Part shown: positions 1 to 64,000 of the stretch, piece by piece
Position numbering within the stretch: the stretch's first letter is position 1
How the letters are laid out: every line of letters begins with the position of its first letter
Assembly (NCBI GenBank): GCA_023481165.1
Contig: JAMCWO010000369.1
Location: forward strand, 1-64,000
Reading direction: 5' to 3'
Source: Planctomycetota bacterium
GTDB taxonomy: Bacteria > Planctomycetota > Phycisphaerae > Sedimentisphaerales > Anaerobacaceae
Length of the DNA: 64,000 nt
Notes under the pieces: model-generated
What the model was told of the DNA's origin: nothing
Database searches by the model: none
What the model saw: only the letters and a program-made list of their open reading frames with translations
Position numbers and translations under genes: made by a program

Positions 1-183
1 AAGCTGGCCAAAGGCCACATCAATATTTCCTACGCCTATTGCACCGCCGGGGCCAAGGGCGGGCGCACTACCGGGGTGCTGAAGGTCTCCGATGTCAAGA
101 AGGCCATGAGACTGCTGGAAGATCACAACAAGGAGAGCCGGGACTCGTCCGCGGTACGCCAGTCCAAGGCGACCCTGGCTTAG
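1..183 (+). CDS. C-terminal fragment of an ACT-domain protein (5' end outside window)
   Basis: Frame-1 translation KLAKGHINISYAYCTAGAKGGRTTGVLKVSDVKKAMRLLEDHN... stop at 181-183; 'GHINISYAY...GVLKVSDVKKAMRLL' is ACT-like. Confidence 0.6.
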   Translation, partial: KLAKGHINISYAYCTAGAKGGRTTGVLKVSDVKKAMRLLEDHNKESRDSSAVRQSKATLA

Positions 184-209
184 AGTCTCTGACAGATTCA
201 ACGTGAATA

Positions 210-309
210 TGTCATTGCGAGGAGCGCAGCAAAGCCTGCCCCCGCGCAGGCGGGGAAAGCAACCTCAATCCGACGAGTGAGAGATTGCTTCGCTGCGCTC
301 GCAATGACA
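210..309. repeat. Palindromic REP-type repeat (tgtcattgcgaggagcg...cgctgcgctcgcaatgaca)
   Basis: Inverted arms TGTCATTGCGA / TCGCAATGACA around an internal fold. Confidence 0.75.
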
Positions 310-389
310 GGGTGCGTGTCGCGTTTCCGGTTTGTTAGACGCTCCGTACGCCGGATCACACACAACGGCCTCGCAGGCAACGGGTGGCG

Positions 390-767
390 TCAGTTGCGGG
401 GGCCGGGCAGTTGCCGCAGGGCGGCGGCCCGATCCGGGTAGAAGCGGAAGATCTTGTCGAGATTGGTGATCTTGAAAACCCGCTCCAGTTGCGGGCTCAG
501 CGACGTGATCGCCACTTGGCCGCAGTAGGCTTCCAAGCGGGCCCGCGCCTCCAGCAGCAGCCCCAGAACCTGCGAAGAGAAGAATTTGACGCCCTCGAAA
601 TCGAAGACGATGCCCTGGGGCCGGTTGGTTTCGATGTACTGCTTGAGCTGGGCGGAAGCGCTCGTGATTTCCGCGACGTCGCTGATGCACGTGCTCTTGA
701 AGGAAGCCACGGCGGCGTTGCCTTCGGTCGCGATGTTCAAGCCTGCGTTCGTGTCCATGTCACTCAA
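390..767 (-). CDS. STAS-domain anti-sigma factor antagonist-like protein
   Basis: 125 aa; 'GIVFDFEGVKFFSSQVLGLLLEARARLEAYCGQVAITSLSPQLERVFKITNLDKIFRFYPD' matches STAS layout. Confidence 0.85.
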   Translation of the reverse strand: MSDMDTNAGLNIATEGNAAVASFKSTCISDVAEITSASAQLKQYIETNRPQGIVFDFEGVKFFSSQVLGLLLEARARLEAYCGQVAITSLSPQLERVFKITNLDKIFRFYPDRAAALRQLPGPRN

Positions 768-891
768 CCTGCCTAATCCTTAGCCACGCGGCATTATCGC
801 ACACAGATCGTCCGCCGTCGAGACTTTTGTTCGCAAGTTATTGTGCCAAGGCTGGTCAGGAGGGGGCCATGGGAAGGGGCCGGGGGGTCTG

Positions 892-1290
892 TCACTGCCC
901 GGCGATGGCGCCGTAGTCCATCTTCTTCGTGCGCATGCCGTGCGGGACGCCGTCGGCTCCCAGCCGGAGGTAGCCCTTGGTCTTCATACACTCGGTAATG
1001 ACGCTCTGCTCGTACCGCCCGCGCCAGGCATCCTGGGTTTCGCCTGGATTCGCGTATCGGGCTCGCTCGGTCAGCGAGCCGCTCGCGGAACCATCCGCCG
1101 GCGGAAGGCGGTCATAATGCTGCTCGTTGATTATGTCCGCGGCCTTCTGGCGGGCCTGGTCCTGGCACGCGAGGTAGTCGGCCTGAGCCTCATCGAGGCT
1201 TCGGTCGGGATGGTGCCAATAGAACGAAGGACCGGAGCATCCAGCCAGCGCCAGCATCATCATTGTGCAGAGGGCAGCTAAGGCTCTCAT
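892..1290 (-). CDS. Hypothetical lipoprotein
   Basis: N-terminal signal with lipobox-like LALAGC; 132 aa. Confidence 0.6.
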   Translation of the reverse strand: MRALAALCTMMMLALAGCSGPSFYWHHPDRSLDEAQADYLACQDQARQKAADIINEQHYDRLPPADGSASGSLTERARYANPGETQDAWRGRYEQSVITECMKTKGYLRLGADGVPHGMRTKKMDYGAIAGQ

Positions 1291-1353
1291 TCGGCATTGT
1301 CCCCCATAGCGGTGATCGAATCAGTGCGTACCATCCGTGGAATATGAGCCTCC

Positions 1354-2592
1354 CTATCCCGACTTCGCGGGCAGCTTCGGCTCGGCCGGCTTGGGCTCCG
1401 GAGGCTTCGCCTCGGACGGTTTCGTTTCAGGCGGTTTAGCCTCGGGGGGCTTGGTCTCCGGCGTCTTGGTCCCGACGGCCGCTTTGCGTTGCGGCGGTTC
1501 CGGCAGGGCCAGGGGCGCCAAGCGCTTCTCCTGGGCCGAGCCGTAGGCGAAGCCGAACTTCGCAGGCAGGGCCCCGGCCTGATTGGCGCTGCCGAGGAGC
1601 CTGTCGTGCTCGGCCTGCAGTGCCGCGGCGTCGCCGGCCTCCACGGCCCGCGTGATGCCCGTTTGCGGCCCGCTGAGCAGCTTGCTGAGGCACTGTTGTT
1701 CCGTCTCCACCAGTACGGACGCCAGATAACTGCCCGAAAGCTCCCGGAGATTGTTGTCCTTCAGGTTGTGGATATAGCGTTGGAGGGCGTACGAATAGAG
1801 CTGACTGAACTGCCGGGCGAGCTGCTGGTTGGCCGCGCCGCCGGAGATGATCTTGGCGGACAACAGCTTCAGAATCCCGGTGTCCACGAGCTCATACTTG
1901 ACCGTCCAATCGGCGTACCGCTTGATCCGGACATCTGCGATGCGCGTGAGAAGGTCCTGGGCCGGCGAGGCGTCATAACGGCCGGCGAATTGGGCCATCT
2001 GGTACAAGACCTCCGGGCTGCTGGTCTCGACGACCTTGCTGCAAGCATCCACGATCGTGCGCGACAGGGCCGCTGCCGCGTTCTGGTCCTGGGCCAGCTT
2101 GGCCCACACCGTGGGATTGGTCGCCACCCGGACCGCCCAATATCGGACCATGGAGTTCTCATCCGGGATCATGCGAATGCCCAATTCGATGAGCCGCGGA
2201 TCGTTCAACTCGCTGGCGAGGATCAGCAGGTTGGCGAAGACTTTGACCCGCCGATCGGGGTCGGTGATCTCGTTGGTGGCATAGTCGAAGCCCTTGCCGA
2301 TCTCCCGCAGGGTTGCGTCCGAGAACCGCTGGGCGTATTGGGCTTGCGAGATCTGATGACTGACGATGACGGCACGATGCTTGGCCACCTCGGTAAAGTC
2401 CGTAGTCCGAACGAGGCGGCCGACGGCATCCGCGACGAACGCATCGATAATCTCCATGTCCTCCGGCGTCAGGACACTCTTTTTGACGACCTCCTCGATC
2501 CGGCGGCTGTCCACCTGGGCTCGGGAAATCGTCAGCAACGTCAGGACCAGACCACCGACGAGGATGGCAAAAAACGCGCGTGGTACACTCAT
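1354..2592 (-). CDS. Hypothetical exported protein with Pro/Lys/Glu-rich C-terminal repeats
   Basis: N-terminal hydrophobic segment; C-terminal ETKPPEAKPPETKPSEAKPPEPKPAEPK repeats. Confidence 0.7.
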   Translation of the reverse strand: MSVPRAFFAILVGGLVLTLLTISRAQVDSRRIEEVVKKSVLTPEDMEIIDAFVADAVGRLVRTTDFTEVAKHRAVIVSHQISQAQYAQRFSDATLREIGKGFDYATNEITDPDRRVKVFANLLILASELNDPRLIELGIRMIPDENSMVRYWAVRVATNPTVWAKLAQDQNAAAALSRTIVDACSKVVETSSPEVLYQMAQFAGRYDASPAQDLLTRIADVRIKRYADWTVKYELVDTGILKLLSAKIISGGAANQQLARQFSQLYSYALQRYIHNLKDNNLRELSGSYLASVLVETEQQCLSKLLSGPQTGITRAVEAGDAAALQAEHDRLLGSANQAGALPAKFGFAYGSAQEKRLAPLALPEPPQRKAAVGTKTPETKPPEAKPPETKPSEAKPPEPKPAEPKLPAKSG

Positions 2593-2738
2593 TTCGTCAT
2601 CATCCCTTTCATCGAGCCCGGGTTATTTTATCCAAGTTAACGCTTCGGGCCCATTTTGTCAAGCGAAATTGGCCCTTTCCGGGTGTACAACCGCCCTGGT
2701 GCAGGCGTCTTGGCCCGCCTGAAACCACCGCCGGCAGA

Positions 2739-2787
2739 GGGGACATTCTATTTTTCCCTCTGCCACGGAGAAAAGTAGAATGTCCCC
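2739..2787. repeat. Inverted repeat GGGGACATTCTA(T/C)TTTTC
   Basis: 18-bp arms, 1 mismatch (2739-2756 vs 2770-2787). Confidence 0.8.
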
Positions 2788-2903
2788 TTTTCCCTATAGG
2801 ACGTTCCGCGGCCGGATCGATGCAATTTTCCGGCAGGAATCCGCGATGATGCGATCTCCGGCGGCGGCTCTCTGGGATGCGGTCCCGCGGCCGGCCGGCG
2901 GAC

Positions 2904-2928
2904 AAAGCGGCAACCGGCCGCTTTTTTT
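2904..2928 (+). terminator. Terminator-like hairpin plus T-tract upstream of metK
   Basis: aaagcggc-aacc-ggccgctttttttg. Confidence 0.5.
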
Positions 2929-3072
2929 GATTGACGGCAGAGGCTGCTCATCTATGATAAAGGGCTTTGGCAAAGCTCCGCCGCCGGGTTCGAGCAATGC
3001 CGGGAAGAGGTCTGGTGGGGATCGTCGCGAGCGACGGGTGACGATTTCACAGCGTTCAGTGAGGTTCAGGAG

Positions 3073-4278
<1,206 letters not shown>

Positions 4279-4304
4279 CGCGGCACACGACTCCCGGAAT
4301 CCTC

Positions 4305-4332
4305 AAGCCCGGCCCTGCCGGGCTTTCTTGTT
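4305..4332 (+). terminator. Rho-independent terminator downstream of metK
   Basis: aagcccggccctgccgggctttcttgttt hairpin followed by T-rich tract. Confidence 0.75.
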
Positions 4333-4400
4333 TGAGCGCGCTCGTGCCCGGGATTGTCCTGTTGTGCGGACTCGGAGAAATCCGTGCGCATAATGGACCA

Positions 4401-4493
4401 TGTCATCCTGAGGCGAAGCTGAAGGATCTGGCCCCCGAATGTGGAGGTCCCTCTCGCCCGCCGCCCAGATCCTTCGCTGCGCTCAGGATGACA
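4401..4493. repeat. Palindromic repeat (tgtcatcctgagg...cgctcaggatgaca)
   Basis: Terminal inverted arms TGTCATCCTGAG / CTCAGGATGACA with inner arms aaggatct / agatcctt. Confidence 0.75.
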
Positions 4494-4575
4494 AGCGGAG
4501 CGCAGGCAGCAATCCACATCCGTGCCACCCACTCGCTGGTACCGGCCGTGCCGGATGCGCTTTCTGCATCGAAAC

Positions 4576-7140
4576 TCATGGCGCCCCCGGCGGTCGTCCG
4601 AGCTTCGCCCGCAACTGGAGTTTCGGCTCGGAGGAGCCGAGAAAGAGGTTCTCCGGGAAGGTGCGGTACGAGAGGATCTCTTTGTAGATGGGCGTGCCCT
4701 CGTAGGCGTTCAGACCCAGGCCGGCCAGGTATTGCAGCCGCAGGTTGCGATCCGTGTTGATCTCGGCCGTGCGGAGCCAGTCTTGGAGATCGGCTGCCTG
4801 GCCCGCGTAGGTCGAGAGCAACTCCAGTGCCGAGGCGAACTTCACCTCGGCGAGTGACTGCACGACCGCCAGATGGTCGCGGCGCTCGAGCCGCTGCGTG
4901 AGCGCGTCGACATCGATTCTCACCGGCTCGGCGTGGCCGAGCAGGACGACATCGTAGCCCTCGCCGTTGATGTCGTTGCTCCAGATCGTGCCGTCGGGAA
5001 AAGCGCCAAAGAAGGTCGCCATCTCGCTTTTGACCACCGCCGGGCTGCTCTCGTACAGGGGCACCCATTGCGTGACGACCCCGCCGGGATTCAGATGCCG
5101 CTGGCACAGCTCGAAGTACTCCCGCGTGTACAGGGCCGCCGAGCCGCGCACCCACGGATGGATCGGGTCGGAGGTGATCACGTCGAACTTCTCACGGGTC
5201 GTGAGGAGGTAATGCCGGGCGTCGTCGTACACGACCTCGACGCGCGGATCGTGCAGCACCTGGTAGTTCTCCTTCCCGAAGAAGCCCGCTGCGATTCGGG
5301 GGATCAGCGGTTCGATCTCGCACAAGATGATGCGCTCGACCTCGGGGTACAGCACGAACGTCCCCGCGGTGACGCCCGCGCCGCAGCCGACCACGAGAAT
5401 CGAGCGGGGCTGGGGATGCAACAGGGCCGAGAGGTGTCCCAGCATCCGCTGCAGCCGCATGTCGGCCGGCTCGGTCGAGGCTTCCACCTTGCCGCAGACG
5501 TGGAAGCTGAGGATCTCGCCGTCGAGGAGAGTTACCGCGACCGTGGAGTTCATCCCTTCGCCGGTGTAGATCGCCTCGGCTACCTGGGTCCGGGAGGGCA
5601 GATAGCGGCCATAGGCGATCAATCCCGCCGGAATTGTCGGCACGCTCCAAACTAGCGGCACCGCCAGCACGGCGACGCCGAAAGAAGCGAAGAAGGTCAG
5701 AAGGTAGGAGGGTAAGAGCTTCCTTCGCACCTCCCGGCCTTCGTACGTTCCTGACTGCTCTTCGGCACAGATGCGCTCGCCCGCCTGTGCCCAAATGGTC
5801 GCCACGAAAAGCAGTAATACGCTGACAGCCGCCGCACCAATCATCACGCGCTGACTGCCCCGCGTGCCGAGCCAGGGGATCAATATCATGCTGAAGGCCA
5901 GCGAGCCGACAATCGCGCCGACCGTGTTGGCCGCATACACACCTCCGACGATCCGGCCGGGCTCGCGTCCCGGCGACACCGCCGAGGCCAGCGCCAGTGG
6001 GAAACTCGCGCCCCACAGGATCGCCCCCGGCAGCACCGCCCACACGCAGCGCATCAAATCGAGTTGGAAGCCGATCCAGGGATTTCGAGACAGGGACGGA
6101 TCGATCGGCCAGTAGGGCAGGGAGTCGGCGAGAGCATACGCCGCCCAGGCGATCGCTCCCATCAGGAGCAACTGGCAGATGCCCAGGGCCAGGCGGGGAC
6201 GCAGACTGTGGCGGGAGATCACCGACCCGATACTGCTGCCGATGCCCAACCCCACCAGAAAGACCGCGAGAATAATGGAGAACGTGTAGACGGTTCCGCC
6301 GAGCAGCAGGGACAGATTCCGCGTCCAGACGACCTCCGCCCCTAGCGCGGTCAACCCGGACAAGGCGATGACCACATAGACGATCCAGGTCCCCGGCGTT
6401 TGAGAGTCTCGTAGGGTGGGCTGGGCCCACCATTTCTCTTGTGTTCCCTGGTCAGGTTGGTGGGCCCAGCCCACCCTACGAGTTGGTTGGTGGGCAGCCT
6501 GGTCGGCCAGAAGCAGGGCGGTTACGGCCACGGTGAAATTGAGAGCCGCCGCGACGTAGGTGGCAATGGCGCCGTCGTGGACTCTCAGCAGGTAGAAACC
6601 CGCCAGGAGGCACCCGAAGACCGCCCCGGCGATATTACTGCCGTAGAAGAATCCCAGCCAGGAGACGCCCTGAGGTGTGGCCTCGACCCAGCGAGCGATC
6701 GCCGGCAGGGTCGCGCCCATCAGCAGGGTGGGGGGCAGCAGGCAGATCGCACAGACCGCCCCGCGCAGCAGGATACTCGCCAAGCCCGGCCTGACATGAG
6801 CGGCGTAGAGCTGATCGACATAGGGCATTCCGAGGAGCAACGCCAGCCCGGCAATGCCGATCCCCAGCTCAATCAAAGCGTAAACGCGCAAGGGGTGCCG
6901 CCGCACGGAGACCACCCGGGGAAGGAGGAGGCTGCCCAGGCACATGCCGCCCATGAAAGTGCCCAGCAGCACGCCCAGAGATACGGCGGATGACCCAATC
7001 ACCAGTTGCAGCGACTGGAGCCAGACGACCTCATAAATCAGGGCCGAGCACCCGCTGCCCATGAACAGGAGCGTCAGCAGCGGCAGGAACCGTTGCGCGG
7101 CGGCTGGCGACTGCGATGGGCTCAGGCTCTGCATACTCAC
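4576..7140 (-). CDS. Polytopic membrane protein fused to spermidine synthase-like methyltransferase domain
   Basis: N-terminal multi-TM region; C-terminal 'SILVVGCGAGVTAGTFVLYPEVERIILCEIEP...YDDARHYLLTTREKFDVITSDPIHPW'. Confidence 0.85.
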   Translation of the reverse strand: MSMQSLSPSQSPAAAQRFLPLLTLLFMGSGCSALIYEVVWLQSLQLVIGSSAVSLGVLLGTFMGGMCLGSLLLPRVVSVRRHPLRVYALIELGIGIAGLALLLGMPYVDQLYAAHVRPGLASILLRGAVCAICLLPPTLLMGATLPAIARWVEATPQGVSWLGFFYGSNIAGAVFGCLLAGFYLLRVHDGAIATYVAAALNFTVAVTALLLADQAAHQPTRRVGWAHQPDQGTQEKWWAQPTLRDSQTPGTWIVYVVIALSGLTALGAEVVWTRNLSLLLGGTVYTFSIILAVFLVGLGIGSSIGSVISRHSLRPRLALGICQLLLMGAIAWAAYALADSLPYWPIDPSLSRNPWIGFQLDLMRCVWAVLPGAILWGASFPLALASAVSPGREPGRIVGGVYAANTVGAIVGSLAFSMILIPWLGTRGSQRVMIGAAAVSVLLLFVATIWAQAGERICAEEQSGTYEGREVRRKLLPSYLLTFFASFGVAVLAVPLVWSVPTIPAGLIAYGRYLPSRTQVAEAIYTGEGMNSTVAVTLLDGEILSFHVCGKVEASTEPADMRLQRMLGHLSALLHPQPRSILVVGCGAGVTAGTFVLYPEVERIILCEIEPLIPRIAAGFFGKENYQVLHDPRVEVVYDDARHYLLTTREKFDVITSDPIHPWVRGSAALYTREYFELCQRHLNPGGVVTQWVPLYESSPAVVKSEMATFFGAFPDGTIWSNDINGEGYDVVLLGHAEPVRIDVDALTQRLERRDHLAVVQSLAEVKFASALELLSTYAGQAADLQDWLRTAEINTDRNLRLQYLAGLGLNAYEGTPIYKEILSYRTFPENLFLGSSEPKLQLRAKLGRPPGAP
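6408..6482. repeat. 75-bp palindromic repeat (GTAGGGTGGGC family) lying in frame inside the 4576-7140 CDS
   Basis: Perfect 25-bp inverted repeat ctcgtagggtgggctgggcccacca / tggtgggcccagcccaccctacgag with 25-nt spacer. Confidence 0.92.
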
Positions 7141-7191
7141 ACTCGTATAGTGGCCTCCGTACCGCCGCCGGTTACGGATTTCCGTCCGGAT

Positions 7192-9297
7192 TCAACGGGC
7201 ATCAGCCGATTCGATGTACTCGAACAGGATGACGTCGTAATGGTCGAGCTTGGGCACGATGACCGAAAGTCTGTCCTTATCCCGCGAAAAGTCCAGAGGC
7301 ATGCCCGATGGAAGAAGACGCACGGTTTTGACCTCCTTTTGCGGCTTCAGGTCGATCGCGATGTCTCGGATGGGGACAGGCCGGTGCAGGGCTTTGCCTT
7401 GCTGGCCGGAATGGTTGAACAGGGCGACCCACTCGAACTTGCCGTCTTTATCCGCGCGATGGGTCACTTCCAGGAGCGGCGAAGTGGTGACGCGCAGCCG
7501 CCGGTCGAGGCCGAGAAGCGAGTCGATCGTGCCCATGACCAGACTCGCGTGTCCCTGATGGCACTGCTGCTCGTAGTGGCTGCCGATGTCCCAGGGGAAG
7601 CAGGCGACGGCCCCTTGCCCGTGCATTTTCGCGAATAGAGCGGGATGATCCGAAATGCGGCGGTAGTAGCACTTCTCCGGTGGGCCGAACATGTCCGCCG
7701 GAATCAGCCGCAGGAAGCCCGCGACGCCCTCGTCCAGTTCATAGACGTGAAACGGTCCTTGCAGGAAGACCAGGTCCAGTTGCGCCAGGTCGGCCCGGCC
7801 AAGCCACCGGCGGTCTCCTGCGCGAATACGGATGTAGGAACCCTTCTCTGCCGGGCGGGTTTGTTTGAATGTGGCCCCCTCCAGGCAGGTGAGATGCTCT
7901 GGGACCTTGCCCGTCAACAGCAGCCTGCCGCCGCCGGTTACGTACGCATCCAGCGCAGCGCAGTCCTTCTCGCCCAATCCACCTGCATCAGGGACGATGA
8001 CCAGCGGAACCGTCTTGAGCGACGATGGATCGAGGGTAGTCAGCTCAAACGCGACCTGATTCTCGCCGAGGATCTGCATCAGGCCATCATATTCCCGGCC
8101 GCCGCGGTGAACGAGCCCGACGTCGCCCGCGGGCCGGGTCGGCTTGAGCCAGCGCTCGTTAGCCGCGTGGAACCGGTACAACTGCTTCGTCAGATCGAGG
8201 CCCGTGCGGTCCTCCTGGCTTCCCAGCGGGCCGATGCAGTAGAAGTCCACCCATGCCCCGTTGACCAGGTGCTGCCAGATCCGCCGGACCGTCAGATAAG
8301 GCGACACCGCGGCGTGGCGGTAGGGGATGTCGATGAAGTACACGGCACAATTGGCCAGTTGCCGCTCGCCGGCGGTCAGTAGGGTCGCTTTGGCATTGTC
8401 TGTGTCGCGGTAAGTCCCTTCGCTCAGGGGCGTGTTCGACTCCTTGCGGATGATGTCCACGCCGGTGGGGGTGTAGGTGCAGATCGCCAGATCCGGCCGC
8501 TTGGCCTTGAGGAACGCGTTGACCCGATTGAACTGCCGGTCGCTCATCATGCGCGTGAATTCAAGATACTTCCGGTAGACGGGACTCTTGTCGTCCTGCG
8601 TCTTCGGCAACTCCATCCCCGCGAACTCGCGGAACTTGTCCTTGCACGCTTGGCACTGGCAGATGCCGTGGTAATTGCCGCTGTAGTCGGATCGCTGATA
8701 ACCGATCATGTTGAAGAACACGCCGTCGAGCGGGTAGCGGTCGGCCGCCTCGCCGAGAATCTCGAACATGTACTCCTGCTGATACCCGCCGCTGACGCAC
8801 GTGTGCACCTGCCCATTGTAGTTGACATTCCGCCCCTTCTCGCTCACGTAGAGCCATTCGGGCTTCTCGGCGGCGAACTTCTCATTGATCTTGCTGAAGT
8901 CGAACCGCCCGATGACGCGAATGCCTTCTTTATGCAGCCGCTCCAGCACCGTGCCGACAAGGTCACCCTTCATGAATGGATTGCGATAATGGTATTGAAG
9001 GTCCGTCGGATAGTTGGCCACGATGCCCCCTACGTTGAAGAGAACGACGGTGGCGCGGAACTCCTTGATCTCCTGCACATATCGCTCGACATCCATCGCC
9101 GCGTCGATCTCACGCAGATTCGTCTGCACCATCCGCTGCGGCTGAAGCCACCACCGGTCCACCTCTTGACCCGTGACAAGACTTGGATACACAAACGCCA
9201 GACATGCCAGAACCGTCAACGACACAACGGCAGTCGTGTGCATGCTCTTCATTTCTCGGCTCCCCGCTGATGGCATTCCCTGCAAAGCAGTTGACAA
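7192..9297 (-). CDS. Secreted glycoside hydrolase-like (GH10/fucosidase-like TIM barrel) protein
   Basis: Signal peptide; 'HKEGIRVIGRFDFSKIN...PEWLYVSEKGR...LDGVFFNMIGYQ...CQCQACKDKFREFAG'. Confidence 0.6.
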   Translation of the reverse strand: MSTALQGMPSAGSREMKSMHTTAVVSLTVLACLAFVYPSLVTGQEVDRWWLQPQRMVQTNLREIDAAMDVERYVQEIKEFRATVVLFNVGGIVANYPTDLQYHYRNPFMKGDLVGTVLERLHKEGIRVIGRFDFSKINEKFAAEKPEWLYVSEKGRNVNYNGQVHTCVSGGYQQEYMFEILGEAADRYPLDGVFFNMIGYQRSDYSGNYHGICQCQACKDKFREFAGMELPKTQDDKSPVYRKYLEFTRMMSDRQFNRVNAFLKAKRPDLAICTYTPTGVDIIRKESNTPLSEGTYRDTDNAKATLLTAGERQLANCAVYFIDIPYRHAAVSPYLTVRRIWQHLVNGAWVDFYCIGPLGSQEDRTGLDLTKQLYRFHAANERWLKPTRPAGDVGLVHRGGREYDGLMQILGENQVAFELTTLDPSSLKTVPLVIVPDAGGLGEKDCAALDAYVTGGGRLLLTGKVPEHLTCLEGATFKQTRPAEKGSYIRIRAGDRRWLGRADLAQLDLVFLQGPFHVYELDEGVAGFLRLIPADMFGPPEKCYYRRISDHPALFAKMHGQGAVACFPWDIGSHYEQQCHQGHASLVMGTIDSLLGLDRRLRVTTSPLLEVTHRADKDGKFEWVALFNHSGQQGKALHRPVPIRDIAIDLKPQKEVKTVRLLPSGMPLDFSRDKDRLSVIVPKLDHYDVILFEYIESADAR

Positions 9298-9878
9298 TTC
9301 TCAACTGAGTATATCCCGGTTGCATCCTTCCTATGAAGTTCCACACCCTTGAGGGAACTGAATTCCCTGCCGCATCCTTGGCACGTCCTTGCTCCCGAGT
9401 CCCACAGTGCCTGTTTCACCGGTCGCTTCTCCCGAATCTCATCCTGCAACAATCTTGCATACACCCAGCGGTTGAGTTTGAAACGCATCTGAGCGTCGTC
9501 TTTCGCCGCGAGTTCGATAACGAGTCGTGCGTGCTCCAGAATCCTGTCGCCGATGCGTTTGATCTTCTCCTCTCGCCTCTCTCCGCCGTCTCCTTCTGAG
9601 ACAATCCTTGGTGCCGTCTCTGACCGTTCTGTGGGTCCTCCTGTTCCTCTCCGGAGATTCGCCCGTATCTCTTCAGGGAACTCATCCCTGTAACGCCCTC
9701 TCTCGCTGGTGATCTGGCTACGGTAATACCCCCAATGCGATTCCTTCCATGCGCTTCTAGGAAAGTGTTTCAGTACGACTTCGGTCACTGTCTGATAGTC
9801 GACCGAACCGTTCGTCTGTCGGATGAGGTCAAAGACTGTGTCCTTGATGGTACGGTGAGCTTTTGCCTCCATTCCCAT
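9249..9878 (-). CDS. HNH-type zinc motif protein
   Basis: C-terminal 'CQGCGREFSSLKGVELHRKDATGIYSVENCQLLCRECHQRG' resembles HNH nuclease; alpha-helical N-terminus. Confidence 0.65.
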   Translation of the reverse strand: MGMEAKAHRTIKDTVFDLIRQTNGSVDYQTVTEVVLKHFPRSAWKESHWGYYRSQITSERGRYRDEFPEEIRANLRRGTGGPTERSETAPRIVSEGDGGERREEKIKRIGDRILEHARLVIELAAKDDAQMRFKLNRWVYARLLQDEIREKRPVKQALWDSGARTCQGCGREFSSLKGVELHRKDATGIYSVENCQLLCRECHQRGAEK

Positions 9879-9887
9879 CTCCTATGG

Positions 9888-10220
9888 TTACTCTGCCAGC
9901 AACTTCTGCACGAACGATTTCAGTTGTGGCAGATTGCTGTGGCAGGTATCCCAGACCACCTTGAGGTTCACACCGAAGTACTGGTGAATCAGGACATTTC
10001 TCATCGCCGTCATTCTGCGCCAGGGGATGTCAGGGTGCGCCTCGATGAAAGGAGTTGACAGGTTCCTCGCGGCCTCACCGATGATTTCCAACTCTCGGAC
10101 AACACTGTCGATCATCATGTCATTCTGAGAGAAGGCCTCGTAGTCGGTGCCGGTAAGATAGCGTTCGATCTTCTCGATCGCTTCGAGCATGTGGCGGAGG
10201 TACACCAAGTCATGCTTCAT
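9888..10220 (-). CDS. hepT: HepT-like RNase toxin (DUF86 family)
   Basis: RX4HXY motif 'RNVLIHQY'; adjacent to MntA-like antitoxin. Confidence 0.88.
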   Translation of the reverse strand: MKHDLVYLRHMLEAIEKIERYLTGTDYEAFSQNDMMIDSVVRELEIIGEAARNLSTPFIEAHPDIPWRRMTAMRNVLIHQYFGVNLKVVWDTCHSNLPQLKSFVQKLLAE

Positions 10221-10515
10221 AGATGGGTTCCGCCTGCTTCAGCACATCGTCGCGGAAATACTTGCTGAGGGCCTGCGGTGTGAGCAGGTCCACAGGTTTG
10301 CCGAGTGCCTCCGAGAACTGCTCCTGGATCTCGATGAACTCGAATAAGCCGATGGTTGCATCCGGGGCAAAGTCGATCAGCACGTCCACGTCGCTGTCGT
10401 CCCTGGCCGTGCCGTGAAGGTGGGAGCCGAACAAGGCGACAGACCGAATACTCGTGCAATAGGGACTACTCTGGATGGCGCTGAGCAGCCTGGTTTTCAG
10501 TTCTTGTTTTCCCAT
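10210..10515 (-). CDS. mntA: MntA-like nucleotidyltransferase antitoxin
   Basis: GSHLHGTARDDSDVDVLIDF (GSX10DXD) motif; overlaps hepT start. Confidence 0.88.
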   Translation of the reverse strand: MGKQELKTRLLSAIQSSPYCTSIRSVALFGSHLHGTARDDSDVDVLIDFAPDATIGLFEFIEIQEQFSEALGKPVDLLTPQALSKYFRDDVLKQAEPIYEA

Positions 10516-10618
10516 AATTCCAGTATACGGCCTTCCATTTATCTCGTCAATTCCCTGTGGTGATTAGGAGCCGGTCCGCGTGTTCGCCAATTGTACTGGT
10601 GAGTTGTTCGACGCAGCC

Positions 10619-11644
10619 CTATGCGGCTTCGGAGGGGCGGACGTCGATTTCGAGTTGCTTGCCCAGGCGGAGGATGGTGACTTTTACCGGCTTGCCGGCC
10701 GGCCATTCGGTGAGGAAGCGGTAGATATCGTCCATGGTTGCCACGTCGCGATCGCCGATCCGGATCAACAGGTCTCCGGTCTGCAATCCTGCTTGGTGCG
10801 CCGGTCCGCCTTGTGTCACCTCGAGAATGACCACTGTATGCTCGGTGGACAGATTCAGGGTTCGTACCGTGCGACGATTCAGTTGGCGAGGGGCACCTGC
10901 GATACCCAGAAAGCTGCGGGTCACTCGGCCTTGCGTCATGAGCTTGGACAAGACCCAGCTTGCGGTGTTCGACGGGATCGAGAACCCAATGCCCTGGGCG
11001 GCGGCGATGATCGCGGTATTGATCCCGACCACTTGGCCACGGGTGTTGACGAGCGGACCGCCGGAGTTGCCGGGATTGAGCGGGGCGGTGTGCTGGATGA
11101 TGTTCTCGATCAATCTGCCGCTGATACTCCGGATTGCACGACCCAGGGAACTGACCACGCCCGTTGAGACGGTGGACTCCAAGCCGAGAGGATTGCCGAC
11201 GGCGATTACCAGTTGGCCCACCTGGAGGGCGTTCGAGTCTCCGATCTCCAGGTAGGGCAGACCTGCGGCGAGGACCTTCAGCACGGCCAAATCTGTGGGC
11301 GGATCCTCGCCAACGGTCTCGGCGGACCGCACGGACCCATCCGTGAAATGCACGGCCACCTCCCGGGCATTGTGGACGACGTGGCTGTTGGTCAGGATGT
11401 ATCCGTCGGGAGCGATCACAGCCCCGGAACCGCTGCCCTGCTGCTCGAAGGACCGCCCGCTGTCGCGAAAGGTCAGTCGGCTGGCGATGGCGACCACCGC
11501 CGGAGCGACAGACTCTACGACGTGGACGACGGCGTTGGACCAGGACTCCAGGACCTCGACCTTGGAGGCTGCCTCATCGTGGACCTTGCAGCGGGTCGAA
11601 GGTTCCTCCCTCGGTTGTTTGTTGCTATTCTCAGCCTCTTCCAT
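10619..11644 (-). CDS. HtrA/DegP-like trypsin-family serine protease with PDZ domain
   Basis: LTNSHVV, DLAVLKV, NPGNSGGPLVN, PDZ 'GLQTGDLLIRIGDRDV'. Confidence 0.93.
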   Translation of the reverse strand: MEEAENSNKQPREEPSTRCKVHDEAASKVEVLESWSNAVVHVVESVAPAVVAIASRLTFRDSGRSFEQQGSGSGAVIAPDGYILTNSHVVHNAREVAVHFTDGSVRSAETVGEDPPTDLAVLKVLAAGLPYLEIGDSNALQVGQLVIAVGNPLGLESTVSTGVVSSLGRAIRSISGRLIENIIQHTAPLNPGNSGGPLVNTRGQVVGINTAIIAAAQGIGFSIPSNTASWVLSKLMTQGRVTRSFLGIAGAPRQLNRRTVRTLNLSTEHTVVILEVTQGGPAHQAGLQTGDLLIRIGDRDVATMDDIYRFLTEWPAGKPVKVTILRLGKQLEIDVRPSEAA

Positions 11645-11675
11645 GAGCGCCCTCCCAAGAGGATTGATGAAGGAC

Positions 11676-11755
11676 TATTGATAATTGATTATTGGAGGCG
11701 GACTTTGCGCTCCTTTCAATCATCCTTCATCAATCATCAATAATCAATTCCTCAT
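11676..11755. repeat. AT-rich imperfect palindrome (attgataattgattattgg ... caatcatcaataatcaatt)
   Basis: Complementary arms ttgatgaagga / tccttcatcaa and attgataattgattatt / aatcatcaataatcaat. Confidence 0.6.
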
Positions 11756-13128
11756 CAGCCTTCATTCAGCATCTTCTTGCTGCGCAAGATATGGTGGTAG
11801 TGTTGGGCGAAGCGGTGGGCCTCATCCCGAACGTACTGCAACAGCTTGCGGACGGGGGAGTGGGCCCCGAGCTTCAAGGGCTGCGTGCTGCCCTGGAGGT
11901 AAATGTCTTCCTCCCGCTTGGCGATGGAGGCCATCTTCGTGTGCGGCATCTCCACCGGCTCGCCCGAAGCCACGGCGTCGACAATCATTCCCTTGAGCGC
12001 GGCCTCGGCGGCGTGCAGATGGCCCAAGCCGCCGTCGATGAGGATCAGGTCGGGCCAGAGCTCTTCGCCCCGCAGGGCGTACTTATAGCGTCGCCGGACG
12101 ACCTCGGCGATCATCGCGTAATCGTCGATACCTTTGACGGTCTTGATCTTGAAGCGCCGGTAGCCGTTCTTGAAGGGCCGGCCGTCGATGAACTTGACCA
12201 GGGAGCCCACCGCCTCCGCGCCGCTGATATTGGCAATGTCGATCCCCTCGATAATGCGGACCTGATTGGGCAGTTGGAGGATATCGCGCAGCTTGACCAG
12301 CGCCTCGGTCGGGTCGGAGGCGAACGCCTCCGGCTGGACGTGCTCGTTCACCGAGCCGCGCGAATCCAGGCTCTCGATCAGGCGGATGCGGTCGCGGAGC
12401 ATTCCGGCCTCTTCGTACCGCAGGCTCTTCGCGGCCTCGTCCATCTGCTGCTGCAGCTCGCGCAGGATCGTTGAGCGTTTCGACCGCAGGAAGCGGACGA
12501 AATCCTTGATGATCTTGTGGTACTGGTCCTTCTCGATCCGGGCGCCGCAGGGGGCGGTGCACTGGTGGATATTGTGCAGCAGGCAGGGCCGGAAGAACCG
12601 GCGATTCGGGTCATCCTTGCGAATGTCCAGATTGCAGGTGCGGAACTTGAAGATCTTCTGCAATTCCACCAGCACGCCCCGCAGATCGCTGACGTTCGTA
12701 AAGGGGCCGAAAAGGAGCGTTCCCCTCTCGTGGGGCTTACGGGTGATGTAGACGCCCGGGAAATCCTCGCGGATCGTGATTTCCAGGTACGGGAAGGTCT
12801 TGTCGTCCATCAGGTCCATGTTGTAGAGCGGACGGACGTCCTTGATCAGCCGGGCCTCCTTGAGCATCGCATCGACTTCGCTCTCGGCCTCCAGGTAATC
12901 GACATGATCGACCTTGTTGACCATCTCGACGATGTGCGGCCCGCGCGAGGCCTCCAAGTTGCTGCTCGGCTGGAAATAGCTCGATACCCGCGAGCGGAGG
13001 TTCTTCGCCTTGCCGATGTAGAGGACGATATCATCGGTGTCCTTCATGAAGTACAGGCCGGGACCGGTCGGGAACTCCTTGATCCGCTCCCGGATCTTCT
13101 CCAATCGGTTGTTGTCGTTGCTGCTCAT
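11755..13128 (-). CDS. uvrC: Excinuclease ABC subunit C, compact form (start at internal ATG 13128)
   Basis: GIY-YIG 'PGLYFMKDTDDIVLYIGKAKNLRSRVSSYF', UVR motif, RNase H-like 'GIDIANISG...LILIDGG...RDEAHRFA'. Confidence 0.92.
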   Translation of the reverse strand: MSSNDNNRLEKIRERIKEFPTGPGLYFMKDTDDIVLYIGKAKNLRSRVSSYFQPSSNLEASRGPHIVEMVNKVDHVDYLEAESEVDAMLKEARLIKDVRPLYNMDLMDDKTFPYLEITIREDFPGVYITRKPHERGTLLFGPFTNVSDLRGVLVELQKIFKFRTCNLDIRKDDPNRRFFRPCLLHNIHQCTAPCGARIEKDQYHKIIKDFVRFLRSKRSTILRELQQQMDEAAKSLRYEEAGMLRDRIRLIESLDSRGSVNEHVQPEAFASDPTEALVKLRDILQLPNQVRIIEGIDIANISGAEAVGSLVKFIDGRPFKNGYRRFKIKTVKGIDDYAMIAEVVRRRYKYALRGEELWPDLILIDGGLGHLHAAEAALKGMIVDAVASGEPVEMPHTKMASIAKREEDIYLQGSTQPLKLGAHSPVRKLLQYVRDEAHRFAQHYHHILRSKKMLNEG

Positions 13129-13699
13129 TACCTGACTTTCGTGCCTGCGTCCGGAGAACACTTCGTCGCGGCTGGAATCGGCCATCCGAAAACTGCCGTC
13201 GCCAAAGAACAGGAATATAATATCGTCCGGATCGCCTGCACTCATTCCAATTGCGGATCGAATCCATTCGTATACCCCATCATCCGCAAGTGCTACTACG
13301 CCGAAGTCCGCAAAAAGGGTCGAATTCCAGCCCACCAATTCGCTTCCTCCACTGGGCAGCGACCCGTCGTCAACGCCGCGCCGAGACGAGATCGAATTGC
13401 GTTCGTCGCTTTGCGGGTACCGACGGGGAGCTTGGCCGCTCAGGCGTAAGATTAGTCTGTGGCACGGGGACCCATCTCACTGCGAGAGTAGCGAGGCGAT
13501 CTCTCATGCGGGGCATTGAGGTTGCTTCGTGGCCGCGTTCCTCGCAAAGAGAGGAGTACGACTTGCCAGACAGCCTCATGCTGATCCTGAGACGATTGCC
13601 CGATGGTCTTGCCCTTGCCGGTACGTGTGGTAAACTGCTCATGCTGGCTCGGAGGATAGGGCAACGCTGGCGAGCGACCTGAGCGCCGAAGCCGGTGGT

Positions 13700-13754
13700 A
13701 TACGACGGGGAGAGCCTGGCCCCGCGCCGGGCCTCCCTTTCTCCCCGTTGGTAT
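13700..13754. other. Long GC-rich hairpin upstream of dinB
   Basis: tacgacggggag...ctccccgttggta outer arms, gcctggc/gccgggc inner arms. Confidence 0.45.
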
Positions 13755-13795
13755 CCGCAATGCGATAAACGCAATCCTCTTCCTGTGTTACATCT

Positions 13796-14983
13796 ATGGT
13801 TGCTCGCCAGATCATCCATGTGGATATGGACGCCTTTTATGCGTCCGTGGAGCAACGGGACCGACCGGAACTGAAGGGCAAGGCGGTCATCGTCGGGGGC
13901 GATGCGAAGAGCCGGGGCGTGGTCTCCGCCGCCTCGTACGAGGCCCGCAAGTTCGGCGTGCACAGCGCCATGCCGATGGCTCAGGCGGTTCGTCTATGCC
14001 CCCAGGGTATCGTTCTGCCCGTTCGCATGGGCCGGTATGCCGAGGTTTCGCATGTCATCCAGTCCATCGTTGAGCAGTACACACCTTTGGTGGAGCCGAT
14101 CTCGCTCGATGAAGCGTTTCTTGACGTGACTGCTAGCACAAACCTGTTCGGACCCGCCGAGCAGATCGGCCGCCGGATCAAAGAGCAAATTCGGGAGCAG
14201 ACCCAACTGACCGCCTCCGTCGGCGTGGCCCCGAACAAGTTTCTTGCCAAGCTGGCCTCGGACCTGAAAAAGCCCGATGGTTTTGTCGTCGTCACCGAGC
14301 AGAGCAAGCAGGAGATCCTCGATCCGCTCCCCGTCGGCAAGATTTGGGGTGTGGGCAAGGTCACGGAGGCAACGCTGCAATCCTACGGTATCCGCACCAT
14401 TGCCCAGCTTCGCGCCAGCACGTGCGAGGAACTCCAGTCCATCGTGGGCAACGCCGCGGAGGAACTGCTGCGGCTCGCTCGTGGTGAGGACGACCGGCCG
14501 GTCGAGCCGGACCGGGAGCGCAAGAGCCTCTCCAGTGAGCAGACCTTCGCGACGGATATCCGCGATGAGTCAATCCTGATGAGTGTTCTCTTGGAGGAGG
14601 TCGAGGAGGTCGCCGAACGCCTGCGTCGCCATCAGATCAAGGCGAGGACGATCACGCTCAAGCTGCGTTACGGCGACTTCCGCACAGTGACGCGCAGCGA
14701 GACCCTGCGTGAAGCGACAAACCTGACGAAGCCCCTGTGGGAGACTGCCGGGCAGGTGTTTCGCAAATGGCAAGCTCGCTCGGGTGGGGCCCTGCGTCTG
14801 CTCGGCTTCGGCGCCTCCGGTCTGGAGCCGGAGCACGCCGGACAGCAACTACTCTTCCGTGACCCCGACCAGGAGAAGCTCAAGCGACTCGACCAAATCG
14901 TAGACAAAATCCGCGACCGCTACGGCCGACGCGCTGTCCACCGGGGCGGATCGACGCCAGAGAATCCCGGCACGATCACCTGA
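13796..14983 (+). CDS. dinB: DNA polymerase IV (Y-family)
   Basis: IIHVDMDAFYASVEQRD, VSAASYEARKFGVHSAMP, ISLDEAFLDVT. Confidence 0.95.
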   Translation: MVARQIIHVDMDAFYASVEQRDRPELKGKAVIVGGDAKSRGVVSAASYEARKFGVHSAMPMAQAVRLCPQGIVLPVRMGRYAEVSHVIQSIVEQYTPLVEPISLDEAFLDVTASTNLFGPAEQIGRRIKEQIREQTQLTASVGVAPNKFLAKLASDLKKPDGFVVVTEQSKQEILDPLPVGKIWGVGKVTEATLQSYGIRTIAQLRASTCEELQSIVGNAAEELLRLARGEDDRPVEPDRERKSLSSEQTFATDIRDESILMSVLLEEVEEVAERLRRHQIKARTITLKLRYGDFRTVTRSETLREATNLTKPLWETAGQVFRKWQARSGGALRLLGFGASGLEPEHAGQQLLFRDPDQEKLKRLDQIVDKIRDRYGRRAVHRGGSTPENPGTIT

Positions 14984-15071
14984 ATTCATTTCTCCGGTTT
15001 CTTTGTCTTGACCTTCCATCGCACATTCAACAGAGTATCCGCATCGAAGTAGAACTACAGGAGCAGAATGC

Positions 15072-15392
15072 ATGAAACTTGGCATCGTCATCACTCAGAT
15101 CAATCCGGAAAGCGTCTTCAACGCACTGCGGCTGGCGCTCTACAGCCTGCAGCAAGGCGACGAGGTACGCATCTTCTTATCGGGTCAGGGCGTGGAAATC
15201 GACCGGATCGCAGACCCGAAATTCGATGTAAAAGGCCAGGCCCGGAAGGTTCTGAATGCGGGGGGTCGATTCCTGGCCTGCGGGACTTGTCTGAAGCTAC
15301 GCCAGTCCGAGGGATCGGAGATCTGTCCGCTCTCGACCCTCAAAGATCTGCACGAGATCGTGCGCGATTCGGACAAGGTGCTGACCTTCTGA
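15072..15392 (+). CDS. DsrE/DsrF-like family protein
   Basis: 106 aa; 'GIVITQINPESVFNALRLALYSLQQGDEVRIFLSGQGVE...CGTCLKLRQ'. Confidence 0.75.
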   Translation: MKLGIVITQINPESVFNALRLALYSLQQGDEVRIFLSGQGVEIDRIADPKFDVKGQARKVLNAGGRFLACGTCLKLRQSEGSEICPLSTLKDLHEIVRDSDKVLTF

Positions 15393-15407
15393 TCGCTGGG
15401 AGTCTCG

Positions 15408-15998
15408 ATGAAGCTCCGTGAAAGCGGCATGCCCGAAGAGGAATATTGGGAGAGTTTGTTCGACGCTGAGTTGATCCTCGACCGATTGGGCATCGACGCG
15501 ACGGTGCGCGATGTGGCCGAGTTGGGCTGCGGGTACGGTACCTTCACCTTGCCGGTGGCCGGGCGCATCCGCGGCGTGATCGAGGCATACGACATCGAGC
15601 CGGCCATGGTGGAGCGGACGATCCGGCGGGCGCGGGAGGCCGGGCTGGACAACGTACGGGCCGAGGTACGCGATGTGCTGGCCGAAGGCTTCGGGAGCGA
15701 ACCGCGAACCAAGGACGCCTGCCTGCTTTTCAATATTCTGCACGGCGAGGAGCCCGAGCGCCTGCTCGCCCATGCGGCGCGCGCCGTCCACCCGGGCGGT
15801 CGCGTGCTGGTGATTCACTGGCGCTATGATCCGACTACGCCTCGTGGCCCGAGCCTGGAGATCCGCCCCCGGCCCGAGCAGATTATCGAATGGGCGCGAA
15901 GGACCAACATGTTACGGTTTGTCGCACCGGTGGTGGACCTGCCGCCGTGGCACTATGGACTTCGGTTCACCGGGCTTCAGGCGAACGACAGGCCCTGA
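15408..15998 (+). CDS. Class I SAM-dependent methyltransferase
   Basis: 'VAELGCGYGTFTLPVAGRIRGVIEAYDIEPAMVE'. Confidence 0.85.
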   Translation: MKLRESGMPEEEYWESLFDAELILDRLGIDATVRDVAELGCGYGTFTLPVAGRIRGVIEAYDIEPAMVERTIRRAREAGLDNVRAEVRDVLAEGFGSEPRTKDACLLFNILHGEEPERLLAHAARAVHPGGRVLVIHWRYDPTTPRGPSLEIRPRPEQIIEWARRTNMLRFVAPVVDLPPWHYGLRFTGLQANDRP

Positions 15999-16948
15999 TC
16001 CTTTGCCACACTGCGGATGTAGGCGGCGGCCTGGTCATAGTCTTCGGCCTTCGACAGGTGCTCCAGCATCAGGGGGACGCCGGGGTACTTGCTCAGTTCC
16101 TTCAGGAACGTGGTATAGTCGAGGCCGCCGGTGCCGGCACGGACTTCGTCGAGATGCGTTGTCAACTTTTCTTGCAGGAGGATGTCCTTGGCGTGGCAGC
16201 TCTTGATGTAGGGGCCGAGCTTCTCAAAGCACTCGCGGATCAGGGCGCCGCTGCCGTAGTAACGCTGGGGGCTGCAGACGAGGTTTACCGGGTCCATGTG
16301 CACGCCGAACTGCTTGCGGTCGATGGCCTGGAACAGACGCAGGTAGGAGTCGGGCGAGTCCGGGTAGGCCCAGGGCATCGTCTCCAGGGCGAAGAAGGTT
16401 CGCGTCGGCTTGACGGCGTCAATGATTGAGCGGGTGGTCTCGACGATCATGTCGAAGGTTTCCTGGGTGAAGTTCCTGGGGGAGGGGCCGTCCCACAGAT
16501 CGCCGCGGGAGCCGGAGATGTTGACGCAGCAGCGGGCACCGATGCGATCCGCCAGGGTCAGTTGCTGGCGGCACTTCTCCAGAGCGGCCTTGCGCTCCGC
16601 TTCCTTGGGGCTGATCGGATTGCTCCAGGCCCCGGTCTCGGCGATGATGATGCCGGCCTTTTTCGCGGCGTCCTCGTAGGCCTTAACTTCGGCGTCGCTC
16701 GCTTTGACGCCGACGGGACAGTACGCCGCGGAATAGCCGAGCTTCTTGAGGGCCGCGACCCAGCCCTCGGGGTCCCTGTACTTTTCGAAGACCGGGCCGC
16801 CCAGGTGGATCGGAGCGGGCGATTTCGGATTGCGGATTGCGGATTGCGGATTGGTGGCGCGGGCCTTGGTCCATCCGCCGGAAATGGCCGCTGCAGCAAC
16901 GAAAGATCTCTTCAAGAGGCTCCGCCGGGACGTGGGATTGCTGCTCAT
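15977..16948 (-). CDS. Sugar phosphate isomerase/epimerase (AP endonuclease-like TIM barrel), TAT signal
   Basis: MSSNPTSRRSLLKRSFVAAAA signal; 'FFALETMPWAYPDSPDSYLRLFQAIDRKQFGVHMDPVNLV'. Confidence 0.75.
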   Translation of the reverse strand: MSSNPTSRRSLLKRSFVAAAAISGGWTKARATNPQSAIRNPKSPAPIHLGGPVFEKYRDPEGWVAALKKLGYSAAYCPVGVKASDAEVKAYEDAAKKAGIIIAETGAWSNPISPKEAERKAALEKCRQQLTLADRIGARCCVNISGSRGDLWDGPSPRNFTQETFDMIVETTRSIIDAVKPTRTFFALETMPWAYPDSPDSYLRLFQAIDRKQFGVHMDPVNLVCSPQRYYGSGALIRECFEKLGPYIKSCHAKDILLQEKLTTHLDEVRAGTGGLDYTTFLKELSKYPGVPLMLEHLSKAEDYDQAAAYIRSVAKDQGLSFA

Positions 16949-17110
16949 CGTTCTTACCTCCTTCAGACCAGCCAATGTCTCCTGTCTTCAACGTCGGGAC
17001 CCACTCTAACTCAGAGATGATCGTCGTGCAAGGGCGACGACAGGGGATCTTGGCTTGAAGAGGACCGCCGCGGCTAATCCGCAATCCGCAATTCGGGCGT
17101 CCCGCCGGGC

Positions 17111-18334
17111 TCACTGCCACGCATGGAACGCAACGCCCTCGAACGTGTAGACGTTCGAGTATCGGTTGATGAGCTTGTCCCTTTCGGCCGGATCGATGGT
17201 ATAGAAATGCGTGTTGTCGGACGTCTTGTAGAAGCGGTAGACCGGGCTGGCTCCGGTGGGCGCGCTGTCCGGCGCGTAGGCATAGAACGCCACGCCCTCA
17301 TAGGTCCACACGTTGGAGTACTGGTTGATGAGCTTGTTCTTCTCTGCTTCCTGGATCGTGTAGAAATGGGCGCTGCCCGACCAGAACCGGTAGACCGGCA
17401 CGAGGGCCGGGTCATACGGTGTGCTCCACGCATAGAACCTGGGGCCTTCGAACGTCCAGACGTCGGAATAGTTGGCGATCAGCTTGTCTTTCTCGCCTTC
17501 CGTGATCGTGTAGAAATGCCGGCCGGTCGCCGGGGAGTAAAACCGATAGACGCTGCTGGTCACCACGTCAAAAGGCTGCAACAGCGTGACGTTCTTGCTC
17601 ACATCGAAGGGAATCCCATCCGGGTTCGTGATCGAGTAGAAGCTCTCGAACGCCAGCTCCGTGTCGTAGTGGCCTTCCTTCAGGCCGAAGGGGCTGGACT
17701 CGGTGTCATTGATCCCGTACACCTCCGAGATGATGTACTCACCGCTGTTCTCATCCTGCACGGTGAGATAAACGTCGCCGACGTTCGGATCGACGACGGG
17801 GTCCCACTCGAACGGTACCGGCGAGGCGACCGAGCCATCATGCGGCGGCCACAGAAGGTGCGGGATCTGAGTCGGGGCAGGGAGCGCCTGGTCCGTGCCG
17901 GGGATGGCGTACCAGACGGTCGTGGGCTCCTGGGACCCATCGGTGTAGTGGAGGACGATGGTGTAGTCGCCGTCGCCGTAATTATGGAGGGTGGCCGGGT
18001 TCTCGAAGTAGCCCCAGTATTCCCAGACGTGGACATCGCCATCGACCCAGTGATACGTATCGACTTCCGCGGAAGTCGTCTGCTCGTCGGCCGGGATCAC
18101 GCCGTACTGACCCAGGGCGGCCATGAAGTCCACGTAGCTCACGCTCGCGTCCGTATCGACCTCGAGCATGAAATAGGCGAGGCCCGTGCTCAGGTTGGGG
18201 TCATCGCAGATCTGGCCTTGGACGATCCGGCCGCTGAACAGATGATCGGAGACGACCGCCCGACCGGGGCTCGACAAGCCCAGGGTGAGCCACAGGGACA
18301 ATACGATCACCGGCCATGAGAACATCGGTTTCAT
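17111..18334 (-). CDS. Secreted protein with three C-terminal DUF5648-type repeats
   Basis: Repeated 'VYRFxSxxxxxHFYTIxxxEKDKLIxxYSxVWTYEGVAFYAY'. Confidence 0.75.
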   Translation of the reverse strand: MKPMFSWPVIVLSLWLTLGLSSPGRAVVSDHLFSGRIVQGQICDDPNLSTGLAYFMLEVDTDASVSYVDFMAALGQYGVIPADEQTTSAEVDTYHWVDGDVHVWEYWGYFENPATLHNYGDGDYTIVLHYTDGSQEPTTVWYAIPGTDQALPAPTQIPHLLWPPHDGSVASPVPFEWDPVVDPNVGDVYLTVQDENSGEYIISEVYGINDTESSPFGLKEGHYDTELAFESFYSITNPDGIPFDVSKNVTLLQPFDVVTSSVYRFYSPATGRHFYTITEGEKDKLIANYSDVWTFEGPRFYAWSTPYDPALVPVYRFWSGSAHFYTIQEAEKNKLINQYSNVWTYEGVAFYAYAPDSAPTGASPVYRFYKTSDNTHFYTIDPAERDKLINRYSNVYTFEGVAFHAWQ

Positions 18335-18433
18335 TGCAGTACCTACCCCACATCTTTCACAAGTACCTTCACCATTATAAGGCATTGTGGCAGGAGGAGG
18401 TAACGGATGCAATGACAATGTGCCCTAAGACCG

Positions 18434-20428
18434 CTATTTGAAGGCATAGAACGCCACACCCTCGGAGGTGTAGGCGCCGGGGTTCTCCTTGAGCAGCCGA
18501 TCCCGCTCGGCGGGGTCGATCGTGTAGAAGTGGGCGTTGTCCCCCGGCTGGTAGAACCGAAAGACCGGCTGGCTCGTCAGCGGTTGGGCGCCTTCGGGAT
18601 AGGCGTAAAATGCCACCCCTTCGAACTGCCAGATCTTTCCGTATTTCGCCACGAGCAGGTCCTTCTCGGCGTTGTCGATCGTGTAGAAATGGTCCTGGGC
18701 CTTGGCCGACCAGAACCGGTAGACCGGAGCTAGGCCGGGGGTATTCGCCGTGGCAGCCGCCTGGAAGGCCGGCCCTTCGTAGGTCCAGGTCTTGGAATAC
18801 TCCTTGAGGAGCTTGTCCCGCTCGGCGGGATTGATCGTGTAAAAGTGCCGCCGCAGGACCGGGGACCAGAAACGATCCACGTTGCTGAGAGAGGGCACCG
18901 TCAGGCCCCCGGTCTCAACGGCGAAATTGTCCAGGTAGGCGTCGCCGGAGCGGATGGTCTGGCGGTCCGAGCCGCCGCCCAGGTAGAGCCAGAGCTTCTG
19001 GCCGGCCCAGGAGCCGCGCAACAGGCCGGGGACCATGCGCCAGGCGTGGTCGGCCCCATAGCCGGTCGTGCTGAAATAGAGCTTGTCTAGGCGCGCATCG
19101 TAAGAGACGTAGAGCACGCCGTCGTCGTCCGTTCGATTGGCCGCGTCAGTCTGGGTTCCATCGCGGTCGACGGCCTCGTAGGCGAGGTACCGGTAGGAGT
19201 TGCTGGAGCCCGGTCCGAACTCCACGTGGCCGGCCCTCAGGTCGTCGATATTGGGCGCCAGTCCGATGGTAAGCCACCCCGTGAATTCTGCACGCAGGCT
19301 CCAGCGAAACCCCACTTGGAAGGAGAAGTCATTCGTCGGATCGATGCGCCAGCCGTTGCTGACGTAGTACGCGGGGGTCCTTTGGGCTCCGGCCGTCGCG
19401 CGCAGCTCCAGGCGGCCGTTGGCCTCATCGAGCCAGCAACTGGCCGGATCGTTGCCGTACTGTTTCCAGAGACTCCCCAGTTTGTTGTCGTCGAAATCAT
19501 CGCCGATCTTCGGCGCCGCGGCCTGGCCCGTCAGGGCCACGCTGTAATAGAGGCCGGCGGCCAGGGCCGTATAATTCCTGTCCGCCGGCGGTTTGGCCTG
19601 CCCCCAATTCGGGTGGCCGGAACTGTCCGTTCCAGCGCCCCAACCGACAAGGGATCCATCCTTCTTCAGAGCCAGGCAATGCAGGTAGCCCGCCACGACG
19701 GCGGTGTAGTCATTGCCCGTGGGAACTCTGGCCAGGCCGACGTTGTCGGCCTCGAAACCCCACCACACCAGCGAGCCATCGCTGCGCAGGGCCACGCAGA
19801 AGGTCCCCCCGGCGCCAATCGCCGTGAAGGGGCCGTGGGTGGGCGTATCTTGGATCGCCGCCCAATGGCCCCAGGAAGCCAGGGAGCCGTCGGACCGCAG
19901 GGCCACCCCATGCGCGTCGCCCGCGACCACCGCCGTGAACCCGGTGCCCTTCGGCACGGTGGAAACCTGGCCCCACCGATCGCTGCCCCACGCAACGAGG
20001 GAGCCGTTGGTCCGCAGCGCCACGGCGAAGCCTTCACCGCCCTCGACGGCGATAAAGTCCTTGCCCGCCGGCGCCCGCGAGACCTGGCCGTCGGAATTTC
20101 CCCCCCAGACGGCCAGGGACCCGTCGATACGAATCGCCAGGCTGAAATCGGCCCCGGCCGCAACCGCCCGGTACTTCCCGGCCGGCACGTTGCACTGGCC
20201 GCTATCATTCTGTCCCCAAGCCACGATGGTGCCATCGGCCCGCAGTGCCAGGCCGTGCGCATCTCCGGCGGCCACGGCGATATAGGTGTCTCCGCTCGGT
20301 AGACGAGTGACCTGGCCATCCGAGTCCGAGCCCCACGCCCGCAACTGGCCGGCCGTCGCCGATCCCGCCGCCCAGAGGCCAACGAGCACCGCGACGAGCA
20401 GTACGTGATAGATTGTCCTTCGCCTCAT
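18434..20428 (-). CDS. Secreted RCC1-repeat (beta-propeller) protein with C-terminal DUF5648-type repeats
   Basis: About seven repeats of 'AVAAGDAHGLALRADGTIVAWGQN' and three 'HFYTIxPAERDKLL' repeats. Confidence 0.85.
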   Translation of the reverse strand: MRRRTIYHVLLVAVLVGLWAAGSATAGQLRAWGSDSDGQVTRLPSGDTYIAVAAGDAHGLALRADGTIVAWGQNDSGQCNVPAGKYRAVAAGADFSLAIRIDGSLAVWGGNSDGQVSRAPAGKDFIAVEGGEGFAVALRTNGSLVAWGSDRWGQVSTVPKGTGFTAVVAGDAHGVALRSDGSLASWGHWAAIQDTPTHGPFTAIGAGGTFCVALRSDGSLVWWGFEADNVGLARVPTGNDYTAVVAGYLHCLALKKDGSLVGWGAGTDSSGHPNWGQAKPPADRNYTALAAGLYYSVALTGQAAAPKIGDDFDDNKLGSLWKQYGNDPASCWLDEANGRLELRATAGAQRTPAYYVSNGWRIDPTNDFSFQVGFRWSLRAEFTGWLTIGLAPNIDDLRAGHVEFGPGSSNSYRYLAYEAVDRDGTQTDAANRTDDDGVLYVSYDARLDKLYFSTTGYGADHAWRMVPGLLRGSWAGQKLWLYLGGGSDRQTIRSGDAYLDNFAVETGGLTVPSLSNVDRFWSPVLRRHFYTINPAERDKLLKEYSKTWTYEGPAFQAAATANTPGLAPVYRFWSAKAQDHFYTIDNAEKDLLVAKYGKIWQFEGVAFYAYPEGAQPLTSQPVFRFYQPGDNAHFYTIDPAERDRLLKENPGAYTSEGVAFYAFK

Positions 20429-20446
20429 GATCGATCCCCTTAGTAC

Positions 20447-20466
20447 GGGCGAATGATCATTCGCCC
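20447..20466. repeat. Perfect palindrome gggcgaatgatcattcgccc
   Basis: 20-nt self-complementary. Confidence 0.7.
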
Positions 20467-20816
20467 CTACAGTCCCTGCGTGTTTCCCCTATCCCCCAAC
20501 TTGGCGACGTAACCACCTCCTGGGTCGCGCGGACCATTTGACACAGTTGAGGCCGCCATCCAACCCTTGCGCAGCCTTCCGGCCGACCTCACCATACATA
20601 ATGAAGCCGTACCCACTGCTAATTGTGCCCGTTGCGCCGCTTTTGTAACGCCCAAACAGGTCCTTTCAGTGCTCGGGCCGCCACAAACCGGCAAATTCCT
20701 CACACGTACACGGCCTCCGCACCCGTAGTTATTCTGTAATAAGCCTTTGGGCACTTGAAGTCTCAGTGAACCGACTGAATGAACAGGATCAAGTCAGGCG
20801 TGGGAAAGGATGAATC

Positions 20817-20999
20817 ATGGGACTGTTAGGATGGGCTTTGATATTCCTGGTCGTTGCTATCATTGCTGCTGCCTTTGGCTTCGGTGGCATAGCCTCGGCG
20901 TCAGCGGGCATAGCCAAAGTACTGTTCTTCATCTTCCTCGTGGTCTTCATTGTCCTATTGATATCGGCTCTCCTGGGGGGTGGTGGCGTAGCGGCGTGA
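20817..20999 (+). CDS. DUF1328-family small membrane protein
   Basis: [49 protein letters not shown]. Confidence 0.9.
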
Positions 21000-21225
21000 A
21001 GGGGCTGCCCACCACGCACGCACAGGGGGACGGCAAAACGCTACACGCGTGGCAGACGTATACGTGTTCGAGACCGAAGGACAGATCGCAGGGTTTATGA
21101 TGTTCAGCCCTGCGCGCGGGTCCATACGAGGCTTATTCGTGGCTCTGCCCTTCCGAAATCAGGCTTCACCGTCCGCTATTGCGTCCAATCTGGCAACGGG
21201 CCTTGTGGAACCCGAATCAGCTTCC

Positions 21226-22413
21226 TTAATCGCCCGCGCCATACGGCTTCATCAATTCGGCGTTGTCCACCCACATGAGGAAGAACGGCGTGGCATTGGG
21301 CTCGCGCTTCTGGACGCAGATCAAGAACGGCCGATCAAAGTGCAGACGCCGCTGCGGCTTTGGTGCCGCCTTCTTCGTTATCGCTGCGCGGCCTTCAGAT
21401 TCCAGGACCACGCCCGTTCGACTCAGAGTGAAGTCAATCTTCTGCAGGGCTTCAAAGAAGAAGTAATCAGTCTATTTCTGGTTGCCGAGGAATTTGCCCA
21501 ATAGTTCGCCGAAGTGATGCGTCAGCTTGTAGAGCACGTCCGGCACGATCAGAGTGTCCCCAGGTCCGAGTCGGCGCAAGGCCTCGTTGTTCGGGTCGTT
21601 CTTGAAGGCCGCGATCTTGTTCTGCAACGCTTTTGCCGCCTCGCCGAGCGTACTGTATTGCGGCATGCAGGCTAATATGACTTGATAGGGCTGCGTCTGC
21701 TTGGATGGATCGACAGCGAATTGCGCGGTGTCCGATGATCCACCGGAATCATAGTAGAGGACTTCTACCTGATTGCGGACATGCTCGCGGTCCTTGCTGG
21801 GTCCACTGGTCTGAGCGCAGAACGCCGTGACACCTGTCTTCTCGCCACTGGAGCCCTGGAAATCGAACGCCCTCAGATAGGTGTAGTACGGATATTGGAA
21901 TGCGACATCGATGTTGAGGTACGCATAGGCGAGGATGACATCGGGGAAGGTCGTGTATCTACTATCGAAGGTGGGCACAGGCTCTGAGGGGAAGCGCCGC
22001 CTCATCTCCTTTTGAATCTCCTTGATGATACCCTTCTGCACGAAACCCGCGACCGCGTAGTAGGACTTGTCCTCGATACTCCCGGTGGGGAACGGTGCTC
22101 CGTTCAAGCGATTCGCCAATTCTTCTGCCCCGAGGACCTGGATTGGCTCACCGATGATATCCTGCTTGAGCTTGTCCCAAGCCATTTGGAACGTGGCGCA
22201 CCAGATCGCGTTCTTATGCTCCGCCAGCGGGCAATCCAGCGTAGCGACCACGACAGTCTGCTTGAGGTTCTTGGAATCAACCTCTGCCGCACGGGCGTGG
22301 GTTTTCGTTTGCCGGCACGCCACCGGCAGCAGCGATGCCACAAGGAGGCCTGCGAGAGTAACAATCAGAACCTTGATTCGCGTCAGTCTCGTCGAACCGG
22401 GCAGCCGCACCAT
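21226..22413 (-). pseudogene. Serpin-like secreted protein, interrupted by in-frame TAG at 21472-21474
   Basis: ORF 21472-22413 continues in the same frame as ORF 21226-21411; paralog at 22459-23661 has TGG (Trp) where this copy has TAG (GNQK* vs GNAKW). Confidence 0.75.
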
Positions 22414-22458
22414 CTGTTTTTCCTTTCGAATTCGACAACAAGCCTTGTGGAACCCGAA

Positions 22459-23661
22459 TCAGCTTCCTTGACCGCGCGCCGCAAACGGCTTCATCAATTC
22501 GGCGTTGTCCACCCACATAAGGAAAAAGGGCGTCGCATTCGGCTCCCGCTTCTGGACACAAATGAGGAAAGGCCGGTTGAAATCAAAGTGACGGGGCTTT
22601 TGCTCACGTGGCGGGCCGCCACGCGTAGCTGGTCTTACAAGGGCTTCGGACTTAAGGACCACGCCGGTTCGGCTCAAGGTGAAATCAATTCTCTGCATCG
22701 CCTCGGAGATGAAGTAGTTTGGCCACTTGGCGTTGCCGAGGTCTTTGTCAAGCATCTCGTTGAAGCGATGCATCAGCTTGCAGGCGACATCAGGCACGAT
22801 CAGGGTGTCAATGGAGCGGAGCTTGCGAAGGACTTCATAGTCCGGGTCGGCCTTGAACTCGTCGATCTTCTGCCGCAATGCTTTGGCGGCCCCGTCGAAC
22901 GTACTATGGTGTGGCATGCGGGCGAGGATAACCTGGTATGGTTGTGTTCCTTTCGACAGATCGACAGCAAATTGTGTCGCGTCAGCGGACTGTCCTTCTT
23001 CGTAGTTTAGGATATCGACCTGACCTCGCATTTGCTCATAGCCCCACGCCCCAGGGCTGCTCGCAGCGCTGAATGCTGTGACGCTCGCATGCGTACCGAC
23101 TGAATCCTGAAACTCGAACGCGTTCGGACAAGCCCAGTAGGGGAACTGGAACCCGACATCTACGTTCAGATATGCATACGCCACGATGGTATCAGAGCGG
23201 GTGCTGTATATGTCGTCGAAGGATGGGACCGGCTCAGAGGGAAAGCGTCGTGCCATTTCTTTTCGAACTTGCTTAACAATGCCATTCTTCACGAAGCCGG
23301 CGGCCACGTAGTAGGATTTCTCCTCGATACTCGCAATGGGGAATTGAGATCGGTTCAAGCGGTCTGCCAATTCCTGGGCCTCCGGAATCTGGATCGGCTC
23401 GCCGATGATGTCCTGCTTGAGCTCATCCCAGGCCATCTGGAAGGTGGAGCACCAGATCGCGTTCTTATGCTCCGGCAGCGGACAATCCAGCGTAGCGACC
23501 ACGATTGTCTGCTTGAGGTTCTTGGAATCGACCTCCGGCGCGCGGGCGTGGGTCTTCGTCTGTCGGCACGCCACCGGCAGCGATAAGACGAACATCCCGA
23601 AGAGCGCAAGAGCCAGACCTGCGATTTGCCTCGGCCTCATTGAACTCCACCGCCTCGCCAT
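22459..23661 (-). CDS. Divergent serpin-like secreted protein (intact paralog)
   Basis: C-terminus 'ISEAMQRIDFTLSRTGVVLKSEAL...DFNRPFLICVQKREPNATPFFLMWVDN' resembles serpin hinge and C-terminal strand motifs; lipobox-like signal. Confidence 0.55.
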   Translation of the reverse strand: MARRWSSMRPRQIAGLALALFGMFVLSLPVACRQTKTHARAPEVDSKNLKQTIVVATLDCPLPEHKNAIWCSTFQMAWDELKQDIIGEPIQIPEAQELADRLNRSQFPIASIEEKSYYVAAGFVKNGIVKQVRKEMARRFPSEPVPSFDDIYSTRSDTIVAYAYLNVDVGFQFPYWACPNAFEFQDSVGTHASVTAFSAASSPGAWGYEQMRGQVDILNYEEGQSADATQFAVDLSKGTQPYQVILARMPHHSTFDGAAKALRQKIDEFKADPDYEVLRKLRSIDTLIVPDVACKLMHRFNEMLDKDLGNAKWPNYFISEAMQRIDFTLSRTGVVLKSEALVRPATRGGPPREQKPRHFDFNRPFLICVQKREPNATPFFLMWVDNAELMKPFAARGQGS

Positions 23662-23795
23662 TTGCTTCTCCCTTCAAACTGCTGCCAACCCAACCTGGGT
23701 GCCATGCCTACGCTCGCGTAGGCATGCTTGTTGTACCGGATGGAGCGTCTTTATGCAAGTGTGACGGCGTGCCTTAGCCTAGTAAACAACGCTCT

Positions 23796-23887
23796 GGGTG
23801 GCACGGCCAAACTCGTTTGACCGTGCTCGTCTCGACCGCTCCTTCGCGTTTGAAGACACGCTCAAGCTGCGCTTGGGCGTGCCACCC
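23796..23887. repeat. GGGTGGCACG...CGTGCCACCC repeat, copy A
   Basis: Shares acacgct(c/g)aagctgcgcttgggcgtgccaccc with the copy at 52774-52904. Confidence 0.75.
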
Positions 23888-24061
23888 GGACCCTCCGAAG
23901 GGTCTGGGCTAAGTCCGTGCACGGACTTGATCGTTCGTGGGCTTTTGGACCGGGCCCCTCCGCAAGGTCCCGGGTTGACGGTGGGGGGGCGGGGGCATAG
24001 AATACCACGGTCGTTTTTCGGATGGATGGATGCTGGGCAATTGGGCGAAAGGGATCCTACG

Positions 24062-25339
24062 ATGGCCATTGATCGCGATCAGGTAGCCGGGTGTTTGCAG
24101 GAGTGCAAGACACATCTGACGACGGAACTGCTGCCGTTCTGGCTCAAGCGCGCCAAGGACGACAAGTACGGCGGCTTCGTCACGCATTTCGATAAGGACG
24201 GCAAGGACTCCGGCACCGACGAGAAGTCGATGCTGGGGCAGATGCGGTTCATCTTCTCGATGTCGACGGCGCACCGGGCCGGCTATGGCAACGGGCAATG
24301 CGCCGAGTTCGCCCGGCATGGCGTGGAGTTCGTGCTCAAGCGGCTCTGGGACGAGAAGTACGGCGGCTTCTACTGGATGGCCAACCGCAAGGGCGAAATC
24401 ACCATCGACAAGAAGATCCTCTACGGCCTGAGCTTCGCCATGTACGGGCTGAGCGAGTACACGATGGCCACCGGCGACCCACGCGGGCAACAGTACGCGG
24501 AGAAGGTCTTCGATCTCGTCAAAAAGCACGCCGCGGAGACGATGTATGGCGGCTATTACGAGATGTTCGAGCGCAACTGGGACCTGTGCGGGCCCGGACC
24601 CAAGGGCGGCGACCGCAAGACCCTCGATGTGCACATGCACCTGATGGAAGCGTTTACGAACATGTACGAGTGCACGAAGCAGGAGATCCACCGCCGGACG
24701 CTGGTGGAGGACATCGACCTCCTCCTGAAGCGGATTCTGCACAAGCGGTACGCGACGGGCATTCCGCAGTTCACCATCGACTGGAAGGTGGCCCCGCAAA
24801 TCAAGTTCGACATTGTCTGGGGCTGGGACCGGTTCGCCGAGGGCGGCCAGAAAGCTCACGCCGAGGACAACACGTCCGCCGGACATAATGTCGAATTCGC
24901 GTGGCTGTTGGCCCATGCGTCTGATGTGCTGGGCGCTACCTACTGGGACGAGTACAAGAAGGTCATCAAGAAGGCGATGGACCACGGCTTGAAGAACGGC
25001 ATCGATCCCGAGTACGGCGGAGTCTACACCGAGGGCCCGCACGCCGGCGGCGTCTATGATATGGAAAAGGAGTTCTGGCAGCAGGCCGAGGTCATGATCG
25101 GCATGCTGGAAGGCTGCCTGCGCTTCGGGCCCAAGCCCTACTGGCCGGCGTATCTGAAGGTGCATCGGTTCGTCTTCGATAAGATGATCAATCATCCGGT
25201 CGGCGAGTGGTGGCCGCTGCTCAGCCGCGAGGGCCAGCCCGTCCACTGGACGCACATGAGCCACTCGTGGAAGGTCAACTACCACACGATCCGCTGCATG
25301 GTCGAGTGCATCAAGCGCCTGGAGAAGTTGCTGGGCTGA
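24062..25339 (+). CDS. N-acylglucosamine 2-epimerase (AGE)/cellobiose 2-epimerase family
   Basis: 'LLPFWLKRAKDDKYGGFVTHFDKDG', 'HGVEFVLKRLWDEKYGGFYWM', 'HNVEFAWLLAHA'. Confidence 0.9.
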   Translation: MAIDRDQVAGCLQECKTHLTTELLPFWLKRAKDDKYGGFVTHFDKDGKDSGTDEKSMLGQMRFIFSMSTAHRAGYGNGQCAEFARHGVEFVLKRLWDEKYGGFYWMANRKGEITIDKKILYGLSFAMYGLSEYTMATGDPRGQQYAEKVFDLVKKHAAETMYGGYYEMFERNWDLCGPGPKGGDRKTLDVHMHLMEAFTNMYECTKQEIHRRTLVEDIDLLLKRILHKRYATGIPQFTIDWKVAPQIKFDIVWGWDRFAEGGQKAHAEDNTSAGHNVEFAWLLAHASDVLGATYWDEYKKVIKKAMDHGLKNGIDPEYGGVYTEGPHAGGVYDMEKEFWQQAEVMIGMLEGCLRFGPKPYWPAYLKVHRFVFDKMINHPVGEWWPLLSREGQPVHWTHMSHSWKVNYHTIRCMVECIKRLEKLLG

Positions 25340-25372
25340 CGCGGACTTATGTTGTGATTGGCGTTCCTGTAT

Positions 25373-25470
25373 TGTCACCCCCGCGCAGTGCCTGCCCTCG
25401 ACCTGATCGAGGGCGGGGGGCCAGGAACGTACGATGGATTACTGGATTCCCGCTTGCGCGGGAATGACAA
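25373..25470. repeat. Palindromic repeat (ttgtcacccccgcgcagtg...cgcttgcgcgggaatgacaa)
   Basis: Inverted terminal arms. Confidence 0.6.
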
Positions 25471-25488
25471 TCGCCCGGGAGTAGCCTC

Positions 25489-25559
25489 GTAGGGTGGGCT
25501 GTGCCCACCAACTCCTGAGGATGAAGCGGACGACAGATGGTGGGCACAGCCCACCCTAC
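25489..25559. repeat. GTAGGGTGGGC-family palindromic repeat, intergenic copy
   Basis: Perfect 22-bp arms gtagggtgggctgtgcccacca / tggtgggcacagcccaccctac. Confidence 0.9.
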
Positions 25560-25563
25560 AAAT

Positions 25564-26595
25564 ATGGAATACGAAGGCCGGTACAAGGCGTTTGATGCGA
25601 CGCGGATCAGGACGTATCCGCTGCGCACCCGCAGCAATAAGGTGAAGCTGAACGACCTGGTCTTTCCGAAGGACCTGGCGGCATTCGCGTTCGATCTGCC
25701 GGAAACGGTGCGGCAGGATGTTCGGACTGTCGCGGAGGCGATAGGTGCTGCGCGCCACGAGAAAAAGCCTGTTATCCTGTTCACCGGGGCGCACCTGATC
25801 AAGAACGGGTTGGGGCCGCTGTTGCTCGAATTGGTGGAGCGAGGGGCGGTGACGCTCGTAGCGGGTAACGGCGCGACGGCCATTCACGACTTCGAGCTGG
25901 CCCTGGTCGGCGAGACGAGCGAGAATGTGCCGACGGCCCTCGACAAGGGCCAGTTCGGCATGGCGTATGAGTTCGCCTATATCAACATGGCCCTGTCCGT
26001 AGGCAACCAGCAGAAGCTGGGCTACGGCGAGTCGCTCGGGCGGATGATCTGCGATGACAAGTTCCGCCGGGCGGTCCTAGCGCTCGTGGCGAAGCAGGAT
26101 TCGATCCAACAATTTGGCCATCCGGAGGTCAGCGTCCTGGCGGCGTGCTACCAGCGGAAGATTCCCTTCACAGTGCATGCCGGCCTCGGGACCGATGTGA
26201 TCGATCAGCATCCGAGTTTCGACGGCCAGGCCAAGGGCGGCTGCTCCGGGCGGGACTTCCTGATCTATACGAACGAAGTGACGAAGCTCACGAAAGGGGG
26301 CGTCGTTATCAATATCGGCAGCGCCGTGACCGGACCGGAAGTGCTGCTCAAGGCGGTCTCGATGGCGGCTAATGTCGGCGCGGTGCCGCACGGCATCCTC
26401 ACCGCCGACTTCGACCTCCGCGAGCATGAGCCCCGGCAGATGACCGATGAGTCGGCCGCGGGCTACTATTTCCGGGACCAGAAGAGCGTCGTTACCCGAA
26501 TCCCCCACGCCTTCAGCGGCAAGGGGCTTTACATCCGGGCCGACCAGGCGCAGACTTTCCCCTTCCTGTGCCAACAGATACTTGAAACGCTGTGA
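25564..26595 (+). CDS. Deoxyhypusine synthase-like NAD-fold protein of unknown function
   Basis: 'VTLVAGNGATAIHDFELALVGETSENV', 'HAGLGTDVIDQHPSFDG', 'GGVVINIGSAVTGPEVLLKAVSMAANVG'. Confidence 0.6.
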   Translation: MEYEGRYKAFDATRIRTYPLRTRSNKVKLNDLVFPKDLAAFAFDLPETVRQDVRTVAEAIGAARHEKKPVILFTGAHLIKNGLGPLLLELVERGAVTLVAGNGATAIHDFELALVGETSENVPTALDKGQFGMAYEFAYINMALSVGNQQKLGYGESLGRMICDDKFRRAVLALVAKQDSIQQFGHPEVSVLAACYQRKIPFTVHAGLGTDVIDQHPSFDGQAKGGCSGRDFLIYTNEVTKLTKGGVVINIGSAVTGPEVLLKAVSMAANVGAVPHGILTADFDLREHEPRQMTDESAAGYYFRDQKSVVTRIPHAFSGKGLYIRADQAQTFPFLCQQILETL

Positions 26596-28548
26596 GTGCG
26601 TATGAACCAAGAGCGGATCCGAGAGATTCTGGCGAAGATTGAGAACGTGACCGTGGCCGTCTACGGCGACTTTTGCCGAGACGCCTACTGGATGCTGGAC
26701 CCGAAGGGGTCGGAAGTCTCCGAAGAGACCGGGCTGCACGCCCGAGCGGTGGCACGGCACTACTACTCGCTCGGCGGGGCGTCCAATGTCGTCGCGAATC
26801 TGGCGGCGCTGAAGCCGAAGAAGATTCGGGTGATCGGCGTTATCGGCGATGATATCTTCGGCCGGGAGTTGCGGCGGCAATTCGACAAGCTCGGTATCGA
26901 TACCACGCATCTGGTCGTCCAGCGGGAGAACTTCGACACAGTGGCTTTCGGCAAGCCCTACCTGGAGGAGACGGAGGAGCCGCGGATCGACTTCGGCTTC
27001 TTTAATAAGCGCAGCGCCGCGACCGATCGCGCCTTGCTCGACGGGATTCGCCACGCCCTCGAGACGGCCGATGCAATGATCGCCAACCAGCAGGTGCCCG
27101 GCAGCATCACGAACCTTAGTTTCATCGACGAGGCGAACAAGCTTTTCCGCCAATTCAGCGACAAGGCCGTGCTGCTTGATTCGCGTCATTTCGGCGACAA
27201 GTTCCAGCACATCCACCGCAAGACGAACGACCGGGAGGCCGCCCGGCTCAATGGTGTACAGGTTGGGCGCGAGGAGGTCATACCGCTGGACGATGTGCGC
27301 CAATACGCGCAGAACCTGTACCGGCAATTCGACCGGCCGGTGTTTCTGACCCGCGGCGCACGCGGCCTGCTGGCCGTCGATGGTCAGGGTGTGCACGAGG
27401 TCCCCGGGATTCAGTTGCTCAAGAAGCTCGACCCGGTCGGCGCGGGGGACACCGTGACCAGCGCCCTGGCCCTGTGCCTGGGCGCGGGGGTGCCGCCCGC
27501 CGAGGCCGCCGAGTTCGCGAATTTCGCCGCCGCCGTCACGGTCCAGAAGCTCTTCCAGACCGGTACCGCCAACGGCGCGGAAATTCTGGAGGTAGCGAGA
27601 GACCCCGACTTCATCTACCGGCCGGAGTTGGCGGAAGACCGCCGCAAAGCCCGCTACGTGCCGGGCACGGAGATTGAGGTGTGCGAAGAAAGTTGGCAGT
27701 CGGACATTTCAAGTTTGAAGTCTTCAAAGTCTACACTTCACACTTCAAACTCTCTTATCCGCCACGCCGTCTTTGACAACGATGGTACGATCAGCACGCT
27801 GCGGCAGGGGTGGGAGCAGATCATGGCGCCGGTCATGCTGAAGGCCGTCCTCGGCGACCGCTACCAGACGGCGGACGACAGGCTCTACGAAAAAGTGCGT
27901 CGCCGCGTGCTGGACTACATCGACCAATCCACCGGCATCCAGACCCTGGTTCAGATGGAGGCCTTGGTGGGGATCGTTCGCGAGTTCGGACTGGTTCCGC
28001 CGGAAAAGGTCCTCGACCGCTTCGGGTACAAAAAGCTCTACAATGATGCGCTCATGGAGATGGTCAACGAGCGCATCGCCAGGCTCCAGCGCGGTCAGCT
28101 CGATGTCTCCGACTTCACTGTCAAAGGGTCCGTTGCCTTCGCCAAGGCCTTGCGGGAGCGGGGCGTCACGCTCTATCTGGCCAGCGGCACCGACCACGCG
28201 GACGTCGTCGCGGAGTCCCAGGCCCTCGGCTATGCGGGTCTGTTCAACGGCGGCATCTACGGCGCCACGGGCGATATCGACAACTGCTCCAAGAAGATGG
28301 TTCTGGACCGGATCATGGCCGAGAACAATCTCTCCGGCCCGGAACTGGCTGTCTTCGGTGATGGTCCGGTCGAGCTGCGCGAGTGCCGCAAACGGGACGG
28401 CATCGCGATCGGCGTGGCCTCCGACGAGATCCGCCGCCACGGTCTGAACCCGCAAAAGCGCGCCCGGCTGGTCAAGGCGGGCGCTCATCTGATTGTCCCG
28501 GACTTCTCGCAGGCATCCGAGCTGTTGGGTCTGCTCTTCGGCGCGTAG
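26596..28548 (+). CDS. Fusion of PfkB/RfaE-like sugar kinase and HAD-family phosphatase
   Basis: 'SLGGASNVVANLAAL', 'DPVGAGDTVTSALAL' (PfkB); 'AVFDNDGTISTLRQGWE', 'VFGDGPVELRECRKRDGIAIGVAS' (HAD). Confidence 0.88.
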   Translation: MRMNQERIREILAKIENVTVAVYGDFCRDAYWMLDPKGSEVSEETGLHARAVARHYYSLGGASNVVANLAALKPKKIRVIGVIGDDIFGRELRRQFDKLGIDTTHLVVQRENFDTVAFGKPYLEETEEPRIDFGFFNKRSAATDRALLDGIRHALETADAMIANQQVPGSITNLSFIDEANKLFRQFSDKAVLLDSRHFGDKFQHIHRKTNDREAARLNGVQVGREEVIPLDDVRQYAQNLYRQFDRPVFLTRGARGLLAVDGQGVHEVPGIQLLKKLDPVGAGDTVTSALALCLGAGVPPAEAAEFANFAAAVTVQKLFQTGTANGAEILEVARDPDFIYRPELAEDRRKARYVPGTEIEVCEESWQSDISSLKSSKSTLHTSNSLIRHAVFDNDGTISTLRQGWEQIMAPVMLKAVLGDRYQTADDRLYEKVRRRVLDYIDQSTGIQTLVQMEALVGIVREFGLVPPEKVLDRFGYKKLYNDALMEMVNERIARLQRGQLDVSDFTVKGSVAFAKALRERGVTLYLASGTDHADVVAESQALGYAGLFNGGIYGATGDIDNCSKKMVLDRIMAENNLSGPELAVFGDGPVELRECRKRDGIAIGVASDEIRRHGLNPQKRARLVKAGAHLIVPDFSQASELLGLLFGA

Positions 28549-28567
28549 CAGGTGGCACGGACATCTT

Positions 28568-28630
28568 ACCTGTGGAGTTTTGTGGCATCGGCATCCTGCC
28601 GATGACTCATGGGCAGGATGCCCATGCTAC
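28568..28630. repeat. Palindromic repeat (ggcatcctgcc...gggcaggatgcccatgc)
   Basis: Inverted gcatcctgcc / gggcaggatgcc units between convergent genes. Confidence 0.55.
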
Positions 28631-30417
28631 GAGGCTTTGCGGTAGTTTTTCGACTCCGGCTGCGGCTCGGTGAGGCGCGCCAGGTCGTTGACCAGGTACT
28701 TGCGGACGACGACATCCCAACTCATATTGTGAGCCAATCGATAGCCGTCGCAGATCAGGCTATCGAGCTCGGCGTTGTTCTTGGGCAGGCGGCCGAGAAC
28801 CTCCTGCGCTACGCGGGCGCCTTCGACCGCCTCGATGTGGTCCCGCACTTTGCGGTTGATCTGCTGGAGATCCTCGATGTCGGCGTACGGATAGTCGGCC
28901 AACTTGGTGTAGTCGGCGACGATAACGTTGCGGACCTCGCGCCCGGCCGTCACATCCCGGAGAAAGCCGGTGCAGCCGCAGACGTTGGTGACCACGCAGA
29001 GCCCGCCGAACGTCAGCGGCTCGAATTGCGCGATGCCGAAGGGCTCATAGATGCTCTGGCCGAACTCGACGTCCGTTCCCTTGCGAATGTCGAGGAATTC
29101 CATGCCGTCCGGTATTTGCCGGCCGCAACTGCGCTGGTCGAAGCCGAACTGGTTGATGAAGATCGCCTTGACGTTGCGGCTGCGCGCATTGAATTGCTGA
29201 ATGGCCGTGTGGAAATCGGCCTCTCCGCCGGAAAGGTCCGGCCAGCCTTCGCGGTGGGCGACCGGCCAGCCATAACCGGCCTCCATCGTGGAGATATCGC
29301 AGCTCCGCCGGCGCGAGACTTCGGTCGAAAGCAGGATAAACACCGCGGTCTTGTCCTGCGCGCGCAGGCCTTTTTCGATTTCGTGGAGCACCCGCAAGTC
29401 GCGCCATAATCCCTTGCTGCGTACCAGCCGGGTCACGTGGGTAAAGACGTAGTCCGGCGTGAAGTCCAGGAGGTTCTGGCAGTAGCGCTGGAGTTTCTCC
29501 TTGGCCGCCTGCTTCTGGGCGCGCGTGATCTCGTACGCAGGCACGCCGTTGTAGACGGTGTCGATCGCGGCCGACTCGAAGTCGGGACTGAGGAACCGCA
29601 ATTCATCGGCCACGTAGTCGCCGACGGCGCAGATGCGGTCGCAGTACTTGGCCGCCTCGACCAGGGCATGCTTGAAGTAGGTGTGCTGATTGCCGAAGAC
29701 CTCGTTGACGCAGAGCTTATCGCGATGCGCCTGCTGCATCACGTTGTAGAACATCGTGTCGTGGCCCGGGTGCTCTTCCACGATCCGCCGGACCGTCGCC
29801 ACCTCGTGGGCGTAGAAGACGGTGCGGAAATTGCAGTAGGGCTCCAGAATGGCGGCCAGGGCGGTCGGCATCCCCATGAACTCGTGCGCGAGGATCGTTG
29901 TGCGGCCCTCGGCCATGCGCAGGGCCTTGAGGGCGGCGATGGCGGGGGGCGCGAGCCGGACGTACTGCTCGTATTCCCACAGGCGCTCGTAGAGGTGACT
30001 CTGGACGCCGAACTCCTCGAAGAGCCGGCGCTTGAAGTCGTTGAGCATGCCGGTATCCATGTAGCGCACGTCGATCAGGAGGACCTCCGGGGTGCTGCGG
30101 ACGCCGGTGTGCTCATCGAAGAAGGTGCGGCGGCCGTAGACGATGCCGACGTTGTAGAGGCTCTCGAGCCGCCGGAAGGCGGGACTGTAGCCGGGAGTGA
30201 TGAGGCCGTCGACGGAGGAGTACAAGACTTCGCCGCCCTCGCCCAGCCGGCTCTCCGTCGGACCTTCCGTGGTGAACAGCGGACTGATCAGGATGGACCG
30301 CTGGACCGCCTCCAGGTACGATGGACAGGTGAAGAAGCCCTGCAAGACGGCGCCGATGCCGCCGATCTTGCCGGCTGCTTCGTGAGTGACGTGTACGACG
30401 ATATTCTCATCGGCCAT
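28627..30417 (-). CDS. Glycosyltransferase (GT4/GT5-like, glycogen synthase-like)
   Basis: 'HVTHEAAGKIGGIGAVLQGF', 'THVTRLVRSKGLWRDLRVLHEI', 'SIYEPFGIAQFEPLTFGGLCVVTNVCG'. Confidence 0.85.
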   Translation of the reverse strand: MADENIVVHVTHEAAGKIGGIGAVLQGFFTCPSYLEAVQRSILISPLFTTEGPTESRLGEGGEVLYSSVDGLITPGYSPAFRRLESLYNVGIVYGRRTFFDEHTGVRSTPEVLLIDVRYMDTGMLNDFKRRLFEEFGVQSHLYERLWEYEQYVRLAPPAIAALKALRMAEGRTTILAHEFMGMPTALAAILEPYCNFRTVFYAHEVATVRRIVEEHPGHDTMFYNVMQQAHRDKLCVNEVFGNQHTYFKHALVEAAKYCDRICAVGDYVADELRFLSPDFESAAIDTVYNGVPAYEITRAQKQAAKEKLQRYCQNLLDFTPDYVFTHVTRLVRSKGLWRDLRVLHEIEKGLRAQDKTAVFILLSTEVSRRRSCDISTMEAGYGWPVAHREGWPDLSGGEADFHTAIQQFNARSRNVKAIFINQFGFDQRSCGRQIPDGMEFLDIRKGTDVEFGQSIYEPFGIAQFEPLTFGGLCVVTNVCGCTGFLRDVTAGREVRNVIVADYTKLADYPYADIEDLQQINRKVRDHIEAVEGARVAQEVLGRLPKNNAELDSLICDGYRLAHNMSWDVVVRKYLVNDLARLTEPQPESKNYRKAS

Positions 30418-30604
30418 ACTGAGTTTCTCCGAGTTTTGCCGAACCGCCCCGAGTCCGGCGGCCTACCTAAAGCGTACGAATCGGCGGCCTGCGAGCCAAT
30501 TGGAGGGAGGTCTAGGCGCAGATTCTCGGAAGGACCGGAAAGAGCAAGGAAGATGAGAGGGGACAAGCGTGGTTGTCGGACTCTGACGGTTGGCGGACCC
30601 GAGA

Positions 30605-31117
30605 TTAACTGATCCTTGTCTTCAAGTTCCGAATGAAGCGCAACAGCAACTGCTGGGAGACGTCCGCCAACTCGGGGTCGGGTGGGTAGTTCTTGGCGAA
30701 ATCATCGAGGATGGTGATCGCCTTGCGGCGGTGGGGCACGATGGCGTCCGCCGTACGCTGGGCGTCGTCGAGCTCGCTGTTGGCCATCTGCCGCAGGTAG
30801 CGGACGATGTGCTCCGTCAGCTTCTCGTCGCTGATCTCGGGGACAGGACCTACCCCCGCCGGAGCCTCCGGAGCGTTCTGCTCCTGCAGGATGTCCTGAG
30901 TAAGTCGATATGTTTCCAGCATCAGTTGCTTCTGTTTTTGCTCCTCCGTCTCGTCGATAGGAGCCAGCTGCAACTCGTCCTCGTCCGCACCGGGCGGCAG
31001 GGGCACGAAGATCCTGGTATGGCACGCCGGACACTTGCCCCACTTGCCACCGGCGCTGTCGGGGGCATTGATCTTCTTTCCACAAGAGCTGCACTGCAAT
31101 TCGATGGGCATTTCCAC
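30605..31117 (-). CDS. Zinc-ribbon hypothetical protein
   Basis: 'LQCSSCGKKINAPDSAGGKWGKCPACHTRI'. Confidence 0.75.
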   Translation of the reverse strand: MEMPIELQCSSCGKKINAPDSAGGKWGKCPACHTRIFVPLPPGADEDELQLAPIDETEEQKQKQLMLETYRLTQDILQEQNAPEAPAGVGPVPEISDEKLTEHIVRYLRQMANSELDDAQRTADAIVPHRRKAITILDDFAKNYPPDPELADVSQQLLLRFIRNLKTRIS

Positions 31118-31133
31118 ACCTCAGAGCAGGACG

Positions 31134-31493
31134 TTAGCGGCCCGCCCGGTATTCGGCGACGACATCCGTCGTGATGCCGCCGCGCGGCGTGAAGCGGGCC
31201 GTCACTCTCATCCAGCGCGGCTGACAGACGCCGCTCAGGTCATCCAGTATATCATTCGTCAACGACTCGTAAAAGATGCCTTTGTCTCGATAGCTCTGCA
31301 AGTAGAACTTCAGACTTTTGAGCTCGATGCAGCTTCGGTCGGGGCCATACTCGACGGTGATCTCGCCGAAGTCCGGCTGGCCCGTCCGCGGACAGACGCT
31401 GGTAAACTCCGGACAGCGGATCGTAATCGTGTAATCGCGTCCGGGGCGGGGATTCTCAAATACCTCAATTTTCTCGCGTTCGACCATACTCAT
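31134..31493 (-). CDS. queF: NADPH-dependent 7-cyano-7-deazaguanine reductase
   Basis: '[50 protein letters not shown]'. Confidence 0.95.
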
Positions 31494-31623
31494 ATCCGAT
31501 TCATCCCGGCCGCTGCGGTTGCGCCGACGGTCGGGGAGTTTACTATTTTCGGTTTCATATTTACTATGGGTGGCAGCGAATCGCAAACAGTAAATCTTAA
31601 ATCGCAAATGGTGGATAGACGGC

Positions 31624-32328
31624 GTGTCGGAAAAGAAAGCGGTGGTACTGTTGAGCGGCGGACTGGATTCCGCCACGACCCTGGCGCTCGCGCGCCGCGA
31701 AGGCTTCGTCTGTTATGCCCTGACCTTCCGCTATGGCCAGCGCCATGGCCGGGAGGTGGAGGCGGCGGCCAAAGTGGCCCGGGCGCTGGGCGTGGTCGAG
31801 CACCGGGTGGTCCGGATCGATTTGGGGGCCTTCGGCGGCTCCGCACTCACCGATGCGCATATCCAGGTGCCGAAAGATCGCCGAGATCTGGGCGGCTCGA
31901 CCGAGATCCCCGTGACCTACGTGCCGGCGCGCAACACGATCTTTCTGAGCTACGCGCTCGCCTGGGCGGAGGTGCTGGGGGCGTTCGACATCTTCCTCGG
32001 TGTGAACTCGACGGACTACAGCGGCTATCCGGATTGCCGGGCCGAGTTCATCGCCGCCTTTGAGAGAATGGCCAATCTGGCCACGGCGGCCGCCGTGCAG
32101 GGCAAGGGCCGCTTCCGGATTCACACGCCGATCATCCATATGACCAAGGCCCAGATCATCCAGACGGGCACGAAGCTGGGCGTGGACTACTCGTTGACGC
32201 ATAGCTGCTACGACCCGGACCCCGCGGGCCGAAGCTGCGGCCGGTGCGACTCGTGCCGGCTCCGCCTCAAAGGCTTTGCCGAAGCGGGGTTGCAGGACCC
32301 GATTGAATACACCGATGCATGTCAGTGA
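31624..32328 (+). CDS. queC: 7-cyano-7-deazaguanine synthase (GTG start)
   Basis: '[22 protein letters not shown]', '[29 protein letters not shown]'. Confidence 0.96.
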
Positions 32329-33001
32329 GATCTTCTATTCGTTGCAGGGCGAGGGGATGCTGGTGGGCACGCCGAGCGTGTTCGTGCGGTTGGCCGGTTG
32401 TCCGTTTCGCTGCCGCTGGTGCGACACCGCGTACGCCTGGGACTTCGCGGCGGGCCAGGAGCTTGTTGAGGGCCAGATTGCCGAGCAGGTCAACTTATGG
32501 CCCTGCCGGTTCGTCGTTCTGACCGGGGGCGAGCCCATGACCGATCCCGATCTGGACGTCCGGCCGGGACTGGTCGATCTGAGCCACCGTCTCCACGCGG
32601 CAGGAAAGCACATTACGATCGAAACGTCGGGCGTTCTCTTCGTCCCGGACCTCGCCTGCGACCTGATGAGCATCAGCCCCAAGCTGACGAACGCCGCCTC
32701 CCGTACGGACACGCATCGGGCCGACCGCTTTGACTCAGAGACAATCCGTCGGCTGATCGGGACCTATCCGTATCAGCTCAAGTTCGTTGTGGAATCGCCG
32801 CAGGACGTCGAAGAGGTCCGGCAAATGCTGGACCGACTGGGCGACCTCGACCCAGCCCGGGTCATGCTGATGCCGCAAGCCTCGACCGCCCAAGAGTTGC
32901 TCCGCCGGTCCCCAGCCATTGCGGAAGCCTGCAAACAGGCCGGCCTGCGTTTCGGACAGCGGCTGCACCTGCTGCTCTGGGATCGGCAGCGGGGGGTCTG
33001 A
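32315..33001 (+). CDS. queE: 7-carboxy-7-deazaguanine synthase
   Basis: '[40 protein letters not shown]' radical SAM. Confidence 0.94.
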
Positions 33002-33003
33002 AA

Positions 33004-33090
33004 TTGGAGTAATGGTGGAATGTTGGAATACTGGGAAGGGCGCCGAAGTTTTACCCATTATTCCAGCGTTCCCTTATTCCAATGTTCCAG
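33004..33090. repeat. Palindromic GGAATGTTGGAATACTGGGAAG repeat, copy 1
   Basis: Near-identical to 33586-33676. Confidence 0.85.
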
Positions 33091-33096
33091 TCTTCG

Positions 33097-33480
33097 TCAT
33101 GTCTTGCTGGTTTCCTTCCAGAACCTGGTGATGACGCCGTTCTCGACCTCGAAGTACAGGGTCTGCTTGTCCTCGCCCTCGTCATTGATGAACACGAATG
33201 GGCAGAAGATGAACGTGTTGTCCTTTTTGCGGCTGTACTGGTATTCCAGGACCTCGGTACCCTCCTTGGAGGTACTCTGGCGGGAGGGTTCGCCGAGGGT
33301 CGTCAGCACCCAGTCCTTGGTGGTCGTGCCGGTTTGGATCTGATCGAGGGTGCGATCGGTGGGAGCTTTCCCTTTATCGCCGTAGCGGGTGTCGTCGCTG
33401 TAGACGATGCAGCCGGCCAGCGGCAGGAGGCTCGCCAGCACCACCAGACCGATGCCTCTTCGAAACGCGTGCTCTTTCAT
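33097..33480 (-). CDS. BamE/SmpA-like lipoprotein
   Basis: Lipobox LAGC; 'LDQIQTGTTTKDWVLTTLGEPSRQSTSKEGTEVLEYQYSRKK'. Confidence 0.65.
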   Translation of the reverse strand: MKEHAFRRGIGLVVLASLLPLAGCIVYSDDTRYGDKGKAPTDRTLDQIQTGTTTKDWVLTTLGEPSRQSTSKEGTEVLEYQYSRKKDNTFIFCPFVFINDEGEDKQTLYFEVENGVITRFWKETSKT

Positions 33481-33585
33481 TGGTGTTTTCTCCCAAACAA
33501 GGCCTCTTTGTTATGTCGCCGAACGTGGGGAAAAGCATACCGAAGTGCGCCCCCGGACGCAAGCACGAATCGCCGCGGATGGGGT

Positions 33586-33676
33586 CTGGAATAATGGAAG
33601 GAGGGAATGTTGGAATACTGGGAAGAGCGCCGAGGGTTTACCCATTATTCCAGTATTCCACCATTCCAATATTCCG
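33586..33676. repeat. Palindromic GGAATGTTGGAATACTGGGAAG repeat, copy 2
   Basis: Same orientation as copy 1 at 33004. Confidence 0.85.
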
Positions 33677-33729
33677 GATGTGAGGGTTGACAACGCCTCG
33701 GAGCCGGACCATAATAACAGTGCTGCTTC

Positions 33730-33813
33730 GCGCGGGTGGCGGAACTGGCAGACGCGCTACTTTGAGGTGGTAGTGTCCGTAAGGACTTGCAGGTTCGACT
33801 CCTGTCCCGCGCA
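33730..33813 (+). tRNA. tRNA-Leu (anticodon GAG)
   Basis: Acceptor GCGCGGG/CCCGCGC, anticodon loop TTGAGGT on a 5-bp stem, long variable arm GTCC-GTAA-GGAC, T-arm GGTTCGACTCC; CCA not encoded. Confidence 0.95.
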
Positions 33814-33829
33814 ATATCGGAGACTCGGC

Positions 33830-34402
33830 ATGAGCGATGTCACGCGCATCCTGAGTGCCATCAAACGGGGGGACACCAAAGCGACGGAGGAACTGTTGCC
33901 CCTGGTGTATGAGGAGCTGCGCGTGCTGGCCGCCCGGAAGCTCTCCCAGGAACGGCCCGGTCAAACCCTTCAGGCCACCGCTCTGGTCCATGAAGCCTAT
34001 CTGCGGCTGGTGGGCGCCGGACCGCAGACGTGGGAGAACCGCAGCCACTTCTTCGCGGCGGCGGCGGAAGCGATGCGCCGGATCCTCGTCGAAAATGCCC
34101 GCCGCAAGAAGAGTCTCAAGCGGGGCGGCCGATATCGGCGCGCCGACCCCGCGGCGCTGGAGCCGGCCACGGAGGGCGTGTCGGAGGACCTGCTGGCGCT
34201 GGATGAGGCGCTGCAGAAGCTGGCGCGAGCGGACCCGTTGAAGGCCGATCTCGTGAAGTTGCGCTATTTTGGCGGACTGACCCTGGACGAGGCGGCGCAA
34301 GCCTTGGGCATCGCGCGTTCGACCGCCGGCGAGCATTGGGCCTACACCCGCGCGTGGCTGCGGGTCGAGATCGCCAAGGGCGGCGACGGGACCTGCCCGT
34401 AG
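33830..34402 (+). CDS. ECF-type sigma-70 factor (planctomycete type)
   Basis: 'MSDVTRILSAIKRGDTKATEELLPLVYEELRVLAARKL...TALVHEAYLRLV...LVKLRYFGGLTLDEAAQALGIARSTAGEHW'. Confidence 0.92.
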   Translation: MSDVTRILSAIKRGDTKATEELLPLVYEELRVLAARKLSQERPGQTLQATALVHEAYLRLVGAGPQTWENRSHFFAAAAEAMRRILVENARRKKSLKRGGRYRRADPAALEPATEGVSEDLLALDEALQKLARADPLKADLVKLRYFGGLTLDEAAQALGIARSTAGEHWAYTRAWLRVEIAKGGDGTCP

Positions 34403-34549
34403 CATGGGCGGGGCCTGCCCCTGCGCCGGCGGGGGATGCCCATACCATGGTTTCGCGGAAGATTTTTCACGCTCTGGGATTTTTCTCCGGACGTTTCGGG
34501 ACAAAATTTCGCATTGTAGGGTGACTACCCAGGCAAGGAGAGAGCATTT

Positions 34550-37500
34550 GTGCGTGGTGAGCAGCGTAACGACGAGATGATCTTCAAGGCGGCGATCAAG
34601 ATCGAAGCGCCGGCCGAAAGGGCCGCATTCGTCCGACAGGCCTGCGGCTCCGACGGGGACTTGCTCGTCCGCCTTGAGACTCTCCTGCGTGCCCACGAGG
34701 AGGCGGGCGATTTCCTGGAAACCCCGCCCTTTGGCTCTGGCGTCGTACCTGATTTCTCCCCTGTGGCAGAGGGGCCCGGCACCGTCATCGGGCACTACAA
34801 GCTTCTGGAGAAGATCGGCGAAGGCGGCATGGCGGTGGTCTACATGGCCGAGCAGACCGAGCCCATCCGCCGCAAAGTGGCGCTCAAAATCATCAAGCCG
34901 GGCATGGATACCCGCCAGGTGATTGCCCGCTTCGAGGCCGAGCGGCAGGCTCTGGCCCTGATGGACCACCCCTGCATTGCCAAGGTTCTCGACGCCGGAG
35001 CCACCGAGACCGGCCGGCCGTACTTCGTTATGGAACTGGTCCAGGGTGTCTCCATCACCGAATACTGCGACACCAACAGCCTGAGCACCAAGGACCGGCT
35101 GTCCTTATTCCTCCAGGTCTGCCACGCCGTGCAGCACGCCCACCAAAAGGGTATTATCCACCGGGATATCAAGCCCTCCAATGTCATGGTGACGCACCAT
35201 GATGGTAAGCCTGTCCCCAAGGTGATCGACTTTGGGATCGCCAAGGCGACCAACCAACGTTTGACGGAAAAGACGCTCTTCACCCGTTATGCCCACCTCA
35301 TCGGCACTCCCGCCTACATGAGTCCGGAGCAGGCCGAACTGAGCGACCTGGATATCGATACCCGCTCGGACATCTACTCTCTGGGCGTGCTGCTCTATGA
35401 ACTCCTCACGGGGACCACGCCTTTCAGCGAGGAAGAACTCCGCAAGGCCGGCTACCTTGAGATGCAGCGGGTGATCCGGGAACAGGAGCCGGTCAAGCCG
35501 TCTACCCGTATCCGGACGACGCAGTTGCGTGGCGGGGGCATCTTGCCCTTGCGTGTCGCGGGCATCCTGCCCGCGCTTCGAGGGCGGCCTCGGACCGAAG
35601 GGCCGCTGCGCGTCCGGCTCGACACGGAAGAGAGCAAGGCCAAGATGGCCTCGGGACGCAAGGGCGGGACGCCCTCGCCACGGTTACCGGGCCACCGCCC
35701 GGTTTACGAACAGGTCCGCGGCGATCTGGACTGGATCGTGATGAAGTCTCTGGAGAAGGACCGCGCCCGGCGTTATGAGACGGCCAGCGGCTTGGCCGAA
35801 GACATCCGCCGCCATCTGGAACACGAGCCGATCCTCGCCCGCGGCCCCGGCACGGCGTACCGCCTGCAAAAACTCCTGCACAAACATCGAGTCAAAGTCC
35901 TCAGCGGGTCGCTGTTCGCAGTCTCGCTGGTGGTGGTGGCCGTGGTCCTCTTCCTGTGGAATCAGGCGCAGCTTAAGCTGGCCCAGACGCAGCACAAGGA
36001 GATTCTCTCCCAGGCCCGCGAGCAGCATGCCAAGGGCGACCGCCAAGGCGCCTTGGAGACGATCCAAAGCATCTTCCACAGTCGGCATGTCGGGCCCGAG
36101 GCGCAGCTTCTCGCGGCCGGCATTCTGGCCGAGGACCGTCGGTCCGATGAGGCAGTGGCCATACTTGGTCGTCTCACCCGTGAGCGTCCGGAGATTGCCG
36201 GGCCGGCCCATTCCCTCTGGGCACGCATCCTCTGGGAGAATGGACCGCTGGACACGGAGAGGCTCAACGAGATCGAAGAGCACCGCCGCCAGGCCAAAAG
36301 GTTGCGCCCGGAGAGCGCGGAAGCGTATTTCAGCGGGGCCATGACCGCCCTCACAGTCAAAGAACAGCTTGCTGCTCTCGACAAGGCCCTGCAGCTTGAC
36401 CCGGAGCATTATGAGTCCCTCCGGCAGCGGGCCTTCACGTACTATGCCTCCAGGAAATATGACCACGTGCGCGAGGATGCCCGAGTCATGACCATCCTGC
36501 GGCGACGCGACCCACTGGGCCATTCTTTGCGGGCGATGGCACTACGCGAATTGGGCAAGTATCAGGAGGCAATTGAGGAGTATGACAGCGCGATTTCGCT
36601 TACGCCCAGAAAGGACCCGCAATACGTGGATTTGTGCGCTCAGCGGAACGACGTGTTTCTGCGCATGGGTGATTACCATCGCGTCATGGCAGAGGCCCGG
36701 GAGTACCTGAAGCTCTCGTCGGACCATCCGATCTTTCAGTACCACCTATTCTACGCCCTGACAGCCCTAGGCGACTATGAGAAGGCGGAAGCCGTGTTCC
36801 GGCAGATCATCCACCCTGGCCAGGAGTCTCACCTTCGCTTCGAGGACTGGCGGGGGAAATACGTATTCGACACCCTGGCGGCCGGGCGGTCCTGGCATCC
36901 GCCGGGCCGTGAGCCGGCGGGAGCCGCCTTCCTGCCGATGCGGGAGGCCGAGGAGACCTATCGCAGTCTCTCGGCCAAAGCTCGCTGTGTGATTAGGGAC
37001 AGCTTCGGGGCCCGATGGTCGCCCGATGGGAAAAAGCTGGCTTTCAGTCTAGGGGTGCAGGGCTACAGCGGCGTGGCCCTCTTCGATCCGGCCACCAAGG
37101 AGACGGACCTGCTCATCGTCCCCGGCAAGGATCCCCGCTGGTCGCCCGATGGCAGATTCATCGCCTTCGTGCGCGATTGCCAGGCCCTGCGCTTGGAGGA
37201 GTTGGCCACCGCCGAGCGCCGGAATCAGGATCATGCGGTGGCCGACAACGAGGTCTGGATCATGAAGGCGGACGGCACGGAGCCGAGGTGCCTGGCGCGG
37301 GGCGGCTGTCCGTCTTGGGGGCAGGACTCCACGTGCGTCTACTATCAATCGCGTGTGGACCAGACCTTCAATTCTATCTCTATCGTAGATCGGGACGCCA
37401 CACCCAGACAGATCATGACGTGCCGGTATCCATTTCCGTCCGTATCGCCGGACAGCCGGCGCGTGGTGTACCAGGAAGGTGGGTTCCTCAGAGTCAAAGA

Positions 37501-39994
37501 CCTGGCTTCGCAGGGATTGGTTGCCGAGTGGCCGATGCCGAATGTGATGAGTACGCCTGGATGGTCTCCGACTGGCGAGGAGTTGTGCGTGGGGATGTAT
37601 GGGGGGGTGTGGAACACGACCGGGCTATGGATTTGCCGCTTCGATAGACGCGAACCCGTGAAAGTGCTTGGTGGTAGTCCACTCAGAATCAGGCCGGACT
37701 CTTGGGCTGCGGATGGAAGGACGCTTGTCTTCCATCTGGCCCCACCCTATTTTGAGACTTGGACCGCCGACCTCGACCCCAAGGTCTCCACCATCGAAGC
37801 GCTGGCGCCAGGGCAGACGCCGGAGGAGCACTGGCACGACATGGTGCGTCTCTCTACGCGAAGAATCGAGATGGACCTGCTGGATGCCGACGCCTATCTC
37901 GACCGTGCCCAGTGCTACGACCGTCTGCACGAGCGTGCCAAGGCCGATGTTGACAAACGCCGCTGGTCCGCCTTGACGAACCATGGCCTATCCTCGGACT
38001 TCCGGCTCGACAGACCGTGGACTCTGGTGGGTGCCGTCAACGGACCGCTTGGCCATCAACTTGTTGTTTTCGTGGAACGACAGGAAGAGGGAGTGCAACG
38101 ATTACGTCTTGCCTTCGGGCAGAGGGGAAGGTGCGAGATGAAGATGTTTGAGATTCCGATGGTCGTAACGTCCTTGGTGGGCCTCTGTTTCTTCACAGGG
38201 CTGGACACGCCACCTGCGCATACCGATTTCATGTTCGGCGCTCCGGTGAACCTGGGGCCTGTTGTCAACACCTCCTCGGGGGAGAGCTTGCCGGCTATCT
38301 CGTCCGACGGTTGCGTCATGTACTTCCGTTCCGATCGGCCTGGAGGTTCCGGCGGTATGGACATATATGTAACGACTCGGCAAAGCAAGGATGATGACTG
38401 GGGACCCGCGGGTAATCTCGGCCCCACCGTCAACAGTTCAAGTAAAGATTACCCCTGCTGGATTTCCGCCGATGGTCTGTCACTGTACTTAGGTTCAGAT
38501 CGCCCCGGCGGGTATGGGGGTACGGATATATATGTAACCGCGCGAGCAGCCCCGGATGCCCCCTGGGGCACACCGGTGAATCTCGGACCAACTATAAACT
38601 CCTCTGGTAGCGATTCCTATCCGACCATCTCGCCCGATGGTCTATCCCTCTACTTCGCCTCTACCCGGCCCGGAGGGTTCGGCAGCTACGACCTGTGGGT
38701 GGCGACGCGTGCCACTGTCTCCGCTCCCTGGGGACCACCCGCCAACATGGGTCCAGCGGTGAACAGTCTCAACACGGAGTTTCGCCCCAGCATCTCCAGC
38801 GACGGCTTAGTACTCTTCTTTTCGTCCGGTCCTGCCAGTGGAGCAGGTCCCGACGATATATACATAACCAGACGCGCAAATATCTCCGACGCATGGGGCC
38901 CGCGAATCAATCTTGGATCCCCGGTCAGCACATCGGCTGATGATTTCGGCCCATGCATCTCGGCCGATGGCTCGACTCTGTATTGGACTTCCAACCGCCC
39001 CGAGGGGTGCGGTAGCGCCGACATCTGGCAAGTCCCCATCATCCCCATTCTGGACTTCAACGGCGACGGCAAAGTCGATGCGAAGGATCTGGACCTCCTA
39101 ATGGCCGACCGGGGCAAAAGCAACTCCGTATGCGATATCGGTCCGTTCCCTTGGGGCGATGGCGTGGTGGATGAGAAGGACCTCGGGGTCCTCATGAAGT
39201 CACTGGTGACTCCCAGTCCCAGTGCGACAGACGTGTCTTGCGATGCGGTCCTGAGTTGGACGCTGCCCACGTCCACTCCAGCCTGTGACGTCTACTTTGG
39301 GACTTCACAGGAAGCGGTCAACGCCGCCAGCCGCGCGAATCCCCAGGGCGTCTTAGCCATCCAGGGGCAGACGGCGACGACCTACGATCCGGTGGGATTG
39401 CTGGACCTTAGCCGGACCTATTACTGGCGCGTGGATTTCATGATTCCTGGTCCTACTCCCACGATCAAAGGACCAGTCCTGCAGTTTACGACCGCCGCCT
39501 TGACGTATCCGATCAAGAACGTGACTGCCAAAGCTTCCAGTGCACAAGCCGGTAGTGGCTGGGAAAGGACCGTGGATGGCTCGGGGCTGGACAAGAACGA
39601 CGGCCATTCGACGGACCAGAAGGACATGTGGTGGAGTACCGGCGCGTCGCTGAATTGGATCCAGTACGAGTTCGACAGGATCTACCCGCTGCACGAGATG
39701 TGGGTCTGGAACTTCAACTCGACGCTTGAACCGTTCATGGGTTTTGGGGCCAGGATGGTCAAAATCGAGTACTCCACGGATGGTGCGGCGTGGACGGCTC
39801 TGGCCAATGTGCCGGAGTTTGCCCGGGCGAGCGGCAAGGCCGGCTATACGGCAAACACCATCGTCAGCTTCGCTGCCGTGCCGGCCAAGCTCGTCAAGCT
39901 GACCGTCGAGACGAACTGGGGTGGCAAAGCCCCGCAGACGGGTCTGAGCGAGGTGCGGTTCTTCTGCATCCAAAGCGCCGCAGTGAAACGGTAG
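34550..39994 (+). CDS. 1814-aa Ser/Thr kinase - TM - TPR - PD40 propeller - (internal signal peptide-like segment) - second PD40 propeller - dockerin - Fn3-like - F5/8C-like protein
   Basis: [31 protein letters not shown] kinase motifs; '[21 protein letters not shown]...[14 protein letters not shown]' dockerin; internal ATG at 38138 with signal peptide-like [21 protein letters not shown]. Confidence 0.85.
35527..35682. repeat. TIR-bearing short repeat, in-frame copy within the kinase ORF
   Basis: gcgtggcgggggcatcttgcccttgcgtg ... caagggcgggacgccctcgccacgg inverted ends; related to 40471-40580. Confidence 0.82.
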
Positions 39995-40050
39995 GGGTAG
40001 CCCCCTGTGGCTACCCAAAACCGGGCAGGCACGGGGGCCTGCCCCTACGA
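39993..40050. repeat. Palindromic repeat cluster (ggtagcc..ggctacc; gggcaggcacgggggcctgccc)
   Basis: Two adjacent hairpins directly after the 34550-39994 ORF. Confidence 0.6.
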
Positions 40051-40470
40051 GGGCCGGTTCTGAAGTTCACGACCGCCGGTACTCCCTGGAAGGCAGCGCG
40101 GGCCAAAGCCCATCCTACAAACTTCATAGACTCATGAGATCGGGACAGGAACGATCCTTGAACGAGCCTCCTTCAATGCGTGATGCATTGGGGCCGTAAG
40201 TGCCGCCGGCGGGCCGGGTCGCTCACAGGTCCCCCGGCCCCCGGCGGCGGCCTTTGGTTCGTGGCACGAGGTTATCGATGCCGTCTCGAAAATAAGCAGC
40301 CGGTGAGTCCTTCGCCGTCACGCAGAAAGCACTCACCGGCTCGGACCCGCTCCGAGCGGCTGGCTTGCCCGCTGGGAGACGAGCTGGGGCCATTCTACCG
40401 CAAGCCAGGAAGGATGGCGACCATGAATTGGCACGGAGACTACCCAAGGACATCTTCGATTGTCTGCTTT

Positions 40471-40580
40471 GGTGGCGAGGGCATCTTGCCTTTGTTCCTC
40501 ACGAGTGAGACGAGCACCGCAGTCCGGCAAAGCGAGGCCAGGATGGCCTCGCCACGCAAGGGCGGGACGCCCTCGCCACC
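40471..40580. repeat. TIR-bearing short repeat overlapping the 5' end of the pseudopilin gene
   Basis: ggtggcgagggcatcttgcc ... gggacgccctcgccacc inverted ends. Confidence 0.82.
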
Positions 40581-41361
40581 AAGGGCGTTCACGATGGTCG
40601 AACTTCTGACAGTCGTGGCTACCATGTCTTTGCTGCTCGCTCTGCTGTGGCCGGCGGTGCAGCAGGGAGGACGGCACGCGAAAGCCATCGCCTGCCAGGG
40701 GCAATTGCGCCAGTGGGGTGTGGGCTTTTGCGAGTTCATCGAGGAGCACGAGAACGCTCTGCTCAATGCCCCCACGGCGGTGTGGGACCCCTTCTGGCGA
40801 CCCTATGGCGAGCAGCGCAAAGGTCTGTTCCTGTGTCCGATGGCCACCCGCTATGATGACAACACTGAGGGGGATCGCCTCCGCCAATACTGCGCACAGG
40901 CCGGGTGCCTCTTGGGCGATAAGTTCAAAGTCTGGAAACTGGCCACGCATACTCTCGCGACGCTGGAGCCCGGGCCTCTCGTGGGCAGCTATGGCGTGAA
41001 CTATCTCGGGCCGGCTCTCCTGGACCCGCGGGTCAACCGCGGCCGCAAGATCGACCGGTCCAACATACCCGTTTTTCTGGACTGCGTCGACTTCTACGCG
41101 CAGGCCAAGGCGACGGACGAACCCCCGTTGTATGATGGTCATTTGACCAGCCCAGGCGACCTGAAGAGACTGTGCATCAATCGGCATGGCGGCGGGGTCA
41201 ACAGCCTATTTCTGGACTGGTCGGTGCGGAAGGTCGGCCTGAAAGAGCTCTGGACCCTCCAGTGGTCGACGTGGTTCGACCCCCATGGCCCGTGGACGCG
41301 TGCCGGCGGCGTCCAACCCGAGAACTGGCCGGCTTGGATGAGGACATTCAAAGACTATTGA
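40543..41361 (+). CDS. Type II/IV pseudopilin-like protein (prepilin N-methylation motif, H-X9-DG-like C-terminus)
   Basis: RA^FTMVELLTVVATMSLLLALLW; 'CINRHGGGVNSLFLDWSVRKV'; proposed start within repeat ([15 protein letters not shown] leader). Confidence 0.8.
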   Translation: MASPRKGGTPSPPRAFTMVELLTVVATMSLLLALLWPAVQQGGRHAKAIACQGQLRQWGVGFCEFIEEHENALLNAPTAVWDPFWRPYGEQRKGLFLCPMATRYDDNTEGDRLRQYCAQAGCLLGDKFKVWKLATHTLATLEPGPLVGSYGVNYLGPALLDPRVNRGRKIDRSNIPVFLDCVDFYAQAKATDEPPLYDGHLTSPGDLKRLCINRHGGGVNSLFLDWSVRKVGLKELWTLQWSTWFDPHGPWTRAGGVQPENWPAWMRTFKDY

Positions 41362-41452
41362 TGTGGTTGTCAACCCATATTCTCCGTTGGAAGGCAGAAA
41401 GAAATGAGATTCGCGTACTACGTATTGCCCTTGGGCAGAAAGGAAGATGTGA

Positions 41453-41870
41453 GATGAAGCGGTCTGAGATGCCCATGTGCCTGATGTCATTGCCTGGATC
41501 TGGTTTCATTTCAGGCCTTGATGCGCCGGTTGCGCACGCGGATTTCACTTTCGGCCGGCCCACCAACCTGGGCCCTCTCGACCAATACTTCCACGCTTGA
41601 TGCTATGCCTGCCTCCTCGCACGACGGTCTGGAGCTTTGTTTCTGCCGTGGAGGCATGCCTGACGTCTGGGTGTCCCGACGGGCGACGCCGGATAATGAA
41701 TGGGGTCCGGCCTCCAACCTCGGCCCGATCGTCAACCGTTCGGGCGGCAGTTGGGCCCGCCATTTCTCCGCCTCGTCGGGCTTGCCCAAAATCCGCCACG
41801 ATATGCCGACCGCACCCTCCCGATGGGCCGCCGGCGTTTTCTCTTGCTTTGTCCGGCGGCGGGGGCGATG
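41453..41870 (+). pseudogene. Decayed, frameshifted paralog of the secreted PD40-propeller module at 38138
   Basis: MKRSEMPMCLMSLPGSGFISGLDAPVAHADFTFGRPTNLGP, then frame shift to SSHDGLELCFCRGGMPDVWVSRRATPDNEWGPASNLGPIVN, paralogous to 38138 onwards. Confidence 0.75.
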
Positions 41871-41971
41871 ATATCGCCCGTCGCGCCGCCTGGGGGCACA
41901 AGCTCGTGGGCTGCGAGCGCGCGGCTGACTGGCTGACCATTGGGAAAGAAACGGATGTAGGGAGCAATGTC

Positions 41972-42736
41972 ATGCAACGAAGGGGAATGATCCTCGCCGT
42001 CCTGCTGGCGGCCGGACCCGCGTTGGGCCAGGCGCCGGTGGGACCATCCACCGCGGTCCTGAACGGGGCCCGTCTCGGCTTGTTCGCCGAATACGGTCAG
42101 GCGGACACCGACATTACTTTCAAGGGAGGGCCCAAGGAGAACTTTGACTTCCGGACCGCCTTCGGCGGCTTGGCCGCGGCACTGACGAGCCGGTGGGACT
42201 TCTTTGTCCGTGTGGGAGCGTCCCAAGCCGAGACCACCGGCTTCGACGGCAACTGGAACGCCGCCTGGGGCCTGGGTACCCGCGCCACACTGCTCCAATG
42301 GAACGACCTTGGCTGGGGCGCCATGCTTCAGTTCACGAATCTGGTCTCGCGGATCGACACCGTGGAAGAGTTCTTCGTGGGTGGTACGCCGACGGTGCTG
42401 CCTGCCGAGGACGAACTGAGCCTTGCCGAGTATGTGTTCGCCACCGGGCCCACGTGGCAGCAGGGCCCATTGTCCCTCTATGGCGGCTTCCTCGTTCGCC
42501 TTACGGACGGCGAATTCGAAGCTCGCGCGAAAACGGAAAGGGCCAGCCTGCAGGCGGATATCGATGCCCGCTGGGATGCCGGCGGCTATGTCGGCGGGCG
42601 GGTGACACTGTTCAAGACCGACCCGGGGTGCACGTACGGCTTCAGCCGGTGTGATCTGACGGCCGAGGGCCGGTTCACCGGCGACAGCACCGCCTTCAGT
42701 GCCGGCCTGCTGCTGCCTTTCGGCGGGGAGTACTGA
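41972..42736 (+). CDS. Outer-membrane beta-barrel-like protein
   Basis: Signal peptide MQRRGMILAVLLAAGPALGQ; alternating beta pattern; C-terminal LLLPFGGEY. Confidence 0.6.
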   Translation: MQRRGMILAVLLAAGPALGQAPVGPSTAVLNGARLGLFAEYGQADTDITFKGGPKENFDFRTAFGGLAAALTSRWDFFVRVGASQAETTGFDGNWNAAWGLGTRATLLQWNDLGWGAMLQFTNLVSRIDTVEEFFVGGTPTVLPAEDELSLAEYVFATGPTWQQGPLSLYGGFLVRLTDGEFEARAKTERASLQADIDARWDAGGYVGGRVTLFKTDPGCTYGFSRCDLTAEGRFTGDSTAFSAGLLLPFGGEY

Positions 42737-42827
42737 GCCGGCGCGGGAATTTGCTGGACGGACGCCGCGGCGGCGGTATCCTGTCGGCTGTTGGAGTCAT
42801 GGGTATCCATCTGAAAGGGTCAGTCTC

Positions 42828-43823
42828 ATGGGTAAGTGCACACGTCACACGTTCGTTCTGGTCGCTCTGTTCCTCACCGCCGCCGCGCTGGGCGCGCAAC
42901 GCGCCAATCCTTTCGTCGGCCGCTGGGCGTTGACCATTCCCGGCGGGGGGGCGGGCTGGCTGGGCGTGACGGAGAAGGACGGCAAACTGTCCGCCAGCAT
43001 TCTCTGGGGCGGCGGCAGCGTTCTGCCCGTGGATGCCGTCAAGAGGGAGGGCGACAAGCTGGTCATCACCCGCCTCCAGGAATCCCGGCGGGGCGGCAAG
43101 AAGACTACCGCCACGGAGACGATCACCGCGATGCGCGACGGCGATAACCTCAAGCTCACGACGGTCACGAAACGGGGCGACGGCTCCGAAAGCAAGCCGG
43201 CAAATTTCACGGGCAAGCGGATTCCGCCGCTGCCTGGCAAGCCGGACCTGACCAAGGTGAAGTTCGGCGCGCCGCTCGTGCTGTTCGACGGCAAGAACCT
43301 GGATGCGTGGAAGCTGACCGACCCGCGCGCCACGAGCGGCTGGTCGATCGAGAACGGGGTCCTCGTCAACAAGCCGGTCCAGCAGGAAGGCAAGCCGCAC
43401 ATCAACTACGGCAATCTGAGGACTGTCGCCGAGTTCGAGGACTTCAAGCTGAAGCTGGAAGTGAACGTGGCCAAGGGGGAGAACAGCGGCGTCTACCTGC
43501 GCGGCATCTACGAGGTGCAGGTCTGCGACTCCTACGGCAAGAAGCTCGACTCGCACAATATGGGCGGCATTTACAGCCGGATCACCCCGACCGTCAATGC
43601 CGAGAAGCCTCCGGGCGAGTGGCAGACGATGGAACTGACGCTCGTGGACCGTCACGCGACCGTCGTCCTGAACGGCACGAAGATCATCGACAACGAGCCG
43701 TTGCTCGGCTGCACGGGCGGCGCCCTGTGGTCGGATGAGTTCCGGCCGGGCCCGATCTATCTCCAAGGCGACCACACCGGCGTCAAGTACCGCAACATCG
43801 TCATTGCCCCGGTCGTCAAGTAA
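42828..43823 (+). CDS. Secreted DUF1080 (3-keto-disaccharide hydrolase family) protein
   Basis: 'LVLFDGKNLDAWKL...WSIENGVLV...FEDFKLKLEVNVAKGENSGVYLRGIYEVQVCDSYGKK...NGTKIIDNEPLLG...PIYLQGDHTGVKYRNI'. Confidence 0.92.
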   Translation: MGKCTRHTFVLVALFLTAAALGAQRANPFVGRWALTIPGGGAGWLGVTEKDGKLSASILWGGGSVLPVDAVKREGDKLVITRLQESRRGGKKTTATETITAMRDGDNLKLTTVTKRGDGSESKPANFTGKRIPPLPGKPDLTKVKFGAPLVLFDGKNLDAWKLTDPRATSGWSIENGVLVNKPVQQEGKPHINYGNLRTVAEFEDFKLKLEVNVAKGENSGVYLRGIYEVQVCDSYGKKLDSHNMGGIYSRITPTVNAEKPPGEWQTMELTLVDRHATVVLNGTKIIDNEPLLGCTGGALWSDEFRPGPIYLQGDHTGVKYRNIVIAPVVK

Positions 43824-43860
43824 TTCCCGACGAGAAGAGGCATCGGTTATGCACAAACAG

Positions 43861-43898
43861 GGGGCTGCACGCTGAAGCGCGCAGCCCCTTCTATTTCT
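43861..43898 (+). terminator. Terminator-like hairpin after the DUF1080 gene
   Basis: ggggctgcacgctgaagcgcgcagccccttctatttct. Confidence 0.65.
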
Positions 43899-43949
43899 AT
43901 CCAGAGAGCTTATCTTCCCGCTTGTCCCAGCCCGACCCGAAGACGGTCC

Positions 43950-44399
43950 TTACTTCTTCTTCGGACCGATCACGGAGCAGCGATATACCTCATCTTGCGG
44001 CTCGAGCGTGATGGATCCTGCCTCGGCGGCGCTGAGAATCTCGTCATCGGAGAACAATTGGAAGGGCGTAACGCCGGCGGGGAAAATGACCCGCACCTCT
44101 TGCCACAGAGGATTGAAGCCGTCGCCCTGAATCGCATCGAGGACCGGCGTGAAGGCCTCGAGATCCTCTTCCTCCTCTTCGGAGTTTTCCACCACGTAGA
44201 TGGTATTGATGGACTTGTTATGTTCGAGAAGCTCGGCGGCGGCGTTGTCCGGCATGTGTGTGAGGGTGATGTCGAACAACTTGCCGTCATAATAGGCTTG
44301 GATCACTTCCGGCTTGCCTTTGGAATCACCGCCGATGGCTGTGCCGATGACGGCGCCCGACAGACACACGAGGAGCGCGAGTACAAGACATTTCTTCAT
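43950..44399 (-). CDS. Hypothetical secreted protein
   Basis: Signal peptide MKKCLVLALLVCLSGAVIGTAIG; 149 aa. Confidence 0.7.
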   Translation of the reverse strand: MKKCLVLALLVCLSGAVIGTAIGGDSKGKPEVIQAYYDGKLFDITLTHMPDNAAAELLEHNKSINTIYVVENSEEEEEDLEAFTPVLDAIQGDGFNPLWQEVRVIFPAGVTPFQLFSDDEILSAAEAGSITLEPQDEVYRCSVIGPKKK

Positions 44400-44522
44400 G
44401 GCTTTTCCCCCTTTCAGTTCGCTTTTGGTTCATTCCATGGGGACGTGACGAAAACGGATGGACGGATTGTCTCGCTCAACGCAGAGGGACGCTATGGGCA
44501 AAAGACCTGTTTGTCGGTAGGC

Positions 44523-45410
44523 TTACTGCTGAGCAGAAGGCAGCGACGAGCAGCCGGCACCGTCACGTTCGGGACCCGTCTCCACGGGAGAGGTGGCGCC
44601 GGCAGGCTTCCGTCCCTGGGACCCGGTCGCCCGCGGCTGGGGAATCGGAAGGATCACCGGTGAGGGCGGGTCGGAATTCCTGGCATCCAGTCGGGGCGCT
44701 GGTGCGCCGAGCGCCGCCGGTTCGCAGCGGCGGTCCAGGGGCGCTTCCTGGAAGGACGCCGCGATCATCCGGCATTGGCTGTTGAACCATTCGCCCTTGA
44801 GCACCCGGTCCACCTGGATGGCGAGCCCGGTCTCCTCCAGCAGGGCGAAGAAGTCTTTCTCGTAGATCGCCCGGCCGAAATCGATCGTGGTCAGATACTT
44901 GAGCTTGGGCTTGACGAGGTCCACGAGGCGGGACCGTTTCCGAAAAATGGCCTGGGCGAAGATCAGTTGCCCGCCGGGCTTGAGCCAGTCCCGGGCCCGC
45001 TGCAGGACGGCCCGCTGGTCCCGCAGCAGCATGAAGCTCAGGTTGAATAGCACGGTGTCGAAGCAGCCTTTTTGCGGGGGACAGTAGCCCTCCGCCGCGG
45101 CGTGACAAACGTCGATGGAGTCGGTGAGCTGATGCTTGCGAATCAGCTCCTCGCAATGCTTGAGATAATTGGCATCGATGTCGATCCCGGTGATCCGAAG
45201 CTTCTTGGCCTTGATGAGCGGATGCAAGCTTTCGAGCATGATCCCGTTGCCGATGCCCACATCCAGCAGGCGGCTGCCGTCCGGCACATGGTGGAGCGAG
45301 TTGCGGTAGCACTCATTGGTGGTCCGATGAACGAGAACCTGGTACACCCAGTTCTTCACGCGTATGACTCCCCGTCCCTGTCTGCGGCAGGCCGTTGGCC
45401 GCATGCTCAT
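44523..45410 (-). CDS. SAM-dependent methyltransferase
   Basis: 'RLLDVGIGNGIMLESLHPLIKAKKLRITGIDIDANYLKHCEELI'; upstream ORF extension antisense to proB region rejected. Confidence 0.8.
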   Translation of the reverse strand: MSMRPTACRRQGRGVIRVKNWVYQVLVHRTTNECYRNSLHHVPDGSRLLDVGIGNGIMLESLHPLIKAKKLRITGIDIDANYLKHCEELIRKHQLTDSIDVCHAAAEGYCPPQKGCFDTVLFNLSFMLLRDQRAVLQRARDWLKPGGQLIFAQAIFRKRSRLVDLVKPKLKYLTTIDFGRAIYEKDFFALLEETGLAIQVDRVLKGEWFNSQCRMIAASFQEAPLDRRCEPAALGAPAPRLDARNSDPPSPVILPIPQPRATGSQGRKPAGATSPVETGPERDGAGCSSLPSAQQ

Positions 45411-45486
45411 GGAGGGTTCCCCATCGCAGTGCCTCGCGATGGATGACCCGATTTCCCTTCTCTTGTCGTCTTTTTTCCGCCCTTTG

Positions 45487-46587
45487 TCAATAGTCCAGAA
45501 AGACGATGTCCTCCGGAAGCGCCACGACGTCCCGGTGTTGGGGGCCGAGCAGCTTCTTGATCTCGGTGCTGTGCTTGCCGGCGAGGGTCCGCAGTTGTGC
45601 GCTGCCGAGGCTGGTGACGGCCTTGGCCGCGCTGTTGAGCAGGACCACCTCCCCGGCGTCGAAATCGCCTTCGATGCCGGTGACACCGCTGGGCAGCAGG
45701 CTCTTGTGGTTGCGCAGGGCCTTGAGGGCGCCGTCGTCGATCTGGATGGTGCCGGCGGGCCGGCTGTTCAGGATCCAGCGGGCGCGATTACTGAGCTTGC
45801 GCCGGGGCAGGAAGATCGTGCCGACCGGCTCGCCCGCCAGGATGCGGGTGATGACATTCTCCGCGCGGCCGTGGGCCAGAACGATCCGGCAGCCGGCGTT
45901 GGCGGCGATCCGGGCGGCTTCGATCTTGGTCTTCATGCCGCCGGTGGCATGGGCGCTGCCCCGGCCGCCGGCGTTGCGGACGATCTGATCGGTGATCTCG
46001 AACACCGCGGGAATCGGCTGAGCGTCCGGGTGCCGGCGCGGGTCCTTGTCATAGAGAGCATCGATGTCCGTCAGCATGATGAGCAGGTCGGCGTCGATCT
46101 TGCTCGCCACCAGGGCACTGAGCCGGTCGTTGTCACCGAAGGCGGTGCCGATCTCGGCGGTGCTGATGCTGTCATTCTCGTTGAGGACCGGGACGACCCC
46201 GAGATGCAGCAGCATCTCGATGGCATTGCGGAGGTTCAGATAGGTCTTGCGGTTGCTCAGAACCTCCGCCGTCAGCAGGACCTGGGCGACCTGGATGCCA
46301 TGCCGTCCGAAGGCCTGGCGGTACTCCTGCATCAACAGCGGCTGGCCGATCGCGGCGCAGGCCTGCCGCATCTTCATCTCGTGGGGCTTCTCCGCCAGAC
46401 CCAACTGGCCGGCCCCCATGCCGATAGCCCCGGACGTGACGACTACGATGTGCCGGCCGCCGTCGCACAGGGCCTTGATCTGTGCCGCCACCGTGCCGAA
46501 GTAGGCGGTGTCAATTCCACCGTCCTTGGCCAGGGTATTCGTACCGATCTTGATGACCACCCGTTTTGTCTTGCTGAAATCACGCAT
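45487..46587 (-). CDS. proB: Glutamate 5-kinase (with PUA domain)
   Basis: 'RVVIKIGTNTLAKDGGID...VTSGAIGMGAGQLGL...NENDSISTAEIGTAFGDNDRLSALVAS...LTDIDALYDKDPR...GTGGM-like HATGGMKTKIEAA'. Confidence 0.94.
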   Translation of the reverse strand: MRDFSKTKRVVIKIGTNTLAKDGGIDTAYFGTVAAQIKALCDGGRHIVVVTSGAIGMGAGQLGLAEKPHEMKMRQACAAIGQPLLMQEYRQAFGRHGIQVAQVLLTAEVLSNRKTYLNLRNAIEMLLHLGVVPVLNENDSISTAEIGTAFGDNDRLSALVASKIDADLLIMLTDIDALYDKDPRRHPDAQPIPAVFEITDQIVRNAGGRGSAHATGGMKTKIEAARIAANAGCRIVLAHGRAENVITRILAGEPVGTIFLPRRKLSNRARWILNSRPAGTIQIDDGALKALRNHKSLLPSGVTGIEGDFDAGEVVLLNSAAKAVTSLGSAQLRTLAGKHSTEIKKLLGPQHRDVVALPEDIVFLDY

Positions 46588-46786
46588 AGCTTCAATCGGT
46601 CGCATTATACGGCCTGCCGCCGCCCCTTCAAGGTCAAAACCGGCCCAGCATCCCGTGCGGGTGTGCGGCAAGATAGCGCCAGGTTAGATTGCCGGTTGAT
46701 GGGTGGCACGCCCAGACTTGTTGCACGTGTCTTGCTGCACCCCTGTTCCACGCCCCGGGAGCCCCGTCCCACCCAGCCCCGCCCAG

Positions 46787-47143
46787 AATTGGCTTCGTTT
46801 TTGCACATTTCGTCCTCCGGGGCCCCGGCCGACCGGGGAATTGGGTTCGTTTTGCGCATTTGCCTCCAGCAGATTGGGTTCGTTTTGCGCGTTTGCCCAT
46901 CCTCCCCCAGGCCCTGTCCCATGCGGCCCCGCCAGGAATTGGCTTTGTTTTGCCGAGGCCTATCGGATGTGCTATTCACCATAACTCCTTTCTCGCAAAG
47001 CACTTGCCCTTCTTGTTGCCCTGGCGGAAATTGGCTTTGTTTCGCACGATCCGGCTCTGCGGGGACAGCGTCCTTGCCGCCCGACGAAAATTGGGTTCGT
47101 TTTGCACAATCGCAATCGCAAAGTTGGCTTCGTTTTGCACGAT
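46787..47143 (+). repeat. Array of seven direct repeats, core AATTGG(G/C)TT(C/T)GTTTTGC(G/A)CA, with variable spacers
   Basis: Units at ~46787, 46839, 46873, 46937, 47029, 47089, 47122, all same orientation. Confidence 0.9.
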
Positions 47144-47802
47144 TGGCTCCGGCCGCGGCCCAATGCGTCTTTCGCTTTGCGGCTATCAGCAGGATCAGGA
47201 AGACCCCGCGCGCGAACGCCACCCCAGCCGGGGCGTGGAGCAGACGCGGTGACAGGCCCGCTGGTAGCCTGCCATGCGCTAAACGCAAGACCATCGTCCG
47301 GAATTGGCGCAGGAAAACAAGATTTTGACAAGTAGTAGTACAATTCATAAATCATAACTCCGAGGGGGCCGCCCCGGGGCAGACTGTCCCTCTACCCTTG
47401 CTCCGTGTTGCACGAATCGTGCCGAAATTCTGTGCGCGCGCGAGGCCCGAAGATCGCGCAAATCCTTATGCCTGAAGGAATAAAGAATTTTTCGCATGCG
47501 GGGTGTTTTACCTTCTCAACTGTTGCACGAAGGTTGACAGTCAGGCCGCTGATGGACAACACAAGCACTGTCATCCCCACGGAGGCGCGGGATGTCGTCG
47601 CGTGGGGTGGGCTGTGTCCACCAATGAGTAAGATGATCCGGCCCGATTCGCTTGCCTCTGGTTCCCAGAATCCGTCTCCCAAATCCCACTTGCCAGGTCT
47701 GTTACTCACTCTATAATTCTTTTGTCGTGGGGATGGAGTCCCCCGTACAACCGCCTGTCCGGCTGATGACTCCTACTCGTTTTGCGTAGCAGGAGTATCT
47801 GT

Positions 47803-48312
47803 ATGCCGGAATCACCTTGGTTACTTGCTGCCCTGTGGATCGGCCTGGCGCTGTTGGCGAGTCTCATGGCGTTCACCTTCTTGACGCCTTTCTATTTCCT
47901 CAAAGCCGGGTCGCTGGTCAAAGCGAGCACGGTGGGGGGCGCTTTGGGATTGATCGCGGCGCTGCTGGGCGTCAAGATGCTGACGAAGTTCCTGGGAATC
48001 TGGCCGTTGACGAAGGCTTTTCGCTTCGGCAAACGGGAAGGGATGTACACGACGCTGCTGATGTCCACGGGTCTGACCTTCGGCAGCATCTCGGCCCTGT
48101 TCGGCCTGACGAACGGGATCATCAACCAGGACCAATATACGGTGCTGGTCACCGCGGTCATTGGCAGCGCCCTGGTCCCGACGCTGATCGCCCGGAAGTG
48201 GTTCCAGCGGGAGCACATACTGTCAGAGGAGACAGATCATGGAGTACAAGAAGATTCTACACGGCCTGGACGGGTCCCCGGGGTCGTTCCAGGCGTTGGA
48301 ACACGCGCTTGA
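47803..48312 (+). pseudogene. N-terminally truncated monovalent cation/proton antiporter C-terminal fragment
   Basis: 'FLTPFYFLKAGSLVKAS...YTTLLMSTGLTFGSISALFGLTNGIINQDQYTVLVTAVIGSALVPTLIARKWF' matches only the C-terminal part of CPA-type antiporters. Confidence 0.6.
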
Positions 48313-48661
48313 GCTGGCCCAACGTTTCGGGGCCGAGGTCCACGCGATCAGCGTGGAAGAGGTGCCGCACTACCCCGGGACCGTAGGCGAGGTGGTCGAA
48401 TCGCAGCAAGCCGCCCACGGCACGTACGCCCCAGCGCTGCAGAAAGCCAGGCAGATGGCCCAGGAGCAGGGCATCGAGCTACAATGCCATGTGCTCGTCG
48501 GCCACGAGGTCAAGACGATCGTGGAGTTCATCAAGGAGCGCGGTTTCGACCTGCTGGTCCTCGGGTTCATGGGCCATTCGGCGCTCTACGACCGCGTGAT
48601 GGGCAGCACCTGCCAGGGCCTGGTCCGCTTGGCGGGCTGTTCGGTCCTTGTAGTCAAATAG
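48239..48661 (+). CDS. Universal stress protein (UspA family)
   Basis: 'MEYKKILHGLDGSPGSFQALEHALELAQRFGAEVHAISVEE...GFDLLVLGFMGHSALYDRVMGSTCQGLVRLAGCSVLVVK'. Confidence 0.93.
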   Translation: MEYKKILHGLDGSPGSFQALEHALELAQRFGAEVHAISVEEVPHYPGTVGEVVESQQAAHGTYAPALQKARQMAQEQGIELQCHVLVGHEVKTIVEFIKERGFDLLVLGFMGHSALYDRVMGSTCQGLVRLAGCSVLVVK

Positions 48662-48707
48662 CCGTGAAACCCAGGCCCACAGTCCCGGATCAAAATGAGG
48701 ATAAACC

Positions 48708-49145
48708 ATGCCTGAACGAAAGCCCATTGTGCTTGCGGTTCCAGGAGAGCACCCGATGGTGGTGTCACATGTCGTGCTATTCGAGATGGGCTGGATCTTC
48801 TGCTCAAGCCCTTGCGTCTCACGGCAACGTATCGCAGATGACGAGGACGAAGTCATGGTTATCCGAACGATTGTGGCCGCCGTCTTCTTCGTGGTGTGCG
48901 CGGTAGTGATGCACAAGATGTTTTGGATGCTCGAACAGTGTGTGCCCATTACTCAGGAGGCTGCCTCCCAAGCGCGGGCGCGGCGCTGGAAGGGCATCGT
49001 GGCGGCGGTCGTTGTCGGTGCCTGGGTGTGCGCGGGCGGTATCGCTTTTGGCTTCGATATGCCAAAGGCGCTGTGTGCCGTAATCTTCGCGGGGCCCATG
49101 GCGATCACTTTTCCGGTGCTGGCTTGGGTGTTCCTGGTTTATTAG
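48708..49145 (+). CDS. Small membrane protein, start uncertain (possibly 48855)
   Basis: Two or three hydrophobic segments in C-terminal half. Confidence 0.4.
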   Translation: MPERKPIVLAVPGEHPMVVSHVVLFEMGWIFCSSPCVSRQRIADDEDEVMVIRTIVAAVFFVVCAVVMHKMFWMLEQCVPITQEAASQARARRWKGIVAAVVVGAWVCAGGIAFGFDMPKALCAVIFAGPMAITFPVLAWVFLVY

Positions 49146-49440
49146 TTGTCCGCGACGCCGCCAAGGTGTCCCTGTACTGTAACTGGTGAGCCTGTGCCAC
49201 CCGAAAAGGAGCTGGCCCAATCCGCCGTGGGCTGACATCCGTCTTGACGCACCTGGCGGCGGTCCATAGAATGCCAGCCTTGATCGAAAACCCAGTTCGG
49301 CCGGGTGCCATGTCTACGCTTCGTAGACATGCCCGACCCGATGGACAGGACAGGCCTACGCAAAGCCGTAGGCATGGCACCGGGCTCCCAAACGCGATAA
49401 AGGGCATTTGGGGACCCCACCCGCATGAGGGCCATGAGCA

Positions 49441-50670
49441 ATGATCGGAATCAATGAGAACTTTCTGAAGCTCCGGGCGGGGTATTTGTTCCCGGAGATT
49501 GGCCGACGCGTCCGGGCCTTCAAACAGGAGCATCCGAACGCGAAGGTCATCAGCATGGGGATCGGGGACGTGACGCAGCCGCTGGCCCCGGCGGTGGTCG
49601 AGGCCATGCACCAGGCCGTGGATGAGATGGGCCGGCAGGAGACGTTTCGAGGCTATGATGACAGCGGCGTCGGCTATGAGTTCCTGCGGCAGGCGATTGC
49701 CGACAACGACTTTGCCGCCCGCGGCGTTGAGATCGACCTGGAGGAGGTCTTTGTCAGTGATGGCACCAAGTCCGACACCGGCAATATGCAGGAGATCTTC
49801 GGGATCGACAACGTTGTCGCCGTGGCGGACCCGGTCTACCCGGTCTACGTCGATACGAACGTAATGGCGGGGCGGACGGGTCCGGCGGGCGACGAGGGCC
49901 AGTTCGCCGGGATCGTCTATATGCCTGCCACGGCCGAGAACGGCTTCGTGCCCGCCCCGCCGGACCGTCCGGTGGACATGATCTACCTGTGCTTTCCGAA
50001 CAATCCCACGGGTGCGGTGGCGACCCGGGAGGACTTGGCCCGGTGGGTCGAGTACGCCCGTGCGAACAAGGCCGTGATCTTCTTCGACGCCGCCTACGAG
50101 GTGTACATCAAGGATCCCGCGATTCCTCACTCGATCTACGAGATCGAGGGGGCGCGGGACGTGGCCATCGAGTTTCGCAGTTGCTCCAAGACCGCCGGGT
50201 TCACGGGCGTCCGCTGCGCCTACAGCATCGTGCCCAAGCAACTGAAGGCCTATACCAAGGATGGCAGGGCGGTTCAGGTCAATCCGATCTGGCGCCGCCG
50301 GCACACGACGAAGTTCAACGGCGTCTCCTACATCACGCAGAAGGGCGCTGAGGCCATCTATAGCACGCAGGGCAAAAGGCAGGTGCAGCAGACGATCGAT
50401 CTTTACATGGCCCATGCGAGCCTGATCCGCGACACGCTCACGAAGCTGGGCTATGCAGTCTTTGGCGGCCGCAATGCGCCGTATATCTGGGTCCGGACGC
50501 CGAAGGGGCTGGGCTCGTGGGAATTCTTCGACCTGCCACAGAACAAAGCCAACGTCGTCTGCACGCCCGGCGCCGGCTTCGGACCGGCGGGCGAGGGCTA
50601 CGTGCGCCTGACAGCCTTCGGCCTGCCGCAGAACGTCAGGGAAGCGCTGGATCGTTTCGCCCGCCTGTAG
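49441..50670 (+). CDS. dapL: LL-diaminopimelate aminotransferase
   Basis: '[21 protein letters not shown]', '[12 protein letters not shown]', '[18 protein letters not shown]', '[19 protein letters not shown]'. Confidence 0.95.
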
Positions 50671-50795
50671 GCGATCGTCGGGCGGTTGCGGCTGCGCGGC
50701 CCGTTTGTAGTGTGCTCGTAAGAGCATATCGAAAGTAACGCCTTACGGCGTCACTACAAACGGAAACGAGCCGTGCACCCGTTTAACGACAGACA

Positions 50796-51920
50796 ATGGA
50801 TTCGCGCCAGAGCAGCCAAGAGGTTTGCATGACCGAATGGGTGACCGCATACATCGGGTTGGGAAGCAATCTGGGGGACCGGGAGGGCACGATCCGTGCA
50901 GCGCTCCAGATGCTCGGGGGCAACGGGAGCATCGAAGTGACCCGGGTGAGCGATCTCGTGGAGACTACGCCCCTCGGGCAGATGGCGCAGCCGAACTATC
51001 TCAACGGTGTGGCCGAGATCCGGACGAGGCTCGAGGCGCAGGAGTTGCTGCGACGATTCAAGGCCACCGAGGCCGCCCTGGGACGACAGCCCCACGCTCG
51101 ATGGGCCTCGCGCACTATCGACCTTGATCTGCTGCTCTATGGTGACCGAGTCGTTCAGGAGACCGGACTGGTCGTGCCTCACCCGGACGTTCCTTTGCGT
51201 TCATTTGTTTTGGAGGGACTGTGCCAGCTTAATCCGGGGTTGATCCATCCCGTGCTCCGGGAACCCATGAGCGAGCTTTTGCAGCGCCTCAACGGCGGCA
51301 ATTTCGTTGTCAACCCGGAGACGCCGCAGCTTATCAGTGTCGCCGGCGTGATCGGGGTGGGCAAGACCACCTTGGCCAAGAAGCTCGGCGAGGTTCTGCG
51401 GGCCCCGGTCCTGTTCGAGCCGTACGACACCAACCCCTTTCTGCCGGAGGTCTACGCGGGCAAGACGGAGTTGGCGCTGGACTCGCAACTGTACTTTCTG
51501 GTGTATCGGTCGCAGCAACTCGGCAAAGAGGCCCTGCCGTCCGGCCGGGCCACCGTGACGGACTACGTTTTCGACCAGGAGATGATCTATGCCCGGCGGC
51601 TGCTCAACCCGACGCAGTTGACGCTCTACGAGAGCATCTATCAGCCGTTTTCGGGTATCGTGACGACCCCTACGCTGGTGATCTGGTTGCAGGATTCGCC
51701 CGCCAACTGCCTGGAGCGGATTCGGCGGCGCAGCCGGCCCTATGAGCAAGCGGTCGCTCTCGCGTTCCTCGAAGCACTGGACGGCGACTATCGGCGTATG
51801 TTCGACGGTTGGAAGGCCTGTCCGGTGCTCCGGGTGCCGGCCGCGCGGCTGACCGGTTACACCGAGGCGGTGGTCGAGCACCTCGTCCTTCAGGTGAAAG
51901 CGTATATTACATGCAGGTAG
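50796..51920 (+). CDS. folK: Fusion: HPPK (FolK) plus deoxynucleoside kinase
   Basis: 'AYIGLGSNLGDREGTIRAAL...ASRTIDLDLLLYGD' and 'ISVAGVIGVGKTTLAKKLGEVL...ATVTDYVFDQEMIYARRLL'. Confidence 0.93.
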   Translation: MDSRQSSQEVCMTEWVTAYIGLGSNLGDREGTIRAALQMLGGNGSIEVTRVSDLVETTPLGQMAQPNYLNGVAEIRTRLEAQELLRRFKATEAALGRQPHARWASRTIDLDLLLYGDRVVQETGLVVPHPDVPLRSFVLEGLCQLNPGLIHPVLREPMSELLQRLNGGNFVVNPETPQLISVAGVIGVGKTTLAKKLGEVLRAPVLFEPYDTNPFLPEVYAGKTELALDSQLYFLVYRSQQLGKEALPSGRATVTDYVFDQEMIYARRLLNPTQLTLYESIYQPFSGIVTTPTLVIWLQDSPANCLERIRRRSRPYEQAVALAFLEALDGDYRRMFDGWKACPVLRVPAARLTGYTEAVVEHLVLQVKAYITCR

Positions 51921-52765
51921 CAAAGACAATCGCGGAAATCCGGGCGTGGGTGCGAAGGACCCGTGCGGCGGGCAAGACCGTGGGTTTTGTGCCGACGATG
52001 GGCGCGCTGCACGTCGGCCACGTCTCGTTGGTCCAAGCCGCCGCCGCGCAGTGCGACTGCGTGGTCGTGAGCATCTTCGTCAATCCCACGCAGTTTGGTC
52101 CCGGTGAGGACTTCGAGAAGTATCCCCGGCCGCTCGAAAAGGACTTGGCGCTCTGCGAGCAAAATGGCGTGGATGCGGTCTTTGCCCCCAGTTCCAGTGA
52201 GATGTACCCGCGCGAGAATCTGACCTGGGTGACGGTCCAGAAGGTCTCGGAGCCGCTGTGTGGCCGGTTCCGTCCGGGCCATTTCCGGGGCGTTGCGACG
52301 GTCTGTGCGAAACTCTTCAATATTGTCGGCGCGGATCGCGCGTTCTTCGGTCAGAAGGACGCCCAGCAGGTGGCGGTCATCCAGCGAATGGTGGCCGACC
52401 TCAACATGCCGCTGGAGATTGTCGTCTGCCCGACCGTGCGCGAACCGGATGGGCTGGCCGTCAGTAGTAGGAATCAGTATTTGAGCCCGCAGGAGAGGAG
52501 AGAGGCCACTGTGATCTGCCGGTCGCTGCAAAGGTCTGCCGAGTTGATCCGCACAGGTGAGAAGGACGCGGCGAGGATCACGGACCAGATGCGGGAAGTT
52601 CTTGGGCAGGTGTCGGCCTTCCAAGTTGAGTACGTGAGCATCGTGGACGCCGCGAGCCTGGAAGATCTCCCGCGGGTCCAGGGCAGGGTTTTGATCGCTG
52701 TGGCGGGTCGACTGGGCTCGACCCGGCTGATCGACAATATCGTCGTGGACGCGGCGACGAAATAG
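51911..52765 (+). CDS. panC: Pantothenate synthetase
   Basis: 'VGFVPTMGALHVGHVSLV', 'SIFVNPTQFGPGEDFEKYPR', 'ADRAFFGQKDAQQVAVI'. Confidence 0.96.
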   Translation: MQVAKTIAEIRAWVRRTRAAGKTVGFVPTMGALHVGHVSLVQAAAAQCDCVVVSIFVNPTQFGPGEDFEKYPRPLEKDLALCEQNGVDAVFAPSSSEMYPRENLTWVTVQKVSEPLCGRFRPGHFRGVATVCAKLFNIVGADRAFFGQKDAQQVAVIQRMVADLNMPLEIVVCPTVREPDGLAVSSRNQYLSPQERREATVICRSLQRSAELIRTGEKDAARITDQMREVLGQVSAFQVEYVSIVDAASLEDLPRVQGRVLIAVAGRLGSTRLIDNIVVDAATK

Positions 52766-52773
52766 GCTATAAT

Positions 52774-52904
52774 GGGTGGCACGGTCAAACTTGTATGGGT
52801 TCCCAAACGCGACATATCGCGTTTGGGGTCCCTTTGGCCGTGCTTCCTGAGATAGGTCTTGTGGTGCGAGCAACACGCTGAAGCTGCGCTTGGGCGTGCC
52901 ACCC
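52774..52904. repeat. GGGTGGCACG...CGTGCCACCC repeat, copy B
   Basis: 31 of 32 nt shared with copy A at the 3' end (acacgctgaagctgcgcttgggcgtgccaccc). Confidence 0.78.
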
Positions 52905-52941
52905 AGCCAGGGGCGACCAAGGGCGTACGCGGTGTGGTGAT

Positions 52942-53298
52942 ATGTTGATAAAGGTGCTCAAGAGCAAGCTGCATCGGGCTCATGTTACCGAGGCCAAGCT
53001 GCATTATCCCGGTAGTATCGAGATCGATGAGAATCTCATGGGGGCGGCGGGCATCGTGCCCTATGAAGCCGTTACCGTGGCGGATCTGAACAACGGCAAT
53101 CGCCTGGAGACCTACGCGGTTCCCGGCGCGCCGGGCTCCGGCCGAGTCGTGATCCTGGGGGCGGCGGCCCAGTTGGTCCGGGCGAAGGACATTGTCATCA
53201 TCTTCAGCTTTGCCTACAGTACGCCCGAAGAGGCCGCCGAACTCGCGCCGAAAGTCATTGTCCTGGACGAAAACAATAGAATCGTAGAGCCGCCGTAA
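52942..53298 (+). CDS. panD: Aspartate 1-decarboxylase
   Basis: 'MLIKVLKSKLHRAHVTEAKLHYPGSIEIDENLMGAAGI'. Confidence 0.95.
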   Translation: MLIKVLKSKLHRAHVTEAKLHYPGSIEIDENLMGAAGIVPYEAVTVADLNNGNRLETYAVPGAPGSGRVVILGAAAQLVRAKDIVIIFSFAYSTPEEAAELAPKVIVLDENNRIVEPP

Positions 53299-53317
53299 GC
53301 GGTCGCATGGAAGCCTG

Positions 53318-54310
53318 ATGCATCCCGAGCTTTTTGAGATCCCAATCCTCCACCTGACGATCAAGAGTTACGGCCTGATGATGGTCGTCGGATTCCTCGC
53401 GGCGGTGACGGTCATCCGCTATTTGAGCCGGCCTTTCACCCGCGATCCCCAGCTTATCACCAACGCAGCCCTGTACGCGCTCATCGCCGGCGTCGTCGGG
53501 GCGCGGATGTTCTTCGTTCTTCACTACCCCGGTCATTTCCGCGGCGAGCCGTGGTGGAACGTGTTTGCCATCTGGAATGGGGGCTTGGAGCTCATCGGCG
53601 GCGTCGTGGCGGCGGTCCTGGTGATTGTCTTGTATGGTTGGTACCACAAGGTGCCGCTGCGCCACTACATGGATGTTCTCGCGATCGGTCTGACGGCGGC
53701 GTTGCTGTTCGGTCGGATCGGCTGTTTCCTGAACGGCTGCTGCTACGGCCAGCCGACCGATCTGCCCTGGGCCGTGCGCTTTCCGTACGGCTCGTTCTCG
53801 TACAGCAGTCAGGTCAGCCCTGACTTGAATCGCAACCGGCCGCAGCCCTATTTCACTCTGCCCCCGGGCTATTTCGGCTACACGAACGACAGGGGCGAAT
53901 ACATCTCCGATCTCAAACCGGCGAAATACCTCACGCCCGAGCAGCGGGAACTGGTCACCAAGGGGCCCTACCTCGCTTTGCCGGTTCATCCCACGCAGTT
54001 GTATTCCTCCGCCGGTGCCGGTCTGCTCGGCCTGATTCTCTACGGTTTCTGGCGGCGGGCCCGGCGGGCGGAAGCTCTGGGCCGCTATCCTCTGCTGACC
54101 AAGCCCGGCTCGATCTTCAGCCTCATGTTCGTCCTGTACGCCATCATGCGCTTCTCGGTCGAGATGATCCGCGACGACAATCCCTTCGAGATGGCGGGCC
54201 TGACCATCGCGCAGCTTCTGAGCATCGTTTTGGCCGTCGTCGGCGTTCTCCTGGCTGTTTATTTCGCCAAAACCAAGCCGGAGAAGCTCCCCGCACCGAA
54301 GGCAAACTGA
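53318..54310 (+). CDS. lgt: Prolipoprotein diacylglyceryl transferase
   Basis: 'LLFGRIGCFLNGCCYGQPTDLPWAVRFP', 'HPTQLYSSAGAGLLG', 'RFSVEMIRDDNP'. Confidence 0.93.
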   Translation: MHPELFEIPILHLTIKSYGLMMVVGFLAAVTVIRYLSRPFTRDPQLITNAALYALIAGVVGARMFFVLHYPGHFRGEPWWNVFAIWNGGLELIGGVVAAVLVIVLYGWYHKVPLRHYMDVLAIGLTAALLFGRIGCFLNGCCYGQPTDLPWAVRFPYGSFSYSSQVSPDLNRNRPQPYFTLPPGYFGYTNDRGEYISDLKPAKYLTPEQRELVTKGPYLALPVHPTQLYSSAGAGLLGLILYGFWRRARRAEALGRYPLLTKPGSIFSLMFVLYAIMRFSVEMIRDDNPFEMAGLTIAQLLSIVLAVVGVLLAVYFAKTKPEKLPAPKAN

Positions 54311-54542
54311 GACCGTTCGACGGCCTATGACTCTCCTCAGAATTGATGACCTTGTTTCTGATGATGCGGCGGCACGCAAACGGAGCTGATGTTCCGGAAG
54401 TCTACCGCCAACGTGGCAAAACACGCAAAAATAGGCGGAATTGCTGATTGACTTTCAGCAAACCGATAGAAAGAATTAGGTGCGCTACGATAAAGGAGTC
54501 TTTGGGTAGTCCTCATACTCGAGTAAGGGATTGCGGGGACGC

Positions 54543-54875
54543 ATGACGACAGAGAAGACGCGAGCCGAACAGGCATCCGAGAGCGAGGGACGGATGGCCC
54601 GATATCGTCTTCGCCTGTTCATCGCCGGAGATGAAATCAACTCGGCCGCTGCGAAGGCCTCCTTGGATCGTATCTGCGCGGAAGATCTCGGGGGAGACTG
54701 CCGGATCGAGATCGTTGACATCTTGCGCGATGCGCGCTTGGCCGTTGCAGAGGGCATCGTAGTGACGCCGGCGCTGTTGATCACGGGGCCGGGACTTCGG
54801 ACGGTGGTTCTGGGGAATCTTACGGACGCCGGAAAGGTGCGGGCGGCTTTGCAGCGGGGGAGCGAGAAGCCATGA
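54543..54875 (+). CDS. KaiB-domain protein
   Basis: 'YRLRLFIAGDEINSAAAKASLDRICAEDLGGDCRIEIVDILRDARLAVAEGIVVTPALLITGPGLRTVVLGNLTD'. Confidence 0.88.
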   Translation: MTTEKTRAEQASESEGRMARYRLRLFIAGDEINSAAAKASLDRICAEDLGGDCRIEIVDILRDARLAVAEGIVVTPALLITGPGLRTVVLGNLTDAGKVRAALQRGSEKP

Positions 54876-56605
54876 CGGCGGAGAAACTCACGTACGAGGA
54901 GATGGAAGCCAAGCTCGGCGAGGCGCAGGAGATCTTGCACGCGTTGCGCCACCACGAGGTGGATGCGATTGTCGGGGATCGGGATATCGCGCTGGTGCGC
55001 CTCCAGGAAGTGGAGGAGGCGCTGCACAAGGCCAAGGCCGAGCTCGAAGAACGGGTCGTGGAGCGGACGGCCGAGTTGGCCAAGGTGAACCGGCAGCTCC
55101 AGGAGACTCTCCAGAGCCAGAAGAGAATCCAGCAACAAGGGGAGCGTTCGGCACGCGAATCGCGCGAGCACGCCGAGTTGCTGGACCTGGCGCATGACAT
55201 GATTTTCGTCCATGATATGGATGGCAGGATCGTCTTCTGGAATCGGGGCGCGGAACTCACGTACGGCTGGAAAAGGGAAGAAGCGATCGGCCAACTGAGC
55301 CATGAGTTGCTCAAAACCGAGTTCGCCGAGCCTCTGCTTCGAATCACCGCCCGGATCATCAAGGAGGGCTGGTGGGAGGGAGAGCTCGTGCGGACGACGC
55401 GCGCGGGCCGCCAGGTAACCGTGGCGGCGCGCTGGGCCCTGCGCCGAGATGCCGAGGGACGCCCCGCGGCCATCCTCGAGATCGACCACGATATTACCGC
55501 CCGCAAGCAGGCCGAGCGCGAGATGACGGAGGCCTGGCGGTTCGCCGAGAGCATTATCGATACGATGCAGGAAGCGCTGGTCGTGCTGGATGCGCAGCTC
55601 CGCATCATCTCGGCCAACCGTTCGTTCCACGAAACCTTCGGCGTCGATCCGCAGCAGATCGTGGGTCAGTCGCTGCCCACGCTGGGTAGCGGACTATGGG
55701 CCGATTCGGCACTGTACCACCGGCTTCGCGAGGTGCTGATGGCGGGCGGCAGCTTCGAGGGGTTCGAGATCGAATGCAACGGGGGCGAGCCGAAGGCCTT
55801 TGTGCTGAGTGCCCGGCCGATCCGCCCGCCGGCCCATGGCGCTGAGAGAATCCTGCTGGTGATTCAGGATGTTACGCTGTGCAAAAGGCAGCAGCGCGTG
55901 ATCGAGGCCGACAAGGAGCAATTGGGCTCCCTGACCGAAGAGCTGCTGATGATCGAAGAACGTCAGCGCCGGCAGATTGCCCAAGCCCTGCACGATTCCG
56001 TGGGGCAATCGCTGGCCTTTTCGAAGCGGGAGTTGAACCTGTTGCGGCAGCGCGGTCCGGAAGAGGTACGCGGCCGACTCCAGGAGGTCTGCGCGCAGCT
56101 TGACGACGCGATCAAACATACGCGGGATCTGACGTTTGAGTTGAGCCCTTCCACTCTGTACACCCTGGGTCTCCAGACCGCCCTGGAAGAATTGGCCGAG
56201 CAGTTTGCCGAGTCCGAGGGTTTCCACTGCCAGGTGGAGGGCCCGGGAGATGGTATACCGTTGAGTGAGCAGGTGCGGTCGCTGTTGTATCGGGCGGTGC
56301 GGGAGTTGCTGGTTAATGTGGCCAAGCACGCCGAGGCCAGGAACGTCCGGATCATCCTGGACCATGATGAACAGGGCTTCCGCATCGCCGTACAGGATGA
56401 TGGGAAGGGTTTCGATATTTCGATTCTCAAAGGACGCGGCAAGGGTCGTGGTTTTGGGATGCTCAGCGTGCGAGAACGGTTGGTTCACATCGGAGGAGCA
56501 TTTGCCGTGGAGTCGGAGCAGGGCCAGGGTACAAAAGTGACGATGACCATCCCCATCGATTGTGGGCAACCATCCAGTTGGGGGTTTGAAGGCAGATCTA
56601 CTTAG
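54872..56605 (+). CDS. PAS-domain sensor histidine kinase (NarX/HisKA_3 type)
   Basis: 'RQIAQALHDSVGQSLAFSKRELNLLRQ', 'AVRELLVNVAKHAEARNVRIILDHDEQGFRIAVQDDGKGFD', two PAS regions, coiled coil. Confidence 0.93.
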   Translation: MTAEKLTYEEMEAKLGEAQEILHALRHHEVDAIVGDRDIALVRLQEVEEALHKAKAELEERVVERTAELAKVNRQLQETLQSQKRIQQQGERSARESREHAELLDLAHDMIFVHDMDGRIVFWNRGAELTYGWKREEAIGQLSHELLKTEFAEPLLRITARIIKEGWWEGELVRTTRAGRQVTVAARWALRRDAEGRPAAILEIDHDITARKQAEREMTEAWRFAESIIDTMQEALVVLDAQLRIISANRSFHETFGVDPQQIVGQSLPTLGSGLWADSALYHRLREVLMAGGSFEGFEIECNGGEPKAFVLSARPIRPPAHGAERILLVIQDVTLCKRQQRVIEADKEQLGSLTEELLMIEERQRRQIAQALHDSVGQSLAFSKRELNLLRQRGPEEVRGRLQEVCAQLDDAIKHTRDLTFELSPSTLYTLGLQTALEELAEQFAESEGFHCQVEGPGDGIPLSEQVRSLLYRAVRELLVNVAKHAEARNVRIILDHDEQGFRIAVQDDGKGFDISILKGRGKGRGFGMLSVRERLVHIGGAFAVESEQGQGTKVTMTIPIDCGQPSSWGFEGRST

Positions 56606-56623
56606 TATAGGAGGTCCGACATC

Positions 56624-57067
56624 ATGCCTATTCGCATTTTGCTGGCGGACGATCACACGATTGTTCTCCAAGGTTTGAGCCGGTTCCTGCGGGAGCAGGA
56701 AGACATGGAGGTGGTGGGGCAGGCGAAGGATGGCTTGGCGACCGTGGCGTTGGCCCGGGAGCTCTCACCGGACATCGTGATCATGGACATCAGTATGCCG
56801 GGCCTCAGCGGCGTCGAGGCTACCCGGCAGATTCACAACGAGAAGCCGAAGATCGGGATTATCGGACTTTCCATGCATGCGGCCAAGCGGTACGTCCAAG
56901 AGATGTACAGGGCCGGAGCGCGCGGCTATCTGCTGAAGGACTGCGATTTCGATGAGTTGATGGCGGCGATCCGTGCCGTGGCGGCGGGAAGCACGTACTT
57001 CGCGGGTGAATTCGCCACGATCGTAGCCTCGGAAACGGAGCGCGGCTCGGCCGCGAGAGGCGGTTAG
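56624..57067 (+). CDS. NarL-type response regulator receiver domain lacking an HTH output domain
   Basis: 'IRILLADDHTIVLQGLSRFLREQEDMEVVGQAKDG...DIVIMDISMPGLSGVEATRQI...GYLLKD'; stops 147 aa in. Confidence 0.9.
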   Translation: MPIRILLADDHTIVLQGLSRFLREQEDMEVVGQAKDGLATVALARELSPDIVIMDISMPGLSGVEATRQIHNEKPKIGIIGLSMHAAKRYVQEMYRAGARGYLLKDCDFDELMAAIRAVAAGSTYFAGEFATIVASETERGSAARGG

Positions 57068-57316
57068 TCTCCGAGAAGCTCTACTTGGCAGACCGTTTCG
57101 GAATCGGCGAACGATGTCAATGCGCGATCAATCCGCTTGTTCCTGATACGGAACACCTGCAAGATTCCTAAAGCGATATTCGGGTGCGCTCACTCCCGCG
57201 GTAGATAACAGGCCACTGCGGCGGTATAATTGTACTCATCTGCAACGGCGCGGCGCCGGGAGGCCCCATGCCCAGAGCGGGTGCGGCGTCTATCGGTCTC
57301 GTGACGAGGATCGCGC

Positions 57317-59596
57317 ATGGATAAGAGAGTTCTGTACGTACTGGCGGCGGCGACCGTTGCCGGTTGCGCCGGTATCGTCCTTTGGATGCAGGCCAAGCCG
57401 CTGAACGCGGAGGATCTCTGGGCGGCCTACGTCCAACACCCGGAGAGCACGGCGATCTCGTTCACCCACCCTCGGGATGGAACCTTATTCCCGCCGGAGA
57501 TCGTGCCACCGACGTTTCGCTGGGAGGATGGGAATGCCGCTGCCTCGACCTGGCTCGTTCGCGTGGAGTTTGGCGGCGGTCAGACGCCCATCAGCCGTCT
57601 GAGCCGCGTGCGCTGGTGGACGCCTGCGTCGCAGGACTGGGAACTTATCAAGAAGTGCTCGCTGGACAAGGAGGCCCGGGTTTCGGTGCTCGGCGTCGGG
57701 CCCGGCCGGTCGGCCAGAGTTGTCTCGGCGGCGACAATCACGTTGCGAACCTCCCGCGATGAAGTGGGGGCGCCGCTGTTCTATCGGGAGGTGAATCTGC
57801 CCTTTATCGACGCCGTGACGGACCCCTCGAAGATCCGGTGGCGGTTCGGGTCCATTGCGTCGGTCCAGCCGCCGGTGGTCCTGACGGGCTTGCCCGTCTG
57901 CGGGAATTGTCACTCCTTCACGGCGGATGGGCGGATTCTGGCGATGGACGTCGACTATGCCAACAGCAAAGGCTCGTACGTCATCACGCCCATCAAGACC
58001 CAGATGACGCTGGCCACCAGCGATATCATCACGTGGGATGATTATAGGAAGGAGGATGGGGAGCAGACGTTCGGATTGCTCTCCCAGATGTCACCGGATG
58101 GGCGGTACGTGGTCAGCACGGTCAAGGACAAGTCCGTGTTCGTGCCCATGCCGGACCTGGCGTTCTCGCAACTGTTCTTTCCGATCAAGGGAATTCTATG
58201 CGTCTACGATCGCCAGACCAAGGTATTCCGTGCCTTGCCCGGGGCGGACGATCCCGCCTACGTGCAGAGCAATCCGAGTTGGAGTCCGGACGGCAAGTAC
58301 ATCGTTTTCGCTCGGGCCAAAGCCTATGATCTCCAGAACACCAAAGGCAAGGGCAAGGTCCTGCTGACACGCGAGGAGTGCAAAGAATTCGTCGAGGACG
58401 GCAAGCCGTTCCTGTTCGATCTATACCGCATTCCGTTCAACGCAGGTCAGGGCGGCGTGGCGGAGCCAATCGCGGGGGCGTCGAACAACGGCATGAGCAA
58501 CTACTTCGGCCGGTACTCGCCCGATGGGCGTTGGATCGTCTTCTGCAAGGCGAAAAGCTATATGCTGCTGCAACGCGACAGCGAACTGTACATCATTCCG
58601 GCGGCAGGGGGCGAGGCTCGGCGGTTGGGCGGCAACACCGGCCGGATGAACTCCTGGCATAGTTGGTCGCCGAACGGCAAATGGCTGGTCTTCTCGTCCA
58701 AGGCCTGGTCGGACTATACGCAGCTTTGCCTGACCCATATCGACGAGAATGGCGACAGCAGCCCGCCCGTCCTGCTGGCGCACCTGACCGGCGCCGATCG
58801 AGCCGCCAATATCCCTGAGTTCGTCAATGCCCGGTCCGACGCCATCGCGAAGATCGGCGAGCAGTTCCTCAACGACTACTCGTTCGTTCGCGCCGGCAAC
58901 GAATTCTATCGCCATGCGGACGCCGACAACGCGATCCAGAAGTACAAGCAAGCCTTGGAACTGAACCCGGATAACGTGGAAGCGCACCAGAAGCTGGGAT
59001 TCCTGCTCTACAACGTCAAGGGCCAAGCCCAGGAAGGTATGGCCCACCTGCGCAAGACGCTGGCGCTGGACCTGCACAACCCGCGGGCGCATTACGACTT
59101 GGGGATGGCCCTGCTCCATCAGCAGAAGATCGACGAGGCGACCACCCATTTGATGGAAGCTCTGCGCCAGATGCCTAACGGCCTGGATGATCAGTACACG
59201 CCCGTGCGGCTGCATCTAACCTTGGGCGAGGCACTGCTCCTGGCGGGCCGGTCGGAAGAGGCCAAGGCGCATTTGGCCAGGGTGGTGGAGCTTGATCCGA
59301 CGAATCCCGGGGGGCACTACCGCCTGGCCCAGGCGTTGGCGGCCTTGGGACAGATGGATCCCGCTTTGCTCAGTTATGCCAGGGCCCTGAAGCTCGATCC
59401 CAAGGTGGATGTCTCGCCCGCGCTTCACCATTTTCTGGCCGACGGCTACCTGCGGAAACGCCAATTCCACGAGGCGCTGGGGCATGAGCAGCGGGCCTTG
59501 GCCTTGGCGCAGGCGCAGGATGACGCCCAATTGGTGGCTACACTCCAGAAGGCCGTGGAGTACTGCCGTCAATTGGAGCAAGCGGCGAAGCCGTGA
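57317..59596 (+). CDS. Secreted PD40-propeller/TPR protein with CXXCH motif
   Basis: 'CGNCHSFTADG', 'SWSPDGKYIVFARA', 'YSPDGRWIVFCKA', C-terminal TPRs 'ALELNPDNVEAHQKLGFLLYN'. Confidence 0.85.
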   Translation: MDKRVLYVLAAATVAGCAGIVLWMQAKPLNAEDLWAAYVQHPESTAISFTHPRDGTLFPPEIVPPTFRWEDGNAAASTWLVRVEFGGGQTPISRLSRVRWWTPASQDWELIKKCSLDKEARVSVLGVGPGRSARVVSAATITLRTSRDEVGAPLFYREVNLPFIDAVTDPSKIRWRFGSIASVQPPVVLTGLPVCGNCHSFTADGRILAMDVDYANSKGSYVITPIKTQMTLATSDIITWDDYRKEDGEQTFGLLSQMSPDGRYVVSTVKDKSVFVPMPDLAFSQLFFPIKGILCVYDRQTKVFRALPGADDPAYVQSNPSWSPDGKYIVFARAKAYDLQNTKGKGKVLLTREECKEFVEDGKPFLFDLYRIPFNAGQGGVAEPIAGASNNGMSNYFGRYSPDGRWIVFCKAKSYMLLQRDSELYIIPAAGGEARRLGGNTGRMNSWHSWSPNGKWLVFSSKAWSDYTQLCLTHIDENGDSSPPVLLAHLTGADRAANIPEFVNARSDAIAKIGEQFLNDYSFVRAGNEFYRHADADNAIQKYKQALELNPDNVEAHQKLGFLLYNVKGQAQEGMAHLRKTLALDLHNPRAHYDLGMALLHQQKIDEATTHLMEALRQMPNGLDDQYTPVRLHLTLGEALLLAGRSEEAKAHLARVVELDPTNPGGHYRLAQALAALGQMDPALLSYARALKLDPKVDVSPALHHFLADGYLRKRQFHEALGHEQRALALAQAQDDAQLVATLQKAVEYCRQLEQAAKP

Positions 59597-59745
59597 GCGG
59601 TGTTGAATGGTCGTGCTCTTGGTCTTAGAATAGGTTGTCCATTGCTGCGGCCCTGCGGAATTACGCCCGAACATTTCAGCAGGTTGCCGATATTATGACA
59701 CATGTGTCTTGCTTGCGAACCTGGGTTTTGTTAAAATAAGCACCT

Positions 59746-60600
59746 ATGGGGTTATACGATAGAGATTACACGCAGCCGGAATCCCGGCGACAGTACCGCA
59801 GTCTGTCGTCCGTGCGCTTCAATCTGCCGCACACGACGCCGGTCGTCAAATGGCTATTGATCTCGAACATTGCCATCTTCCTGGCAGGCGTTTTCATTCC
59901 GCATGTTGCCACGTTCCTGATGACGTGGTTGGCGATAGACCCCGGCTCGCTCTTGACCGCGTTGGAGCCGTGGCGACTCGTCACGTACCAGTTCCTTCAC
60001 GACATGGGGTCGCCGTGGCATATTTTCTTCAACATGCTCGTTCTGTGCTTCTTCGGCCCGCCGTTGGAGAGATACATGGGCAGCCGCCGGTTCCTGCCGT
60101 TCTACCTGCTCTGCGGCGTGGTCGGTGGACTCTTCTACATGGGGCTGACGGCGGTGAGATTCCTGGCGCCGGTGCCGCTGCTGGGGGCCTCCGGCTCGAT
60201 TCTGGGCGTGCTGGCGGCCTGCGCGATTCTGTTTCCGAACTCCGTGATCTTTCTCTTCATCGTGCCGGTGCCGATTCGGGTGGGGGCCATCGCGTTTGCC
60301 ATCATGTTCTTCGTGACGCTGGTCACGCGCGGGGCCAATGCCGGCGGGGAGGCGGCGCATCTGGCGGGCATGGCCACCGGAGCCGGCTATGTGCTCCTTC
60401 AGCCGATGTGGGATCGCTTCCTTTTGCGGATGCGGTCCGGCTCATGGGAAAAGAGGATCGAGGAGGGCCGCCGGCTGCAGATCGAGGTGGACCGGATTCT
60501 GGCAAAGGTGCATCGCTCCGGTCTGCACAGCCTGACCCGCCACGAGAAGGCCGCCCTCAAACGCGCGACCCAAGAAGAAGTCCGCCGCCATCAGTTGTAG
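59746..60600 (+). CDS. Rhomboid family intramembrane serine protease
   Basis: 'WHIFFNMLVLCFFGPPLERYMGSRRFL', catalytic 'GASGSI', 'AAHLAGMATGAG'. Confidence 0.92.
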   Translation: MGLYDRDYTQPESRRQYRSLSSVRFNLPHTTPVVKWLLISNIAIFLAGVFIPHVATFLMTWLAIDPGSLLTALEPWRLVTYQFLHDMGSPWHIFFNMLVLCFFGPPLERYMGSRRFLPFYLLCGVVGGLFYMGLTAVRFLAPVPLLGASGSILGVLAACAILFPNSVIFLFIVPVPIRVGAIAFAIMFFVTLVTRGANAGGEAAHLAGMATGAGYVLLQPMWDRFLLRMRSGSWEKRIEEGRRLQIEVDRILAKVHRSGLHSLTRHEKAALKRATQEEVRRHQL

Positions 60601-60615
60601 GATCGACGGGGCCTG

Positions 60616-61446
60616 TCAGTCCCACTTGAACCGGACTTTGTTGCCCGTCCGGGCCTTGATCCGCTGCTTGACGTTCTCCTGCTTGATCTTCGGATCCCGC
60701 CATTTGCCGATCTCGTCCTTGCTCTCGCGGATCTGCTTTTGCAGATCATCCAGCTTCTTGAGGAGCTGTTCGTAGGCGATATCTTTGCGCCGCACCAGCA
60801 GGTCGTAGCGCCTGGCGACCACATCCTGGAACTCCGCCCCGAGGGTCTGCTGTTTTGCCTCCGATTTCTCGTTGCGGATCTGTTGGCACAGTTCCTCTTC
60901 TCTCTTCTTGAGCTCGAAATCCTGTTTGAGGACCCTCCCCAACTCCGGGTTGGAGAGGTCGGCCTCAAAAATGTACCCGTACTGCTTCATCAGGTGGTCA
61001 AAGCTGCTGATATAGAGCTGCGGGTCCCTTTCCTTGAGCTTGGCGAGGGCCTGCTCTTCGCCGGGGTAGTTGGCCTTGAGCCATTCGACGAACTTGGCGT
61101 TTCGCTCCTGGCGGCGGGCATCGAGCCGCTCGCGGATCATCTGGTCCAACTCCGGCTGGCCTTGCCCGCGAATCTCCGCCTTGAACCGCTCCGGATCTTT
61201 CTTGCGCAGCTCGACCAATTGCCTGGCTTTCGTGGGATCGCGCTGCTGGATGCCCTTCATGATCCTGTTCGTCATGTCTTCGGACAGGTCCCGCTGCCAC
61301 CAGGGCGGCTGCATCTCCTTGGGCTCATCCTTCCAGATGTCGTTTTTGGCTTGCTTGGGCTCGGCCACGGGCTGTGCGGCGGCGAGTCCCCCGGCCAGGG
61401 TGAATCCCGCCAGAAGCGCGGCTACTCGAAGCAAAGGCATCGTCAC
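60616..61446 (-). CDS. Helical exported protein of unknown function
   Basis: Signal peptide LLRVAALLAGFTLAGGLAAAQ; charged helices; start possibly 61440. Confidence 0.65.
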   Translation of the reverse strand: MTMPLLRVAALLAGFTLAGGLAAAQPVAEPKQAKNDIWKDEPKEMQPPWWQRDLSEDMTNRIMKGIQQRDPTKARQLVELRKKDPERFKAEIRGQGQPELDQMIRERLDARRQERNAKFVEWLKANYPGEEQALAKLKERDPQLYISSFDHLMKQYGYIFEADLSNPELGRVLKQDFELKKREEELCQQIRNEKSEAKQQTLGAEFQDVVARRYDLLVRRKDIAYEQLLKKLDDLQKQIRESKDEIGKWRDPKIKQENVKQRIKARTGNKVRFKWD

Positions 61447-61952
61447 TATCCTTTCCAGAAGTCCGTCTGTATCGCCATCAGCTCGTTCTCAAACTCGTCG
61501 GGGGCTCCGCTCCCACTTTCGCTGTCCCCGGCGTCCAGCGCCTGCATCTGCGCCTCGATCCGCCCGATCTCGGCCGAAAAGTACGCCAGATCGAGGTCGT
61601 CCGCGGTGAGATCATGGCTGTCCCAGATCGCGGTGGGTATGATGGCGGCGTAGGACAGGCGGGGCCGGTCCGTCGAGCGCGGACCGAGCAGCCCGATCAG
61701 AGCCAACACGATCACGGCAGCGGCGGCGGCCAGAGAGCCGCGGACCAGCCGTACGGTTCGATGCCGGCGCAGAGCCACGACGGCCATTTGGGTCTTGATC
61801 GCGGTCACGCGCCGCGCGTCCGGTGCCGGGGCGGGATGGGTTTCCAGAAGTCGCTCGCCCGTCTGGATGTCCTCGTGGGCCGCCCGGGCGGCCGGTTCAT
61901 CCATGAACCGCCGGAGCAACTCGACCAGATCTTCATGGGCTGGATTTGTCAT
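61446..61952 (-). CDS. Putative anti-sigma factor-like single-TM protein
   Basis: Position directly downstream of ECF sigma; TM 'GSLAAAAAVIVLALIGLL'. Confidence 0.6.
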   Translation of the reverse strand: MTNPAHEDLVELLRRFMDEPAARAAHEDIQTGERLLETHPAPAPDARRVTAIKTQMAVVALRRHRTVRLVRGSLAAAAAVIVLALIGLLGPRSTDRPRLSYAAIIPTAIWDSHDLTADDLDLAYFSAEIGRIEAQMQALDAGDSESGSGAPDEFENELMAIQTDFWKG

Positions 61953-61964
61953 GGCATCGACCCC

Positions 61965-62510
61965 TTACCCCTCCATGAGCTCCCTCAGTTTCTTGAGTCC
62001 CCGGTGCAGCTTCGACAAAGCCGTACCGATCGGTTCCGACCGGAGCTCTGCGATTTCCTTGAAACTCAGTTCCGAATAAAAACGCAACAGGATCAAATCC
62101 CGGGTGTCCGCATCCAAACGGTTCAAATGGGTCTGGAGCTTGTCGAGTCTCTCTTCGCCCTCATCGGAGAATCGGGGCTCGTTCAGGTCCGGCTCCAACT
62201 CCAGTTGACCCCGGCGGGCCTCCAACAGCTTCTTCCGCCGCTGTTTGCCCCGCAGATGGTCGTGGAAGATGTTCGACGCAATTTTGAAGAGCCAACTCTC
62301 GAATGCGCCGCCCTTGTACGAGCCGATCTTCTCGACGAGCCGAATGAACAACTCACTCAAGAGCTCGTCGCTGAGGTCCCGGTCACCGGTCAGCCGGTAG
62401 AAATAACCGTAGCAGCGGCCGGAGTACATGTCAACCACCTGCGCAAAGCTGTCGGCGTCCCCCGATTTACAGCCGTCAATAATTCGGGCTAACTCGACGC
62501 TTCTACCCAT
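61965..62510 (-). CDS. ECF-type RNA polymerase sigma factor
   Basis: 'DADSFAQVVDMYSGRCYGYFYRLTGDRDLSDELLSELFIRLVEKI...ILLRFYSELSFKEIAELRSEPIGTALSKLHRGLKKLRELM'. Confidence 0.92.
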   Translation of the reverse strand: MGRSVELARIIDGCKSGDADSFAQVVDMYSGRCYGYFYRLTGDRDLSDELLSELFIRLVEKIGSYKGGAFESWLFKIASNIFHDHLRGKQRRKKLLEARRGQLELEPDLNEPRFSDEGEERLDKLQTHLNRLDADTRDLILLRFYSELSFKEIAELRSEPIGTALSKLHRGLKKLRELMEG

Positions 62511-62640
62511 TAGCTGCGTTCGTAACCAAAGACGTTTGCCCGCCAAGGCTTATTGCAGGAAATCACGAAACGAGCAGCCGCATATCGGACCTTCCTATGC
62601 GGCGTCAACCCCCACTCCGGCATGGTGGACTATGCCATCC

Positions 62641-62949
62641 TCAGCGCGCCGGCCAGGACTCATCCGGGTCATCCTCGCCTTCCGCCTCCTGGTCGAGTTT
62701 CCAACCCTCGGTCTCTTCCATGTCATTGATCTCCCGCTGGACGTACTTGAAGATTTTGTCCTGCAGCGGGCCGAGCTTGCTGTACCATTGGAGCATATTC
62801 TGGTAGCTGCCCAGGAGCATGTCGAGGCGGAGGAGCTGCCATTTGGCGAGGCACTCGGCCTCCTTGATGTTCGAGAACGGGTCGCACTTGAACATCTTGC
62901 GGCCGTCCGGCCCTCTCTCACAGAGCTCGCACTGTTCGCACTGGATCAT
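62641..62949 (-). CDS. Small Cys-motif hypothetical protein
   Basis: MIQCEQCELCERGPDGRKMFKCDPF; 102 aa. Confidence 0.6.
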   Translation of the reverse strand: MIQCEQCELCERGPDGRKMFKCDPFSNIKEAECLAKWQLLRLDMLLGSYQNMLQWYSKLGPLQDKIFKYVQREINDMEETEGWKLDQEAEGEDDPDESWPAR

Positions 62950-63048
62950 ATTTTGTCCTTTACAGAAGCGTTCCGCCTGTGCTAAACTCCATTATACGAG
63001 TGTGGACCTCTCTGTATCAAAGATTTTAACCTTTTGTTGGAGCTGTAC

Positions 63049-63132
63049 ATGGCCAAACCAAGACGTAGAAGGAAGATCGGCAGCAAGAAAAGACGGACAC
63101 GCTGGAAGATCCGACATAAGATCAGCGGCTGA
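63049..63132 (+). CDS. 27-aa highly basic peptide MAKPRRRRKIGSKKRRTRWKIRHKISG (ribosomal-protein-like)
   Basis: ATG with upstream ttggag SD-like sequence, stop at 63130-63132; below the size limit of the supplied ORF track. Confidence 0.6.
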   Translation: MAKPRRRRKIGSKKRRTRWKIRHKISG

Positions 63133-63213
63133 TGACCGGTTCCCCGCAGGATTGGCAGTCCTGGGGAGAGACCGAATGCTCACAAGAGGCCCGCAAGCGC
63201 CCGGGGCGCGAAG

Positions 63214-64000
63214 ATGGCGATGAAGCATTTCCGTGTAGTCTTCCAGCCGGAGGGCAGGGAGATTTCGATTCATCAGGGCGCTACGCTCGTGGAGGCGGCT
63301 GGACAGGCCGGCATCTTCCTGATGACGCCCTGCGCCGGCAGGGGCACCTGCCGCAAGTGCACGGTGCTGCTTTATCCTTCCGGACAACCGATCCTCGCCT
63401 GTCAACACCGGGTCGAAAGCGACTTGACGGTGGTCGTGCCGCCGGAGTCGCGCTTTTACGAGCACAAGATCCTCGATCAGGGGATCCCCGCCGGAGAGCA
63501 GATCCATCCGACCCTCTACCCCAAGTACAGTGCCCGCGCGGGTACGGGCGCCATTCTCGGCGTCGCGGTGGATATCGGGACCACGACCGTCGTCGCCAAA
63601 CTGCTCGACATGGTCACGGGCCGCTGCCTCGCTACGCAGGCCATGTTGAACCCCCAGACCCGCTTTGGCGATGATGTGGTCAGTCGCATCAACTACGCCC
63701 AATCCGACGCACACCTGACGGAATTGCACAATATCATCGTCGAGTGCGTCAATGCCTTGATCCGGCGTCTTTGCCGGCGGGCGGGCACCGAGGCGTTGAG
63801 CATCTACGAGGCGTCCATCGTCGGCAACACCACGATGAATCACCTCTTTCTCCGGCTCCCGGTCGAACAACTGGGTCGGGCTCCGTACCGAGCCTGGTCG
63901 GTGGAGGCCCAGGATATCCCGCCTGCTCAGTTGAATCTGGAGATGAACCCCGCAGGCAATATCCACTGCGCCGAGAACATCGCGGGTTTCGTCGGGGCCG
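63214..64000 (+). CDS. 2Fe-2S ferredoxin plus ASKHA-domain protein (RACo/DUF4445-like, corrinoid activation); 3' end outside window
   Basis: 'PCAGRGTCRKCTVLL...LACQ' Cys motif; 'GVAVDIGTTTVVAKLLDMVTG', 'NPQTRFGDDVVSRI', 'GNTTMNHLFL'. Confidence 0.9.
   Translation, partial: MAMKHFRVVFQPEGREISIHQGATLVEAAGQAGIFLMTPCAGRGTCRKCTVLLYPSGQPILACQHRVESDLTVVVPPESRFYEHKILDQGIPAGEQIHPTLYPKYSARAGTGAILGVAVDIGTTTVVAKLLDMVTGRCLATQAMLNPQTRFGDDVVSRINYAQSDAHLTELHNIIVECVNALIRRLCRRAGTEALSIYEASIVGNTTMNHLFLRLPVEQLGRAPYRAWSVEAQDIPPAQLNLEMNPAGNIHCAENIAGFVGA

Follow-up and report, generated by a model that had tools for sequence, protein, structure and literature searches.

BOX elements of streptococci are built as boxA-(boxB)n-boxC, with further modules in S. 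suis; their RNA is predicted to fold, and their terminal inverted repeats are shared with an IS (PMC3049150). Judged by analogy, this modular type of interspersed repeat appears to be the closest known kind to an array of direct repeats in a window of 64,000 nucleotides, the whole stretch of planctomycete DNA that was analyzed. Both elements are small, non-coding, intergenic and modular, vary in the number of their internal modules and are dispersed genome-wide. Unlike BOX, the planctomycete element has no conserved pairing within its module and no significant inverted termini, and its constant part is a 15-20-nt core, here termed R, placed between many module families. The likeness is architectural only; the phylum is unrelated and the core sequence differs. 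Within these bounds, the locus is almost certainly a single member of a family of dispersed, non-coding, modular interspersed repeats whose architecture most resembles that of BOX elements. This high-copy family seems to be unreported in the open-access literature searched.

At the focal locus, seven copies of R (TGCRAAACRAASCCAATT) occupy the minus strand between positions 46787 and 47141, all in the same orientation. An ungapped scan of the 64-kb window with the R pattern, allowing up to three mismatches, returned six matches against 0.01 expected, all within the array. Two are perfect (47089-47108 and 46839-46858) and four carry two mismatches each: the 5'-most copy at 47122-47141, those at 47029-47048 and 46937-46956, which respectively open and close a 92-nt module, and that at 46872-46891. 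The seventh and 3'-most copy (46787-46807) was missed because of one extra T in its T run. A preliminary description of the DNA had listed the same seven repeats, and only the start of the third moves, from 46873 to 46872. It had also read CAKRTQF- and RKTNPI-like peptides as R translated in different frames, which is correct; hypothetical proteins built on these motifs are thus likely to be annotation artefacts.

Long open frames span the array, as would be expected of a coding sequence, but the spacings in the window genome do not keep a reading frame (60, 48 and 67 in the three classes modulo 3) and a Pfam search of both long ORFs crossing the array gave no match, in agreement with the earlier view that the array is not coding. 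The signatures of a structured or small RNA are also missing: there is no consensus base pair in the 90-nt module (40 modules), the dispersed block 5' of the array (the head, below) has a single 9-pair hairpin without compensatory change or covariation, and an Rfam search found nothing in the element, the only match being an adjoining fluoride riboswitch. The small-RNA array once suggested for the locus is further disfavored by its position at proB, on the upstream side of the promoter. Coding sequence, or structured or small RNA, is therefore barely credible as an explanation. With neither pairing nor a reading frame, the constraint on R is one of neither RNA structure nor protein. An upstream ORF at a AAAGGATTATG motif was also considered and set aside, since its ATG alternates with ACG and its distance to R varies.

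Direct repeats separated by spacers recall CRISPR, but R is short and degenerate, the focal spacings range from 33 to 92 nt and the spacers are common to dozens of arrays, which bears out the earlier exclusion of CRISPR. The same spacers had been called unique, a statement that does not survive comparison with other arrays. Three of them, all on the minus strand, have family members elsewhere: a family D module of ~37 nt (46803-46839; R-to-R distance about 52), a family A module (46888-46936; R-to-R 65) and a 77-nt family B module (46952-47028), which contains AAAGGAGTTATGGTGAAT and has homologues across the whole bacterial family. Many of the 175 spacers from 20 arrays group into families that recur across arrays in differing order, several of them with a characteristic length (92 for B, 52 for D and 53 for G). 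Module orientation between arrays is nearly constant (626 plus versus 18 minus matches). Some families are short tandem repeats (GATTGCGG, ATTCCACC, GGTAGTC), and the microsatellite-like family G is present outside R arrays too. Family K spacers (L002, L005, L016) hold a perfect hairpin, GCCGATC-CGGA-GATCGGC.

The element also continues past 47143, where the feature had first been taken to end. Comparison of array flanks revealed a second conserved block 5' of most arrays in the genome, the head, which at the focal locus is a dispersed block of ~165 nt at 47371-47537 (minus strand) inside a wider match at 47341-47542. Its 17 aligned copies have a mean column identity of 76% and a sharp 5' edge. 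A linker (47142-47340, minus strand), with a part that matches the linker of the L018 array on contig 192, leads from head to array. Head, linker and array together give a full element of about 750 nt (46787 to ~47537, minus strand), about twice the length originally described. It occupies the whole interval between a divergent pair of promoter-like sites, bordered on its 3' side by that of proB (TTGAAG-N16-TATAAT, 46604-46631, minus strand) and on its 5' side by one ahead of the fluoride riboswitch (TTGCCA-N16-TATAAT, 47690-47717, plus strand). On the plus strand, the stretch 47720-48312 carries this riboswitch (RF01734, 54.7 bits) directly upstream of a 169-aa fragment whose match to a Na+/H+ exchanger is confined to the C-terminal portion of the latter (257-367 of 375), and a universal stress protein gene comes next. 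The riboswitch has apparently been stranded before a truncated antiporter.

With up to one mismatch, the 15-nt core occurs 527 times in the 6.05-Mb assembly (376 contigs), compared to none for a reversed control pattern. Its presence elsewhere in the genome and in relatives agrees with the earlier proposal of an uncharacterised interspersed array, which absence there would have overturned. In a profile over all copies the core stands out sharply as AAAAC R AA S CC AATT, with a weaker flanking preference and little conservation past about 10 nt. Twenty further array-bearing stretches were fetched, and statements on arrays refer to these sampled loci and not to an exhaustive list. The element is present between genes at dozens of sites in this genome.

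The repeat had been supposed to be widespread in planctomycetes. It does recur in other members of the phylum, but is centered on a single GTDB family within one order. A phylum-wide draw gave a clear excess over the control only in members of the window's order, within which one family (f1) is rich, with up to 297 exact cores, a second (f4) is poorer and the remaining families have none or almost none. Named matches are mostly Phycisphaerae, Sedimentisphaerales or unclassified Planctomycetota MAGs, so the carrier order, a poorly studied one, is probably Sedimentisphaerales. R is common to genera spanning 44-61% G+C.

Arrays in other genera have a cleaner layout, consisting of R, 89-92 nt, the next R and, after it, a block of sub-repeats 10 and 11 nt long. 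The 90-92-nt R-to-R module aligns family-wide, including the window's own 46937-47048. In the arrays of three genomes (G408, G461 and G462; L051-L079), the sub-repeats lock at ~10.5 bp (21, 32, 42) and not at multiples of 10 or 11; in G461 and G462 together, a sub-repeat spacing of 21 nt is seen 23 times, 22 nt once and 20 nt never. A 21-nt tandem unit could mimic helical register in these genera. No helical phasing was found in the array spacings of the window's genome, where the preferred values (33, 52-53, 60, 65 and 92) resemble module lengths. The 5' part of the G408, G461 and G462 arrays varies by genus and subfamily, being for example palindromic and TGTAGAGAGCGCACTACA-like or made of repeated ACTTTAGGCACTTTAG, and has no apparent alignability with the head of the window genome.

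The conservation of R relative to its surroundings was measured on module copies found by the spacer alone, with the flanking R scored afterwards. R copies edging D modules have 0.4-0.6 mismatches in 15, compared to 76% pairwise identity among D spacers, and R at the 3' edge of B modules has 1.0 mismatches in 15, compared to 67% among B spacers. R is thus better kept than these spacers, indicating either a constraint on R or that R is the point of recombination; homogenisation by recombination, not selection, could be the source of its conservation. The 5' R is missing at 4 of 20 B modules, which counts against its being a binding site.

Iterons and other clustered binding-site arrays consist of asymmetric direct repeats of ~20 bp. 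R arrays share this property and, in some genera, the helical register; they differ from iterons in having no register in this genome and spacers that are modular and shared. The constraint on the core, its asymmetry, the absence of RNA structure and the helical register elsewhere modestly favor recognition of R as duplex DNA. From such sequence patterns, it is about an even call that R is recognized in this form by a putative clade-specific protein, with arrays as clusters of putative sites. Arrays would then grow and be shuffled by duplication and recombination at R cores, R itself being maintained through its recognition, and each array would represent a cluster of putative binding sites parked outside promoters. 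Binding of this kind might influence how the genome is organised, how nearby genes are regulated or how the element is mobilised. A more ambitious version would make the arrays nucleoprotein assembly sites of a clade-specific DNA-binding protein, belonging to an order-specific chromosome-organising or global regulatory system. Such sites would have been seeded between genes, in dozens of places outside promoters, and in other genera would begin with a two-site module of 90 bp and continue with helically phased sites. On sequence features, this version is rather unlikely.

Positions relative to genes were determined with gene calls from a simple hexamer caller made for the analysis. The sampled arrays in this genome are intergenic and, where scored, sit just outside promoters; 17 of the 18 with two usable neighbors are directed toward the start of a gene. 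A single transcription regulon with upstream activating sites would show this arrangement, but the genes beside arrays have no common function, the two genes compared in congeners are without arrays there, and co-directional gaps over all genomes show no orientation preference (20 sense versus 21 antisense), leaving a regulon highly improbable. A strict rule that arrays point at gene starts, suggested by the 17 of 18 here, was likewise dropped after failing across genomes. Over all genomes, the gene-proximal end of the element is usually the R end, with median gaps of 56-171 nt against 531-671 nt on the head side, the latter consisting in part of the head itself. In two genomes (G402 and G403; L084, L086, L087, L088 and L090), a convergent gene has its stop codon within a few nucleotides of the R end, and a TAA stop can be completed there by the final T of AATT. 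In an empty-site comparison of G402 with G403, the element is joined straight to the stop codon, but the flanks are too divergent for a target-site reading.

Orthologous positions were compared at two loci in the window's genus and at one neighboring-locus pair in another genus. The proB gene is present in all eight congeners, and the seven in which the DNA ahead of it was read all lack the array, with the -10 region of the promoter recognizable in most. Similarly, at gspE of G472 the promoter region is kept and the array is absent. Of the orthologous arrays at the pair in the other genus, one pair is no closer than non-orthologous arrays and the other ranks first among the matches. At the orthologous UbiA-side site, the elements of the two species G461 and G462 (L053 and L069) differ in their 5' subfamily sequence, which suggests that this site has undergone turnover or conversion.

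Placement that is lineage-specific and spares promoters, neighbor genes without functional relation and the lack of a cross-genome orientation rule are all consistent with a modular repeat, BOX- or MITE-like, that is purely selfish or driven by mutation and would be copied by putative machinery and shuffled by recombination. R would have no host function in this case and would serve only as a preferred recombination or terminal sequence. Exact cores that swing from 0 to 152 per genome within the window's own genus, and short tandem repeats among the modules, agree with such dynamics. Against them stands the greater conservation of R than of the remainder. Furthermore, the element differs from MITEs in that its terminal inverted repeats are not significant (score 7 versus a shuffled 95th percentile of 7, p = 0.07). 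Congeners that lack the element showed neither a target duplication nor a clean empty site, their flanks being too different to give one. A repeat without host function is a real, if somewhat doubtful, possibility. A constant core combined with an interchangeable module pool, and with a register of 10.5 bp in some genera, offers a testable case of selfish dynamics versus protein-driven DNA assembly.

Integron cassette arrays and CALINs, like the R arrays, have a short recurring site, interchangeable units and one orientation, and a constant short site between interchangeable modules could in principle be the substrate of a site-specific recombinase acting at R. However, the R-array units have no genes, R lacks attC-like folded pairing, the arrays are dispersed genome-wide, and an integron integrase above the cut-off occurs in only 10 of 89 family genomes, with none in this genome or in the R-rich G461, G462, G408 and G424. 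An integron-like cassette array is accordingly very unlikely. REP/RAYT systems differ in that R is not palindromic and Y1 transposase presence does not track R counts: no Y1 match accompanies the 88 cores of G465, and no core accompanies the 19 Y1 matches of G446. Neither the integrase nor the Y1 transposase correlates with R, and both were rejected as movers. Pairs of inward-facing arrays 2-4 kb apart in G461 gave the idea of a transposon with inverted array ends, which was abandoned because ordinary chromosomal genes lie between them (PALP/threonine-synthase-like, UbiA, RlmN, PfkB and PrmC) and most such arrays stand beside their own transcription unit. An array in G398 (L080, 6932-7440, minus strand) contains a directly repeated larger block of ~190 nt with two R cores in it, the pattern that array growth by segmental duplication would be expected to leave.
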